Shown: one piece after another, positions 1 to 64,000 of the stretch
Position numbering within the stretch: position 1 is the stretch's first letter
Layout: every line of letters starts with the position of its first letter
Assembly: GCA_015501585.1 (NCBI GenBank)
Contig: JADNRY010000013.1
Span: forward strand, 1-64,000
Direction: 5' to 3'
Length of the DNA stretch: 64,000 nucleotides
From: Rhodocollybia butyracea
Taxonomy: Eukaryota; Basidiomycota; Agaricomycetes; Agaricales; Omphalotaceae
Position numbers and translations under genes: made by a program
The notes under the pieces: model-generated
Databases searched by the model: none
Told to the model about the DNA's origin: nothing
The model's input: the letters and a program-made list of their open reading frames with translations, nothing else

Positions 1-86
1 GTACACTTCTGATCGGAGGGTGAGTTTATACTTTATTTATTAGTCTGTGAAACTTGTACTTATGTTTTAAGTATACGTGTTTCACA
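1..86 (+). repeat. Copia LTR remnant, truncated by the window edge
   Basis: These bases match the last part of the 404-bp LTR of the Copia element at 15119-20303. Shared blocks include gtacacttctga, gtgagtttatactttattta and tacgtgtttcaca, with scattered substitutions and a 4-base insertion. The match stops at the LTR end (tttcaca) at base 86. It is a solo LTR or the 3' end of an older, diverged relative of that family. Confidence 0.8.
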
Positions 87-310
87 TCGTTGAGGCAAAT
101 GGGACTGACACTCGCAGTGAGTGGAACCACAACAGTGTGGTGTGGTGATTGAAAACAAGCGATAGATGAACTTGAAGGTTCTGGAGCATGCATGATGTCC
201 TTGCAATAACTACCAGAGATTGTTTTACCAGAAGGAAGTAAGTAGCACCTGAAGATAATAAGTATGCATGCCATCTAAATGGTGGTCAAATATCAAGGTA
301 ATATCACTCT

Positions 311-408
311 GGTACAGAGAGAGAGACGATGGGGTTTATTAGTCCATGTAATACAATCAATGTTAATGATATACAAGTCCACATACCTGGTACAGAGAGA
401 GAGACGAT
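311..408. repeat. Two copies of a 20-bp direct repeat
   Basis: The 20-mer ggtacagagagagagacgat occurs at 311-330 and again at 389-408, in otherwise unremarkable AT-rich DNA. It could be a footprint of a small insertion or tandem slippage. No gene is visible between the LTR remnant and the tRNA. Confidence 0.5.
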
Positions 409-563
409 AGGGGCTTCTCTCTGACCAGGAAGGTAATATTAACTGAAACGGGTAATCAACCCTTATTTGGCTACGGCGCTAAGTCATCGCTCAACATCAA
501 AGCTGTTTCTACTGAAGCTACTGCTCTTTTGTGATTCTATTAGCATCAATACGGAACCAAAAA

Positions 564-609
564 GTCGTCACATGTGCGATTCGACAAAGCCCAACCGCTG
601 TATGCTGAT
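564..609 (-). pseudogene. tRNA-Ser 3'-half relic
   Basis: Read on the minus strand, this segment matches the 3' part of the intact tRNA-Ser at 794-893 (end of intron, 3' anticodon stem, variable arm, acceptor end). About 14 bases are missing across the T-stem and variable arm, and there are point changes. The 5' half is absent, so it cannot fold as a tRNA. Confidence 0.7.
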
Positions 610-793
610 GTCTTTATAAATGCCGATGGGCATTTGACTATAACAGCAATGTTCGAAAGATCGATGTCAATGATAATAGTACTCAGTATTTGCCTTGGTA
701 GTGACTACGCCGGAACATAGCATAACAAAGGCAATACTGATAAGTCGTTGAGAAAAAAAAAGAAGCATCAAAGCACCATAGATAAAAAAATAT

Positions 794-893
794 CGTCACC
801 TGTGCGATTCGAACACACGCGGGCAAAGCCCAACCGCTGAATGCTGACCTAATAGTAGCAGGCGATCCCGTTAGACCACTCCGGCAAAGTGAC
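794..893 (-). tRNA. tRNA-Ser(GCU) with a 17-nt intron
   Basis: On the minus strand all arms can be paired by eye: acceptor GTCACTT/AGGTGAC, D stem CCG/CGG, anticodon stem ATCGC/GCGGT, a long class-II variable arm (GGGC-TTT-GCCC) and T arm GTGTG-TTCGAAT-CGCAC. The anticodon GCT lies at 857-859. The anticodon stem closes only if about 17 nt directly after the base 3' of the anticodon is removed as an intron, the usual position of nuclear tRNA introns. The mature length of about 83 nt suits tRNA-Ser. This copy looks functional, unlike the relics at 564-609, 5086-5113 and 5204-5238. Confidence 0.88.
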
Positions 894-1006
894 ATATATT
901 AACATCTGATTCAAGTAGTACTATATGATACAACAGGACAACATGGTACAGCATGATTGATAGTAAAGGCAAATCATAGCGCGATTTCAAGTAGGCTAGT
1001 GATGCG

Positions 1007-4000
1007 TTAGTTCACGAACAAACTATGGACTCGGAGCAATGTACGCACTGAAACCCAGTTCACCTTGGGGCCACGATCACTGTCCGTCATCTTGGCATAT
1101 TCGTGGATTGTTCGACATTTCTTGGCTTTTTCGCTCCTGGCGGGCCGAGAGAGATGAGCGTCGATGTCCTTGACATAGTCTCTGCATCCATAGCAGTAGT
1201 ATCCATCTTCATGCGAGCGGCTCTTCTTTGACGTCTTTGTTTTCTTTGGTCTCACATCCGGCTCTTCGTCATCCATAATATTGTCAGCAGCGTCCGAGGC
1301 GCGTTTGGTAGGAACGGAGCTTGAAGCCAAGAGTCTCAATCTTCGAACATTGACATGCTTAGCAGATCCAGCGGCGGGTACTCTGTGAGACGAGATCAGG
1401 TGGGTGATAAGATCGAACTTGGTGAAGGTGTGTTCGCCGCATGAGGGAACAGGGCAGAAGTTTTCGGTATCCTCAAGGTTAGAGGTGTGCGTACCGAGGT
1501 GCTTTACAAAAATACGTGTTTCGACATATCTGGGTAACTGTCAGAAAATATGGTGATAATTCGGTAATAAAATGCTCACTGTGTCATGCGTCGTTGCATT
1601 GGTAGAAATTCATCAAAGATACAAAACGGACAAAATGCAGGGGCCAAGGCAACACCAGATACCAGATAGCCGTGGAATTCAGGATGTTTTCCGTTGAAGC
1701 CAGATCCGTGTTCGTATTCAATGTAGCCGTCAATTTCGGTGACGCCTATTGGAAGCATGGCTTTATCTTCTTTTGAACGGAGACTATAGGCTTCGAACAG
1801 CGCTTCATAATGCAATGTATGATGGACTTCATGGACCTGACCGTCGCCAATGTCATCGGAAATCCTAGTTCACTGGTGAGAACAAGCGTGTAGAATGAGA
1901 ATAAGCGACACACCAGATAGCACACATTACGCAGTAACATGTTTCGACCGTTTGCAAAACGTTAATTGCATGGCACTCGGCAAAGTGGGTAGGCCAGTCA
2001 TCGGCTTCTTCTTCGTTACAGGTATTTCGATGTTCCTTCATCCTGCAAACAGCCAATGCGAGCGGTTTCGAGGACAGAACCTGAAGAGCGTTGATATGAA
2101 TCTAGTAACTGTCAGTTCACGTCATTGGGAATGTAAATAAAACTCACGTTAATATGGGTGAGGTATTCCGAGCGAGTGCTGAACACGGTTTGACGAGTCG
2201 CATGCGAACAGCCACCATAGGCGCAACTACGGGGCGTAAACATCTCTGCGAGTCTTTCCGATGCTATTTTCGCCTCCCTTTCGCCGATACACTTGTGTAT
2301 GTGTGAGCCGGGTCGCACTCCAGCACGCAAGTTGGCAGCCCTAAAATGATATGATTTCCAGAAACATAAATAAAGAATGACTAGAAGCTTACGCTAAACT
2401 TTTCTCACACACAGGACAGTTGTTGTCATCGGTTGGTCGTTCGCCCGGATAATACTCCAAACTGAGGACTTGTTCCGGCTGAGAAAGAAGTGAGTTTACG
2501 AGAACAGAAAAGTCGTCTGAAGGAATTTCGCTAGAAAGATTTTGGAGAAGCTCCATGAATCCAGCGGTAAGAGCGGGGTCTTCCTTCTGACGCAAGGTGA
2601 GAAGTGAGGGAGTGTTGACTGAAGACTGTTAAAGCAGCAATGAGGCGGATAAAATTGAGAAAATTTCACAGAGACTAACCTGGCCACTCAGTTCTCGAAC
2701 GTCGGCATCCTTGAAAAATTCCTGGCGAAATTCTTTAATCCTAAATCTAGACTCTCGAACATAGATCAATTCATGTTTCTTTGCCAGCGTCGCTGAATCC
2801 TTCCGATGGGAGGCAATGGCGGTCTCAATTTGTGATTGCAGTGGTTCGTCTGCGCTGGCGAGCTGTAATTGAAGTTCCGTGATCTTTTCGAGTTCCTGGA
2901 AACCAATTAGTAGGAACGTACACAAAAAAACTCACGATGCTACCTCCGCCTTTTCTCGTCGCAGTTGAACAAGCAGTGGTTCTGACAACAGGTCATGCCG
3001 TTGCTGGAGTGAGAGCTTCTTGGGTGCGTGTTGGTCCAGTCGAGCGGAAATCGAAGTAGCCGACTAACAAAAATTGTCAGTTACGTCAATGAGAAAAAAA
3101 AAAAAAAAAAAAAAGCAAATACATACACGCATGTACGCCGTCACGTTTTCCTCTTGATCTCGGCGATTTGCAATGGCAGAAAGATCGGTTGTGAGAGTTC
3201 GAGAGCAATACTTGTCCTGAAAAGAGTCAAAAGGCGGTAGAAAAGAATCCCAACTTCCGATTTTCCAGAAAGACAACCGATTTGGGATCATGGGTCATCA
3301 GCATCTTGCACATATTCTGGCCCAACGCCGCATCGGCTTTGTTCCCCTGAGACCCACGCATGTCATATGGGGTTAAAGGTTCTAATGGAAGGGAAATCAT
3401 AGCATATACTTGAATATTGGTTGAATCGGGACTGACCTTGGAAGCCGGCAGCGATAGAGAGTTTCCTAAGGAGATGCATATACCTATCATACTTGAGAGC
3501 CTTCAAGTTTGATATTTTGAAGCCATCCAACGTCTTAACCTCTGCCCTGAGGACGACCTGTTCCTTTACTTCGTCGCGTAACTGTAATTTGAACATATTT
3601 TTTGGTGGGATCCCGGGAGACATGATCTCTTCGATACACTGAACGTTTTTGAAGATGTTATCCTCGAAAGCGAGATGCATAAGGGGAAGAATGGCGCAGG
3701 TAAGACGATCGTTCTTGTTGAGGTCAGGGTGGAAAAGGAGATCTTGGAAAATGGCGTCGTTGGTGCGATGGCCCTTGATAAGAGTAGAACGAATCTGAAC
3801 TAAGAGCCAGGGATGGTAGGGATCATCCGAGTTTGGAATGACATGGAAAGTGAAATTTCCCCATTTCAGCGCTTCATTTGAGTCAACGTAGCATTTGGAC
3901 TCGACGACAGCGCCAGGACGAGAAGCAGATGCGGTAGAAAACAAGATCAAAAAAGCAAGTTGACTTCGCATGCGGTTTGTTCGGAAGATTCCACGGGACG

Positions 4001-4585
4001 AATAAACAGTTTCGCAGATAATTTGAAGGCACCGTGGCTCGATGGATTTCATGGCACGTCTACCAGTGGAGAGAGGAACGACTTTCAACAGGTCTTCAGA
4101 ACTGACAAAGGCCCAAATCTGGTTCCGAAGTTCTTTTGGTACAACCGAACCAGCGTATCGCGGCCAGAGAGCAAGAAATGTTGTCATATAGGACTTTAGA
4201 GATTTGAGACGAATGTAAGCCGAAGATTTTCCTTGAAGTGCGGATGCTAGGTATAATGCGAAGCCTTTGATATACTCTATACAAAAATGAGCTTTTTTTT
4301 TTTAGGTTGAAAAGGTAGTTACGCACTGAGTGGTGGTATTTGCGAGCCAATCACTACTTCAGAATGTGCTTCCCTTCCTTTAGCTTTCTCTTCTTCAGCA
4401 TAATCCTTGTAGTGTCGCTTCACGTTGTTGTGATGCTGTTGAGTGGGTGCAGCGATTTGGCGGTAATGAAACGTGTCCAAGTCTTGATCGTGTAAAGCGC
4501 GTAGGTTTTCATTTTCGTTGAGACGCTCCTTCAGAATCTCGGCATTTGAACGTTTAGAGGAAGTTCTGAGGCCGGATAGTGCCAT
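1007..4585 (-). CDS. DUF3435-domain tyrosine recombinase-like protein with C-terminal zinc fingers
   Basis: This multi-exon gene encodes a protein of roughly 900-1000 residues. I read the first exons as 4585-4327, 4276-3437, 3381-3278, 3216-3127, 3063-2944, 2895-2680 and 2625-2393; further exons run to the TAA at 1007-1009. Frame is continuous across these junctions. Residues about 120-430 resemble DUF3435, the fungal family that includes the captain recombinases of Starship giant transposons. The active-site pattern appears complete: Arg in SRPGA (about 206), Tyr-x-x-Arg in YDMR (about 372-375), His in MTHD (about 397) and a candidate nucleophile Tyr in DKYCS (about 404). The distal exons carry Cys/His pairs (CPVC, CAYGGC, FCPFC, YCYGC) resembling C2H2 fingers. 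The protein would cut and rejoin DNA, but mobility of the locus is not shown. tRNA-Ser relics and a hairpin-bearing tandem repeat lie nearby. The His-Tyr spacing depends on the exon 3/4 junction I chose. Confidence 0.75.
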
Positions 4586-4739
4586 GATGGTGGAGGAAGG
4601 GCAAATAGATGGGCGCTTACACACCAAATTCGTACACTAGATTGGCCGAAAACGTGACTTGAGATACGAATGTTCTGAAATTGTCACAAAAAAGAAATGG
4701 CCGAGGTGGACAGACAGAATCGAAATGTGGATGTAGTTT

Positions 4740-5070
4740 GGTCTGCGGAAGTATTTTGATCGGGCTACGCCCGCCCATTGTCGCGACTGGCGTCGCTCCC
4801 ATTCATGGACCGCTGCGCGGAAAATACTGGTCGCAACTAGCGTCGCTCCGTTCTCTACCGCGTCATCACCTACCCCCGAAATAACCGCTTCGCGGTTATT
4901 TCGGGGGTATGGTCTGCGGAAGTATTTTGATCGGGCTACGCCCGCCCATTGTCGCGACTGGCGTCGCTCCATTCATGGACCGCTGCACTGGTCGCGACTA
5001 GCGTCGCTCCGTTCTCTACCGCGTCATCACCTACCCCCGAAATAACCGCTTCGCGGTTATTTCGGGAGTA
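4740..5070. repeat. 171-bp tandem duplication, each unit ending in a long perfect palindrome
   Basis: A unit starting with ggtctgcggaagtattttga at 4740 repeats at 4911, with a small deletion in the second copy. Each unit ends in a hairpin: 4871-4909 is an 18-bp perfect stem around a TTC loop, and 5032-5070 is the same with one mismatch. Smaller palindromes such as CGGGC-TAC-GCCCG (4761-4773) recur in each unit. The block lies just upstream of the DUF3435 start codon. It could be a terminal structure of a mobile element or debris of a hairpin-rich family. Confidence 0.8.
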
Positions 5071-5085
5071 GGCGCTGACAGAGGT

Positions 5086-5113
5086 GATCCCGTTAACCAC
5101 TCCGGCAAAGTGA
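5086..5113 (-). pseudogene. tRNA-Ser 5'-half relic
   Basis: The minus strand carries the acceptor 5' strand and D arm of tRNA-Ser (GTCACTTTGCCGG, then a D loop with GGTTAAC and CGGGATC), but the anticodon arm and 3' half are missing. It differs from the intact copy in the D loop. It lies immediately right of the hairpin tandem repeat. Confidence 0.65.
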
Positions 5114-5203
5114 CCACAAGTATAAGTAGAGCAAGAACTTGAAGTTTAGTGGGCATCATCGATCAAAAAATTGCTGACGGGGATTTTTCTAGATTTTGAT
5201 CTG

Positions 5204-5238
5204 GGACAGGTCCCATTAACCACTCCGGCAAAGCTACC
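5204..5238 (-). pseudogene. second tRNA-Ser 5'-half relic
   Basis: A further tRNA-Ser 5' half (TTTGCCGGAGTGGTTAAT and neighbours on the minus strand) with a mutated acceptor end. Its flank (agtataag, gcgagcaag) resembles the flank of the relic at 5086-5113, so the two probably arose by local duplication. Confidence 0.55.
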
Positions 5239-5560
5239 ATGCTAGAAGCAAGTATAAGCAGGTATAGGCACTATATAAGCGAGCAAGATAGTTTAGAAGA
5301 AGTTACAGCCGCCATTTGATCGATGATCGGGGACGATCGACGTAGTTTTCAATCGCAACTCCAGGCTCCAAACTATCTCGTACGTGATGCTCAGATACAT
5401 AACACTGGCAGTCCAGTTGCTGATAAGAGTCGAGAGGCCACTGGCAGAAATTATTGAACAGGAAAATTCGTAGGAAGGGGTAAAATTATACAAATTATAC
5501 AAACTTATTTTATGCATACCCGCAAGAAACCAAAAAAAAAAACGAACGAGAGACCAATTA
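5239..5560. other. intergenic, no gene seen
   Basis: This short AT-rich spacer lies between the tRNA relics and the stop codon of the carboxylesterase gene. It should contain that gene's 3' UTR. I see nothing else I can support. Confidence 0.5.
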
Positions 5561-7660
5561 TCAAAGCCCTAATGCGGCCTGCACTTCAGTTACTAATCCC
5601 TGAAAAAAGGTGATTTTAGGACAGAGCGCATCAATAACTGCCGACTCCGTGAACGTCCAGCCCGTTTGATTTTGGGAATTCCCCAAAGCCGCAATAACGC
5701 CTTGTTCACTACCATTGTATGCAGGCCAACCCAACAATGGCAACGCATTTGCGGGATCCCGAGCAAAAGCTACCCAGAGCTGTTGTATCGATTTTGAGAG
5801 GGAGATCTCAATGGGGGTGGATGGGATATGGGTAGACTCGGTGCTTAGGTTGTATGTGCCGAATACTAGTGGGATTTCCGAGGTATGGTAAGCGCGTAAT
5901 TGAGGGAACGGGGAGATGTTGGGAAAAATTGCTGAAAAGGAGGCATAAGGCGTTTTATAGCGATAGATAGGTAGGGTACTGGCTTACCTTGATATTCGTA
6001 GCGAAATACGGGACTGTTAGCTGCTGCGCGGAGATTGGTGCCTTCAGCTGTTGCACATGTAGTTCCCTGTCCGAAAATGAGATTTGTACACTTGCTTGAG
6101 TGTATGCTATGATACATACCATAGCGAAGATAGAGGAAAGAATATCAAGTGCGGGCTGGATCGTTGCTCCTACCAATAGCAGCTCCTCCAAGACAATGAA
6201 TATATCGCCCTCATTTGCGGTGGTTCCAGCGAGCAATGGAACTTTCAAAAAGTTACCGGCCGTGGCTCTTGCCTGTGTGTCGGCGAACACAGTAACACCT
6301 AGTACAGGGAGAAATTAACATCCAGATAGATGCTGCGACAGAAGAGATTCGTGGTAGTACCATCGAGAACAACGGAGAAAGAAGACTCGGTGTTGCTGAC
6401 AGCTGTAGCGAGGTCAGTCGTACTGACGTTTTGCATACAGGAGAATTGAGCGGAATCGGTGGCTAATGCACACGATATCAGAAACTACAACCTGCCGTCG
6501 GTAAAGAGCCACGCACTGTTCCCACATCCAACAGCGGAAGCAACCACGTTCCAAGCGATATCATCGAGGATCGGGCCACCCTTTGCAACGACCGAAACAT
6601 CCAAGAGTCTGAAAAGTTAAAAACTTAGGAGTCGGGCTTGAATTCGACGAAACTAGGCAACAACGACGTACGTCCCAGATTGCTCTATCACGCCCTTGAC
6701 GATGGTGTCGTTTGGGTGTGAATAGGTGTATGCGTCTGCCAGCTGGGCGCCAGCACTTTGGCCAAAGATCGTGATCCTCTCTGGATCACCACCGAAGGAT
6801 GCGATATTCTGAGATACCCATTGGATAGCAGCATCGACGTCTAAGAAGCCGAAGTTTTGGGGTTGTCCGGTTCCGTTGAGTTGAGGCGCATTTGGCTGGC
6901 CAAAGATGTTGGTGCGGTAGTTGAATGATACGAGGGTGATGTCGTCATTGTCCTGTACGACTAGTCGTGATAGTTAGCTTTTGGATAATACTTACTCGTT
7001 GGAATGAACCCACAGTTTAATCCGTTATATTGAGGGGTGTTACTCTGTCGTAGTAAAAGCATGTCGATTCAAGTCAAAACAGATTTTACTTAAGATACCC
7101 ACTGTACCAAATGATAGTTCACCACCGTATATCCATACTGGATAGAAGCTAAATATGAGAACTGATTCAACCGCCTCATTCGCATTCCACATACCCAAAA
7201 CAGCAGTCGATTGGGCACGATTTGTGCTGGGAGCCCAGACATTGATATTAAGACACTTTTCAGACTCTGGAACGAGAATTTGATCATCCGAGAGACCACC
7301 CCACGAAAGGCGGTAGAATTCAATATTTTGGTTGTTTAGCTGCTGGGGGCAGCTATCGCCAAACGACGAAGCGTTGAATGTTTCTGTGCGATTGGGGGGA
7401 GCGGTGGGAGCTTCCCAGCGGTTGGCTGCGGCATATGGAATACCTAGGAATTGGCGCACATTGGGAGCTGGGGAAGTGCCCATGACGGGTCCTTGTTGGG
7501 TTTGTATCGTCAGTCCATCAGAGGAGGATTCATTTTGTGCTGTAGTTAGGGATGGAAAATATGCATGACCTGAAATAGGTATAGCACGGCGGTTCTGTTC
7601 TATGTTTTCAACATGGGCTAAAGCCAAGATACTCGTTGTAAGGGTTTTAAGAAAGACCAT
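5561..7660 (-). CDS. secreted type-B carboxylesterase / lipase
   Basis: An alpha/beta-hydrolase of the carboxylesterase type-B (cholinesterase-like) family, predicted to hydrolyse carboxylic esters outside the cell. The first exon, 7660-7195, starts with a hydrophobic signal segment (MVFLKTLTTSILALA) and contains the family signatures FLGIPYA and CLNINVWAP. The next exon begins at 7137 with VWIYGGE (oxyanion-hole region). The nucleophile elbow GQSAG lies near 6745, the acidic residue in the TANEGD segment near 6215, and the histidine in RAYHTSE near 5885, so all three catalytic residues are present. At least six short introns interrupt it. The last exon (about 5870-5561) ends in a TGA at 5561-5563. 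Several N-x-S/T sites fit a secreted glycoprotein. Substrate cannot be told from sequence. Confidence 0.85.
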
Positions 7661-7734
7661 GAGGTGGGGGCGAACTGAAAGGAAGGAATGAAGTGAATTA
7701 CTCGGCACGGTCTCGGACGCCGAATACCAGGCCT

Positions 7735-7743
7735 CTTTATATG
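7735..7743 (-). promoter_or_regulatory. TATA box of the carboxylesterase gene
   Basis: The minus strand reads CATATAAAG about 75 nt upstream of the esterase ATG at 7660, a plausible distance for a fungal TATA box. The rest of 7661-8076 is spacer holding this promoter and the 3' UTR of the gene upstream. Confidence 0.45.
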
Positions 7744-8076
7744 AAACAAACGCACTTGCTGGAAAAACAATGATATTGGCATTCAATTCTGAGGCAAAAG
7801 ATGACCGGACGTATACTCAAACGATGGATTGGATGAACTGATCGTAACACGACTTCAACCTTGAGCGCATTACTGGCAGTACCTTGGGCGCGTTACTGTC
7901 GGTATCCGAGAGACGGATTGCGCGCGTCCCGACAATGAGCAAAAGCTGTACGATGGTGCACTGCAGTTAAGAATGAATACCATGCGTATTAAAGATTATG
8001 TTTGAACAATGGCGTTTAAACGACGAAAATACAAGTGAATAATCATGAATAGTCCGTATGAATCATCAAAGCAGGT

Positions 8077-8748
8077 TTAGAAAACAATATCGAAGAGCTG
8101 GAGCTCGGAGCCCTCGCAGCTACCCACGATTAGAGGAAGACCGCTGACATCGGGTTTGACGATCCTAACGCAAGCATTGACAAAGGGGCCGAGAGGAGAG
8201 ACAGTGCAGGATGAGCCAGCAGATTGTCCAGGTGTAGTATCGGAACCACAGCTCTGGCAGGTAATGTCGAAGAGTTGGAATCTATATGGAACAGATTAGT
8301 ACTCAGTCTAAGATAAGCGGGCAGATCACTAACCCTTGATCAAAGTCAACAGAAGTTGTGTTGAAAGTGAGGCTACCAGCAGTAGAACTATCAACGAATA
8401 ACGCATGGTTGTTAACATCGCTGTTAAAAGTTTAGTCAGCCATCGAATCATCGTCTAACCAGGAGAAAAAGTAACGTACTTGATAACGAAACTAGTGGGA
8501 AACTGTCCACTCTGCGCAACATGAAAGTTGGGGGAGTCTCCGTCGAAAGACAGCGCAGACAGAACGTCACCAACGGTTGGCGTGGGGTTCGCGTCTCCCC
8601 ACTTCAAGGTGCCATCTGCGGAGCTAACAATCGATACTGCGGCGCCCTGGGCATTGGGAGTACAGGTAGAGCGACCGAGTGGGGTAGCCGATACGCTGAT
8701 GCTGCAGAGAGCGAGCACGAGAGAGACAGCGGGCAAGAGTGTGAACAT
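8077..8748 (-). CDS. small secreted protein, 186 aa, unknown function
   Basis: Three exons (8748-8480, 8420-8334, 8281-8077) join in frame to 561 nt; introns of 59 and 52 nt have GT-AG ends. The start is the only ATG giving a strong signal peptide (MFTLLPAVSLVLALCSISVSA, likely cleaved near residue 21). The mature part has few cysteines, including a CQSCG pair in the third exon, and a repeated QLFDI motif: one copy opens exon 3 and a second ends the protein (LQLFDIVF). Similar small secreted proteins, sometimes resembling ricin-B-like or beta-trefoil folds, are common in agaricomycetes, but I cannot assign a family. Stop TAA is at 8077-8079. Confidence 0.75.
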
Positions 8749-8855
8749 GATGTTTCGTGAAGACTGGGGGAGGAGAGGATAAAGTGGGTGATTGGGTGGA
8801 TGATTGCGCTGTGTTTGAGCAGCTAACCTGGGGATGTCCTAGAAAATATTCAAGG

Positions 8856-8864
8856 CTTTTATAC
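8856..8864 (-). promoter_or_regulatory. TATA box of the small secreted protein gene
   Basis: The minus strand reads GTATAAAAG about 110 nt upstream of the ATG at 8748, a near-canonical TATA element in the expected window. Confidence 0.5.
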
Positions 8865-8867
8865 ATC

Positions 8868-9569
8868 TTGGAGGAGGGACCAAGTGGCCGCTGAAATTTC
8901 GAAACGTCGCGATCCTGGATCAAAAAAAATTACGGCCATTTGAAAACGGCGAGCTTGGCGGCGAAAATACTCCTTTAATATTACGATAGAGCACTGGATG
9001 CGTACGAATTCCATTAGGTCTGGATTATGAGCGTTTGGACGAGGTTGGTGCACTTTATGCGAGCAATAGTGAGGATAAGAAAAGAAAAGAAAGTTGAACG
9101 GGCCGCGCCCTACCGAGTCACAATTGTTACAGCTGTCACAGTTACCTTTCAGTATCTTTCATACCTCGAGTTCAAGCTCGAGTTTCTTCGCTAAAGGCTC
9201 GGATTAAGCAGAGACAAATGGGAATAATGGCTGTATAATACGGTCAGGCAAAGGTTTAGCTGTGCGTTCTGACGCGAACGGTGGCAAGTAGTCCGCCCAA
9301 TGATATCAGTTATTTCGAGCTAACCATTTTTCTTAAGCGCATTGAAACAAACAGAGGTCCGATGTTTGAAGTATACTTTGAATCTACCGCTTAAAAGTTA
9401 ACACGGTCTTACCAAACTCCGGTCTACCTGCGTTTCACGAGAGGTAACTCGGGCTTCTGGCCAAAGGTCGCTCTAGGAAGCCCATTACTACAAGATGTAC
9501 ACTGCAACTCCCACAAGTTTTGGCTGAAGCACCGCATTTTTTGAAGCTCAAGACCGCGTCTTCAAACCG
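8868..9569. other. intergenic, no gene supported
   Basis: Short ORFs on both strands lack splice context or recognisable domains. Nothing further is seen before the duplicated segment that begins near 9570. Confidence 0.4.
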
Positions 9570-10300
9570 ATCCCGTTGTTTCCTTCTGATGTGACCACCG
9601 CCTCCAACGGAGTGCTTTCCGCCACTCTTCGTCTCCCCTCCTGTTCTGCCCACCTTATATTCACCGGACTCTGACCCTCGTCGGATTTCAAAGCTTAATA
9701 TGACAAAATCAACGGCGATTCGGAAGAGAATACAAGAGATTGTTTACGGAACAACGAGGTGACAACCGCAATGCAGATACGAAGGATTTGGGACAATAGC
9801 TCGCGAAATGGGTTCTGTTTCTACATTTTGGGGTGGAAGTGTAACAGCGCGTTGATCTCTGCTTGCAGAGGATGGTGTGGTATCATTTTCACTCTCCGAC
9901 AAACGGTGTACTTCAAGTTGTCGAAGCAATTGCGAATTGCACAGTAGGTACTGCCTCGGACGTACGGAAGCAAGCCACGCCAGAATACCCTCATGGCTCT
10001 AGAACTGAATACAATTTTCCATTCTTTTCCATTGCGAGAGCAAGAGGCGCACACATCGGTCGCAGTGCCTGTCCAACTCATCAGGAATCACAACCATCCG
10101 CTTCGTCTACCTTCCAGTGACTCCGAGTCATATCGCGTGGGCGTCTGCTGCTTCTACCTTATTCTTATCTGTGATTCATGAATGCCGCATTTCGACCAAT
10201 AACGATCTTCGCTGCGTGGTACGGCCGTGACGTAGCTTCGTATGATCACTGGAGTGCTACGGCGTTACCTGGTTCCGAGGTCGTTTTTCTTCGTAACCGA
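9570..10300 (+). pseudogene. broken paralogue of the membrane-protein gene at 14430-15097 with its upstream DNA
   Basis: Segments match the 13.67-15.0 kb region in order: ccaccgcctccaacgg (9595 and 13680), an upstream block with cttcaagttg near 9907 against cttgaagttg near 14290, a start-codon region near 9992 against 14430, and tgccgcatttcgacc near 10183 against 14938. About 400 bp of the middle coding region is missing and the frame is not kept. The tail near 10259-10297 (gttacctggttccgagg) instead matches DNA beyond the Copia insertion near 20372, showing where that 3' flank was before the transposon landed. Confidence 0.65.
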
Positions 10301-10933
10301 GAGGTACATAGTTTTATATAAACAGCGGGGCGAAGATTATTCTTCTTGGTAGGAAAACGTGGTCACTGGCTTTCGTGACCATTTTTTAAGAACTTGATAG
10401 GCAACCGGCATGAAACCCACAGTCCAAACTATCTCGTATCGCCTCTTCGTCGGTATGTTTAGATGTTCGAATTCGTTCGTCAGGCTTATAACATTTTTGT
10501 CTGGCTTAGGTCAACTTTTTCAATCTGTAAACGCCCTGGTTCAAATTCGTATCGTACACCTCTTCCCCCAACATAGTTCTGCCCGCTGGATAATTAGGGT
10601 ACCGAAACTCGGTTTCTGAATTTCGAGGTATTTCAGTGTCATTTCTCGCGATAAATTCGGTCTCAAGAAGAAGTAGGGACATGTTGCAGCCTTAGTTGCG
10701 CTGGATTTGTACAAATTGTTGATTCAAGGTGCGAGTGAATAATTGTATAAACAAGGTATGTACAAATGTTATCACCTGAAAACCTATAATTAAAGCGGAG
10801 ACGACCAATTCCAAAACTTGATAGGTTAAAAAGAATGATCCCGGCAAGTTTCATCTGCAGAATCACGTCTCTACATTGACATTGGTGGAAGTTGCCTGGG
10901 GAACAGCGGTATTGACGACCTGACTGAGCCAAA
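10301..10933. other. intergenic, no gene supported
   Basis: No recognisable coding segment is seen. It contains the 3' UTR of the seven-helix gene that ends at 10934. Short ORFs here are not supported by splice sites or similarity. Confidence 0.4.
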
Positions 10934-12319
10934 CTATTCAATGTAAGTAGGAGTGCCGTCCAGCTCATTCACGATACTCGAGTCATGCAGCTGAGACGGT
11001 AATGTGGAAGTCTCTTCAAGGTGAAAACTATGCTCGTATGTATTCTGTGTTTGAACCAAAATGTAGATGGCAACCGGGTTCAAGCTCTGTGTCGCGATTG
11101 AAAGGACTAATAAGTCTATGATCCCAACACAAAGGTTGTTCGACTCACAGCTGAATATTCGTACAGCGGTGTAATAAAACCCCCGCTGGCAAACTGAAAA
11201 GCTGAGAGTGGTAGAGCTTTCACGGCCAATTGATTAAGTATTAAAACGAGCAGCTAGAAGATTTGGTTCAGCAGGGATAGTGCTGTTTCGTATACCCTGA
11301 AACACACCTGCAGTAATGCATATATTGTCCCGGACTCTACCAGAAGAAGAAGAATTCTTTCCACTCTAGTTTTCTTTCTCCTGACGGAACTTATGGATTG
11401 TGTAAGTTTGTGATGTCTCCTGCAGTTTTTAAAAGTTCTAAATCAAGGATCACTGAACTTTTTCTAATGCTCACCAGGCCCGATAAGCGATTAGACAGGT
11501 TGCCACCAGATTTACTGATAATGAAAGCACCAAAGACACCCAGTTAAGGGTTACGCCACCGAAATGGATCGAGTTTGTCTCAGAGTCTGCAACGCCATCT
11601 GCCACAGTTACAGCTTATAATTCTCCAGTATAAGCCATCAGTGGAATTGTAAGTGTACCAATCAGTCCCACCTATATTTGCAAGAACAAGCACAAGTAAC
11701 ATCCATTTGACAATCTTGTTGTCCGCCCAAACTCCCCAAGCTCTCCATACAATGACAGTATCCGCTATCAATAGCTTTTGTGTGAGTCAAGGTCAGCCAG
11801 TGCCATTCAACGGTATAAGCATTACCATGCTCACTGAAATGTTGCCTACCCAGTCAAACCTCATGACGAAGTCAGTTAACAGTGGGTTTAAGGCTGCTGC
11901 TGTTATTTGGCTTGTAATTCCACCTGGAAGGGAAACTATAAAGCTGTATTTGACAAACACAAAGGTTGCTGTTGCATATCGAGCAAATGTTATTGTAATT
12001 GCAAGCATCGCGCCAACAAGTAAGAAAGCCATCGCTCGTTTTGTGTAACCAGTATTCTTATTGCTCCTAGTACAAGCTCAGAATTATATATTCGCCACAC
12101 CAAGTTTGAGACGGAATAAAACTTGCCAGGATATGTATATGCTGATAGAAAATGCTAAACAGTATATCCCTAGTGGGTGTATCATGAAATGAGTTGTATT
12201 GACGAGTCTGCATTGATTTGGTATCTACCATGAAGGACACAGATGAATATGATCCCAGCTAAATTTTGAAATGCCATAAGCCCAGCCTGTGTAATCTCTG
12301 CTGCGTCGTCCGGAGTCAT
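10934..12319 (-). CDS. seven-transmembrane protein of a basidiomycete-type family
   Basis: Seven or more short exons assemble on the minus strand from ATG 12319-12317 to TAG 10936-10934. The first encodes MTPDDAAEITQ and a hydrophobic segment (FQNLAGIIFICVL). Later exons give LLVGAMLAITITFARY, a hallmark LIADTVIVWRAW segment followed by KWMLLVLVLANIG, then WVSLVLSLSVNLVATCLIAY, a charged RRKKTRVER loop, LLLLVESGTIYALLQ and a last helix ending AIYILVQTQN. The C-tail is polar. Seven helices and the VWRAW and VESGxIY motifs match a large unnamed agaricomycete family, also represented at 21463-22844. It probably resides in the plasma membrane; ligand and role are unknown. Some internal junctions, particularly near 11780-11810 and 12045, are uncertain. 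Confidence 0.65.
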
Positions 12320-13669
12320 AATGAGTGGTGAGCTAAAGATTAAATCCGCCAGTGAGAGGGTGGGCTGTGGGATGGGAGAGGTTTCGATTGGGTTTCGATT
12401 AAATTTTCTATTGTGCATGGAACTTATAAGTACATTCTGTGGTTCCTATTGCAAACCGTGCTATATCCCGTCAGAACAACACAATGAACATGTGTTCAAT
12501 TGATCAGTTCAATTGGCCAGAGAATTCCAGCGCTCCAGCTTCCTACAGCATTGGGAATTTTACGCTTCGGAAGTTTTCTAAAATGACGTGTTACCCCGGT
12601 ACCTGGAAAACCCAAAATACTAGTTCTGTCAAGGTTCTGCTCATGTTTGATCCTGTTGCGAATCTTAACAAGAATAACAAGAATAGCGCAAGAAGTTTGA
12701 AGACATGATGGAGGTTAATCCTATTACCTCAATTGGGTCCAAGACTCTCAGTAACTGCCCAGTAAGGGACTATGCGAACATACTGTCAGTCAAATTGTGA
12801 GTTGATTATGCCTCAACTACAAGACTTCCAGCGCTGGTCCGATTAGCATAAGTCTCGGCGATTGGACTGCTCGAAACTTGACTGATGCAAATTGGATGCA
12901 AATCTACATTCAGCCGTTTTTTTCTCGACGGAGTAGTCGCTGAGGATACCAGTCTCGTTCTGTAAGTATTCTCTCAAGAAAAAGTCTACATGTGGATGGA
13001 GCGGTGATTTTCCGGCTTCCAGCACTGTGCAGTTCCCGGATCCAATCCACCCACCTTTGCTGATGCCACCTGGGGTCGGGGGCCCCTGAGTTAAGATCTG
13101 ATTCCATACGACCGGCCACTGAGTCTGGTGGCTTGAGACAAAGAAACAGCACTAGAGAAGTTTTCCTTGCTGTATCTTTGATTGTATGACTTGTCTCGAA
13201 TTCGTATCATCTATAAGTATAGTATCATTTTATTCATGCATATCGGAAAAAAAGACCTTATACGGTAATACCTGGGGCTCTTAAGTGGCTCTGGTAGGTC
13301 TCATGGGGTGCGAAAGACTCAATTTTAAGGGGGCTTGATAGATAATGATGAAAGAGATATTGTAGGAAAACATGTTTTAATATCAAGCTAACTGCTATAT
13401 ACCTCACCTCGATTCGGAACCTTTTCCAACGTCCTTCGATTCCCCCTTCAATCTTTTCTTCCGTTCACTGCTATTTTTGAGTACGAATCTAACTCTATCC
13501 GTAGGGCCCACTCCCACGCTACGACTCCTAGCGGCCCGTCTCATCGTTCCACTATACATAGCAGATCTATGTATGTTCTACATACAGTACGGGCTCCCAC
13601 CTTGTTCTCCTATTAATTTAGCCATGGTAACAACCACCCCTCAGGTTATCCAGCCTTTCCTTTCGATGA
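12320..13669. other. intergenic, no gene supported
   Basis: This stretch lies between the seven-helix gene and the duplicated upstream block near 13670. ORFs of 60-120 codons occur on both strands without domains, signal peptides or convincing introns. I see no repeat copies of the families found elsewhere in the window. Confidence 0.4.
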
Positions 13670-14429
13670 TGTCTTGCGACCACCGCCTCCAACGGGCCTC
13701 CGGCGGCGAAGCCTACGCCAAAGTGCTTTCTTCCATACTGTCCCTTCCACCGTCACTAGTTATCCCTTTCCTCCCGTTATGCCCCCTTATGTCATCAGGC
13801 TTTGGAGTCTGCCAGCCCTCGCCTGTCTAAGCTGAATACGAGAGAGGCGTTCAAAACGGCATATACAGGATCGCAGAACTGGCGGGACAGTTATGGGGGT
13901 GAGTGAGTCAACCATTGATGGTTGTGCTCGCGTACTATTGCTGGAGGCAGAGGCCGCCAGTTATGATTCTATCTGCTCATCATGACCATCAATCACCCTC
14001 GATGTAGTAGCTCTTGGCCATAGTTCAATGGTATCACCAGACATAAAGGAGCCGCGATGGCGATCCACCAGTTTCATGGATGCGGTGTCGAGTCGGATAC
14101 AGCTGCAACTAGAAAGAACCTGGCAAAAGAGTTAGAGCTCATGAAGAGGATCGTGTTCTACATCAAGTTGGAGTGAAAGCCTACCAGCAGTGGAAATTTG
14201 GTGTTGATTTCTGCGTTCGTCCTGGTCTATAGGATTGTCGTCTTCATCATGGGTTAGTATGATTTGGATCTTTGAAATCAGACGGTGAACTTGAAGTTGC
14301 CGAAGCTATGAACGTAGAATCAGATAGACTCGAGAGCATTAATAGAGCTCTGTTGCTCTGTTCGATACCACCACTGGCAGTCACTAGTAACACAGACGAA
14401 GCAAGCTACACCAACATACTCCAACTATT
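13670..14429. repeat. upstream region shared with the 9.57-9.99 kb paralogous segment
   Basis: Blocks of similarity to 9570-9990 continue up to the start codon at 14430, so the 5' flank was duplicated with the membrane-protein gene. It holds the presumed promoter. No separate coding region is seen. Confidence 0.5.
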
Positions 14430-15097
14430 ATGGTGAAAGCAGGTTTCCTTCCTTCAAGTTACCATCATTACGACGAGAAGCACACACATTGGGCGCAGCG
14501 GCTGATTCAATTTATCATCGGAATCTCAATCATCCTCTTTCTCTACCTTGCGTACTGGCCTTACCGCAGTTGGCCTTATGTTACCGAGGGAGGGAGTACA
14601 ACCACTGCAGCGCTCACGCTAGCCCTTGGACCTATCAACAGCCATTTCTTTTCCTTCGTATTACTGTCAACTGGTGTTCTGTTCTCGCCTGATTCCCCTC
14701 TGTGGAGTAAGCTGGCTTACCTTGGTCACTTTTTCGCTGCCTTTGTATATACAGAGGGTACGTGTCTACAGTCGAGTTGTCTTTATTAACTCAGCTGATT
14801 CTTGGCACTATGAATCTAGGGCTCTGGATTCCTCTTTCAGCGTTTTTAAATCTCGTTCCTTGTGCCGAGGGTCGTTTGGGCTTGAAACCCCAGTCAATAT
14901 CAACTTTTACCGCTTACACGTTATATCTGTTTGTGAATGCCGCATTTCGACCACTGGTGATTTTTTCTGCATGGTACATAGCTTCGTACGATCACTGGAG
15001 ACAGAAGCAGCTGAGCTTTTGGGGAGCTGTAACCGAGGTTGCGATGGTACTCTGGTGTGGTATAAGCGTGATTCCGTCGTTGTTTTGGAGTGAGTGA
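14430..15097 (+). CDS. predicted integral membrane protein, 201 aa
   Basis: Two exons (14430-14757 and 14820-15097) flank a 62-nt intron with a GTACGT donor and a CTAG acceptor, joining in frame to 606 nt. The protein has about five hydrophobic spans: LIQFIIGISIILFLYLAY, a segment around TTTAALTLALG, LGHFFAAFVY, GLWIPLSAFLNLV, and FVNAAFRPLVIFSAWYIA followed by VAMVLWCGISVIPSLFW. I do not recognise the family. A decayed paralogue lies at about 9.9-10.3 kb. The stop codon TGA at 15095-15097 is only 16 bp before the target-site duplication of the Copia element, so that insertion falls in the 3' UTR and may affect transcript ending. Confidence 0.65.
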
Positions 15098-15118
15098 TTT
15101 CTTTTGTCTGAATCCTCT

Positions 15119-15522
15119 TGTCGAAGGAAGTGCTTCTGGCAATGGAGTCCCGCCCACTGCCTTTCGGCTTCCGTTGTAGGTGGGACGCGTTTCGTGTCTT
15201 GTATATTTTACCCTTCCGTGGGGATTTCTGTTTTTCCCTTTCCTATTTTATTTATCCTCCCTCTTTCGTTTATCCGAGTGCCTAGATATGACTTGGCAGT
15301 TTCGTGCACTTACTTATATACAGGACACATCGTCCTTTCACCCTCAGTCGTTTGTCACGTACACTTCTGAGGGTGAGTTTATACTTTATTTATCAGTTTA
15401 TGGAACCCGTACTTACGTCTATCTATAGCTTAGACTTATACGTGTTTCACAGGTACATACAGTCTCAATACGAGTCGTTTGTCACGTACACTTCTGAGGC
15501 TTAGACTTATACGTGTTTCACA
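15119..15522 (+). repeat. 5' LTR of the 15-kb Copia element
   Basis: 404 bp, starting tgtcgaagg and ending gtttcaca. It contains an internal duplication of the segment around cttagacttatacgtgtttc. It should drive transcription of the element; a TATA-like tgtatatttta lies near 15200. Confidence 0.95.
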
Positions 15523-15534
15523 GGTTATGGGCCC
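15523..15534 (+). promoter_or_regulatory. primer-binding site matching the initiator tRNA-Met anticodon arm
   Basis: Directly after the LTR, ggttatgggccc is the complement of GGGCCCATAACC, the anticodon-arm sequence of many initiator tRNA-Met genes. Drosophila copia is known to prime from a tRNA-iMet 5' half in this way. The role here is inferred from position and complementarity. Confidence 0.7.
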
Positions 15535-15606
15535 CGGCTATCACTGTTAAACACACTTGATTCATACACCTTTGAATAACCGACTCGTACTACACTAAAC
15601 ATAACA

Positions 15607-18600
15607 ATGGCTAGTAACGGAGCAATACCTCCCCCTTTACCTGACATCCCTGAAGACCAGAAATTCGACGGGATACGCCTAGCTTGGGCACCAGTTGAAA
15701 GAAAAATTCAAATCGCATTGAAAGGACAGGGGCTAATCGGATACGTAGATGGGACTATTACTATCCCCCCCATCGTCCAACTGCCGCCTAATGCTCCTGG
15801 TACAGCTAGTGCACCAACCCCAGTGTACTCCACGAACCCATCCAGGGATGAATGGACGTTTCGTAACGACCGGGCGAGAGGGATGATCGAGGCGTATGTC
15901 CTTGACTTGCCGTCCCTGGTACCCACTGTCGACAAGATGAATGCGTATGAGGTCTTTGAAGCCTTGAAGAACGAGTTTGGGAAATCGGACGAGATGAAGA
16001 AGATAATTACCAACAGACGCCTCAGGAGCCACATCTTCCGCGATAGTGAACCCATTGATTCCTTCTTCAAAACTTTCCGGGAGTTGCGAAGGGAGGCTAT
16101 TGAAGGCGGAAACGATGTTTCTGACGATATCTTCAGAGAGGTTATCCTCTGTGCGTTCCCGACTCCATCCATGGACACTATCATCCAGAACATCACAGCA
16201 AACTCCGTAAATTATCCCACCTCTGCGTCGGTGATTCAACAGATCACCTTCCAGTATTCTCGTACTGAGACTCGACCCGATGCTGCTGTGTCGGGGGATA
16301 GGCTTCCGCAAGCGAACATCGCTCTTCAGGCTAGGATCGAGCACCTTGAGCGTCAGCTTGCCGCCGTTTCTGTCGGTGGTTCAGGAGTGAAAGGGAATGG
16401 AAATGGGAAGAAGTGTACTAACCCAAATTGCTTGAGAGAAGGGCACGTAGCGGAGGACTGCTTCAGAAAGGGCGGAGGTAAAGAAGGGCAGTATCCGCCC
16501 TGGTGGAAAGGAAAGAAGGATACCCCAGCGGCGAATACAGCGGTTTCTACGAACTCATCAGTTTCCATAGGGGAGTTGACACAGCACTATGCCGGTTATA
16601 GCGCGTCCATGTTGTCGTCGGACTCTGGAGACGAAACCTTCGCTGACTCGGGTGCTTCAGACCATTTCTTCAGAAAGAAATCTGATTTCCTCACCTATAC
16701 GCCCTGCTCACGCTTGAGCAGATCATCTGAATCGTCGACGGCTCTAAAGATAGTCGGCTATGGTAAAGCTCAGAAGTCTTTCGTGCACGAAGGAAAGATA
16801 ATCAAGATTACCTTCGAGGAAGCCCTTCACTCTCCATCAGTAACCTCAGATCTCGTGTCTATTTCCAAACTATGTGACAAAGGTATGACCACCGTGTTTG
16901 ATAAACAAACCGCGAAGTTCTTCTCGGAGTCCGGAGTGCACATCTTGACGGGATACAGACATGGTGGCCTATATCGATTGCAGGAGAAAGAGACGTCGGC
17001 GTTAGTAGTCAAGTCGAGAACCCTGGATAAGCCAGTGGATATCGAGGGATGGCACCGACGTTTTGGTCATGCGGGATTGACGAGAATCCGACTCGCGTTG
17101 GAAAGAAACCTACTTAACGGCTTGAAGGTGATCGGAGATCCAAACAGCAAACCACCCGAGTGCGACCCATGCCATATCGGTCAGGCCAAACGCAGACCCT
17201 TCGACGGGAAAACAGAGGTGGAGTCCAGGATATTAGAACGAATTCATATTGACCTCACAGGCCCGATGCGCACTCGCGCGTTAGGCGGATTCTACTACTC
17301 CATGCCTATAGTCGATGGGTGTTCAGCGATGACCAAAGACTACTATCTGATGAACAAAGAGGCTTCTTCTACGCTCGCAGCATTGGAAAAGTACAGAGCA
17401 TTGGCCGAGAATGAGACTGGGAAGAGATTGCTATATGTCAGAGTTGATGGTGGAAAGGAATTTAGTAGTGCACCGTGGATGAAATGGGCGGAAGAGAAGG
17501 GAATCAAGCTTGAAGTCACTCCTGCATACTCGTCAGCGGCGAACGGGCTAGTCGAGCGGAAGCACGGAGTCACCTTTGACCATGTTCGTACTATTCTCTA
17601 TGAGTCCGGTCTACCTCCCTACCTCTGGACGTACGCCTGTGCCTATGTTGTCTACACAGAAAATCTCCTCCCTGCTGCTAGGACTGGCTACAAGATTCCT
17701 GCTGAGCTTTGGTATAGGAAGAAGATGGACGTCGCTCACCTGCGTCCATGGGGTGCTGTTGCTTGGGGTACTATCGTCGATGGCAGTCCAGGTAAGCTGG
17801 ACCCTCGAGGTTTCTCGGGTAGGATGATAGGCTATGGAGAAAGGGGCGTTTATCTGTTGTACTTGCCGTCGGGTCGAGTGGTCGCTAGTCGTGATGTGTC
17901 CTTTGACGAGAGGGTACAAGCTTCTCTGCCCTCAGTTGCAGGGGAGAGGGGAGACGAGAGCGACGGAGACGTTGATATGGGAACTCAACATCTCGACGAC
18001 GTCAGGGCAACTGATGCCGGAGACAGCACTAAAGTCTCCGAGTCCGTGATCTCCGACTCATTAAAGGTACCCGATCAATACTTAAACCCACAGCCACAGC
18101 TTCAGCAACCTCGCCGCTCTACTCGCAATAAAACTCCTTCAGCTATCGCAAAGGCCAGCGCAGAGTCTGAAATCAGAGAGAGAGAAAGTAATAAGGCACG
18201 ACTCGAATGGGCGACGGATCTTAGAAGGCCGAGAGCAAATTTCACTGCCCTTACCGAGAATCTACCCACTGAAGTTGACGAGATATTCAATGCCGCCCTC
18301 ACAGCTGTTGGACTACCACCTGTTCCGAAGACATACTCGAAAGCCATGGATGATCCGACTCGCTGGACTCCAGCTATTCAGAAGGAGATCAAACGAATGG
18401 AAGAATTTAAAGTCTTCGGACCTCTTCAGGATCCTCCCTCAGGAGCAACTATTCTCAATCCGCTATGGGTATTCGCTCACAAACTCAACGGGTCAGGGGA
18501 GATTGTCGATGAGAAGGCACGCTTAGTTGTGAATGGAGGTACTCAGGTAGAGGGGAGAGACTTCTTTGAGGTCTTTGCCGCTGTCTTACGCTTCGAGTCT

Positions 18601-19894
18601 CTTCGTATCCTCATCGCCGTATGGATCTCCCTAGGCTACTTTATCTGGCAGATAGACTTCGCGTCCGCATATCTTAACGCTGATATGGAAGAGGAGATGT
18701 ACATCCGGCCGCCTGAAGGTTTTGAGGGTAGAGGAACTGGTAAGGTAATGCGAATGAAGAAGTCGCTTTACGGGTCTATGCAGGCCGGGAGAAACTGGTG
18801 GAAGCTCCTCGATGCGACATACAAGGATCTTGGATACCGACGATCACAAGCAGACCAGTGCGTTAGGACGAGGAAGACAGATATTGGGGAGACAATGACT
18901 GGCACCTATACGGATGACACGCTGGGAGGTTCTTCGTCAAAGGATGAAATGGCTAGGGCAAAAGAAGAAATAGGTAACCGTTATCGAATCAAGGAAACAG
19001 ATACCGTCCAGTTTGCTTTGGGTATGCGGCTAGTCCATGATAGGGACTCAGGAACGGCGACACTCTCGATGCCAGCATACTGGGACCAACTATTTGCCCG
19101 GTTCGGTCTTCAAGACTTGAAACCGAAAGCGACGCCATATCCTCCTGGGCTCAAACTCACCAGAGACATGTCACCCAAGTCTGATGCCGACCGTTTTTTT
19201 TATGGAAGACAAGCCATTCGCTGAGCTCCTAGGTGGAATCCAGTTTGGACAGGGAGCTTGCCGACCAGACTTTGCATTCGAGACTAACGACCTGGCTCAA
19301 TTCACTCAGGATCCCGGGCCTGCTCATTGGGGCGCTCTCGTCCATCTCTGTCGATACATCACGGGTACGAAAACGAAAGGCATTGTATTCAAAAGGTCAG
19401 AATCGGGCCTTCACCCAAAGACTTATTGCGATGCTAATCATGCAGCTTGTACCGATACCCGGCGATCCGTTACCGGGGTTCTTACGATGCTCGCTGGAGG
19501 TCCCGTTTTCTGGATGTCGAAACGACAGGATGTGGTTGCGCTCTCTACTACAGAAGCGGAGTATATCGCTTATGGTAAAGGGGCACAGCAGGCGAAATGG
19601 GTTCACAATTTCATGGCGGAGATTGGATATCCTACCCCTCTTCCTTCTCAGCTCTTCGCAGATAACAAGAGCGCTATTGCCATTTCCGAAAATCCGAAAT
19701 TTCACCAGCGCGTTAAGCATATCGACATTCGTTTTCACTTCCTCAGAGATCTTGTTGAAGGTGGAGAGATAAAGATCAATTATGTTGCTTCTGAGGACAA
19801 TCTGGCGGACATCCTCACTAAGCCATTGGGTACTACGCTTCATAGACGAATCGTTGGTCTTATGGGAATGGAGGACGGCGATGAGCGGGACTAG
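15607..19894 (+). CDS. Copia Gag-Pol polyprotein, split by one frameshift
   Basis: ATG 15607 opens a 1205-codon frame. Gag occupies about residues 1-265, followed by a CCHC zinc knuckle (CTNPNC...HVAEDC, about 270-285), an aspartic protease DSGA (about 347), a GAG-pre-integrase HHCC region (WHRRFGH...CDPCH, about 481-520), the integrase core with DGGKEF and AANGLVERK, and reverse transcriptase with WVFAHK and the active site YTDD (about 1100) where YVDD is usual. RNase H lies in another frame, 19184-19894 (TYCDANHA, STTEAEY, ADNKSAI, ILTKPL). The two frames meet at a run of eight Ts, 19194-19201, where one extra base shifts the frame. This may be a recent inactivating slip or a sequencing error; programmed frameshifting is unlikely at this point between RT and RH. 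Confidence 0.92.
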
Positions 19895-19899
19895 GGGAG

Positions 19900-20303
19900 T
19901 GTCGAAGGAAGTGCTTCTGGCAATGGAGTCCCGCCCACTGCCTTTCGGCTTCCGTTGTAGGTGGGACGCGTTTCGTGTCTTGTATATTTTACCCTTCCGT
20001 GGGGATTTCTGTTTTTCCCTTTCCTATTTTATTTATCCTCCCTCTTTCGTTTATCCGAGTGCCTAGATATGACTTGGCAGTTTCGTGCACTTACTTATAT
20101 ACAGGACACATCGTCCTTTCACCCTCAGTCGTTTGTCACGTACACTTCTGAGGGTGAGTTTATACTTTATTTATCAGTTTATGGAACCCGTACTTACGTC
20201 TATCTATAGCTTAGACTTATACGTGTTTCACAGGTACATACAGTCTCAATACGAGTCGTTTGTCACGTACACTTCTGAGGCTTAGACTTATACGTGTTTC
20301 ACA
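19900..20303 (+). repeat. 3' LTR of the 15-kb Copia element
   Basis: 404 bp, matching the 5' LTR base for base in my reading. It supplies the polyadenylation region of the element and could also drive transcription rightwards. Confidence 0.95.
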
Positions 20304-20308
20304 CCTCT

Positions 20309-21462
20309 GATATCTCTCAAGTTCTGACTGGATCCGGTATATAGGCAGGATGGTACCATGTTGCGATCACGTCGTTACTTGGTTCCGAGGCTGTTTTTGT
20401 GCGTCGTAGTTGCCAAACCCCAATTTGAGTGCAGCCAAGAAATAGAAAACTCATGGTTCCCTTCAAAAACACGATGATCAAATTAAATTAAGTAGAGTGA
20501 GCCGTTGTCAGTAGTATGTTTCGTATCACATCCACATTTCTCTCTCGCTCGATGGAGGATGCCGGGATGACAACGAGGCAGAAGACGTCGTTCGTAGAGG
20601 CAATGGCAATGGCGGCTGGAAGGGTGTGTTAGGACAGTGGGTGCTTCAAGGGGCGTTCATTCAAGACAGTTCATCCAAGGCAGTTCGTGTTTGAAGGATG
20701 CTGCGGTAAATGGGAGCCAGAGTCCATAACAGCGGCAGAATAGATCCCGAACGTCTTAAATCTTGAGCTGGCGCATGACGATTCTGATGTGGTTTAAGAA
20801 TGGATTCTGTCCTCGAAGGCTTGTAAGCGAAGTGGACGATATCTGGCGCGTCCACCGCCTTCCCTTCACCGTGCTCAGCTCCATTGCTGCATAATGAATG
20901 ATCGACGATGGAGAAATACTTCATCCCAATACTACCCCAATATGAACCTTGTATTGCCAGTGCAAGGGTTGCCCGAGATAGAATAATCCCACATCCTCGA
21001 ATCCAGAACACAAACCAGCGCTAAATTGGCTCGATTGTGCGGAGATATCCCGGCCCGCTAGATACAGCACTGGAGGGGACAACGGCTGTAATTACTGCCT
21101 GGAAACAACTAGTTGGATGCTATCTTGAATCCGCTTCGAATCCGGGATGGTGGGGTTAACAAGTGAAGATAACGACACAACGGTTGATGCGCTTCATTCA
21201 CCGCTCGATTCCCACAAGTAACAGCCATGCGTAGTAGCAAGTGAATTCAGCTAGGAACCTTTTGCTGTGCTTAGTTAGTGTGGAGTGTTGAACTGATGTT
21301 ACTGTATATCATGATGGTGTATCCAGGCCCTGCGGTTCCCGTGTCCTACGGTTTGGCTTTCTCCTTTTAACACCCATGAAGGCTTCGAAACACCCAGCAG
21401 CGTGCTGACTCACTGGCAACTTTTTCCTTCATTTTTCATACTTTTTCATCTTTCCTTGAATT
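20309..21462. other. intergenic; starts with the displaced 3' flank of the membrane-protein gene
   Basis: Bases near 20367-20400 match the tail of the pseudogene at 10259-10297, so this is the original 3' flank pushed away by the Copia insertion. A 116-codon minus-strand ORF at 20661-21011 has no recognisable domain and I do not call it a gene. The promoter of the seven-helix gene should lie near 21300-21460. Confidence 0.4.
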
Positions 21463-22844
21463 ATGGCTTCATCTACTAGTCTTTCAGCAGAGCTGGATTT
21501 GTCCGATGCGGATAACGTGATCCCAGGGATTGTGATACAATCTGCTCTATTCGGTGAAACCTGTTCTTCGTTCATGGCGATTGAAGACTAATAAACAGTG
21601 ATACAGGTATATTAACCCTTCTTATCTCTATTTCGACCATTACTTTGTGGTGGGTCGGTCTTCACATCAAGTTGATTATGAAACAGAGGTATAACGAAGC
21701 GTCTTGATCTAGTCGGCAAGGTATCAGACGTTCAAGGCCTCGACAGTTTATGTTGACAGCTAGTCTTGCGATGTACATTGCGTCAGGAACGCACTGGGTC
21801 TTGAATGTCTATGCTGCAATGAGGGCGCTACGGGACGCGCGTGCGGGGAGGGCGAGTTTTTCCATCCATACCTTGTATGTGTTGTCAGAAGTGGGGAGTA
21901 TCGCGTTGTTCTTCAATGTGTGTGAAGATCTTTTCGCTTTGGGCACAGATGATTGATGAGACGAATTTAGTTCTGGATCAGTGATATGGTCGTTATGTGG
22001 CGGGCCTGTGTCCTTTGGGGATGGAGCTTACGCCTCAAGATCACATTCGCCATCTTTGTGGTTGTACCTGTATGTCGTCGATGCTGGGGTAGAAGGAAAT
22101 TAGAACTAATCTCGGTCTAATAGGCTGTTCTTGCTATAATCGATGTATCCACGACACATCCAGCAGCCACTGATACCATATTCGAACCCAATTTATTCGG
22201 CTTCGTTGCGCTCCTCGTTTCTCTGGTCTCAAATGTGTGGGCAACTTCGCTCATTGGATATAAAGCCTGGTTAGTTCGAGTCTATAGACCTTCTTATGAA
22301 AACAATATGGACTCCTTTTCAGGATCAGTCGGAAAGAAATCCGTCATCTTTGGGGACCGGGAGGGAATGTGCCACCTGTCCAGGGTATCTTGGTGCTTCT
22401 GGCCGAATCCGGCTCTCTCTACTCTATCGTATGGGTGCGTACCCTCTATATCTCTGGTAATCATCGTTTTCTCTAACCTACATTCAGGTGACATTTATCG
22501 CCAGCACGGCATATACTATGATAGTAGGCTCGACCCCCATAACCCATGCCATCTCCGACTTCATGCCGTCGTTTGTGGTACGCCAGTGCGAAATTTTTCT
22601 CTCACAGGTGGATTGATTAATTGTCCAGGGGCTATATCCAACGATCATCATTGTTCTCGTTGCCCGCCAAGTGACACATTGGAAGGAAGACTCGCACTCG
22701 TCACACTCCCAGAATTCCTCTTATGACCGGCGTACGGTCCTCTCCACTCTGGTTTGCGATCCGTCGAGTTCTTCCAGGACGCATGACAGCCTTCGCACTC
22801 TGGACATTTCTGCCTCGGATCAGGAAGGGGGGTTAAAGCACTAG
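21463..22844 (+). CDS. seven-transmembrane protein, paralogous in type to the 10.9-12.3 kb gene
   Basis: ATG 21463 begins MASSTSLSAELDLSD in a short first exon. Later exons give GILTLLISISTITLWWVGLHI, LTASLAMYIASGTHWVLNVY, a VVMWRACVLWGW segment, FGFVALLVSLVSNVWATSLI followed by YKAW, VQGILVLLAESGSLYSIVW and YPTIIIVLVARQVTHW. The Ser-rich C-tail ends at TAG 22842-22844. The VMWRACVLW and LAESGSLYS motifs parallel VWRAW and LVESGTIYA of the minus-strand gene, indicating one family. Introns are 50-70 nt, for example a donor at the W-R junction near 22268 and an acceptor TTTTCAG near 22322. Probably a plasma-membrane receptor-like protein; function unknown. Confidence 0.7.
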
Positions 22845-23842
22845 TCTGAGCCTCGGTATGGTTCAAATTCGAGTGTATAAATTTTAATTCACTGAGACTG
22901 TATGAACACCAGAACTCATTTGTTTCAGTCTTGAACAGCCTCTTAAGTCATGAAATGAGTACCTGGTTGTGATGCGTCTCAATATCTGCTGTCGAAGACC
23001 AGATATCTTATGTTAAACCGTAACCCACATCTCTTGCGCTGTTGACGAGCTAGTCGCTAGTCGCTACATCAAGCCATGTCGTGTAATATTTCCTTCCATA
23101 ACAAGTAGCGCCCCAGCTCCTAATTCAATTCCCCTCGGTATGGATTACATTGATAATGGAAGCGTAGTTATTCACGGTTCCTGAGCACAACCACTGGTGT
23201 CTCTTAGCTTTAGACGAAGCAATCTGGCAACTCTATTCTGGAGTACTGTCGTCCAGCATATCTAACCGTCATGCGCTCGCAAATTCCATGAAATCAACGA
23301 CACCCTAGTAAGCTGAGTGAGCATCTATGGAAAGGCCAATCGCCAAGCACATACCATTAGTGAAGGGAATGAACAAGCCAAATTAGTCAGATGGCGGAGG
23401 AGCTTTCCGTCTGCTGGATGCAATTGTCTCCATCCATTTGGCGTACTAAATCCCAGAACTAGATGTGGAGGTGATACGACAAAGGTGGGCGGAATAATGG
23501 CGCGCGATGGTGGTTGAAACGTTGAGGGAGCGATGCAGTGGTTCGGGAAACAGGGACAACAGTTCGGACATCTTTACAATTTGTAGCCGTAGCAGCAGCC
23601 GATGTCGTACGCGAGGATCTGGGACGGGCTCTGGCACTAAAATAACTGCGCCTTGATATCAATCTCGCGATGACGTTGTTGTCGAGATAAAGTGATCCCG
23701 TCGCTCAAAAGAGACATAGGTAGATGATCCGAAAATGGTAGTAGTATCCTGAATCTGGTATCAGTGCTTCAAATTCCCCTCGCCAACGAGCTAGTGAAGA
23801 CGGAATCAGAGCAGATCAGAGCCCATCTTGTTCACGGCGGAC
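22845..23842. other. intergenic, no gene supported
   Basis: Short ORFs appear on both strands near 23300-23660, but with no domain or splice support. Confidence 0.35.
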
Positions 23843-24080
23843 CTATAGCGCGCCTCTCAGAACACCTCGCAACTCTTCCTTCCCTTCATCAAAAGACTCA
23901 GTTTTCGGACGTACGTCTGGAGAAGATTAGCGAAATGTAAAGCTTCACGAAAACAAGGATTACCTCACCAGTCGAACACCGTCCCCCAGCTCCGCCTTTG
24001 AATTTGCCTTTCTTGGACGATATTCTCTTCTCCAGCTCTGCATGCCTCTGCTTGAGTTGTCGCCGGTCGAAACTTCGAGA
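23843..24080 (-). CDS. possible small basic coiled-coil protein, 5' end undefined
   Basis: On the minus strand an exon ending at 23969 encodes a charged helical segment (FDRRQLKQRHAELEKRI, then KKGKFKGGAGG). A canonical 52-nt intron follows (GTGAGG donor, CTAAT branch-like site, CTCCAG acceptor). A second exon from 23916 encodes RPKTESFDEGKEELRG and stops at TAG 23843-23845. The intron and its frame continuity suggest a real gene, but I cannot find a convincing start: the frame is closed by a stop just upstream of 24092, so another 5' exon is needed. Family not recognised. Confidence 0.3.
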
Positions 24081-24099
24081 TCCCCGATACAATTAGAAT

Positions 24100-25845
24100 G
24101 GGACCATCGGCTGACGGTAGTACGAGCTACGGATGGGAGGTGACACTTGTAAAAGTGCTCCTCTCGCTTTGAACAACCGAAGTCTGGAGGCGACTTTTAA
24201 AATTTTACTCCCGGATGTCGCCAATCGAGAAAAATTTGTGGCTTGTCGTGGAAAGCTGGGATTGGGACTGGCGGACGAAGAGAGATTGCATGCGAGCGGC
24301 GGCAAGTTTTCATTGTTACACGTAGAAAGAAAAGCAAATGTTTATTTGGTCGTTTACAGCTGCCTACAGGCTACACCGCAACAACTCGTGCCGCGCTGCG
24401 AATGAACTTAGTTAGCATGTTCCCTCACCCATTAAAGAAACGGAGCATGACTTGTCTCACAAACAGAATCTGAATATATAGATGAAAAAGATTGAGGAGC
24501 TCACCTGAGAAGCACTCAATACTCAAACGTTTCCGCGCATCTCTGTCACATATCCACACATCCTCGAAAGCAGTACGCCGGCTCGCCGCATACGACACCA
24601 ATTAAATCAACTGTATCATCTGTTTAGAGAATGAGGAATCACATTAATCACTGGTTGTGTAGACCAGAATATAGCGCATGCAAGAGTTACATACGTTACA
24701 TTCTCGAGAGCCATGTTAGCTGGAAACATCGCTAGTCCATAATCTGGCTTATGGTTTATGTCTGTGGCGAGTGGAGTGAAATCAAGTTTTTTCAAGAGGA
24801 AAAAGAGGGAAAAAGAAAAGAAAGAGAGAGAAATATACCTATAACTTTCTGTAGATGAAATCCAAAGTTTCAGAAGGCACTCGCGCTGTAACAACGCCGT
24901 AATTCACCTTCTGAACAATTTTGAAATCGAAAAAACCGCTCACGGCATATGCAATTGAAAGGTATATCACTTTCTGGGACAGCGCTCTCCATTTGTGATA
25001 AACCCAGCCAATGGGTTTTCAAGTTGAGCCGTGCCGAGTAAGCGCTTGTGCGCTTACAAATGTCCCGCTTCCGTCGTTCTGAGTCCCTGCTTTCCTCTCG
25101 TTATCCTTGCTATTGGCAGGGAATCAGTACCATTTTGTATACGTATCAACTTTCCAATGAGCACTCCGTTATCCTACCAACTTTTCCCATGTTAGAGCGA
25201 TTTCTCCGCTCAACTTGCCACTTGTTTTTGGATTAACGATTATACTTAAGACCTAATCCTTTATCTCCTGAGTAGCTAGTAGTACCCTATCTGCCCTCCT
25301 ACCGCCAGGCAGTAAAATCAGGCCAGACGGCACATCTCTGGGACAGTTTTTCCTCTCTTTGGAGTCTCTTTAGACTACTTATGCCTTGTACTAGGTAATA
25401 GATCCGAACAGTTGGCATATTCAGCACTACAACTACTTGATAGTTGATTTCAGAGATTCAAAGGTTCAAAGGACATAGAATATACTCCCAAATACATGCC
25501 TGAATGAAACAAAAGGATCTGTAACTAGTTGGTAACTTAGTATCAAGTACTACTTATCTAGGACCACAGCTTCAAGTTCAAAGTTGGAGTAAATGCAAAT
25601 TGAATACTTTAGATTCTGTGCTAGATACATAACTATAGCTACAGAATAGTACTACTACGTGCGTTTGCATTTGCATGCAAACGAAAGACCTACGCTGTAC
25701 AGTGTACGGCCATACGGCAGGGTCAAATGACTAATAAGTCACGGGCTTGCCAAATCGAGCAAGTGCCGCGATAAGCCGCCACAGCTATGATCCATGAACC
25801 CATAATGAACCCATAATCTTCGGTCATTCGTCGACAGATAACTTA
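24100..25845. other. intergenic, increasingly AT-rich
   Basis: ORFs near 24133-24473 and 24616-24894 have no recognisable domains. From about 25.2 kb the sequence becomes rich in short A/T runs and marks the beginning of the repeat island. Confidence 0.35.
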
Positions 25846-26369
25846 GGGCCTGTTCGGCGACACGAATCTAGATTTTGTTGGGATTTTGCCAGGTATTGCC
25901 ACCATATAAAAAAGCCATCAAACATTTGTAAGTATTACTCAGATCAGCTGATTGAGCGCTCCGTGTAAACGCGCATGCTGTCAGCTGCTGTCAGATGCTT
26001 CTTCTGTGTTGCGGTCAACACCCCGCTCGATGCTCAGACATGCCCGCCACTCTCAAATATAATTTTCACTTTAGGCTTCACTAACCTAGACAATATAGAG
26101 AAACAGAATCACTTTTCCAATAACATACAATTACATTAAATTTGAAAGACAATGGCAAGAACGCGTTGGTCACTGGGTGGCATTGCTGAGAGTGGTCGGG
26201 ATGACTTGCGGGAACGTCGGTCAACAGCCTCAGGAGTTTATGTCATTTTATGTCATTTCCAAAGACCATGGCGACCGGCCAGCTGATCCGAACCTTTTAT
26301 ATTAAATGTTCAAAATCTTGCATTTGGCAAAATTGAACAAAATCCAGATTCATGTTGCCGAACAGTCCC
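25846..26369. mobile_element. TIR element (MITE-like), 524 bp
   Basis: The left end GGGCCTGTTCGGCGACACGA and the reverse complement of the right end (GGGACTGTTCGGCAACATGA) form imperfect terminal inverted repeats extending about 30 bp. Flanks are TTA on the left and TAA on the right. The end sequence and the TWA-like flank recall PIF/Harbinger (Tourist-like) MITEs, but the two flanking trinucleotides are not identical. No coding capacity. Confidence 0.6.
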
Positions 26370-26395
26370 TAATAGGCCAGAATGATTGGATTGAG

Positions 26396-26500
26396 CAAGC
26401 CAGTTCACCTCGTCATCACACCAATCAATGAGTGTAAGCCTGGTAAGATGGGCCCCACATGCCAGGCCCCCTCCCCTGGATCTGGGGCTTTCCCTGCGTC
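26396..26500 (+). repeat. dispersed repeat, inverted copy at 36315-36425
   Basis: The block containing gtaagcctggtaagatgggc recurs in reverse orientation at about 36315-36425 with roughly 80-85% identity by eye. It lies just right of the TIR element. No coding meaning is apparent. Confidence 0.7.
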
Positions 26501-28091
26501 GCAGGTGGTTCCAATTATTATCTAAAAGGAAAGGGTCTAGATGACCTAAGTATGTAGGCTGATGTACTTAACCTGCATAACATCCCGGCCTGGTCCCGGC
26601 AAGTACGCCAAGTCCGGAACTGCCTCTGAGCGCTGACTCGAGCACTTGGCGCGGACACTATCAATCACTGTCCGCCCATCGTCCCGCATTTGTCTGACTT
26701 TATGCTTAATACTGCAATAAAGATTATTTAAGCTGAAGCTGTAAGTGGTTTCCCATTATTTTGGCCAGCATTCATTGGAAACCCTCCTACCTCATGCTCT
26801 CACAAACTCATGCACCGGGAATTCAAGATGTAGCGAGATGCACCTGAGATTGAGGGCTGCTACCTCTGAAGCTTCTTGTTGCTCTCAACACATTATTTGC
26901 TTGGCTATGCTGCTATGGGCACACTGCAGCTTCTTTTACATACTCATGCCCTGAGAACATGAGAAACAGACTGCATTATGCCTGACATGTAAGTTTTCAA
27001 TCTCAATCATTTCTTTGTTCTTCCTTGGCAATTTTTACTGCCTCTAAGATGACATGTCTCTCAGCATCTCTACCTAGGTAATCCAGAAAAACTTCTGCCA
27101 GTGCACTCATCCAGCATGAAATCTCATTGAGGCCAACTCATTGATGTGCCAGCACTCACATCCTGTAACTCACCTCTATCATCTGCCACTTCTGGTTCAT
27201 CGCCACCACTTATCCTTCGCTCTTACTACTTTGGAACTCAGGTTAGCCCCTTGTATGGACCCAATATTAATTGATATGCTGAAGGTCAATATGGGATGGA
27301 ACGGCGGGGTCTGGCAGCAACCTTCACAGGAAAGGAATTGATAATTGTTACAACCATGCCAGTAACATCAATGCTGGCATCGCACATGGCGGATGCCATA
27401 TAGTAAATTGATTCTGCCCAAAACAATGCTTCTCCGACTGGTACGTAGTGTCTTAAGCTTGTTCTTCGACTTATCCTTGGCAAGTATCTTTGAAAGCAGG
27501 GCGCCACAACTCCCGGTACATGTGAACGTGCTCATAGATACACAGAGAAAGTACATAAGCAAGGACATTGAGAAGTGTTTTTAAAATTTTTCTTAACCTC
27601 GAATATCGAATAACTTGGAAGCCATGAGTGGCTACATTGACACGAAATATATTCTTTTAACTCTTTACTTGTAAGGAATGTATTCTCGAGAGTAAATTTG
27701 AACTCAAAGAAGCAACAAAGAAGATTGAACCATAACAATTAGATATGGCCCGACTGTCCGATGCTTATTCTTGACACTTGCAACATCGAGCAAGGTGGAT
27801 ATAAGAGGTTTGAGGCTGTTTACTACTGTAATTATCTTTGACTAGATGTAATCAATATGTGTATGTATTTTATAACACATCGGATCGTACATTGTTAGAC
27901 TCCACTTTGTTCAGATGCCAAACACAAACTGCTACTGTAAGTATGGCTGTCTTCGTTACACTTTCCAACTCGTACTTTTAAGGAAAGATATAACTTCAGC
28001 CACTTTATAGATACAGCTGTAAGGAGCCCTCGCAGATAGCTAAATCCTCTCTACATGGATTATTTCACTGGGAAATGCACCCGAAAGACTC
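26501..28091. other. AT-rich intergenic DNA
   Basis: No gene supported. Several 60-70-codon ORFs occur without domains. It ends at the target-site duplication GACTC (28087-28091) of the next Copia element. Confidence 0.35.
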
Positions 28092-28390
28092 TGTCAGAGA
28101 ACGTAAGTCTCGATTGTGGAAGAAACAATCCTATATACCTGTCAGAGAACGTAAGTCTACTACTAGTCAGTATGTGGATATAAGTAAGTAAATAAAGTAA
28201 GCTCACCTCGATTGTGGAAGAAACAATCGAGGGGCATAATATGACTCGAGCCCTGTTATAAGGGCGTATGTAAGCGAGGCTGGTAAACTAAAAGGCGAGT
28301 GGTAAACTAAAGAAGCGAAATCGGATACGGTAAGGTCAAAGCTAGAATACTCAGATCAAATAAGGAAATGGTACCGAAGTACCTTCAACA
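28092..28390 (-). repeat. 3' LTR of the 28-35 kb Copia element
   Basis: 299 bp, plus-strand ends TGTCAGAG and CTTCAACA. It retains CpG sites that are mutated in the other LTR. It contains a direct repeat of cagagaacgtaagtct and two copies of the inverted repeat gattgtggaagaaacaatc. Confidence 0.95.
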
Positions 28391-28396
28391 CCCCCC

Positions 28397-31300
28397 CTAC
28401 TTCGTACCATCTAACCTCAACAACTCTAACATCCGGTTATGGAGCGCTCTGCCCATCGGTTTCGTGAAGACGTCCGCGACATTGGCTTCTGAAGCAATTT
28501 GACGCAACACAATATCACCCCTCCCAACTACTTCCCATACAAAGAGATCCTTAACATCAATGTGTTTGACCAGCCGCTGGTTCTTGGAAGTCTCCGCTAG
28601 AGAAAGGGACCCAAAATTGTCACCTGATATAGGGATGGGTGCTTGTAAGGCAAGATCAACCTCGCTAAGGAAGCCACATAACCAGCAAGCCTGCTGAGAA
28701 GCGAGAGATAGTGCGACCAGTTCGGCCTCAGTCGTGGAAAGTGATACCGTGGGCTGCCGTTTGGATTTCCAACAAACGGGGGAGCCAGCGAGGAAGAATA
28801 CAAATCCTGACGTGGAGCGGCGGGTGACAACACACCCAGCATGGTCTGCATCCGAAAAGGCATCTGGTTTTATACCCCAGCCCGGCTCATCAGCCATCAT
28901 CAATATACGTCGGTAAACAATGGCAATCGTGATTGTGCTCTTAATGTAGCCAGCTAGCCATTCAACACAGTCCCAGTGGGACCTATCTGGGCCGTCTTGA
29001 AAGCGAGCGAGAAGACCAGTGGCGAAGGAGAAATCCGGCCTCGTGCATCCTTGCACCCATAGCGCTGAACCTACGAACTCACAATATGGTTTATCCTTGA
29101 TGAAGAGAAAATCAGCGAGTGTCATGGGGTGTACCGTGGCCGAGAGCTGAACAGATGGGGGTAGGGGCGTACTGCGACATGGAACATCCCATAAACCTAG
29201 AACCTGTAACATGTTACGGCAGTAGATTTCATGCGAGAGGGTAATGGCTTTTGTACCGGGGTCTTGGGATATAGACATGCCAAGGAGAACACCGGATGTA
29301 ACCTCGTTAGACTCCCATCGTTTCCGTAGGTCATCTATCGCAGCTCGCTTCCCCTGCTCTGTGCTGGAACCACCCACCACATCGTCGCCGTAGGTCGAGG
29401 TGATAGTATATACATTGCCGACACGCCGGAAACGAATGCACGGATCCGTTTTGGACGCTGTGTAGCCATCTTCACGATACGAGGAGTCCAGGGTTTTCCA
29501 CCAGTCATGCCCCCCCTGCTTCAAGCCATAAATTGATTTCTTTAACTTGCACACCCAGTCCTCCTTCCCCTTCACAGCGAAACCCTCTGGCTGGCGCATG
29601 TAGACAGTGTGTGAGATAGGACTGTTAAGGAATGCCGCTCGGAAATCACATTGGAATAGAGATAAGCCCAAGGCAGCAATGATGGCGAGTGTAATACGCA
29701 CAGACTCCATGCGAGCAACGGCGGCGTGAGTCTGCTCGTACTCGAGACCAAAGACTTGAGTAAATCCTTGTGCAACCCATCTAGCTTTACGCTCCAAAAG
29801 CGAGCCATCAGAGTCAACTTTATTTGCGAAAACCCATTTCCCGCCCGTGACATGCGAGCCTGGCGGACGAGGCACCAATTCCCAACAATCCTTGTCTTCA
29901 AAATTCTTCATCTCCTTTTCCATAGGGCGTTGCCATAAGTCGAGTCGCTTTGATGCCTCCCTATACGACCGAGGGACCCACAGCTCCGAGGATGTGATGC
30001 CAAAAGCCCAAGGGCTGCTCATAACCATGGCTAATGGGGTATCCTCGTTCAAGTCATCATCTGCCCAAGCCTCACCTCTAACCCTTCCTAGTTTCTCCAA
30101 CTCTTCAGAACGAAGGCTATCTAACGCTTTTCCAGACAATTTTGTGGCCCTGGAAGATTGTCTGGGTGGAGGTGGAGGCAGTATCGGGATGGGAGAAATA
30201 GGTTGGGAGTCAGTCTGAGCAGGGATAGGGATAGGTAAAATCGAAAAACGAGTATCTGGGATAGGAGCTAGTATGTCAGAGTCGGTGCCAGAGGAGTCTA
30301 AAGGTGGATTGGGAAACGATGTCGGCGCGTGGACAGTAGGAATGATGTCGACGTCGTTAATGCCGTTATCGACGGAGTCGGAGTTACCGCCTGATCGGGT
30401 CCTATGGCCCACCCCTTCATTGAACCTGACGTCCCTAGAAAATGTAAATGTCCGGCTTTCAGGCACCCATATTTTATACCCCCTTCTACCCAGGTAACCC
30501 ACCAACTTTCCTCTTACTGCCTGACGGGACAGCTTACCATCTGTACGGCGGTCAGGTAAGGTCGCCCAACAGTCACACCCAAAAGGTCTGAGATGTGAGA
30601 CATCTTGGCGCTTCTGCGACCAAATCTCCGTTGGAATATCATTGGGGAACCGGGAGGAAGGAACAAAATTGTCGACATAGCAGAAAGTAGAAGCAGCCTC
30701 AGCCCAGAAGCTGGGAGGTAAGCCTGACTCTTCAATAAAGGCTCTAACTCCTTCAATTACAGTACGATTGGCACGTTCTGCCACCCTGTTAGCAGCGGAC
30801 GAGTAGGGCGTATTGAACTCCATGACTATTCCATGGGTTGTGCAATAATTCCGCACCAGTTCGTTATCAAACTCCCTCCCTTGGTCCACTCTGACTATCT
30901 TCAACTTCTTTCCAGTCTGGCGTTCCGCTAGCGTACGGTATTCATGAAGACATTTGAGAACAGTAGAGGCAAGTTTGTTGGGGAGAAAGTATGGCATCCG
31001 CATAGAACTGCATCCATCTGTATAAAGTGCCATGTATACCGCTCCGCCTTGACTCCTGGTACGGGCAGGACCCCAAAGGTCTAGGTGTACCCGCTCTAAA
31101 ACATCCACCTCGTGCTCAAGCACTTCATCGAAAGGTCGTTTTGTTGCTTTCGCGTATAGGCAGTCCTCGCATAACCCAGAAATTGTCTTAGATGAGATTT
31201 CAAGACCATTTACAAGATTACGGTTAGCCATCCGAAGAATCCGAGGGATGGAGACATGGGCTAGTCGACGATGCCAGGTGAGTATATCTGTGGCTCTGGA

Positions 31301-31930
31301 ATTTGATCTGGCATAACCCGCAATAACCGTAGGTCGGCGGTCCAACTTGTACATTTTGGCACGTCCAAGTCCTTCCATCACTAATTCTCCATTCGGGGCA
31401 CTAACAGTGAGTATGTTATTGCCCCAAACACCACTGAAACCCTTCTGATCCAGAGTAGGGATGGATATAAGATTGAACTGGACAGATGGCGCAAAACGGA
31501 CATTGGTGAGATGGATGACTCTTTCTTTTCCCCCCGCTTTCGTCTTGAACTCCACATCTCCTACACCTAGAATTTTAAAACTGGCAGATGCACCTTCCCC
31601 GATACACTCCTCAATGTCGAGGAAGCGAGTGAAGTCATCTCGGGATCTCCAGATATGCTCGGAGGCTCCTGAGTCTAGGAATGTCTTAACTTCGGGTATA
31701 GGCGAGTACAGCGGAACAAGCGCTTTGCAGCAACAACAACTAACGGAGTTTACAGATGGTGTATTTACTGCACTACTGAACGATGCTTCTCTACCGCCTC
31801 CTAGAACGGGATTGCTCTGTCTATCAGGAGACGGATTAGAGTTGTGAACACCGACAGCGTGAGTCAACGCACCATCATGCGAGGGATTGCTGGCATCAAG
31901 AAGGTGAGTCTCCATGGGACCATGAGCCAT
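28397..31930 (-). CDS. Copia Pol (protease, integrase, RT, RNase H), 1177 codons, open
   Basis: The displayed start (ATG 31930) is probably internal to a Gag-Pol frame, because removing the nested element fuses it to gag without a stop. Order of domains: aspartic protease DSGASEH (about residue 85), GAG-pre-integrase (WHRRLAH, CEDCLYAK), integrase core (DQGREF, SSAANRVAERANR), reverse transcriptase (WVFANKV, ARWVAQGFTQ, active site YGDD, QPEGF, KSIYGLKQ) and RNase H (DADHAG, STTEAELVAL, VADVFTKPM). No internal stop or frameshift is seen across 3.5 kb, so the enzyme part was under selection until recently. The finger region reads AAVARMESVR where most Copia elements have FAPVAR. Confidence 0.93.
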   Translation of the reverse strand: MAHGPMETHLLDASNPSHDGALTHAVGVHNSNPSPDRQSNPVLGGGREASFSSAVNTPSVNSVSCCCCKALVPLYSPIPEVKTFLDSGASEHIWRSRDDFTRFLDIEECIGEGASASFKILGVGDVEFKTKAGGKERVIHLTNVRFAPSVQFNLISIPTLDQKGFSGVWGNNILTVSAPNGELVMEGLGRAKMYKLDRRPTVIAGYARSNSRATDILTWHRRLAHVSIPRILRMANRNLVNGLEISSKTISGLCEDCLYAKATKRPFDEVLEHEVDVLERVHLDLWGPARTRSQGGAVYMALYTDGCSSMRMPYFLPNKLASTVLKCLHEYRTLAERQTGKKLKIVRVDQGREFDNELVRNYCTTHGIVMEFNTPYSSAANRVAERANRTVIEGVRAFIEESGLPPSFWAEAASTFCYVDNFVPSSRFPNDIPTEIWSQKRQDVSHLRPFGCDCWATLPDRRTDGKLSRQAVRGKLVGYLGRRGYKIWVPESRTFTFSRDVRFNEGVGHRTRSGGNSDSVDNGINDVDIIPTVHAPTSFPNPPLDSSGTDSDILAPIPDTRFSILPIPIPAQTDSQPISPIPILPPPPPRQSSRATKLSGKALDSLRSEELEKLGRVRGEAWADDDLNEDTPLAMVMSSPWAFGITSSELWVPRSYREASKRLDLWQRPMEKEMKNFEDKDCWELVPRPPGSHVTGGKWVFANKVDSDGSLLERKARWVAQGFTQVFGLEYEQTHAAVARMESVRITLAIIAALGLSLFQCDFRAAFLNSPISHTVYMRQPEGFAVKGKEDWVCKLKKSIYGLKQGGHDWWKTLDSSYREDGYTASKTDPCIRFRRVGNVYTITSTYGDDVVGGSSTEQGKRAAIDDLRKRWESNEVTSGVLLGMSISQDPGTKAITLSHEIYCRNMLQVLGLWDVPCRSTPLPPSVQLSATVHPMTLADFLFIKDKPYCEFVGSALWVQGCTRPDFSFATGLLARFQDGPDRSHWDCVEWLAGYIKSTITIAIVYRRILMMADEPGWGIKPDAFSDADHAGCVVTRRSTSGFVFFLAGSPVCWKSKRQPTVSLSTTEAELVALSLASQQACWLCGFLSEVDLALQAPIPISGDNFGSLSLAETSKNQRLVKHIDVKDLFVWEVVGRGDIVLRQIASEANVADVFTKPMGRALHNRMLELLRLDGTK

Positions 31931-31937
31931 GGCAGTA

Positions 31938-33773
31938 TTAGGCCTAAAATCGGCCTAAGGCATGTAACCGTACATTTTGACGCTTTGTACGTGTTATACA
32001 ATGCAATAAGAGAGTTATACGGAGCCTGAGCGTGATAGCTGTTGCCGAGGCAAAGAACTTAACAATAATACTCAGCCAGCCGTGAAGGTACGCCCACAAG
32101 CGTAGCCTAGAGCCAAGCTAGCGAGGATACCTGGGCTGCCCGGAGATGTAACGCTAGATTGTCAATCTAGTTATACCCAAGAGTGCATACTCTCTAAACT
32201 ACAGGACATCTCGAAGCGGGATAAGTACTAAGCCAACGCGTTACTCAAGGGAAGGAATTATGAGGGAAGGCATCCCTCGCACTAAGACCCCCAACGAGCT
32301 ATGTTAAGATGTGGACTTTACAGTCCGTAACAATGGACCAGAACGATCCCAAGGAAACCGTAAAGATCTATTCGCGGCACCGGTCACAACCGTGAGGACG
32401 GTAGAAACATGCTTAGCGGTCCTACGGAAAGCTACGCGCTGGGATAGCCTTGGCAAATCGAAACATTTGATCTTAGAAATCATACACGGAAGGTCTTATC
32501 TGTTAAAGCCGACTATCGGGAATCACTTGTACATACTCAGCGCAGTTGCTCGAGATTATCATAAGTGGTGTCGTTGGAAAGCTAGATAACAGGCCTTCTC
32601 GAGAGAATGTTAATCACACTCAGGATGGACAGAACTATCTGAGGAATAGAATGAAACTCACCCAAGGGAAACCGGGCGGCGAGTGATCATGAAGCGTAAA
32701 GGTACTCCTGACCCCGGAGAATTGTGGAGTAATTGGAGAAACCTCGCTCGGATCAAAACACTCTAAAACTAGGTTAATCCTCACGAAATCATATTTTACC
32801 TCTGATATATACCCAAGAATGGACTATTTCTTTATTGTGTGTACCATATATAGGCTGGAGTTTCTTTTCCGAGCCAGATTCCTCTGTTCCACTCTCTTTC
32901 CGTCTCTCTCCGTATCTGTTTCATCTATTTTCGTATTAAACTCTCTCTACTCAGTATATAAGCCAGATATATTTATTCAATAAGACAAGTTTCTTGCCCT
33001 CGACTTGACTGCTAAGACCAGTGCTCCATAGAACGTCCCCACGGGATCAGTAGCGTGACACCTCCTGACTTGGTTATCTTAAGAAAGTAATAAACTTCAC
33101 GCGCTTCGCAAAGCCCATTTATATCTTGATCGAATTTAAGTGTGTAGAGTTCTCTCGAACTCCAGATCAACTCAAATCTAGTTGCTTCCTTAGAGGGGAC
33201 GGCTTCTAGTAAGGGATTATTCGGCTCCAGAGTGAGGGTTCCTTAGTTGACTTCTTCACAAAGTTAGACGAGCCACTAAGATTGTGGTACGAGTTCCTAG
33301 TGATTAAGTTCACTCACAATATCGTAGCTTGGCCCAGAGTTTGGTCGAGGACTTTACGGCGTCACAGCAGCTAGTGCCAGAGTTTGCCTAGGGTTGTTGA
33401 CAAACCTCGAGATTACTATTCTAGCTAGAGCCAGAGTTTGCCTAGGAGAATCTTAGTTTCGTTGTATTGGTTTTGGTTTTGGTTAATTGATTTGGACATA
33501 CACCCCTGGTTCCCTCGTACACCCGTACACCCCAACTAGGCTTCTCTTGACTTAGTTCTAAGAGTTGTCTAAGCTTAGTTACCCACGTTAGCGCTACAGT
33601 CTTGAACCTGGAGCAGTCGTGCGCGTACATCCGATATTACAAAGCTTTCCCTCGGGGAATCTCTGACAACCCGCCCTCGCTCCCTTACATATTGATAGTC
33701 TGGTTAGGTGCGGTAGTGTTTTTGTTAGGTTGTTTTATAGCACCTTTCGCATACCTACACGTAAATACCCAAA
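31938..33773 (+). mobile_element. 1836-bp TA-flanked non-autonomous element, copy 1
   Basis: A near-identical sequence in opposite orientation sits at 50907-52743 in another retrotransposon. Both are bounded by TA dinucleotides (31936-31937 and 33774-33775 here). Removing the element plus one TA restores an open frame across the Copia gag-pol junction, which fixes the boundaries. Ends are TTAGGCCTAAAA and TACCCAAA, so terminal inverted repeats are very short or degenerate (TTxGG). No ORF exceeds about 100 codons; a small one (32311-32589) is kept in both copies. A TATA-like tatataagcc lies near 32957. Probably a non-autonomous TA-targeting DNA transposon; I know no family name. Confidence 0.85.
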
Positions 33774-33775
33774 TA

Positions 33776-34737
33776 GCGGCAACGACAGGTGTCGCTGAAA
33801 CACTAGTACCGCCATATTTCTTCACATAGGAAGGTGGAGCTTTGCCTTCAGCGCCTCCCCCTTTTGCCCAGCAGTTAGCAATGGTATGTCCAGGCTTACA
33901 CAGGCAATTGGGATTGGTACAGAGTTTACGAGGTGCCGTAGAGGGGCTCTGTGCAGCTGCAGCGACGATAGATCTAGCCTTTTCCAAGGTAAGCTGGTCC
34001 ATCTTGATAGCCAAAAGCGCTTTTGCTTTCTGATACTCTTTCTCTTTCCTGTCTGATTCGTCCACTTTGTCAAACCAGATGGAGTGTAGGTGGCGTAGGG
34101 CTTCATCAGAGGTTGTGCCAGGTATGTTTCGCATATCCGATCTCCAATCCAATGGCACAGAGTTAATGACGATCTGTCGGAATTGGGTATCTTCGATCTT
34201 CCCGCCTAAGTCAACAAGACGTTTGCGGAGTTTACAGAGATTGGCCTCATGATCCTCCATCCCCTCCAAGGGCGGATTGAAGAGGTGAGTTCGAAGTTTC
34301 CTATCTGCATGATATATAAGTTGTTCACTTTTGTCCTCGAAGTGTGTAGTCAATGCCTTCCAGATGACAGCGGCTGTCTTTGAGGCATCGATACCGACAC
34401 CAACAGGGTCCTGAGTGTTGGAGACAATGATATCGACAACTGCACGGTCGCGCATATCCCATTCTTCGACAGATGGCTGGGAACTATAGGCGGGAGTTGG
34501 AGGTAGATGAGTCGGTGTGGATCGTGTGGTATTACCTGCGGCATTGGTTACAGTGATAGCGGTAGGAGTGGGGTTAGATGTGGGCTGTGCGATAGAACCA
34601 CTGAGGTATCCTATGAGTCCTCGGGCCTTGACAACAAGTTCCACTCGAGTTTTAAAAGAGCGCCATGAGTCAGCGCCAACCAACGTCTCGGACTCCAAGA
34701 AGTTCGGAGTATTGGGGAGAACACTTGAGAAGGACAT
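33776..34737 (-). CDS. Copia Gag with zinc knuckle, cut by the TA element
   Basis: ATG 34737 (MSFSSVLPN) is preferred over the upstream in-frame ATG near 34797 because it starts the conserved Gag region. About 320 residues remain before the insertion point. The capsid-like middle (ARGLIGYLSGSI, WKALTTHFED, RKLRTHLFNP) resembles UBN2/Retrotran_gag proteins. A CCHC knuckle (CTNPNC...HTIANC) lies near the end. The open frame continues for 28 codons into the inserted element and then stops, so Pol cannot be made from this copy as a fusion. Confidence 0.88.
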
Positions 34738-34832
34738 AATATGACCGTAGGTAGCAAGTAGTAGTTTGAATACTTCTTCTGTAAGATAAAGGCACAAAAA
34801 TAAAATTTTCTTATTAGCTCGTTTAGAACCTG

Positions 34833-34844
34833 AGTCTCATAATC
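34833..34844 (-). promoter_or_regulatory. primer-binding site matching the elongator tRNA-Met anticodon arm
   Basis: On the element strand the bases next to the 5' LTR read GATTATGAGACT, the complement of AGTCTCATAATC in elongator tRNA-Met. Like the other Copia here it seems to use an internal, anticodon-arm primer, but from a different methionine tRNA. Confidence 0.6.
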
Positions 34845-35143
34845 TGTCAGAGAACGTAAGTCTCGATTGTGGAAGAAACAATCCTATATACCTTTCAGAG
34901 AACGTAAGTCTACTACTAGTCAGTATGTGGATATAAGTAAGTAAATAAAGTAAGCTCACCTTGATTGTGGAAGAAACAATCGAGGGGTGTAATATGACTT
35001 GAGCCCTGTTATAAGGGCATATGTAAGCAAGGCTGGTAAACTAAAAGGCGAGTGGTAAACTAAAGAAGCAAAATCGGATACAGTAAGGTCAAAGCTAGAA
35101 TACTCAGATCAAATAAGGAAATGGTACCAAAGTACCTTCAACA
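34845..35143 (-). repeat. 5' LTR of the 28-35 kb Copia element
   Basis: 299 bp. Relative to the other LTR it carries seven clear CG-to-TG or CG-to-CA changes plus a TG/CA doublet and one G/T difference, the trace of methylated-cytosine decay. Confidence 0.95.
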
Positions 35144-35148
35144 GACTC

Positions 35149-36314
35149 ATTTTTACTAAATGTCAAGACTAATACTCATGCATGTAGGTTGCAAGAAGCT
35201 ATGTAGAATGGGATCTGAAGACAATTAATCTGTTTTTCCCTCTTACTACTTGGATACTTTTCAATCTGCATTCATTCAACAGTTCTGAAGGACATCTAGT
35301 TTTATCACCTTTTTAAGTGCGAAGCAAGTGCAGCTGATGTATTCAATAAAATGACTACATAACAGAGTAAAGTAAATGTATAAGATACTATCAGAGCCAA
35401 CGCACCTGTGATATCTAGCTCCAAAAATCCAAGAGCTTCAAAGGCGGGGATGCCAATGAAGATGGGCGAGCAGTCTTTATTAAGCGCCCAGTAATTCCCG
35501 CCGTTATAATTAGTGGATAGCCATGCACGGTTTTCTTGATCTGCATTGAATACTAGTCGAAATAATTCGAATGGCATAAGATATGTGTAAAGAAACAGTG
35601 CGTAATTGTGCAGGGCTCAAAACCAGGATATATTTGAGAGTAAGAGAAGGATGTACTTAGTACTTACTACTACTTGTTTACAAGTTTGTTAACAACTGAA
35701 GCCCATGCATCGAGTGCAAGTATCTCAGTACCGTTGTAGTTACAACAAGCAAAACCTGCCTGCCTTGCCCTTCCCCGTGCAGCCAACTTGGATGTTGAGT
35801 TGGACTCGGCGGGAATTGTACAAGACACACTGAAAAGCGCCAAGATAATGGTGGGCCATTGAGGAACAGCTAGGGCTCATGCAATACAGAGTATAAGGTC
35901 GGGATAGTGACAGGCGGGCAGCAATGCAGGTTCTTATCATCGGTTTTCATAGCTTACATATGCTGGTAAGTGCCGCAAGCGTCCAGCAACGACGCTACTT
36001 AGTACTTAGTTTTTGGCATAGCTTGCACAAATATTAGTTGCCAAAAAATACAGTGAACTAAGGCAGAGTAAGCGCAATGAAAGCTGACGGCGGGATAGCA
36101 TCTGTTGATGAAGTTGTCGTAAAGGACGACGGGCGGGCTGTGATCTCCCAATGCAATGAATCTAAGTCTTGACAGCTGATGGGATTATTTGCTGAAAGAT
36201 TGTTGCAATGTTATTGCACTCTTATTGCACCGGTTTCATATGGCTTATGAAGGTTCTATAGACCTTCTGGACTCTTGCCTTATTAAAAATATCTGGAATT
36301 ATTTGCAGAATTAC
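35149..36314. other. AT-rich intergenic DNA
   Basis: No gene supported. A minus-strand ORF at 35305-35577 has one hydrophobic stretch but no recognisable family and no splice partner. Confidence 0.35.
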
Positions 36315-36425
36315 TCACGATGTAGGGAAAGTCCCAAATCCAGGGGAGTGGGCCTGGCATGTGCGGCCCATCTTACCAGGCTTACACCCACTGATTGGTG
36401 TGATGTCGAGGTGAGCCAGTTATTT
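36315..36425 (-). repeat. dispersed repeat, inverted partner of 26396-26500
   Basis: In reverse complement it aligns with 26396-26500, including gtaagcctggtaagatgggc. The two copies flank the Copia element at about 1.2-1.6 kb distance on each side, in opposite orientation. Confidence 0.7.
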
Positions 36426-38439
36426 TGCATTGGAAGGCTGAGCGCATAAACCGGCGCTAGACTATGGGCGGCAAGTCGCCTGCCGACTCGGCCCTGATCT
36501 GATGAATGATCTCAAAATGATCTCTCGCCTTCTTGTTATTACTTTCTAACAAAGCACAGTCAATCTAGTGGAGAGAAGCAAAAATGAGAAAGGCGGAGAA
36601 GTAGCATAACCTGTGTTGTCGCCCTTCGTCGACTTTCTGCGGTCATCTATTTATTTAACTTTGGGCTCATGCCGTATGTACATATCTACTTCATTGTGGA
36701 GGTGTCCAGAGCCTAGTCCCTTTCTCCTCTTCATTTCAAGGTAGATCGTGGTGTACTCAATGCTACTCGATGCTAGCCTGTAGCATGTAGAGGCTATTGC
36801 AAAAAGGAATGAGGATTGCCATAGAACTTGAAATGCTGAGCCCATTCAAGTTGGTGCGCTATACTATGTTCTGGTTTATCTCTTTTTGCTTCAGGCAGGA
36901 AACAGCAAACTGGGACCTGTACTCATAACATAGCAGTAAACCACAACCATCATTATCATGTGCCTCCCAGCGCGTATAGTACCGCAGCGTTAAGCAGAGA
37001 ATGGGCTAGCCTCTCCCTGCTCTATTTTCAATACAGCCTGGTCCTCTTACTAGTCCCCTAGTAGCGGGTGTCTCTTTCTAACCTAGTCCAATCACTGATG
37101 TACATCGAGATTCATGATGAATACCAATGGTAAGCTTGAATCACCATAACCCTAGACCTATTACAGCTGGAGATCCTGTATAGCAAACACAAACCCAGAA
37201 TGGAAAACTTATCTGCCACTGCTGGCCCTGACTCAAACAACACAACCCGAATTTGAATCGCAATAATTGCTAATAATTGCCGCAGAATGGATATGCAAGA
37301 GCACTCCTTTGATGCAGTACCGGATCTCGCAACCAGCGCATGCGCAGAAGTGATTATGAATATCAAGCAATGTAGTAGTAAGTGCTTATTGTTGTCTAGT
37401 TCAGATTTGCCAACTACTAGGGAACAGTTTGGTGGACAAGTCTTTTTCCACTTGGAGCAGGACTAGTTGCCTGAAGCTGCACATACTCACTTAGCTTTTG
37501 TCACTCCTGAAATCATTCAAAGATTATTATTATGAGGCAAAGTGTACTGAGAAGAACTTTGGAAAGCAAGCAGAATAGAACACAATGATGATGCAAGTAG
37601 CATGTATGAGTTAGTAGAGTAAGACACATCTTGTAGAAGCTGTGGCTCAGGGTACATTTAGGATGAGTACAAGCAATGCTTTAGAACGACTATGCGCAAC
37701 ATACCTGAGAGGCCGCAGTCAAGATCTTCCTATATTCAAGGTATCCTGTCCCATGCTTAAGTACAAGCAGTACTGAAACAGTAATGTTTTTGATAATTGA
37801 CAGCACCCCTGGTACTAAGCTCCATCCCAAACTTTGAGTATCTGAGAGAATGGTGGTGAGTTGGCCATCCGTATGTCATCCTTGTAGTCCTGGGGTAGCG
37901 CAAAGAGACAAGAAATTTGAGCTTTGAGCTTCAATGATTGTCTTTTGTCAGCAGGCGTATTTTCGGAGTGCGTTATGAAATTTGAGCTAGGAGCTACTAA
38001 GAGACTTGGAGTAATTTAGCATCAATATGGAGTGAGGGTGCTTGTAAAGGAATGCTGGGAGAATGTGATTCCATTAAGTAAGCTATCTACAGCCTTTGAG
38101 CCTCATTGATGTCAAGAAATAAAAGAAACAAGAGTCAAGTGTGTAGTTTTATGATGTGGTGTGGTCCTCCCAGGCACTCGAGTATCTCATTTGAATTGGG
38201 CGGCATTTTTGCTGGTGTAGCCTTGGTGACAACCATTGATACTTATTGATGATGCTCTACACCTCTCTACACCCATTTACGCTGTCTGCCTGTCAATAAA
38301 ACTGTCAATAAACCTATAAAGTGGGCCCAGGGCTTACTTTGCTCTCTAGTCATTGAACAAAAAGCCTTTCAGTAGGTCCCAGTCAAGATAGCGCTGCCCA
38401 TGCTGCCAAACTCACACATTGAAAAGGTATTAGACTATC
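36426..38439. other. AT-rich intergenic DNA upstream of the HET pseudogene
   Basis: I see no coding region or repeat that I can support. The HET gene promoter would be in the last few hundred bases. Confidence 0.35.
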
Positions 38440-39834
38440 ATGCGACTCCTTCGAACCACCAGTACAGACCCAGAGCTCGTCTATGTTGCAAATGAGAACA
38501 AGACACCAAAATATGCGATCCTCTTGCATGTATGGGGAGACAAGGAAGTGACATTCCAGTATGCAGGATCCATTGAAGAGAAAGGACATGAAAGGGTGGT
38601 CTAAGGTTGTGGGAGCATGCAAGCTGGCGCGCCGCAAGGATTGGGAGTACATCTGGATTGACACCTGCTGCATTGATAAGTCAAGTAGTTCCGAGCTCTC
38701 GGAGGCCATTAACTCGATGTACAGATATTACAGGAAATCCAAAGTTTGCTATGCTTACCTGTCGGATATGCAAAGTGACTGTCTCGGCCAGTCCTTCAAC
38801 TTGATGTTCTGGATGTGTAAATGGTTTACGAGAGGGTGGACACTGCAGGAGTTGATAGCGCCAACGAGAGTTTTCTTCTTCACAAATGACTGGGTGAAGA
38901 TTGGAATGAAGGCAAGCCTGCAAGAGACCATCACAGAGATTACTGGTATTCCATCATTGTTTCTGTTGGGGGCTGATCCGACTTGCCACAGCAGCATCGC
39001 GGCAAGAATGTCTTGGGCTGCTGGAAGGGAGACAACACATGTAGAAGACAGGGCATATTCACTGATGGGGGTCTTTGGTGTTCACATGCCGCCGCTTTAT
39101 GGCAAAGGAGAGCACGCCTTCTAAAGATGTCCACGAGTCTGGGTTATCCGCAGGTACTTGCAGGTATGACCGTGAGAATACTCGCAGGTATGTCTACCTG
39201 CGGATCCCGGTATCCGTTTCCCACGGATCCGTGCGGGTCACGGGTATTGATCCAAGGAAATTTGAGCTACCTGCAGGTACCTGCAAGTATTTGTGGGGAG
39301 GGCAAGAATAAAAATTTCCGCTCAAATAAGGGCTGGAATATGCTCTCCTCTATGCATTGGACCTTGTCTGAGTAGCTCATGTGTCCACCTAGCATGTAGC
39401 AAGTTACAAGTGGCTATATGCACTGTAGTACTATACAATCATGATGAATGTAGTCCCTCTTTAACTCCTGTGACTTGTATCAGTCAAGGACCACTGTTCT
39501 CCACCCACATCATGCTCTATTCTATGTACTAACAAGTATCTCACACTCATACCTTACATGTATAAGTACTAAATACTTGCAGGTACTCACAAGTCACTTG
39601 TGAGTACCTGTGTTGACTGGGATCTGCAAGTACCTGAAAGTACCCGCGTTAAAATACCTGCGGATCCTGGTATCCGTTTCCCACGGATCCGTGCGGGTCA
39701 TGGGTAGCCCCTTGAGGTCCACAGGTACCTGTGAAACGCATCCGGGTATACCTGGATCCGGACTCATGGACATCTTTAACACCTTCATCAGGCTACAGGA
39801 GGAGATTTTGAAGGTGTCCACAGATCACACCATC
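38440..39834 (+). pseudogene. HET-domain gene, frameshifted and interrupted twice
   Basis: HET domains are found in fungal incompatibility and cell-death regulators. ATG 38440 opens MRLLRTTST...YAILLHVWGDKEVTF, the usual N-terminus. Near 38553 the frame shifts, and the rest of the domain continues in another frame from about 38561: EYIWIDTCCIDKSSSSELSEA, FTRGWTLQELIAP, ITGIPSLFL, RMSWAAGRETTHVEDRAYSL, LYGKGEHAF. A 657-bp MITE (39122-39778) then interrupts it, and its own first bases provide a stop codon. The frame resumes as RLQEEILKVS at 39787 and is cut off at 39834 by the LTR of the Gypsy element. The 3' part of the gene is not found on the far side of that element. Clearly inactive. Confidence 0.88.
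39122..39778. mobile_element. hAT-like MITE, 657 bp, inside the HET gene
   Basis: Ends TAAAGATGTCCACGAGTC and, reversed, TAAAGATGTCCATGAGTC form terminal inverted repeats of about 20 bp. They are flanked by 8-bp duplications ACGCCTTC (39114-39121) and ACACCTTC (39779-39786), one mismatch apart, as expected of hAT transposition. Inside, a block with ccgtttcccacggatccgtg occurs twice in direct orientation (about 39205 and 39668). No coding capacity. Confidence 0.88.
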
Positions 39835-40034
39835 TGTAAGGCCTCTACGAGGCGTTGCTTAAATCACACGAGTGAACACAACAAGCTTTATAGCATGTAG
39901 TGTACCAGTATAAAAGAAGACTTACTTATGTAAGTCATACGGTATGCAGTATATAGAAAAATGAATATATGTGAATATAAAGAAATTAAATGGCGACGCA
40001 GCGCCTTAAGACCAGTAACGGCGTAGCCGTTACA
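39835..40034 (-). repeat. 3' LTR of the 10.6-kb Gypsy element
   Basis: 200 bp, containing small hairpins such as GCCTC-TAC-GAGGC, GACTTAC-TTAT-GTAAGTC and TAACGGC-GTA-GCCGTTA. It abuts the HET pseudogene. Confidence 0.93.
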
Positions 40035-40146
40035 CCCTCCCCCGCAAGACAAGCTTCGCAGAAGCGAGGCGATGATCTAGATGGATGGGAGACTCCAGCG
40101 TTGGCGTAACGCTGGGCGCCTCGAAGGTTGGCATAACCTTCAAGAC

Positions 40147-41571
40147 TCACGTCTCATCCATCTGCTGAACGGCTTCAGCGGACATAGGTGCTGCTTCGTT
40201 GGAAGGAGCGGTGGATGTAGCGGGCACTGCAGCAGAGGATGCAATGCTGGCTGAATTGTTTGCCACGACGGGGGTGGCGTTATGTGCAAACGACGTTGTT
40301 GTTGCGGATGTAGTTGGGGTAGCGACTGCCCCAGTGTTGCTTGAAGATGCTGTATTTGAAACAGCGTTGTTATGAATGTGTGCATTTATAACTTGTGCGG
40401 GGCCAGGAACAATTCCTACCCCAGGAACCCAGTAGTCTTTGTTGTACCCTAATGGTAGGCGTACATTTGAAGTGAAGCTAGCGCGTAACGCGTTAGTGGC
40501 GAATATTACGTCTGAGTTACTCGGTGCGTATGAATATACCCAGTTAGCAGCGTAAAATGCTGCGTCCTCGATGTCTGTGACCGTCAGTCCTTGTTCAGCG
40601 AAGAACATTGCCACAGACAGCATGGTGGCGTTGAACGAGTCGTCAAACGCGATTGGAGGGACAGGTGTCCCAGTAGCAATAGTAATTTGGCCACTAGTGA
40701 CCAAATTGTTATAATAGTTTGGCCGAAGTATAACTTCAGCCGCCAACAAATAATATCGCGCAGCGACATGAGGTGGCGTATTAGCAGGCATGGTTGGCCT
40801 GCGGGAGGTTACCAATATGCGTCCTCGAAGAGTACGCATACTGATAGCTCTATCAGAACGGCGCCGGTATACACCGGCTGAAGGAGTTTTAGCCCCAGAG
40901 GGGCTAGCAAGGTAAGCAGCCCATTCCTCAGGTGAGGACAGCCGCGTTGGATTGCGCACACTAGGCGCATTGATATTGGCAGTAGTGTCATAAGACCCTT
41001 CTACCACTATCTGCATCGGGGCTGGGGCTTTGCCCTTGCCTTTGTTTTTAGTCTTGCGTGGTTTCACGCTTGGATTGGCCGTATCGTCGTCGATATGAGC
41101 ATTGTCTCGCTCAAGTGGTTCTCGAGCTTCGCGTTCCGTGGCTGCTTCACGCACGAAATCAGCGATGAACCAATTTGTGGCAAGACAACGTTGCCATTCT
41201 GATCGCTCCGATGGATCGATCTTGTTCACTTCTCGCATTATACTTGCGAGGAGATGATGAATCCTCCATAGCCTACCGCGGGGTACGCCGCATCTCTGGG
41301 CTAGGGCAGGATCACAAAGGTACCTTAGGTACCAGATTACCTCCAACTGATTAGTTGGATTAAGTGCTTTTGTTGACTTGTCCATTTGGACAGATCGCGC
41401 ATTGGACACTGATATAGGGATGGGTAAACGACAATTGTCGTTTGCCTCGGCATTGTTGGCATCAATGCCATATCTAACCCAACGGTCAGACGCGAAGTAA
41501 CCACCGTCCTCCCTCCTATGAGGGAGAACTGGTAGTTCTGCAACGGGTCCAGGCGGATGTATCAACTGCAA
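40147..41571 (-). CDS. Gypsy accessory ORF B, 474 codons, unknown function
   Basis: This ORF lies between pol and the 3' LTR and overlaps accessory ORF A by about 55 nt in another frame, so the two may once have been one protein, or be linked by frameshifting. The N-terminal part is globular-looking (YFASDRWVRYGIDAN, WYLRYLCDPALAQRCG), followed by a basic stretch (KPRKTKNKGKGKAP) and an Ala/Thr/Ser/Asn-rich C-terminal tail. I see no signal peptide, membrane anchor or fusion peptide, so it is not an obvious envelope protein. No protease, polymerase or integrase motif is present. I do not recognise a family. Confidence 0.7.
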   Translation of the reverse strand: MQLIHPPGPVAELPVLPHRREDGGYFASDRWVRYGIDANNAEANDNCRLPIPISVSNARSVQMDKSTKALNPTNQLEVIWYLRYLCDPALAQRCGVPRGRLWRIHHLLASIMREVNKIDPSERSEWQRCLATNWFIADFVREAATEREAREPLERDNAHIDDDTANPSVKPRKTKNKGKGKAPAPMQIVVEGSYDTTANINAPSVRNPTRLSSPEEWAAYLASPSGAKTPSAGVYRRRSDRAISMRTLRGRILVTSRRPTMPANTPPHVAARYYLLAAEVILRPNYYNNLVTSGQITIATGTPVPPIAFDDSFNATMLSVAMFFAEQGLTVTDIEDAAFYAANWVYSYAPSNSDVIFATNALRASFTSNVRLPLGYNKDYWVPGVGIVPGPAQVINAHIHNNAVSNTASSSNTGAVATPTTSATTTSFAHNATPVVANNSASIASSAAVPATSTAPSNEAAPMSAEAVQQMDET

Positions 41572-42385
41572 CTGGTGCAGTCATGGGATCCTGGTCCATA
41601 GGTCCAGAATCATTGCCAGCGGGTTCATCTGCTGGGTATTCGCTCTCTTCTGAGGGCGATCGTTCGACACGACGACGCTTGCCGGACTGGCTTGCGTCTC
41701 TGTAATGAGGAGAGCCTTGACCGCGTTGAGAACTCTCTTCTTCTTGTCGGAGGTCATCGACCTCATCTCTTATTCTATCGTACTCTACTTGTAGAGCACA
41801 ATGATCTTGTAACAGATCGTCGTAGTCACGCTGCGTATCACGCAAGCGACGGTCGAGTTTATCGACGTCTCGTTTTGCGGCGCCTAGTTTCAAAGCTAGG
41901 TTGACCGCTGATTCAGCGTCTTCTTGCTGCAGAGCAGCAGGTGGGTTGATACTGTGCGCGTGATAACGCGCCAGATCTTCGCTAGCCGCCGTCCAACTTC
42001 GGTCGGCGTTACCAACGGCTTGTAAGCCGTGGTCTATGAAAGCCCTACATACAGGGCATGCGGGGCTAACCCCGTCCGCTCCATGTATTACGCAATGTAT
42101 GTTTGGATGGAATGTCCAGCCTACTTGTGATATTTGACTGGCGTAGCCAGTTGTAAGTGTAGGTTGTGCCATAGGCACACCATGATGCACGGTATTACCC
42201 GTCGCGTTGAATGCGGGCCCTTGCTGCGTTTGCAGCTGGGCAGGGAATGCGGAGTGGCGTGGTTCCGGTGGGTGCATGATGGCGTCGTTTGACCCATCGT
42301 TGTTGTTTTCGTCGCTTCGCGACGCGTCCTGACTGATTATAGCTCGTTTTACGGGCATTTTGTCTTTGGCGTTGCCAGAAGACAT
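41516..42385 (-). CDS. Gypsy accessory ORF A, 289 codons, zinc-binding and coiled-coil features
   Basis: It starts at ATG 42385 (MSSGNAKDKMPVKRA). A Cys/His cluster reads CVIHG...ACPVC, spacing C-x2-H-x8-C-x2-C, around residues 98-112, suggesting a small zinc-binding fold. A heptad-like, highly charged helix follows (about 165-220: LGAAKRDVDKLDRRLRD and onward), then a basic patch GKRRRVER that could be a nuclear localisation signal, and an acidic Pro/Ser-rich end. It lies 3' of pol and 5' of ORF B. A nucleic-acid-binding or assembly role is possible but is inference only. Confidence 0.7.
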   Translation of the reverse strand: MSSGNAKDKMPVKRAIISQDASRSDENNNDGSNDAIMHPPEPRHSAFPAQLQTQQGPAFNATGNTVHHGVPMAQPTLTTGYASQISQVGWTFHPNIHCVIHGADGVSPACPVCRAFIDHGLQAVGNADRSWTAASEDLARYHAHSINPPAALQQEDAESAVNLALKLGAAKRDVDKLDRRLRDTQRDYDDLLQDHCALQVEYDRIRDEVDDLRQEEESSQRGQGSPHYRDASQSGKRRRVERSPSEESEYPADEPAGNDSGPMDQDPMTAPVAVDTSAWTRCRTTSSPS

Positions 42386-42581
42386 GGTGGTCGAGAATTA
42401 AGGAAAAGTTGGAAAACATTCCTACTTTTATTAACCGGCCTCTGGCGAAGCGATCGGTTACAGTCATATTATGACACAGCCACTCATACATTGATCTTTA
42501 GATCAATGTATCCGATTTGGAAGTAATACTTCCTTGGAATTTAGGCGCTAGTTTGCATAGTAACTATGCAATTAGGCGCTG
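42386..42581 (-). other. pol-ORF A spacer, dense in palindromes
   Basis: Non-coding spacer holding several perfect inverted repeats, such as ATTGATC-TTTA-GATCAAT, TTGCATAG-TAA-CTATGCAA and GGAAGT-A-ATACTTCC, in the same style as the coding regions around it. Confidence 0.7.
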
Positions 42582-45500
42582 TTAAGTTTGTGTTCGCAGT
42601 AGATGACGCCAGTCATCTACTGCTTGTAGTTCTAGATATCTGTCTAGAGCTGTTAAATCCTTACAATTATTGTAAGTTTCGGTGGTAATATCGCCTAAGT
42701 TCCATTTGACTTGGAACATGAGTTTTCGACCATCCCAATGATGGTCGATTATCTCGTCAACGAGCCATTCCACAGTGGACGGTTCTCCGAAATCGTATGG
42801 TTCCGCAACGGAACGCATAGGGAATAGTGCATCATCATTCGGATGGTGCTTTCGCAATAGACTTGCGTGGAAGTTATTATGAATTCCACGCTTAGCCAAC
42901 TCCGTTGGCAGACCTACTCGATAATTCGAGGAATCTTCATGTACCTCAATAATGGGGTATGGTCCAATGAACTTGGGAAGTAGCTTAGATGCCCTCCCCC
43001 TCGGCAAGTTCAAATTTTTAGTCGAAAGATACACTAAATCATTTAGTTGAATCTCCGGCTCTTGTCGTCTACGCTGATTAGCGTGATAGACTTGATATAC
43101 ACGCGATTCTATAATCGCGTCGTGAGCATCTTGCAGGTGCTGTAATGCACGATCTGCAAATTCATGAACACCTGGTGGTGTTTGAGTACCGCTGGGTACT
43201 TCGCGAATCATGGAAGGCATGTACCCTCCATCGAGTTCAAAGGGTGCATACCCTGTGCTTTCGTTGATACTGGAGTTCAACGCGAACTCCATTAGTGGAC
43301 ATTTGTCCACCCAATTCTTCTGGTCGGCATTGACCATAGTGCGAAGAATTTGTCCAATGGACCTATTCACTCGCTCAGTAATTCCATCCGTTTGTGGATG
43401 GAACGAAGTAGACATTAGGAGCTTAGCTCCTAGTAAATGATGAACTTCACGCCACCAGCGTGAAGTAAACTTCGGGTCTCTATCAGAGACTATAGACTTC
43501 GGTAATCCGTGAAGTCTTACGATCTCTTTGACGTAGATCCATGATAACTGCGTTGCAGTTATTGTTGTTTTTACGGGTATTACATGTACCCGTGAAGTTA
43601 ATCGACAGATGACTACCCAGAGGTAGTCGTATCCTTGTGATTCAGGGAATGGACCAATGAAGTCCATTCCGATTGATTCCCATGGTTTCATGGGTATCGG
43701 TAGTGTATGTAGGAGGCCAGTTGGCATCCTATTAGTAGTTTTGGCGCGTTGACATTCAACGCATGCCTTACAAAATTCCTCGATGTTACCGTTGACCCTT
43801 GGCCACCAGTACCATCGGCGGATGTAATCGGAGGTTCGTTGACCTCCGAAGTGTCCTAATACTTCATGGGCTTGTTCGGCGATTATGCCTCTCAAGCTCT
43901 GTCCTTTAACAGTTTTACCGTTAGGAATGCAAAGAACTTTTTCTTTGCCTCGGTTTACAGTGTATATGAGGCCATTCTCGACTGAGAATGGCTTATGGTG
44001 CTCAGTATTATTGAGCACTTTTGAGAATAATGGATCATTAGCATAGCAACGCTTAATGTTCTTTATAAAATCATCCTTTTCGGCATGACTAGCAAGCGGT
44101 TCTTCACCTCTTGCGCGAGAGTTGAAGATAGTAATATCTTCTTCCGTAGTATCGGGAACAGGAACTGTTGGTTCCTTTTCTTTAACGGCAGATTGTAATT
44201 CTGCTGCTTCAGTGTCTCGAGCTTCTATAGTCTCGGCTACAGGATTTACTTGCTTCTTCTTTTGAAGAAGTCGAGCAGATCGACAAGTGTTCATGCTAGC
44301 GAGATGCTCGCTAACTAATTCTTCGATTCTTCCTTGTGGAAGGTCGTCTAGATTTCGGTCAATGCGAATATCTGCATTGACATATTCATGTGCCTCATGA
44401 TGTTCATTAGGCATGTCGGATTCGTAGTAACGCAATAACGCATCTGCTACTTTGTTCGTTATACCTTTGATATAACGAATATCAAAGTCAAATCTGGATA
44501 GATATTCCATCCAGCGTGCTTGACGACTTGAAAGCTTCCTTTGTGTAAGGAAGAATTCTAATGCTTTGTGGTCTGTGACCACATGTATACAATATCCAAG
44601 AACTTTATCTTCCCATTTGAGAAGAGCTTCGAGGATTGCAAGAGTCTCCAATTCAAAGACTCTATAATTATGTTGTGCAGCTGTGAATTTGCGCGACATA
44701 AATCCCGCAGGTCTACACGTCTGCCAAGTAGGGCCTTGGCCGTACATACTTCCGACTCCTGATACGGAGGCGTCACAGATAACCCATATAGGTTCATCTT
44801 TACTTGGATCAATTGGCTTCAGTATTGGAGCCTTTGATGCTAAACGTTTAATGTTTTGAAAACATACTTCGTGTGTTGGCATCCATACGAACGGAACATT
44901 GTTCCGTACCATAATTGAAAGTGGCCCAGTGAACTGGGCTACTTCGGGCATGTACGGTGCAATGTACTGTACAAGTCCCAGAAAGCGCTGTACATCATTG
45001 TACATGCGCGGGGTTCGCCATTCGCGAATTCTTGACATCTTATCGGTATCCGCATGGATACCTTTATCGTCGATGACATGCCCAAGGCAGTCTACAGACT
45101 CAGAGTAAAGTTCACACTTTGCTGCCCTTAGAAACAAGTGATGTTTCCTGAGTCGTTCTAGTACGTCTCTGACATGCTTTTCATGCTCTTTGAGTGTATT
45201 ACTAAAGACGAATATATCGTCTAAATAAGCATGGACATATCGTCCAATAGCGTCACGAAAGATATAGGTCATCAATCGTTGAAAAGTGGCGGGAGCGTTA
45301 CAGTCTCCCATCATCATGACATTGCTAACGAATGTCCCAAAGACGCATGCAAATGCAGTCTTCCATACATCTCCAGGCTCAGTTCGAGTCTGTTCGTATG
45401 CATCGCTGAGGTCGATTTTAGATCGATACTTGTGTTTGGCAACATCCGTACGGATGTTGTCTTGGTCTGGGAAAGGAGTTACATCCTTTACCGTGTTAGC

Positions 45501-46445
45501 ATTACGCTGACGATAGTCGATAATGGTACGAAGCGTACCATTTTTCTTTGGAATGCAAAGCATCGGAGCTGCTTGTGGAACAGCTTGTTGAATCCACCAG
45601 TTAGCACCGGTGTATTTCTCAAGCTTATCACTAAGCTGAGTCTTAAGATGATCTGGGCATCTTGGCATATAGTAGTTATACTTATGCTGTTCGTCAATGA
45701 GATTAATCCGATGATTAATTTCTCGAAATGGTGGGAGTACCGGTGGTACTCCTCCTAGGATGTCCATATGCTCGTGTATAATACGAGCGCGGAGCAACGG
45801 TATTTGCTCATCCGTATACGGACCTCGCTCTGGTAGAGCCGAGAAGTCCATAACGTCTTCCTCTTGGATGGCGTATAATTTTTCATGCTCATCGTCTGCA
45901 TGACCATGAGCGTAGAGTTCTTCAAACTCTATGTCGTCAAGTGGGAATTTCCACACCTTGACTCGAACGGGTCTCCTTCGTCTTTGATGAGAGATGGATC
46001 GAGATTTACTTCTCAATCCTTTTCGATTAGTACTCGTTTTAACTTGATCTTTAGATCTTGTTTGTCTCGAGTTAGTATTTGGGATAGCTATGTATTCATA
46101 GCTAATCCCTGTATCGTGATTATCCTGATTAGGATTATCGTTTGTTTCGTTGCCTGTTTGTTCAACCGGCATTGGTTGAGATATATTCTCTTCCATATCG
46201 CGCTGAGCTCTTAGCTCCGCTTGTTCCTCTATTTTGCGAGGAAAGTATTCTCTAGAGAATTCTTGTATGATTTCGACGTATTTATCGAAATCTTCTGCAG
46301 ATAACTCCTTTATTTTGGGCGAGGTTGAATTATCATCCTCGTCGTAGCTTTCCAGTACAACTGGGAAGTTATGAGGGAAGCTCCTCGCGGAGCGTTGCAT
46401 TTCAGACCGAAGATGTTCTTCGTCTACTATCGTCTCGATTTCCAC
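42582..46445 (-). CDS. Gypsy Pol: reverse transcriptase, RNase H, integrase, chromodomain-like end
   Basis: An uninterrupted 1287-codon ORF. The first 250 residues are a charged linker. Reverse transcriptase spans about 270-470 (PMLCIPKKNGTLR, IDYRQRN, KIDLSDAYEQ, active site AYLDDIFVF near 410). RNase H follows (WVICDASVSGVG, FELETLAILEAL, VTDHKALEFF, NKVADALLRYY). The integrase has an HHCC finger (HEVLGHFG...CKACVECQRAK) and a complete DDE core (GMDFIG, VSDRDPKF, QTDGITERVNR). The C-terminus (VEWLVDEIIDH, LMFQVKWNLGD) resembles a chromodomain with a shortened aromatic cage, which in chromoviruses guides insertion. The coding sequence carries a perfect inverted repeat every few tens of bases. 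Start at ATG 46445 is the first in frame. Confidence 0.92.
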   Translation of the reverse strand: MEIETIVDEEHLRSEMQRSARSFPHNFPVVLESYDEDDNSTSPKIKELSAEDFDKYVEIIQEFSREYFPRKIEEQAELRAQRDMEENISQPMPVEQTGNETNDNPNQDNHDTGISYEYIAIPNTNSRQTRSKDQVKTSTNRKGLRSKSRSISHQRRRRPVRVKVWKFPLDDIEFEELYAHGHADDEHEKLYAIQEEDVMDFSALPERGPYTDEQIPLLRARIIHEHMDILGGVPPVLPPFREINHRINLIDEQHKYNYYMPRCPDHLKTQLSDKLEKYTGANWWIQQAVPQAAPMLCIPKKNGTLRTIIDYRQRNANTVKDVTPFPDQDNIRTDVAKHKYRSKIDLSDAYEQTRTEPGDVWKTAFACVFGTFVSNVMMMGDCNAPATFQRLMTYIFRDAIGRYVHAYLDDIFVFSNTLKEHEKHVRDVLERLRKHHLFLRAAKCELYSESVDCLGHVIDDKGIHADTDKMSRIREWRTPRMYNDVQRFLGLVQYIAPYMPEVAQFTGPLSIMVRNNVPFVWMPTHEVCFQNIKRLASKAPILKPIDPSKDEPIWVICDASVSGVGSMYGQGPTWQTCRPAGFMSRKFTAAQHNYRVFELETLAILEALLKWEDKVLGYCIHVVTDHKALEFFLTQRKLSSRQARWMEYLSRFDFDIRYIKGITNKVADALLRYYESDMPNEHHEAHEYVNADIRIDRNLDDLPQGRIEELVSEHLASMNTCRSARLLQKKKQVNPVAETIEARDTEAAELQSAVKEKEPTVPVPDTTEEDITIFNSRARGEEPLASHAEKDDFIKNIKRCYANDPLFSKVLNNTEHHKPFSVENGLIYTVNRGKEKVLCIPNGKTVKGQSLRGIIAEQAHEVLGHFGGQRTSDYIRRWYWWPRVNGNIEEFCKACVECQRAKTTNRMPTGLLHTLPIPMKPWESIGMDFIGPFPESQGYDYLWVVICRLTSRVHVIPVKTTITATQLSWIYVKEIVRLHGLPKSIVSDRDPKFTSRWWREVHHLLGAKLLMSTSFHPQTDGITERVNRSIGQILRTMVNADQKNWVDKCPLMEFALNSSINESTGYAPFELDGGYMPSMIREVPSGTQTPPGVHEFADRALQHLQDAHDAIIESRVYQVYHANQRRRQEPEIQLNDLVYLSTKNLNLPRGRASKLLPKFIGPYPIIEVHEDSSNYRVGLPTELAKRGIHNNFHASLLRKHHPNDDALFPMRSVAEPYDFGEPSTVEWLVDEIIDHHWDGRKLMFQVKWNLGDITTETYNNCKDLTALDRYLELQAVDDWRHLLRTQT

Positions 46446-46579
46446 TGTGGATTTCGATTTACGCTCTGACTTCTTAGAAGTTGTAGCTGCAGCTAGTCAT
46501 TCTTTGCTAGCTTGAGTCTCGTTTCTTCTGAATTTCTCATTGAGAACTTCACGTTTCATTGCTGTGCGTCGAGAAAACT

Positions 46580-47932
46580 CTACCGCGTCCTCCCCACAGA
46601 AAGAGAAGGTGCTACCTTCCCTTTAATGCATATGGCATCTCTCTCGAAATCGAGTTTGATGCCGTGCTTACGCATAAATTGCGTACCGAGTATAGCGTCG
46701 TATCTATCGACATTAATAATGTCGTAGTATACTTTATCGTCTATACCTCCATAGGAGGTATGTACATTTGCGCCAAAATTAAATTTGGCTTTACTTCCTA
46801 CAGTTCCCAATTGTAGCGAATGTTGGTCCGCCAATTGGTGTACTTTGATGTTCGCTAATCGAACAAATGCGGGGCTTAAAGCCTCGATTGTGCAACCAGA
46901 GTCGAATAGCGTGAACGCTTCTACTCCTGCAATTTCAATGATTGCCGTCATAAGACGGCGATTTTGGATTGGACCTCGGTCAGGTCTGGTCATAAGTCTA
47001 CTAGACTTACGAATGCCTTCACCCGTATTGGTTTTAGGCTCTTCGTTGGGCGTGTTCATAGCCGCCATACGATCAGTGCCATCCAGTTGTATCTGGTGGC
47101 TTTGAGGATCTAGGGACAAGAACGTGTCATTGTCCCAGTCATCCTCTAGGCATACTGCCGGTCCACAGTCCTCTAGAGGATTGATTTCAATGTAAGGGTC
47201 ATGAATATGACCCAAGTACTCTTGGAAGTCGTCGTTGTCGTCATATAGTCGACCGACATATTCTTCTTCATATGTCTCAAGGAAGTATTCTCCTTCAGAC
47301 TCGTCCTCATCTTCATCCTCGTCGGGTTGAAGTGCTGGAGGATATTCAAGATCCTCTTCGAGGTTTTCTTGTGGATTGACTTCTTGACTAGCTGATTCCA
47401 GCTCGTCTTCCTGAATGGCGTACAATCGAGGTTGTCCATGCCTTTCGCACGTCGAGTCATTTGCGAAATGACCTGGCTTGCCGCAACGGAAGCATAGTTT
47501 CCTAGAAACTACTTCTTCTTTAGACGGTGTTTTCGACACTTGTCCTGTTCCACGGAAAGAGTTACCAAATTTAACTGGTCTCTTCCCTTTGCTAGTATAT
47601 TTTACTAACTGTACCCTTTGTTGGGTTTTTGGTACTGCTGCTGCAGTATACGTTCTAGCGGGAGGAGTACTTGCTCCTCGTTCCGCAATAGCGCGTTTTG
47701 CGACATATTTCGAGCTCGGTGTGCTCGTTTTTCGCTTGCCTGACACGTAGTAATCGTGTAGTGCGCGATTATCTTCAATGCAAGTAACCGCTTTGACGAT
47801 AGTCTTGAATTTCGCGTATTCAGGGATTATTCCCCTGTCTATAAGTATTTCAAGGATTGACATAGGCAATCCTTTAACGAAACGCATTTTCATATCATAT
47901 GAATGCGGTGGATGTTGCATTCTTGATGCCAT
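46580..47932 (-). CDS. Gypsy Gag C-terminal part, zinc knuckle and aspartic protease, 450 codons
   Basis: The frame begins next to the A75 tract; the true N-terminus was probably upstream. Residues 1-60 look like the end of a capsid domain (KMRFVKGLP, LHDYY). A single CCHC knuckle (CFRCGKPGHFANDSTC) lies near 150. A long acidic region follows, then a retroviral-type protease with TLFDSGCTIEALS near 350 and the flap-side DAILGTQFM near 425. It stops at 46580, and pol starts 135 nt later in another frame. Confidence 0.85.
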   Translation of the reverse strand: MASRMQHPPHSYDMKMRFVKGLPMSILEILIDRGIIPEYAKFKTIVKAVTCIEDNRALHDYYVSGKRKTSTPSSKYVAKRAIAERGASTPPARTYTAAAVPKTQQRVQLVKYTSKGKRPVKFGNSFRGTGQVSKTPSKEEVVSRKLCFRCGKPGHFANDSTCERHGQPRLYAIQEDELESASQEVNPQENLEEDLEYPPALQPDEDEDEDESEGEYFLETYEEEYVGRLYDDNDDFQEYLGHIHDPYIEINPLEDCGPAVCLEDDWDNDTFLSLDPQSHQIQLDGTDRMAAMNTPNEEPKTNTGEGIRKSSRLMTRPDRGPIQNRRLMTAIIEIAGVEAFTLFDSGCTIEALSPAFVRLANIKVHQLADQHSLQLGTVGSKAKFNFGANVHTSYGGIDDKVYYDIINVDRYDAILGTQFMRKHGIKLDFERDAICIKGKVAPSLSVGRTR

Positions 47933-47939
47933 TTACTAT

Positions 47940-47940
<1 letters not shown>

Positions 47941-48016
<76 letters not shown>

Positions 48017-48024
48017 TTTTTTTT
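47941..48024 (+). repeat. 75-base homopolymer T tract within Gypsy gag
   Basis: T75 at 47941-48015, one G, then T8. On the coding strand it is a poly(A) tract that would read as polylysine. It separates the gag frame ending here from the frame at 46580-47932. It may be an expanded microsatellite, an inserted poly(A) or an assembly artefact. Confidence 0.9.
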
Positions 48025-48840
48025 GCTATCATAGTGACTCGTGTGTACGAAATAAAGGACAATAGCACTTTCAAATACTCTACATGGATACCTTGTAGCT
48101 CTCGGTATGTACTTTGATATTCTTTACTCTCCAATGGAGGAAGTGCAGTGCCTACATGTTCATGTATCTGCTTTCTGTACACTTTGTGTACTTGGTGTTG
48201 CCACAGTTTGCGACGATCATCGTCTGCAGTTTTCGCTCGAAGTTGTGATGCTACTTTTCGTCGCATCTTCTTCTTCTTGCTATTACTGAATTTCTCATTA
48301 GGTTGGAGAATATCTCCAATCCACGATTCGTTTGACGAATCTGTGACATCCGAATCTGTATCATTTTGGGATGAATCATCATCCCATGGTGTGCTTCGAC
48401 AATTTTTATCGTTGTTGCGTTTGTGCTCATCTCCGCTGGAATCTGAGCTGTCATCACCGTCGTCGGGTGCTCCTGGAGCTCCTCTCGTAGGTGTTTTTTG
48501 AGGTGGTCCTCCCCCACTTTTAGAAGGACCTGCATCTTGCGCACTGTCTTGTTCGCGTATCCACACCTTTTCGGGTGTGTTGAATTTATCGACCGGAAGT
48601 CCATCCGTGTTGAACCCAACCATTTGGTCTGGGAAGAATTCCGAGGCTTTTCCGGTTTCTCGGAAGCTCTTATTGCGCAAGCGTTGCATCGCTACGCGAC
48701 TATCCCATTCGTAGGCTATGCCTGTGTCCGGGTCAGCGTCAACTTTAGTTGGTGCTTTTTCACCAGTTGTTACGACTGGGATGCTGTCATTACGGGTGTA
48801 TTCGTCTTGACATCGTTATTTTTTATGGCAGAGATTGACT
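48025..48840 (-). pseudogene. Gypsy Gag middle segment, frame-broken
   Basis: The minus frame reads TGIAYEWDSRVAMQRL near 48700, then an acidic Asp/Ser region, and KVYRKQIHEHVG near 48160, before entering the homopolymer. The frame differs from those on either side, so at least two shifts separate the gag pieces. Confidence 0.6.
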
Positions 48841-48963
48841 CTTCTGCCTTAATAACTACATTGTGGTTATTCAGTATGGGTTCTCTTTTCGGGAGATCCT
48901 TTGTTTTGTTCCTTTTAGGAACTTGCGTTGGCGTTTGGTTTAATCCAAATCGCTCTAGTAGTT

Positions 48964-50085
48964 CTACGATTGTATCGCTTTCGTTACCCGGATCTTCCGG
49001 GCTTTCTGTATTGTCTGTTTTGCTGGTGGGATCACCACGCTGAATGCTTCCATTTTAATGGTAGCTTTGTCGTCCACAAATGTGGACAATATATTTATGG
49101 GCGTTGACGGTGTCGCCAACACTCCGAATGCATTACGAATGTGATCCGTAAGTTGCGCCGCAGAGTCAGATATGATTTCTGGCTCTTCAAATATGAAGTC
49201 ATTCGACTTCGGTGTTGTAGCCCTGGATTTGGGCGGTATCGGGAGTGACCTCGGTCCTCTTGGTGCTGGAGAAGTTCTCCCAGTGGGACTTTGTCTCACT
49301 TTAGGCGTATATCCTGTTCCTGCAAGGAACGTAGGTGTCGGCGTATCTGGTAGCGATGACAGACGTCTTTGACGTGAGTCTGTATAGCCTCGCTGTGTTA
49401 TTAGCGATTTGCCTATTGTAGGAGGTAATTCTCCTACTTGTCCAAATCCCACATAGTTTCTATGTGTTATGGATGATGGACCTATTGCCTGCGATACATT
49501 GAGCATGGAATCTTTCCATTTTCCTGTCGAGGCGTTCGAGAACAGTGTATTCCTATAGATGTCCGGCACTACTGGCGGGCGTTCGTCCGGCAGTCTAGGT
49601 ACTGGCATGGCAATCCCAGTACGATCACTACTGTCTGTCGACTTTGTCGATGACTTGGACGAAGACTTCTCTTTGTCTTTTTCGTTTAATCGTGCATTCA
49701 ATTGATGCATTGCCGATGTGAATTCGCTCAGGGATTGCTGATTCGTTTCCGCGATTTTCAGCATATGCCCTGTAGCATTTACTAAGACCTGTGCAAGGTC
49801 TGTTATTGAATCCAGCGCTTTAGCTGCTTTCTCATTTATAGAGACATTGTCTCTTGGTTCTTTTATGGCAGTCATTTGACTGCCTTCTGATCGACTGTTG
49901 TTTTCAGTCGTCGTCGTAGGATTTTTTCCTTGCTGAGGTATTTCCTCTGTTAATTGTATGAGGAGCTTTTCAGGCTCACTCGTTTTTTCCTCTGACGGTT
50001 TGACCGTGTGGGAATCGTTCTGTGACGTGGCGTCCTTATTATCAGACGTGCGATTATTCGCTGTCTCTGGACTCGGTGAAGTCAT
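48964..50085 (-). CDS. Gypsy Gag N-terminal ORF, 373 codons
   Basis: ATG 50085 (MTSPSPETANNR) is the first ORF after the 5' LTR. The protein is hydrophilic and Ser/Thr/Pro-rich, with a helical segment at about 85-140 (ALDSITDLAQVLVNATGHM). The C-terminus reads IIPPAKQTIQKARKIRV. No knuckle is present in this part. Its place, size and composition fit a Gag N-terminal region, but I see no diagnostic domain. The coding DNA is again hairpin-dense. Confidence 0.65.
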   Translation of the reverse strand: MTSPSPETANNRTSDNKDATSQNDSHTVKPSEEKTSEPEKLLIQLTEEIPQQGKNPTTTTENNSRSEGSQMTAIKEPRDNVSINEKAAKALDSITDLAQVLVNATGHMLKIAETNQQSLSEFTSAMHQLNARLNEKDKEKSSSKSSTKSTDSSDRTGIAMPVPRLPDERPPVVPDIYRNTLFSNASTGKWKDSMLNVSQAIGPSSITHRNYVGFGQVGELPPTIGKSLITQRGYTDSRQRRLSSLPDTPTPTFLAGTGYTPKVRQSPTGRTSPAPRGPRSLPIPPKSRATTPKSNDFIFEEPEIISDSAAQLTDHIRNAFGVLATPSTPINILSTFVDDKATIKMEAFSVVIPPAKQTIQKARKIRVTKAIQS

Positions 50086-50259
50086 CTGAGCGTTTTAAAG
50101 GCTTAGAATGGAAGTGAATTTCTTAACAGAAGTTCTTAATGATCGAAAGAAGCTGATTGCGAGGATTTTTTGATGAATATGATTGATATTGTACTGCGTA
50201 CTGTATCTTTTACTTTTAAACAACGGTAAGCGTATAACGCTACTTGATGTTCAAAAAAG

Positions 50260-50459
50260 TGTAAGGCCTCTACGAGGCGTTGCTTAAATCACACGAGTGA
50301 ACACGACAAGCTTTATAGCATGTAGTGTACCAGTATAAAAGAAGACTTACTTATGTAAGTCATACGGTATGCAGTATATAGAAAATTGAATATATTTGAA
50401 TATAAAGAAATTAGATGGCGACGCAGCGCCTTAAGACCAGTAACGGCGTAGCCGTTACA
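50260..50459 (-). repeat. 5' LTR of the 10.6-kb Gypsy element
   Basis: 200 bp, about 98% identical to the copy at 39835-40034. It abuts minisatellite DNA rather than the missing part of the HET gene. Confidence 0.93.
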
Positions 50460-50574
50460 TGAAGCCTACTAGGTTCACCAACTATCCTCACTGCTGTAGC
50501 ATCTGTTGTAAGTACACTGACCATTCTCATGACTTTTCACACCCAGTAAGTGCACTGACCAACCTGGTCACTGG
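50460..50574. repeat. left part of a 77-bp minisatellite
   Basis: Units containing ctatcctcactgctgtag and ctgttgta match those at 58431-58690. The second Gypsy element inserted within this array. Confidence 0.8.
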
Positions 50575-50819
50575 TGTAAGCACGCTACATGTGTTACCAC
50601 ATCTCATGCCCCCGTGTTCGTGATATTATGCCTTGTTTGGTCTCGACTACTATAAATACATAATCTACAGTAGTCGATCCTATCTTTCTCTTCCATACTT
50701 CCATCTCTTTGATAGCTATCTCTCAAATACAACACTCTGTGCCTGTTTACTCCAACTGATAAGTAAGTTATCTGTCCTTGTCCCTTTTAGATTAGTGTTG
50801 CCTGTATAACAGGCTTCCA
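50575..50819 (+). repeat. 5' LTR of the degenerate Gypsy element
   Basis: 245 bp, about 95% identical to the 3' copy, with a TATA-like ctataaatac near 50650. DNA next to it (ctttttttt) lacks a usual tRNA primer site. Confidence 0.9.
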
Positions 50820-50906
50820 CTTTTTTTTAAACACATCACAAAAGGGTTGTGTTGATGTTATCGCTGATGGCAACAACAGCGACAATATATTGACTACTAC
50901 ATGGTA

Positions 50907-52743
50907 TTTGGGTATTTACGTGTAGGTATGCGAAAGGTGCTATAAAACAACCTAACAAAAACACTACCGCACCTAACCAGACTATCAATATGTAAGGGAG
51001 CGAGGGCAGGTTGTCAGAGATTCCCTGAGGGAAAGTCTTGTAATATCAGATGTATGCGCGCGACTGCTCCAGGTTCAAGACTGTAGCGCTAACGTGGATA
51101 ACTAAGCTTAGACAACTCTTAGAACTAAGTCGAGTGAAGCCTAGTTGGGGTGTACGAGTGTACGAGGGAACCAGGTGTGTATGTCCAAATCAATTAACCA
51201 AAACCAAAACCAATACAATGAAACTAAGATTCTCCTAGGCAAACTCTGGCTCTAGCTAGAATAGTAATCTCGAGGTTTGTCAACAACCCTAGGCAAACTC
51301 TGGCACTAGCTGCTGTGACGCCGTAAAGTCCTTGACCAAACTCTGGGCCAAGCTATGATATTGTGAGTGAAATTAATCACTAGGAACTCGTACCACAATC
51401 TTAGTGGCTTGTCTAACTTCATGAAGAAGTCAACTAAGGAACCCTCACTCTGGAGCCAAATAATCCCTTACTAGAAGCCATCCCCTCTAAGGAAGCAACT
51501 AGATTTGAGTTGATCTGGAGTTCAAGAGAACTCTACACACTTAAATTTGATCAAGATATAAATGGGCTTTGCGAAGCATGTGAAGTTTATTACTTTCTTA
51601 AGATAACCAAGTCAGGAGGCGTCACGCTACTGATCCTGTGGGGACGTTCTGCAGAGCACTGGTCTTAGCAGTCAAGTCAAGGGCAAGAAACTTGTCTTAT
51701 TGAATAAATATGTCTGGCTTATATACTGAGTAGAGAGAGTTTAATACGAAAAATAGATGAAACAGATACAGAGAGAGACGGAAAGAGAGTGGAACAGAGG
51801 AATCTGGCTCAGAAAGGAAACTCCAGCCTATATATGGTACACACAATAAAGAAATAGTCCATTCTTGGGTATATATCAGAGGTAAAATATGATTTCGTGA
51901 GGATTAACATAGTTTTAAAGTGTTTTGATCTGAGCAAGGTTTCTCCGATTACTCCACAATTCTCTGGGGCCAGGAGTACCTTTACGCTTCATGATCACTC
52001 GCCGCCCGGTTTCCCTTGGGTGAGTTTCATTCTATTCCTCAGATAGTTCTGTCCATCCAGAGTGTGATTAACATTCTCTCGAGAAGGCCTGTTGTCTAGC
52101 TTTCCAACGACACCACTTATGATAGCCTCGAGCAACTGCGCTGAGTATGTACAAGTGATTCCCGATAGTTGGCTTTAATGGATAAGACCTCCCATGTATG
52201 ATTTCTAAGATCAAATGTTTCGATTGGCCAAGGCTATCCCAGCACGTAGCTTTCCGTAGGACCACTAAGCATGTTGCTACCGTCCTCACAGTTACGACCG
52301 GTGCTGCAAACAGACCTCTACAGTTTCCTCGGGTTCGTTCTGGTCCATTGTTACAGACTGTAAAGTCCACATCTTAACATAGCTCGTTGGGGGTCTTAGT
52401 GCAAGGGATGCCTTCCCTCATAATTCCTTCCCTTGAGTAACGTGTTGGCTTAGTACTTATCCCACTTTGAGATGTCCTGTAGTTTAGAGAGTATACACTC
52501 TTGGGTATAACTAGATTGACGATCTAGCATTACATTTCCGGGCAGCCCAGGTATCCTCGCTAGCTTGGCTCTAGGCTATGCTTGTGGGCGTACCTTCACG
52601 GCTCGCTGAGTATTATTGTTAAGTTCTCTGCCTTGGCAACAGCTATCACGCTCGGGCTCCATATAACTCTCTTATTGCATTGTATAACACGTACAAAATG
52701 TCAAAATGTATGGTTACACGCCTTACGCCAATTTTAGGCCTAA
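50907..52743 (-). mobile_element. 1837-bp TA-flanked non-autonomous element, copy 2
   Basis: Reverse-complement copy of 31938-33773, similar over its entire length, flanked by TA at 50905-50906 and 52744-52745. It lies in the leader of the Gypsy element. The small ORF pair found in copy 1 is also open here (51050-51238 on the plus strand, 52068-52370 on the minus strand). Confidence 0.85.
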
Positions 52744-53054
52744 TAACGGCTTGTACATATAGAATCTATCAAGATATGTCTTCAAAGAACCATGACCTTG
52801 TCTGAGAGGACATGCTTTCTTCTCTCATTGTTCTCCCTTTGGCGTATATTTCTTTTTCCTTCAACATTTCTCGCCGTCACTTGTTTACCCGTTTGAAATT
52901 CTCACTCTGGCGAGTTATTGCATTTTTTTTCTCAATGTATCGCACCGCATATAGTCACTTTGAACACCCTGTATCCCGTCCTGGCTTCCACAAGGGCTAG
53001 AACTTTGTAAGCATTCCTGCTTTTGTCCCAGATCCCTGTCCCAGTCCACTGACT

Positions 53055-56000
53055 ATGAACTGTTATAGGGCTTCCGCTAGTCTCGGTGTATTACCCTTCT
53101 TCAAAGAATCAACAATTGACCTAGGCAAGATAGTCAACTATTGTTCAAGATTGCCTACACCCATTGTTTTACTTACTCGCCCCAACTCTGACACCAACTC
53201 TGACTCTGACCTCATCTCATCCTTCCAGAAAATGTCTACCTCTTCCAAACTGAAATCCAATTGGGCTGAACTTGTAATTCCTGCCAATGAATGCTCAGCT
53301 CCTCCTTGCATTACTGCTGGCAAAATTACACCCGAATTACTTTGTGATTTCGAATGATTGGCTGAGAGCCATTTTCTACACAAGTCTGTTGCACCTGCCA
53401 AGCAAGTGACCTGCCTCTGGGGTTGCTTTGCTGATCCTCGCATTGATAGTTGGCTTGAGGCCAACAAAGTTTCACTTCGCAAACTCACCTTTGAAGAGTT
53501 TATGGTGAAGCTCCGGGATAATCCTATTGTCCTTGAACGTGATTGGTTTGAATCCTCCCACAAGAAACTCCGGGCCTGTCGCCTCAATGTTGAGTCGAAC
53601 CCCCCTCAGTCCATCTTCAACTTCTCGAACAAGATCATCTCCCATGCCAACTTGCTCCTGAACACTCCCCGTGAACAGTCTGACGAGAATCTCTGTGAGA
53701 TTCTGGAGAATGGTATTGACTCTGACCTCGGCGCATGTCTCATTAAAGCCCGTTAAGCTCATGTGAAACTCAAGGTCTCACACCCTCTCTTCTCTACCAA
53801 CTTCACTATCTTTAGTTCCAAACTTGGTTTGCTGGATGAAGACCGTAATGCTGAAAACTGTCACATCATGGACATTGCCCAGTGTATCGCCAGAAACTAA
53901 CCCGGCCTCCCGTGCCTCGACTCCACTCTCCACTTCAGCTGGAGGTAACCGCCCCAAACGTTTGGGCAAACCCTCTGTTAATGGTAACTCTACTCCTTTG
54001 AACAAGTATCCGCCCAAGCTTACCAACAATGAGCGCGCCTTGTTGGACAACAACTCCGGTTGCAGAAAGTGCCACCAGTTCTTTGTCGAGTGCCGCACCT
54101 ACTCTGATTCTCATGAATTCCCTGCACCTACCAGCGAGAACTATCACGAATTGACTCAGGCCAATGTCGATGCTGCTCGTCGCCGCAAGGGCAAGTCCAA
54201 GTCTTCAGTTGCCGCTGTCATCAACTCTTCCAATGTAGTTTCTGCTGTCCTTGAGGGAACGGACTCTGAAGACAAGATCTCTGTGAGTCCTGCCCCCTAT
54301 AAACTCCCTCATTTCCGATGGCGCTGCCATGTCTCAGGCCCACGTTCAGAATTTCCACTGACTGTACGCCCTCTCTTAGATGATGGTGCACATCTCGCGT
54401 TGATACATCCTGACTTGGTTGATTGCCTCGGATTGAAATGTATGAAACTAGACAAACCAGAACCTGTATCCTCAGCCTTTTCTTCTAAAGACTCTTCTCT
54501 CATGGAATTTGTATCTTTTAAATTGTCCTCCCTCAATGGTTCCTTCACTTCTCATTTGGTTCCCTTTCTTGTTGCTCCTTCACTTTGTACTCAAATCATA
54601 TTGGGACTCCCTTGGCTCTCACATAACAAGCTTGTTATTGACTATTCCACTCACACCTGTACCCATAGGCCCTCAGGCTATGATCTTTTAAACCCTGTTG
54701 TACCTTCACGTGCTCACATTTTTGAGAGCAAGAATAAAACCACTTTGAAAACTGACTTGAAAAAGATGGATAACCGTGCTCGAGAAGTGCGGCAGGTCCT
54801 CATCCATGAATTGAAATCTGTCTGTGCTATGATCCGACTGACTTTCCCTCCTGAACGCGTAAAGGTTGACATGTTGGCAGCCGTAAAGGAATGCATTGAA
54901 GGTATAGCCTTATTGGAAAAGCTTCGTGTCCATGAAGAAAAGCTTAAGGATAAGTATAGGCCTATTTTTGAACCCATCCCACATGTTGAAGACCTCCCAT
55001 CCTCTGTCACTGCTAAGATTCAAATCATCAATGCGACTAAAACTATAGCTGCCTGTTCCTACCGCTGTCCTAAGAAATTCTGAGACTCCTGGAAAACACT
55101 GATCCAGTCACACTTGGACAGCGGGAAGATCCGTCCTTCTGACTCAAGCTTTGCTTCTCCCTCTTTTATAATTCCCAAGGCGGATCCAAAAGCTCTTCCT
55201 CGGTGGGTTAATGATTTCCGTGCCTTAAATGCTAACTCTGTTACTGACTGCCACCCACTGCCTCAAATTGATGACATTCTTTCGGACTGTGTGAAAGGTA
55301 AGATCTGGGGAAAAATTGACATGACCGACTCCTTCTTTCAGACCCAAATGGATGACAATTCTATCAAGTATACTGCTGTGACTACACCGTTTGGCTTGTA
55401 CAAGTGGACTGTTATGCCACAGGGTTTAAAGAATGCTCCTTCTATACACCAACATCGCGTAACTTTGGCACTCAGACACCTCATTGGTAACATTTGCCAT
55501 GTCTATGTGGACAACATTATTATATGGTCTAACTCCATGGACGAGCACAAATGTAATGTCGAACTTGTTTTAATGGTGCTGAAGGTGGCAAAACTCTATT
55601 GCAATCTGGAAAAAGTGTACCCTGTTTACCTTCTCCATTGGCTTTCTAGGACACACCATCTCTCAAGAAGGCATCTCAGCTGACGACAAGAAGTGTGAGA
55701 CTATCTTAAACTGGTCTACCCCTCATACCATAAAACAACTTTGTGCTTTCTTGGGCCTCACTCAATATATTGCAGCTTTCCTACCTTGTCTTGCTGAACA
55801 AACAGCTATTCTTACTCCACTTACAAACAACAGTATCGACAAAGATAACCTCCCATGGACCGCAGAACATGACCTTGCTTTCAACAAGATTAAGGAGATT
55901 GTCTGTAGTCAGGAGTGTTTAACGGTTATAGATCATGACCTACTCAGTGAAGGCTACCAAATTTTCGTCACCACCAATGCCAGTGATAAGTGCACGGGCG

Positions 56001-57971
56001 CTGTCCTTAGTTTTGGTAAAACTTGGGAATCTGCGCATCCAGTTTCTTTCAACTCTTGTACATTTAAAGGCCCCAAACTCAACTACCCAGTACATGAGAA
56101 GGAGATGCTTGCTATTGTCCGTGCTCTGAAGAAATGGTGCATTGACCTCCTTGGATGTCCTTTCACAATCATTACTGACCACCGTACACTCGAAAATTTC
56201 CATAAACAAAAAGACCTCTCTCGTCGACAAGCTCACTGGATGGAATTCTTTTCTCAATTTGACTGTTCCATTGTCTACGTTGCCGGCAAAGACAACTCTG
56301 TAGCTGATGCCCTCTCTAGAGTTGAGGACTCTGAAGAAGCCATTAACAATGCCCGCCATCCTTATGCTTACTGTGCCGACAACAATGACGCCAGTGACAG
56401 TCTCCCAATTCTTCTCATTCACGACTCTTTGCCATGGTCCACCGCACACCTTCTTGCCTCTGTCGTTCCCTCATCCGACTCTTCTCTACCTATTGCCACC
56501 ACACTGGAAATCTCAGCCAATGTTTCCCTGTTACAACAAATCCGGGAAGGTTATGCCTTGGATCCATGGTGCAGTAGCCTTGACGCTGTATCTTCTGGAA
56601 TGCCCCTTCTACGCTTTGATGAACACTCTGGGCTTTGGTATGTAGGAGACCATCTCATTATTCCATGTCATGGCACCATCCGCGAGGACCTTTACCACCT
56701 AGCCCATGACAGCCTTGGCCATTTTGGGTTTGATAAGTCTTATGCTTCGCTCAGGGATGAGTTTTACTGGCCAAACATGTGTCGTGACCTGGAAAAAGCT
56801 TACATCCCTGGTTGTGACAATTGTCAACGTAACAAGGGTTCTACTCAGAAGAAAGTGGGCCCACTTCACCATCTACCTGTGCCAGAACAACATTTCTCTT
56901 CAGTTTCCATGGACTTCATAGGTCCTTGTCCAGAAGACAACGGGTTTAATTGTATTCTCACTATAACTGACTGTTTAGGTGCTGACATCTGTATCATTCC
57001 TTGCCATACTGATCCTACTGCCCCTCAGTGTGCCCAGCTCTTCTTCAACCACTGGTACTGCGAGAATGGCCTCCCCCACGACATAGTCTCTGACAGGGAT
57101 CACCTCTTCATTTCCAAATTCTGGTCTGCTCTCACTAAACTTTCCGGTGTCCGTCTCAAGATGTCAACCTCTTACCACCCCCAGACCGATGGATCCAGTG
57201 AGCATTCAAATGCTGTGCTATCATGTCAAATGAAACCAGAAAGGCTGGTCAAGAGCACTATCACATATCCGCTTTGAAATAATGAATACTGTTAATGATT
57301 CGACTGGTTTTTCGGGATTTCAGCTATGTTCTGGTTTTTCTCCCCGCATTGTTCCTCCTCTCCTTGCAGATCCCGTTCCTTCCTCCCCCTCTCCCGTATA
57401 TGATGCTCATGCACTTATCAAACAGCTTGAAACTGATGTATTAGAAGCTCGTGACTCTCTGCTCACTGCGAAGATTGATCAATCTCATTTTGTTAACTGA
57501 CATCGTCATGACAAAATCTTCTATGCAGTTGGTGACAAAGTCATATTAATGACTAGACACCAAAAGAATGAGTACAAGTGCAAGGGAGAAAAATGTGCCA
57601 CTAAGTTCTTTCCTTGCTTTGATGGTCCGTACACTATCACTGACATTCATCCTGATTTTTCTACATACACTCTCAACCTACCTTCACACTTGAACATCTT
57701 CCCGACCTTCCATGTCGATGAGTTGAAGCCATACATGTCCAACAACTCTACTCTGTTTCCACAACGCTCCCTACCCCAGCCTGGCCCTATAGTTACCAAT
57801 GAAGGCATCGCTGAATGGGAGATCGACCGTATTGTTGATGAACATGTGCGCGGGCGCGGCAAACAGTATCTCGTCCGTTGGAAAGGTTATGGTCAAGACT
57901 CCGACTCTTGGCTTCCGGGCCGTGAATTGCAAGACTGCAAAGCGTTAGATCTGTGGGAGGGTATCCACTAG
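53055..57971 (+). pseudogene. Gypsy Gag-Pol, interrupted by stops and frameshifts
   Basis: Gag runs across 53055-53756 with a stop at 53355-53357. A Gag-protease part follows at 53824-55083, with a Cys/His knuckle (CRKCHQFFVEC), a protease-like LLDDGAHLALIHPDL where DTGA is usual, and ILGLPWL. Reverse transcriptase (55114-55683: IPKADPKALPRWVNDFR, KIDMTDSFFQT) has YVDN at its active site instead of YVDD. RNase H and integrase (55751-57277) keep TTNASDKCTGAVL, ITDHRTLENF, HDSLGHFG and VSMDFIGPC. The chromodomain ends the coding part (57549-57971: EWEIDRIVDEH, YLVRWKGYGQDSDSWL). Breaks near 55081, 55615, 57277 and 57500 show long inactivity. Confidence 0.88.
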
Positions 57972-58184
57972 GTTGAGGTCTGGTCTCTTCTCTTTCTCTG
58001 TTTATCAGGTGGCCACAAGGGGGTTGGCCGTGGTTATACCTTATTTATTTATCTCCCCCTGTTGCTGGTTGGGTTGTTTTTCCCTTTTTCTTCAAATTTC
58101 TCTTGCTCTTACTCTCTTCCATGCTCTTTTCATCTCTTTTATTCTCCTCCTTACTCCCTATGCTTGTTCTAGAGACGGGGTGAG

Positions 58185-58430
58185 TGTAAGCACGCTACAC
58201 GTGTTACCACATCTCACCGCCCCTGTGTTCGCGATATTATGCCTTGTTTGGTCTCGACTACTATAAATACATAATCTACAGTAGTCAATCCTCTCTCTCT
58301 CTTCCGTACTTCCATCTCTTTGATAGCTATCTCTCAAATACAACACTCTGTGCCTGTTTACTCCGACTGATAAGTAAGTTATCTGTCCTTGTCCCTTTTA
58401 GATTAGTGTTGCCTGTATAACAGGCTTCCA
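58185..58430 (+). repeat. 3' LTR of the degenerate Gypsy element
   Basis: 246 bp; pairs with 50575-50819. It is followed directly by the second half of the minisatellite. Confidence 0.9.
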
Positions 58431-58690
58431 CCTGGCTGCTCTGGCATCTGTTGTAGGTAAACCAACTATTCTCACAATTTTCTACACCTACTAAGTACAC
58501 TGACTATCCTCACTGCTGTAGTATCTGTTGTAGGTAGGCTGACTGTTCTCACGACTTTCCATGCCTACAAAATGCACTGACTGTCCTCACTGCCTTAGCA
58601 TCCATTGTAGGTATGCTGACCATTCTAACAACTTTCCATGCCTACTCAGTGCGCTTACTATCCTCACCGCTGTAGTGTCTGTTGTAGGTA
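58431..58690. repeat. right part of the 77-bp minisatellite, about 3.5 units
   Basis: Two complete 77-bp units (about 58498-58574 and 58575-58651) and partial units at either side, each with cactgac, ctcactgc, ctgttgtaggta and ctttccatgcctac. Units differ by 10-20%. Confidence 0.85.
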
Positions 58691-59200
58691 GGCTGTGTGT
58701 ACAGTTGGTGTACAGTGAGCTTGCAGAGTTGGTATACGAGGTCAGTGCACAAAGTAAGCTGGGGATACAAGAAATAGTCGGTGAGAGGGGTTTGCACAGA
58801 GATAGTGTGCATGGGGAGCATATGAGATCAGTGCAAAGAGTAACTTCAGGGGCATATACAAGAGATAGTCAGTGAGCACAGTGAGCACATAGTGTTGGTA
58901 TAAGAGGTCAGTGCATGGAGTAAGCAGGGGGGGATACAAGAGATAGTCAGTGAGGAAAGTTTCTGCAGATAGTACTTAGTGTGCACAGTGAGCATGTAGT
59001 GTTGGTATACAGGGTCAGTGCATGGGGTAGGCTGGGGGAAATACAAGAAATAGTCAGCGAACAGAGTTTGGGTGAAGTTTTAGTGTGCGTGGAGAGCATG
59101 GGGAGTTGGCATATGAGCTCAGTGTCAGGCTAAGCTGGATTTCAGGCAAAGAGGAGGTAGGGAGTCAGTCTACCTAGTCAGTGTGTAGAGTAAGGCAGGG
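58691..59200. repeat. second diverged tandem repeat, about 5 units
   Basis: A unit of roughly 85-110 bp built around gttggtata, ggtcagtgca and tacaagagatagtcagtgag recurs starting near 58727, 58820, 58893, 59001 and 59105. It is unrelated in sequence to the neighbouring 77-bp array. ORFs through it are by-products of the repetition. Confidence 0.75.
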
Positions 59201-59912
59201 GAAGGGTAGTTCAAATAAAATCAACTCAGTGCACGGAGTCTGCTAGCCGCCTGAGTGGAAAGACAAAGCAAAATAAAAGTGGTCAGTAGTGCCCACTGCC
59301 ATTGAGCAATGATGGTCTAACCTGGTCTAACATTGGCAGGAGCCATTTGAGGCGGTCTGGCGTATGAAGCTGGGAAGGTTGTATTCTCAGGTGGATAGCT
59401 TTTATTACTGGATGGGATGTACTTACTTACTGAACGTTAAATAATGGATTTTGGCACAGGGAGGGACTATGTAATTTATGAAATGTCAGCCAGAGAATAT
59501 GACCAATCGATATTACAAGCAGTGTGAGTCATACGGGGGATTGGGAGGGGGATTCCCCCGGCCGCAGTCGTATCATCTTTCTGACCAGGCTGGATGGTTT
59601 CTTATCAGTTTGACGAACTTACTGTACAACTCCGTTCATTATTGTTGTATCAAAATCAATTACAAATTAGTCTACAGCGGACGGGGACAAGGGCGAAAAT
59701 GGGGAACGATAAGGGAATGTGGGTACAGATTAGCGAAGTGGAAAAGATTAGCAAAGTAAAAATTGTAAAGGAAACACGAAACGAGCATGACACGAGGGGA
59801 AGAAAGGCGGAGGAGAAAAGCTCGGAGATAGTAAGGACAGGAGTAGTACATAAGGAGAAAAAGGAGATCGAGAAATACTGTATGCAGTATTCTCGTAAAT
59901 GACTTTGCTGAT
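59201..59912. other. intergenic, no gene supported
   Basis: This marks the end of the repeat island. The last few hundred bases should hold the 3' UTR of the membrane protein gene ending at 59913. Plus-strand ORFs at 59478-59902 have no recognisable features. Confidence 0.4.
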
Positions 59913-60781
59913 TTATGCTCTTTTCCGATACATCGGGGGCAATGGCATTGGATGATGCTGGCTGTGAGTAGAATTTCCAGGGATGGATGATAGTTTAGTA
60001 TGAGTGGTGGTATTACTTGGTCCCAATGCGAAGAAAGGTTCGATATCAACTGTCGGTAATTTACTGCACCGACTCCAGCGCCTGCAGAAAAATACTACTG
60101 CGAATGTCGCAGTAGCCAAAGCAACTAAGCCCCCCAGCAAGCCTCCTAAGAGTGGCCCCAAAGGAGTTTGAGATCCGACAGAAGACGTACTCTGCTGCGT
60201 TATTGAAGGTGTTGTTACAGTAGAAATCGCCAAAACCTTTGTAATCGCATCTCCCGTCACTGTCGTCGTCGCAGTCATTCCGTCATCAAGAACCTCCTCT
60301 TCGATACACTCGCCGCTAACGGCAGCTGTGACAAAACATCGAATTTCTCCACCGAGTTGAGCAGCACCGCCGGCAGTGGGTGTTGTGAAGTACGAGTAGG
60401 CGTAACCGGAGGCTGAGACAGCGATGGTATCTGTGGATAGAGTTAAGGGTCAAAGGAAATGAACAAGGTAAAAATAACCAGCTAACCGCTCCCAGTTTCC
60501 GTAGCTATCGTCAGCACAGTCGATCCACTAACTGTCTCAAGATCCGACGTGGTGACCACATTTTCTAGTATGAAAGTCGTCACTGAGCCATCGCTTGATG
60601 TACCGATAGGCTGGACCCATTCTGTGCCGTCGACAAATGTGGGATTTACACCAGAAATAACGGGTTCGATAGCGAAAATGGTTACACTGGATGCTCGTGG
60701 CAGCAGTTGTGGGTGGCCAGCGACGAACTCTGTAATATAGTCAAAGAATCGGCCCGGTAAAGCGGGAAAAAGACGCACCAA
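59913..60781 (-). CDS. single-pass membrane protein with Ser/Thr-rich ectodomain; 5' end uncertain
   Basis: At least two exons are seen. The upstream one (ending near 60487) reads AGHPQLLPRASSVTIFAIEP and TSDLETVSGSTVLTIATETG. An intron with donor GTTAGC and acceptor CCACAG lies at about 60430-60486. The second exon continues with DTIAVSASGYAYSYF, a Cys pair (RCFVTAAVSGEC), a Thr/Ser-rich stalk, a membrane helix (GPLLGGLLGGLVALATATFAVVFF) with a basic stop-transfer (CRRWSRC) and a short cytoplasmic tail ending RKRA. The start is not clear: the frame opens without ATG at 60781, so a further 5' exon, perhaps from an ATG near 60898, is likely. A paralogue lies at 63215. Such architecture recalls fungal cell-wall sensors, but I cannot assign a family. 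Confidence 0.65.
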
Positions 60782-60899
60782 AAAATGGAACTAGAGGAAA
60801 AAGTATAAAAATCAGCACCATACTTTCTCTCCAAGAAAGGAGAAGTTAGGGAAAAGGAAGGAAAACAAATCGAAAGATAAATTTCTGTTCGACATGTTT

Positions 60900-61013
60900 T
60901 GTACCGCCATTCTGCAGGGAGGGATCGAGGCGAACTATAGCTTGTATAGGCGAGTTGAGATATCATTGGATAAGTGTATTCAAGCGCCCGTGAAATTGTT
61001 TCTTCTTCTTACA
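60900..61013. promoter_or_regulatory. short divergent promoter region
   Basis: Only about 110-230 bp separate the 5' ends of the minus-strand membrane-protein gene and the plus-strand WD-repeat gene, so they must share a bidirectional promoter region. I see no clear TATA element. Confidence 0.4.
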
Positions 61014-62718
61014 ATGGATGATCTTTCTACTGCCTGGAAACCACCACAATACAACATCTCATGCTCTCCATCTTTGGATGAAGTCTTCTCCCTAACGCAA
61101 GACCCTAATTTCCCGGAGAATTTTGCTCGTATAACCAAATGGTAAGCTCGACTTTATATCCATTGTGATGGCACTCAAGGTACCGAGTAGTTGATAATAG
61201 ATACACAGGTCTCCGGACGGCTCAGTTCATCTTTCCCAGTGCGAAAATAGGTCGTTTCAACTGGGAGCGTTGTACGTGATGTGATATCTTCACGAAAAGC
61301 GAACTCTAACTCAATCGTAGCAATACTGATGAATCTGAGATAGAACCGCGTATCCGTGAATTTCGCCAGCCCGCACCTATTGTCGACTATGCGTGGTATC
61401 CGACCGCGAGCCCAAGGGATCCGGCCAGCTTCTGCTTTGTTGCATCTGTTCGCGAGTGTCCAGTGAAGCTACTTGACGCTTCGGATGGACGTGTGCGTCC
61501 TCTTATTTTTTCCAATCCTTCCCGAACTAATAATGGTTATGTTTATAAGCTCAGAGCTTCTTACCCTATTATCGACCATCGGGAACGTTTCATAGCACCA
61601 CAAAGTCTTGCTTTCAATCTTTCTGCTCAAAAGTCTGTCTCATTCTTGGGACTTCGAATCTATTGCATCTAACTACGACAATCAGACTATACTGCGGTTT
61701 CGAAGATGCTATCGAAGTTTTCGACGTCGCTGCACCCGGAGAAGGTATACGGTTGCCTACTACTCCAAATAAAAGTAGTAAAGATGGTTTGAAGGGTTCG
61801 TTTTTTATCTGTCGTTTCCGAGGTCATGGTATCAATATGGGTTCACTCTAGGTATCATCTCCGCCATGGCCTTTTCTCCATCTTACGATTCTGATGTTTT
61901 TGCGGCCGGATCTCTGAACGCCAGTCGAGCGAATATTGCTCTTTTCAGTGAATCGCAGGGACAAGTGCCGTTGATGTTTCTGGATGGAGGACTAAAGGCG
62001 GGAGTCATGCAGGTATGTGTAGATTCTTTCTCGCATCTATCAACGCTCATCAACGCGTCACTTAGCTTCAATTCAACCCCATGCAACCACACCTGCTCTA
62101 TGCGTCATTCCGACGAGATATGCGTATTTTTTGTTGGGATCTCCGTTACAACGTTGATCAACCATCCAAAATTTTCGGTCCTATGGTTTCAACAGCACAG
62201 GCTGTTTTCAAAGAGCCGACTAACCAGAAACACAGATTTGACATCGATATCAGTGGGAGTTACCTTTCTGTTGGACGGCAGGTTCGTATCTTATTGGTGG
62301 TTTACTTCCCTTTCTAACGTTTAACAGGATGGAACGATACTGATATACGACCTCAATGAAGGACATTCTTCCGAGTTGCTCGATGCAGACCACGATACCC
62401 CGTTAACAATCGCTCCTGGTTTGAGCTTCCCCGCACACCAAGGTGATTTTCCTTCCGTTCCCTCTCTCTGTTCTTCACCCTAACGATTCCTTTCGAGATT
62501 CCGTCGGAAGTGTTGCTTTTCATCCTACCTCGGCTCGCCTATTATCGAGTTCCGGATCTCGAAATTTCGATTTCACTGACTCTGACTCGGATTCAGATCT
62601 CGAGGAGGGAAATGATTCTGGCGATGCGGAGACTTGTGCTGATACCCGAGTTGTATTGCTGCGGAGCAAGCGACAGCCCAAAGTTCAAGATGCTTCGTTG
62701 AAGCTATGGAAATTTTAA
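61014..62718 (+). CDS. WRAP53: WRAP53/TCAB1-type WD-repeat protein
   Basis: TCAB1 (WRAP53; distant yeast relative Swt21) binds CAB-box small Cajal-body RNAs and telomerase RNA. ATG 61014 opens MDDLSTAWKPP. About nine exons join in frame with short introns, the first three exons being 61014-61141, 61209-61271 and 61321-61492. Blade motifs occur in the order known for TCAB1: WSPDGSVHL, IVDYAWYPTASPRDPASFCFVAS, a CPVKLLDASDGRLRASY stretch, SLAFN and LYCGFEDAIEVFD, GIISAMAFSP, LLYASFRRDMRIFCWDLR, FDIDISGSYLSVGRQDGTI, SVGSVAFHPTSARLLSSSGSR, an acidic insert and the final LKLWKF. The order, spacing and CWDLR motif fit TCAB1 better than generic WD40 proteins. Stop TAA is at 62716-62718. Confidence 0.8.
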
Positions 62719-63214
62719 CCAGTGCAGCATGTACTTATTCGGGTCCACATTGTATACTTTTTTTCTTATTCGAACTGCTAATCCTGTCTGAGCCGTCTTC
62801 TCGGGCATCATATCGAGCACAATAAAATCAATTGAAGCGCTGAGTCCTATTCAACTCGACTAGAAATGGAGGAAGAATATTTACTTGAGCCTCTGGGTTT
62901 CAAGATTATGCGATTGTGCGAGTTAAAGTTAGAAGTTCTTGTATCGATGTATGTATTATTCATTCCTGCGATATACAAAGCGATGAATAGGCAGTAAAGA
63001 CAGCTCTCAATGAGATGGTTGCAGTAAAAGTGGTTGAACGTCCGACGACTGCATAAATAGAGTGCGACATCACGATGGCAAGATGACAAGAAAGAATCCG
63101 ATGCAGGAGTCAAAGAAGGTACCGAGGACACTCGGGGAGAGGAGAACAAGGCATAGGATATGCAATTGTGATATAGCCACAGACATCGGTTAGCAATGAT
63201 TTGGCCGATTATGT
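62719..63214. other. convergent intergenic spacer
   Basis: It lies between the ends of the WD-repeat gene and the membrane-protein gene, so it holds both 3' UTRs. An aataaaat near 62820 could serve as poly(A) signal. No gene seen. Confidence 0.45.
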
Positions 63215-64000
63215 TCATTCCCGATCCACGAAGGAAAGCTGGTCATATGATGGGGGTAATGTCCCTGACACAGAGTTTGCCTGGTGGGGATACTCTTCCA
63301 GCTGATTATACGAGTTTTCCTGTGGAGGAGACTGCTCCAGCTGATGACCTATAGCCACATGCACAACCTCGACATTTTCCTGGCTACGAGAAGTTTTCTG
63401 GGGAATGGGACTCGGAGGTGCAACGCCAGTAGGAAGGGTGACTTTCGTGATGTTCCTATTACTGGTCCCCGATGCGGTGAAGGGCTCGATGGCAGACTCG
63501 ACTGCCAATGGTCTGTTAGAATAGTCTAAAATTTTTCTGCGTCGACTCTTGATGAAATTTACTGCTGCGAGTATCACACCAACTAAGGCAGTCAATCCAC
63601 CCAGCAAACCTCCTAGCAAAGGCCCTAGAATATTGTTCCGAGATTTTTCAGAGGCAGTAGGGATGGCAGTAGGGGTACCCGATTCGATGATGGTTAGATC
63701 GGTCGCTGTCTTGGTAAAAATCGGCAAGAGCGCAGTGACTGGTAAAACGAAGGGAACTGGATGCCCCGTAAGAGTCATCGTCGAAGTCGTTCCGTCATCA
63801 GCAACCTGCACTCGATCACATTCGCCACTGGAAGACGCTGTGAAAAAACAATGTTGGCCTCCAGAGAGTACAGTACCAGTGACAGTTGAAAAGAAGTTGT
63901 CTAGTTCCCAACCGGAAGCTGAGACGGCAACGGTGTCTGTGGACAGAGTTGAGGGTAAAAGGAAACAAGCAAGATGAAAACAAAAGCTAATCAATAATAG
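63215..64000 (-). CDS. single-pass membrane protein, paralogue of the 59.9-kb gene, cut by the window end
   Basis: The visible coding exon runs from about 63940 down to TGA 63217-63215. Bases to its right up to 64000 are an intron ending CTGTCCACAG, in the same place as the intron of the paralogue. The protein begins DTVAVSASGWELDNFFS, has the Cys pair (HCFFTASSSGEC), a Thr-rich stalk, a membrane helix with the shared GPLLGGLLGGLTALVG, basic residues SRRRK and a longer cytoplasmic tail rich in Gln, Pro and Ser ending SYDQLSFVDRE. The two paralogues share intron position, Cys spacing and helix but differ in the tail. N-terminal exons lie outside the window. Confidence 0.7.
   Translation of the reverse strand, partial: LLLISFCFHLACFLLPSTLSTDTVAVSASGWELDNFFSTVTGTVLSGGQHCFFTASSSGECDRVQVADDGTTSTMTLTGHPVPFVLPVTALLPIFTKTATDLTIIESGTPTAIPTASEKSRNNILGPLLGGLLGGLTALVGVILAAVNFIKSRRRKILDYSNRPLAVESAIEPFTASGTSNRNITKVTLPTGVAPPSPIPQKTSRSQENVEVVHVAIGHQLEQSPPQENSYNQLEEYPHQANSVSGTLPPSYDQLSFVDRE

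Follow-up and report, generated by a model that had tools for sequence, protein, structure and literature searches.

A Ty3/Gypsy retrotransposon family of Rhodocollybia butyracea saturated with short Watson-Crick hairpins

The window, a stretch of 64,000 nucleotides of Rhodocollybia butyracea DNA, contains a Ty3/Gypsy element on the minus strand, whose parts and principal hairpins are as follows.

39835..50459, minus strand: whole Ty3/Gypsy element, contig JADNRY010000013.1
50260..50459, minus strand: 5′ LTR, 200 bp, TG...CA, 98% identity with the 3′ LTR (4 differences)
50440-50458, 50391-50404 and 50344-50361: hairpins inside the 5′ LTR
48964..50085, minus strand: ORF1, 373 aa, without Pfam match
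47895..48689, minus strand: gag part, 264 aa, interrupted in this copy by a replacement containing an A tract
47941..48024, minus strand: A tract (on the sense strand 8 A, one C, 75 A)
46580..47932, minus strand: 450-aa ORF with a CCHC zinc knuckle above cut-off and an aspartyl-protease match
42582..46445, minus strand: pol, 1287 aa, with RT, RNase H, integrase and SH3_Tf2-1
45522..45542, minus strand: 9-bp hairpin in pol
43971..43992, minus strand: 9-bp hairpin in pol
43646..43670, minus strand: 9-bp hairpin in pol
43444..43466, minus strand: 9-bp hairpin in pol
42596..42623, minus strand: 12-bp stem with 4-nt loop, the longest hairpin within coding DNA
42486..42511, minus strand: 12-bp stem with 2-nt loop, in the spacer downstream of pol
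41516..42385, minus strand: accessory ORF, 289 aa (orf289), with a Cys/His-rich patch seen by eye
40147..41571, minus strand: accessory ORF, 474 aa (orf474), without Pfam match
39835..40034, minus strand: 3′ LTR, 200 bp

The LTRs are direct and have TG/CA-type ends (TGTAAC...TTACA); those of a sister copy are about 256 bp long, start with TG and end with TA. The sister copy also has a 342-aa ORF at the place equivalent to ORF1. The A tract is missing from both other copies compared (C507 and C659), and 127 nt of this copy occupy the place of 288 nt in the C507 copy. Assignment to the Gypsy group, proposed in the first-pass annotation, is borne out by RT, RNase H and integrase domains arranged in Gypsy order in one ORF (RVT_1 298-458, RT_RNaseH 550-652, H2C2 849-903, rve 923-1017), and by the zinc knuckle and the protease match of the preceding ORF, the latter scoring 19.7 bits, slightly under the Pfam cut-off of 20.3. 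The Pfam matches at the end of pol include no chromodomain of the kind that marks the chromovirus branch; PF00385 is present in some of the pol protein homologs. A target-site duplication of some 5 bp would be expected; the two 5-bp sequences next to the window copy do not match, and the sister copy has GTAAT at either side. Because any one copy may have recombined, this is not counted against Gypsy membership. The accessory ORF orf289 has a single weak Pfam match (NUDE_C, below cut-off), and orf474 has at least three relatives in the protein collection. A predicted structure of orf474 (mean pLDDT 31) was meaningless and was set aside.

The key feature of this element is its abundance of short perfect inverted repeats, and the saturation is confirmed as real and strong. 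All 12 of the 12 hairpins listed in the first-pass annotation are present, two of them longer than originally given (a 12-bp stem at 42596-42623 and 9 bp at 42726-42748), and the spacing of one hairpin per 30-40 bp described there agrees with a density of 25.8 per kb, or one per 39 bp, for stems of 5 bp or more with loops of 1-10 nt. Against 40 dinucleotide-preserving shuffles, counting perfect stems with the same loops, the element has 274 stems of at least 5 bp (78.0 expected), 151 of at least 6 bp (18.6, sd 4.1), 75 of at least 7 bp (4.6, sd 2.2), 32 of at least 8 bp (1.3) and 10 of at least 9 bp (0.2). Counted without overlap, perfect hairpins with stems of 6 bp or more number 143, and with their loops they occupy 24% of the DNA. 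The excess is confined to loops of 0-12 nt, peaking at 3-4 nt, with none at loops of 13-100 nt. Of 328 hairpins with loops up to 30 nt, 229 have a span of 14-21 nt. Their placement is clustered rather than regular (coefficient of variation of spacing 0.91, random 0.75 ± 0.06).

The excess ends with the element, a 1-kb track of 7-bp stems standing at background level beyond 39835-50459. Elsewhere in the window, seven stretches that include the Copias show 0.55-1.58 times the expected number of stems of at least 6 bp, so that the density in the element lies above both its shuffles and the other elements of the window. The two Copia regions lie at 1.16 and 1.06 times expectation; a stretch of Copia coding DNA had been judged by eye to lack the pattern. 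Among the five non-Copia stretches (0.55-1.58), two are slightly elevated: 1-14.5 kb, with 44 stems against 30.2 (sd 6.3), and 36.0-39.8 kb, with 14 against 8.8 (sd 2.8).

Similar comparisons were made elsewhere in the genome, and all family evidence comes from this one genome. It carries many copies on many contigs, in two subfamilies whose pol DNA is 77% alike and whose hairpin saturation is much the same, and 30 loci of other Gypsies lie at 0.6-2.2 times expectation. These observations support saturation as a family-wide trait of one Ty3/Gypsy clade, present in both subfamilies. An origin of the pattern in chance, composition, alignment or assembly is refuted by the dinucleotide shuffles and the codon shuffles described below, the loci on many contigs, the equally saturated sister subfamily and the near-background values of other Gypsies, and we regard it as wholly improbable; its sole sign is this copy's 75-nt A tract, the presumed source of an excess of mirror and direct repeats. 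Outside this genome, no DNA of relatives was confirmed in viral_contigs, and genome_contigs yielded three distant Gypsies in bacterial MAGs, probably contamination, at 1.4-2.0 times expectation for 6 bp. At the protein level, pol has 856 relatives with E ≤ 0.001; the best 120 of the 856 show 52-62% amino-acid identity, and the organisms named among them are Phanerochaete, Mycena, Phlebia and Trametes. One protein, P0001, has 82% amino-acid identity to this pol (sister-subfamily member, 97%).

The suggestion that codons were chosen to suit a nucleic-acid structure is upheld both by codon shuffles that preserve the protein and by synonymous choice in stem contexts. In pol, 70 perfect stems reach 6 bp or longer, and 41 reach 7 bp or longer where codon shuffles give 3.9; the corresponding counts of stems of at least 7 bp are 6 against 0.6 in orf1, 10 against 1.2 in PR and 8 against 0.8 in orf474. 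The excess is weaker in gag (3 against 0.6, with 3 also reached by the shuffles) and, at this stem length, in orf289 (1 against 0.5; 11 against 2.0 at 6 bp). Density differs little between coding and non-coding parts, with 14.0 and 12.4 stems per kb for 6 bp, 7.5 and 8.0 for 7 bp, and 3.5 and 4.4 for 8 bp, the non-coding values resting on 2,492 bases. The frame relation that leaves the least room for synonymous pairing holds 46 of 210 stem placements, compared with 386 of 3482 feasible ones, which is above the prediction from synonymous recoding alone. For 8-9 bp, the hairpin-compatible wording of the sister pol lies 1.8-2.0 sd toward the upper end of its homologs, and that of this pol 0.2-0.7 sd. 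Together, the frame usage and the sister pol wording hint that amino acids were shifted too. Protein wording was rejected as a marker of saturation in homologs, because this pol is average, and the sister pol and one window Copia are both high.

Pairing within the stems is strictly Watson-Crick. At wobble positions flanked by at least three Watson-Crick pairs on both sides, a partner G is met by C 39 times and T 9 times, a partner T by A 47 times and G once, a partner A by T 57 times and C 6 times, and a partner C by G 28 times and A 17 times, the background being C 1437, T 1650, A 1832 and G 972. With two flanking pairs the same choices are C 136 and T 37, A 150 and G 9, T 217 and C 31, and G 117 and A 54. 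Synonymous choice thus rejects G-U as firmly as A-C. In helices with one mismatch, G-U and A-C are similarly enriched in the two elements pooled (25 against 5.7 expected and 44 against 9.2), these counts being not independent because the two elements share some hairpins by descent; the ratios for this element alone, 2.4-12.5 for G-U and 2.8-8.3 for A-C, are scattered and rest on small counts. That G-U and A-C are equally bad suggests that the hairpins would have to form in both strands.

This bears on the proposal of an ordered RNA structure, of which the energetic part stands and the pairing part is less well supported. Folding energy lies below that of dinucleotide shuffles along the whole element, with z about -4 on both strands (-3.6 and -3.9 on the antisense). 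The sense-strand difference is 39.5% and 43.0% (fragment length 350, ratio of means), somewhat greater than on the antisense. Among 22-mers, 16-20.5% reach an MFE of -5 or lower in the elements, compared with 4-6% in one shuffle of each and 4.4-6.8% in three other window stretches. The energy gain, the A-rich and G-poor loops of the sense strand and a turnover of positions at constant density, as in coronaviruses (PMC7642675, in the part consulted), would all be expected if the sense genomic RNA alone were collectively selected for compaction, packaging, stability or concealment, on the model of persistent RNA viruses. Such a structure should, by a measure of our own choosing rather than one from the cited papers, tolerate G-U; yet three tests show no greater tolerance of G-U than of A-C, G-U makes up only about half as large a share of predicted pairs as in shuffles (0.058 against 0.100; 0.048 against 0.092), the antisense is nearly as foldable, and no loop sequence of 3-4 nt recurs more than 6 times per element. 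Selection on the sense RNA only is thereby weakened, and we consider it unlikely.

Compensatory change, looked for between the two subfamilies, is evident once codon position, base and CpG are taken into account. In this one subfamily pair, double changes that keep pairing number 22 against 5.7 and 16 against 4.8 under an independence model, and against 9.4 and 9.2 with out-of-stem rates; the independence model replaced a slid-partner control, which was dropped because slid pairs are not Watson-Crick at the start. Only 15 of the 58 fully comparable hairpins of this pol are intact in the sister, so that positions turn over while density is maintained, and single-sided changes break 90 of 413 pairs, a frequency indicating that many single hairpins can be dispensed with. 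Paired CpGs in resting chromosomal copies are shown to decay without coordination, with 20 unique pair-keeping and 25 pair-breaking double decays and 3 others in the other copies. Covariation between subfamilies, combined with uncoordinated decay in resting copies, places the force in the replicating lineage. Pair-keeping double changes between close copies were rejected as covariation, being mostly CpG decay. Lower divergence of stems (ratio 0.61-0.66 between subfamilies, 0.31-1.10 in 22 close-copy comparisons) was likewise rejected as a sign of continuing constraint, since close copies share it and intact pairing itself reveals the ancestral base.

One force of this kind would be copy-correction in reverse transcription, in which a newly made strand forms a short hairpin and its first arm then serves as template for the second. 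Mismatches would become Watson-Crick pairs, chance seeds of 4-5 bp would grow, and the hairpins would be an enzyme by-product, akin to quasipalindrome-associated template-switch mutations yet spread over an entire element; Watson-Crick-only pairing, covariation, indifference between G-U and A-C, and action only in the replicating lineage could all be accounted for without strong selection per hairpin. In E. coli, phage T4 and yeast, imperfect palindromes are reported to be corrected by template switching (PMC7202029, in the part consulted). Non-CpG double changes between close copies (pair-keeping 5, of which 4 unique, against 1.1 expected; pair-breaking 0 against 0.9) also speak for copy-correction, as do the hints of amino-acid shifts and the apparently better conservation of 3′ arms (0.88) than of 5′ arms (0.80) against P0001. 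The template-switching suggestion of the first-pass annotation nonetheless fared unevenly. Differences do not concentrate in a single arm (35 same-arm and 53 different-arm, 29 and 38), in a test that is weak at 24% divergence; arm polarity against 120 homologs is not significant (p 0.79 and 0.21); the arms show no clear polarity in codon usage or composition; and the unconstrained non-coding DNA is not clearly denser than coding. Where neighbouring substitutions cluster between close copies (191 cases), the longer hairpin is in the reference in 87, in the other copy in 50 and equal in 54, a mixed picture, and the 24 clusters listed contain no plain case of a rewritten arm. Apparent one-armed gains in L030 (12 same-arm and 2 different-arm with this element as outgroup; 19 and 12 with L066) were rejected as templated copying, misalignment being presumed from an alignment identity of 78% compared with about 95% by BLAST; as L030 and L066 are both members of the sister subfamily, the arm-copying comparison is one without an outgroup. 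Overall, copy-correction is the main rival of the explanation favoured below and seems possible, though less likely than it.

The explanation that we favour, tentatively, is selection for compact local hairpins in both strands. The element has about 14 short perfect hairpins per kb, mostly spanning 14-21 nt, which are kept up in its replicating lineage and not in resting copies; on this view they would have to form in the genomic RNA and in its complement, whether cDNA or antisense RNA. The most natural pay-off may be shielding against host RNA silencing: conceivably, hairpins that fit within a small RNA of 20-22 nt would make both the target site and the derived small RNA tend to self-fold. 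The equal density of coding and non-coding parts suits a target density better than runaway copying. The A-rich, G-poor loops and the larger energy gain of the sense strand hint at a sense-strand role, against the both-strand view. Maintaining about 140 hairpins at once would need strong selection per base pair, and the frequent one-sided loss of pairs between the subfamilies also speaks against this view.

Comparable systems share parts of this picture. Like other Agaricomycetes Ty3/Gypsy elements, the present one has a Pol with RT, RNase H, H2C2 integrase and a Tf2-1-like SH3; its hairpin saturation may set it apart, the relatives being compared at the protein level. The genomic RNAs of yeast Ty1 and Ty3 are also LTR retrotransposon RNAs with local structure scattered along the genome; chemical probing assigned up to 30% of the RNA to stable, highly structured regions, and the part of that source consulted does not mention saturation with perfect hairpins (PMC11381356). 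Genome-scale ordered structure in RNA viruses likewise comprises hundreds of stem-loops, energies below those of shuffles and pairings poorly conserved among relatives, with energy differences, in the part consulted, of about 15% in SARS-CoV-2, 7.5-10.7% in HCV and 23.4% at maximum (PMC7642675), to be set against about 40% here at an equal fragment length of 350, with wider steps and a ratio of means. The present element differs from these viruses in its Watson-Crick-only pairing and in an antisense nearly as structured. Quasipalindrome template switching also makes imperfect inverted repeats more perfect, but as described in the portion consulted it concerns mutational hotspots in replicating DNA rather than saturation of a whole element (PMC7202029), and the 24 substitution clusters listed here show no plain case of an arm rewritten as a block. 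Among the literature records listed, no LTR family with comparable hairpin saturation appears.

Since G-U is avoided, a cause at the DNA level or in both strands is indicated rather than one in the sense RNA alone. To our knowledge, no other coding genome shows so clearly, from end to end, synonymous sites constrained by Watson-Crick pairing. It could be, with a chance that we put close to even, that the element's whole genome has become a string of self-complementary stretches, each about 14-21 nt long and folding in both strands, through a reverse transcriptase that copy-corrects hairpins in each cycle and so makes the element self-palindromising, or through self-folding small RNAs that blind RNA silencing. 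Because many family copies of varied age lie beside ordinary Gypsies in one genome, selection and copying bias can be tested against each other in lineages, in small RNAs and in the behaviour of the reverse transcriptase.

The hairpins listed in the first-pass annotation of the Gypsy element at 39835-50459 (minus strand; hereafter the window copy) are all present (12 of 12), and they form part of a large excess of perfect stems with loops of 1-10 nt. Within these bounds, stems of at least 6 bp number 151, versus 18.6 (sd 4.1) expected from 40 dinucleotide shuffles, while the corresponding values are 75 versus 4.6 for stems of at least 7 bp and 10 versus 0.2 for stems of at least 9 bp. The excess is carried by loops of 0-12 nt, peaking at 3-4 nt, and is absent for loops of 13-100 nt in this copy; the element holds 143 hairpins that do not overlap, which together occupy 24% of its length. 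The density had been proposed to exceed that of shuffled sequence and of other elements nearby, and so it does: elsewhere in the window, the 6-bp ratio is 0.55-1.58 across seven stretches.

Features of the window copy, in element order
50260-50459, minus strand: 5′ LTR
After the 5′ LTR and before gag, minus strand: ORF1, 373 aa
Between ORF1 and the CCHC/protease part, minus strand: gag, broken in the window copy
47941-48024, minus strand: A tract (8 + 75) inside gag, preceded by about 30 unmatched nt
Between gag and pol, minus strand: CCHC and protease part
After the CCHC/protease part, minus strand: pol, 1287 aa (RT, RNase H, integrase, SH3_Tf2-1)
41516-42385, after pol, minus strand: accessory ORF, 289 aa
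40147-41571, after pol, minus strand: accessory ORF, 474 aa
39835-40034, minus strand: 3′ LTR

In gag of the window copy, 127 nt that include the 8 + 75 A residues replace 288 bp of another family copy, on contig C507. Runs of nine or more A residues are absent from the C507 copy and from the sister (a related element on contig C659 that represents a second subfamily), both at the gag site and elsewhere in the stretch read, and the tract resembles either the tail of a further insertion or a scar left by repair. No target-site duplication is found in the 5-bp flanks of the window copy (39830-39834 and 50460-50464), which do not match; the sister has GTAAT on both sides. The window copy may be a recombinant. 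Both accessory ORFs occur in both subfamilies, and neither has a Pfam family over the cut-off. By eye, the 289-aa ORF contains a Cys/His-rich patch common to the sister. The 474-aa ORF has at least three relatives in the protein collection, two of which are named Rhodocollybia butyracea, described in PMC8480192 as a forest-litter decomposer with a reported genome.

The suggestion that codon choice has been bent to the hairpins is upheld in pol, where 41 stems of at least 7 bp are seen versus 3.9 in codon shuffles that keep the protein. Under synonymous codon shuffling, gag and the 289-aa ORF exhibit little excess at 7 bp or more (3 versus 0.6 and 1 versus 0.5, respectively), with 8 versus 2.0 and 11 versus 2.0 at 6 bp. 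Stem residues are no less conserved than others among the best 120 of 856 homologs (0.544 versus 0.533; sister, 0.552 versus 0.544), and the frame relation joining mostly two constrained codon positions is the least used (46 of the 210 placements counted for 7-bp stems, where a longer stem can enter more than once). Thus, the hairpins are written mainly in synonymous sites. Use of this frame relation nevertheless exceeds the prediction from feasible synonymous placements (386 of 3482). Relative to homologs, hairpin-compatible wording is average in window-copy pol and high in sister pol (1.8-2.0 sd for 8-9 bp), but it is likewise high in one of the window's Copias. Perhaps amino-acid changes give some help to hairpin writing.

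Folding energies, suggested as a check in the first-pass annotation, also set the family apart from shuffles. For the window copy, 150-nt windows average z = −4.1 on the sense strand and −3.6 on the antisense strand; the sister averages −3.9 on either strand, and the Copias about 0. Measured in 350-nt fragments, folding energy differs from that of shuffles by 39.5% sense and 29.1% antisense in the window copy, 43.0% and 32.2% in the sister, 37.4% and 28.3% in two further family copies, −0.1% and 1.1% in the Copias, and −2.8% to 10.6% in nine other Gypsy loci. Among the values printed in PMC7642675, which differ from ours in step and averaging, SARS-CoV-2 is at about 15% and the highest is 23.4%.

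The host genome (95.6 Mb, 1381 contigs) contains at least 58 pol matches, pieces counted. Thirty fetched loci (L004-L033), which include the window copy and some pieces of one insertion, have between 3.6 and 9.2 such stems (7 bp or longer) per kb when their flanks are counted in, and split into two subfamilies of 11 and 19 loci with pol DNA 77% alike between them. The sister is about 10,910 bp long, with an LTR of about 256 bp and its ORFs arranged similarly; its stems number 147 at 6 bp or longer (19.1 expected), 87 at 7 bp or longer (4.8 expected) and 18 at 9 bp or longer (0.2 expected). Because both subfamilies are saturated, whereas 6-bp ratios are 0.59-2.18 in 30 other Gypsy loci (the best by RNase H domain, several being copies of one family) and 1.88 in a relative at 39% amino-acid identity (L068), the hairpin trait is, as far as this genome shows, a property of one clade.

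A mild 6-bp excess, 1.7- to 2.2-fold, occurs in the other Gypsy loci L061-L064, L003 and L068, and could be a weak form of the trait or chance. A JGI protein (P0001) is 97% identical to pol of the sister subfamily (versus L007 and L008), and so a family element, or one very near it, is present in another sample. A search of the open-access literature found no LTR family with such hairpin saturation. An inverted-repeat survey of 118,019 genomes required arms of at least 10 bp (PMC13155455), and most of the hairpins described here would therefore escape it.

Whether G-U counts as a pair was assessed through one-mismatch helices, wobble-position choice and single changes between subfamilies. In the window copy and sister together, one-mismatch helices are enriched 4.4-fold for G-U, 4.8-fold for A-C, 4.7-fold for T-T, 3.5-fold for A-A, 3.1-fold for A-G and 1.4- to 1.8-fold for others; counts in the window copy alone are small and scattered. 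At wobble positions with at least three flanking pairs on each side, synonymous choice avoids G-U as strongly as A-C, although the mismatch-helix and wobble-choice counts are not fully independent because the window copy and the sister inherited some of their hairpins from a common ancestor. Single changes between subfamilies produce G-U 17 times versus 28.8 expected and A-C 27 times versus 43.8 in one direction, and 24 versus 30.9 and 28 versus 36.4 in the other. Structure in the sense RNA should spare G-U, and its avoidance speaks against sense RNA alone.

Candidate causes of the hairpins are selection favoring them on each strand, copy-correction by RT through fold-back, and structure of the sense RNA. 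Stem densities in coding and non-coding DNA of both elements are 14.0 versus 12.4 per kb at 6 bp, 7.5 versus 8.0 at 7 bp and 3.5 versus 4.4 at 8 bp, the non-coding DNA totaling only 2,492 bases; this similarity argues against a runaway form of copying because permitted places are far fewer in coding DNA. Hairpin spans are 14-21 nt in 229 of 328 cases, and strongly self-folding 22-mers are in 3.5- to 3.9-fold excess over one shuffle of each element, features that are compatible with protection from small RNAs without demonstrating it.

The compensatory changes sought in stems are borne out between subfamilies. Double changes that keep Watson-Crick pairing number 22 and 16 in the two counts, versus 5.7 and 4.8 under an independence model and 9.4 and 9.2 using rates outside stems, and pair-breaking double changes number 12 versus 8.4 and 9 versus 6.4 expected. 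Among the 58 of 62 stems (at least 6 bp) in window-copy pol that are fully comparable with the sister, 15 are intact there, 21 have lost one pair, 7 two, and 15 three or more. Many hairpins turn over while their density persists.

Family copies among loci L005-L033 display decay of CpG to TG or CA, and TGA breaks many of their frames; methylation-linked mutation would be expected to leave these features. Double changes among close copies are mostly CpG decay. At paired CpG steps, decay keeps the pair at 20 unique sites and breaks it at 25, with 3 others, and CpG double changes lie near expectation (pair-keeping, 27 versus 22.3; pair-breaking, 4 versus 2.3). Non-CpG double changes comprise five that keep pairing (four unique; 1.1 expected) and none that break it. 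CpG decay thus proceeds without coordination in close copies: pairing is not maintained while a copy rests in the chromosome, and its upkeep occurs in the replicating lineage.
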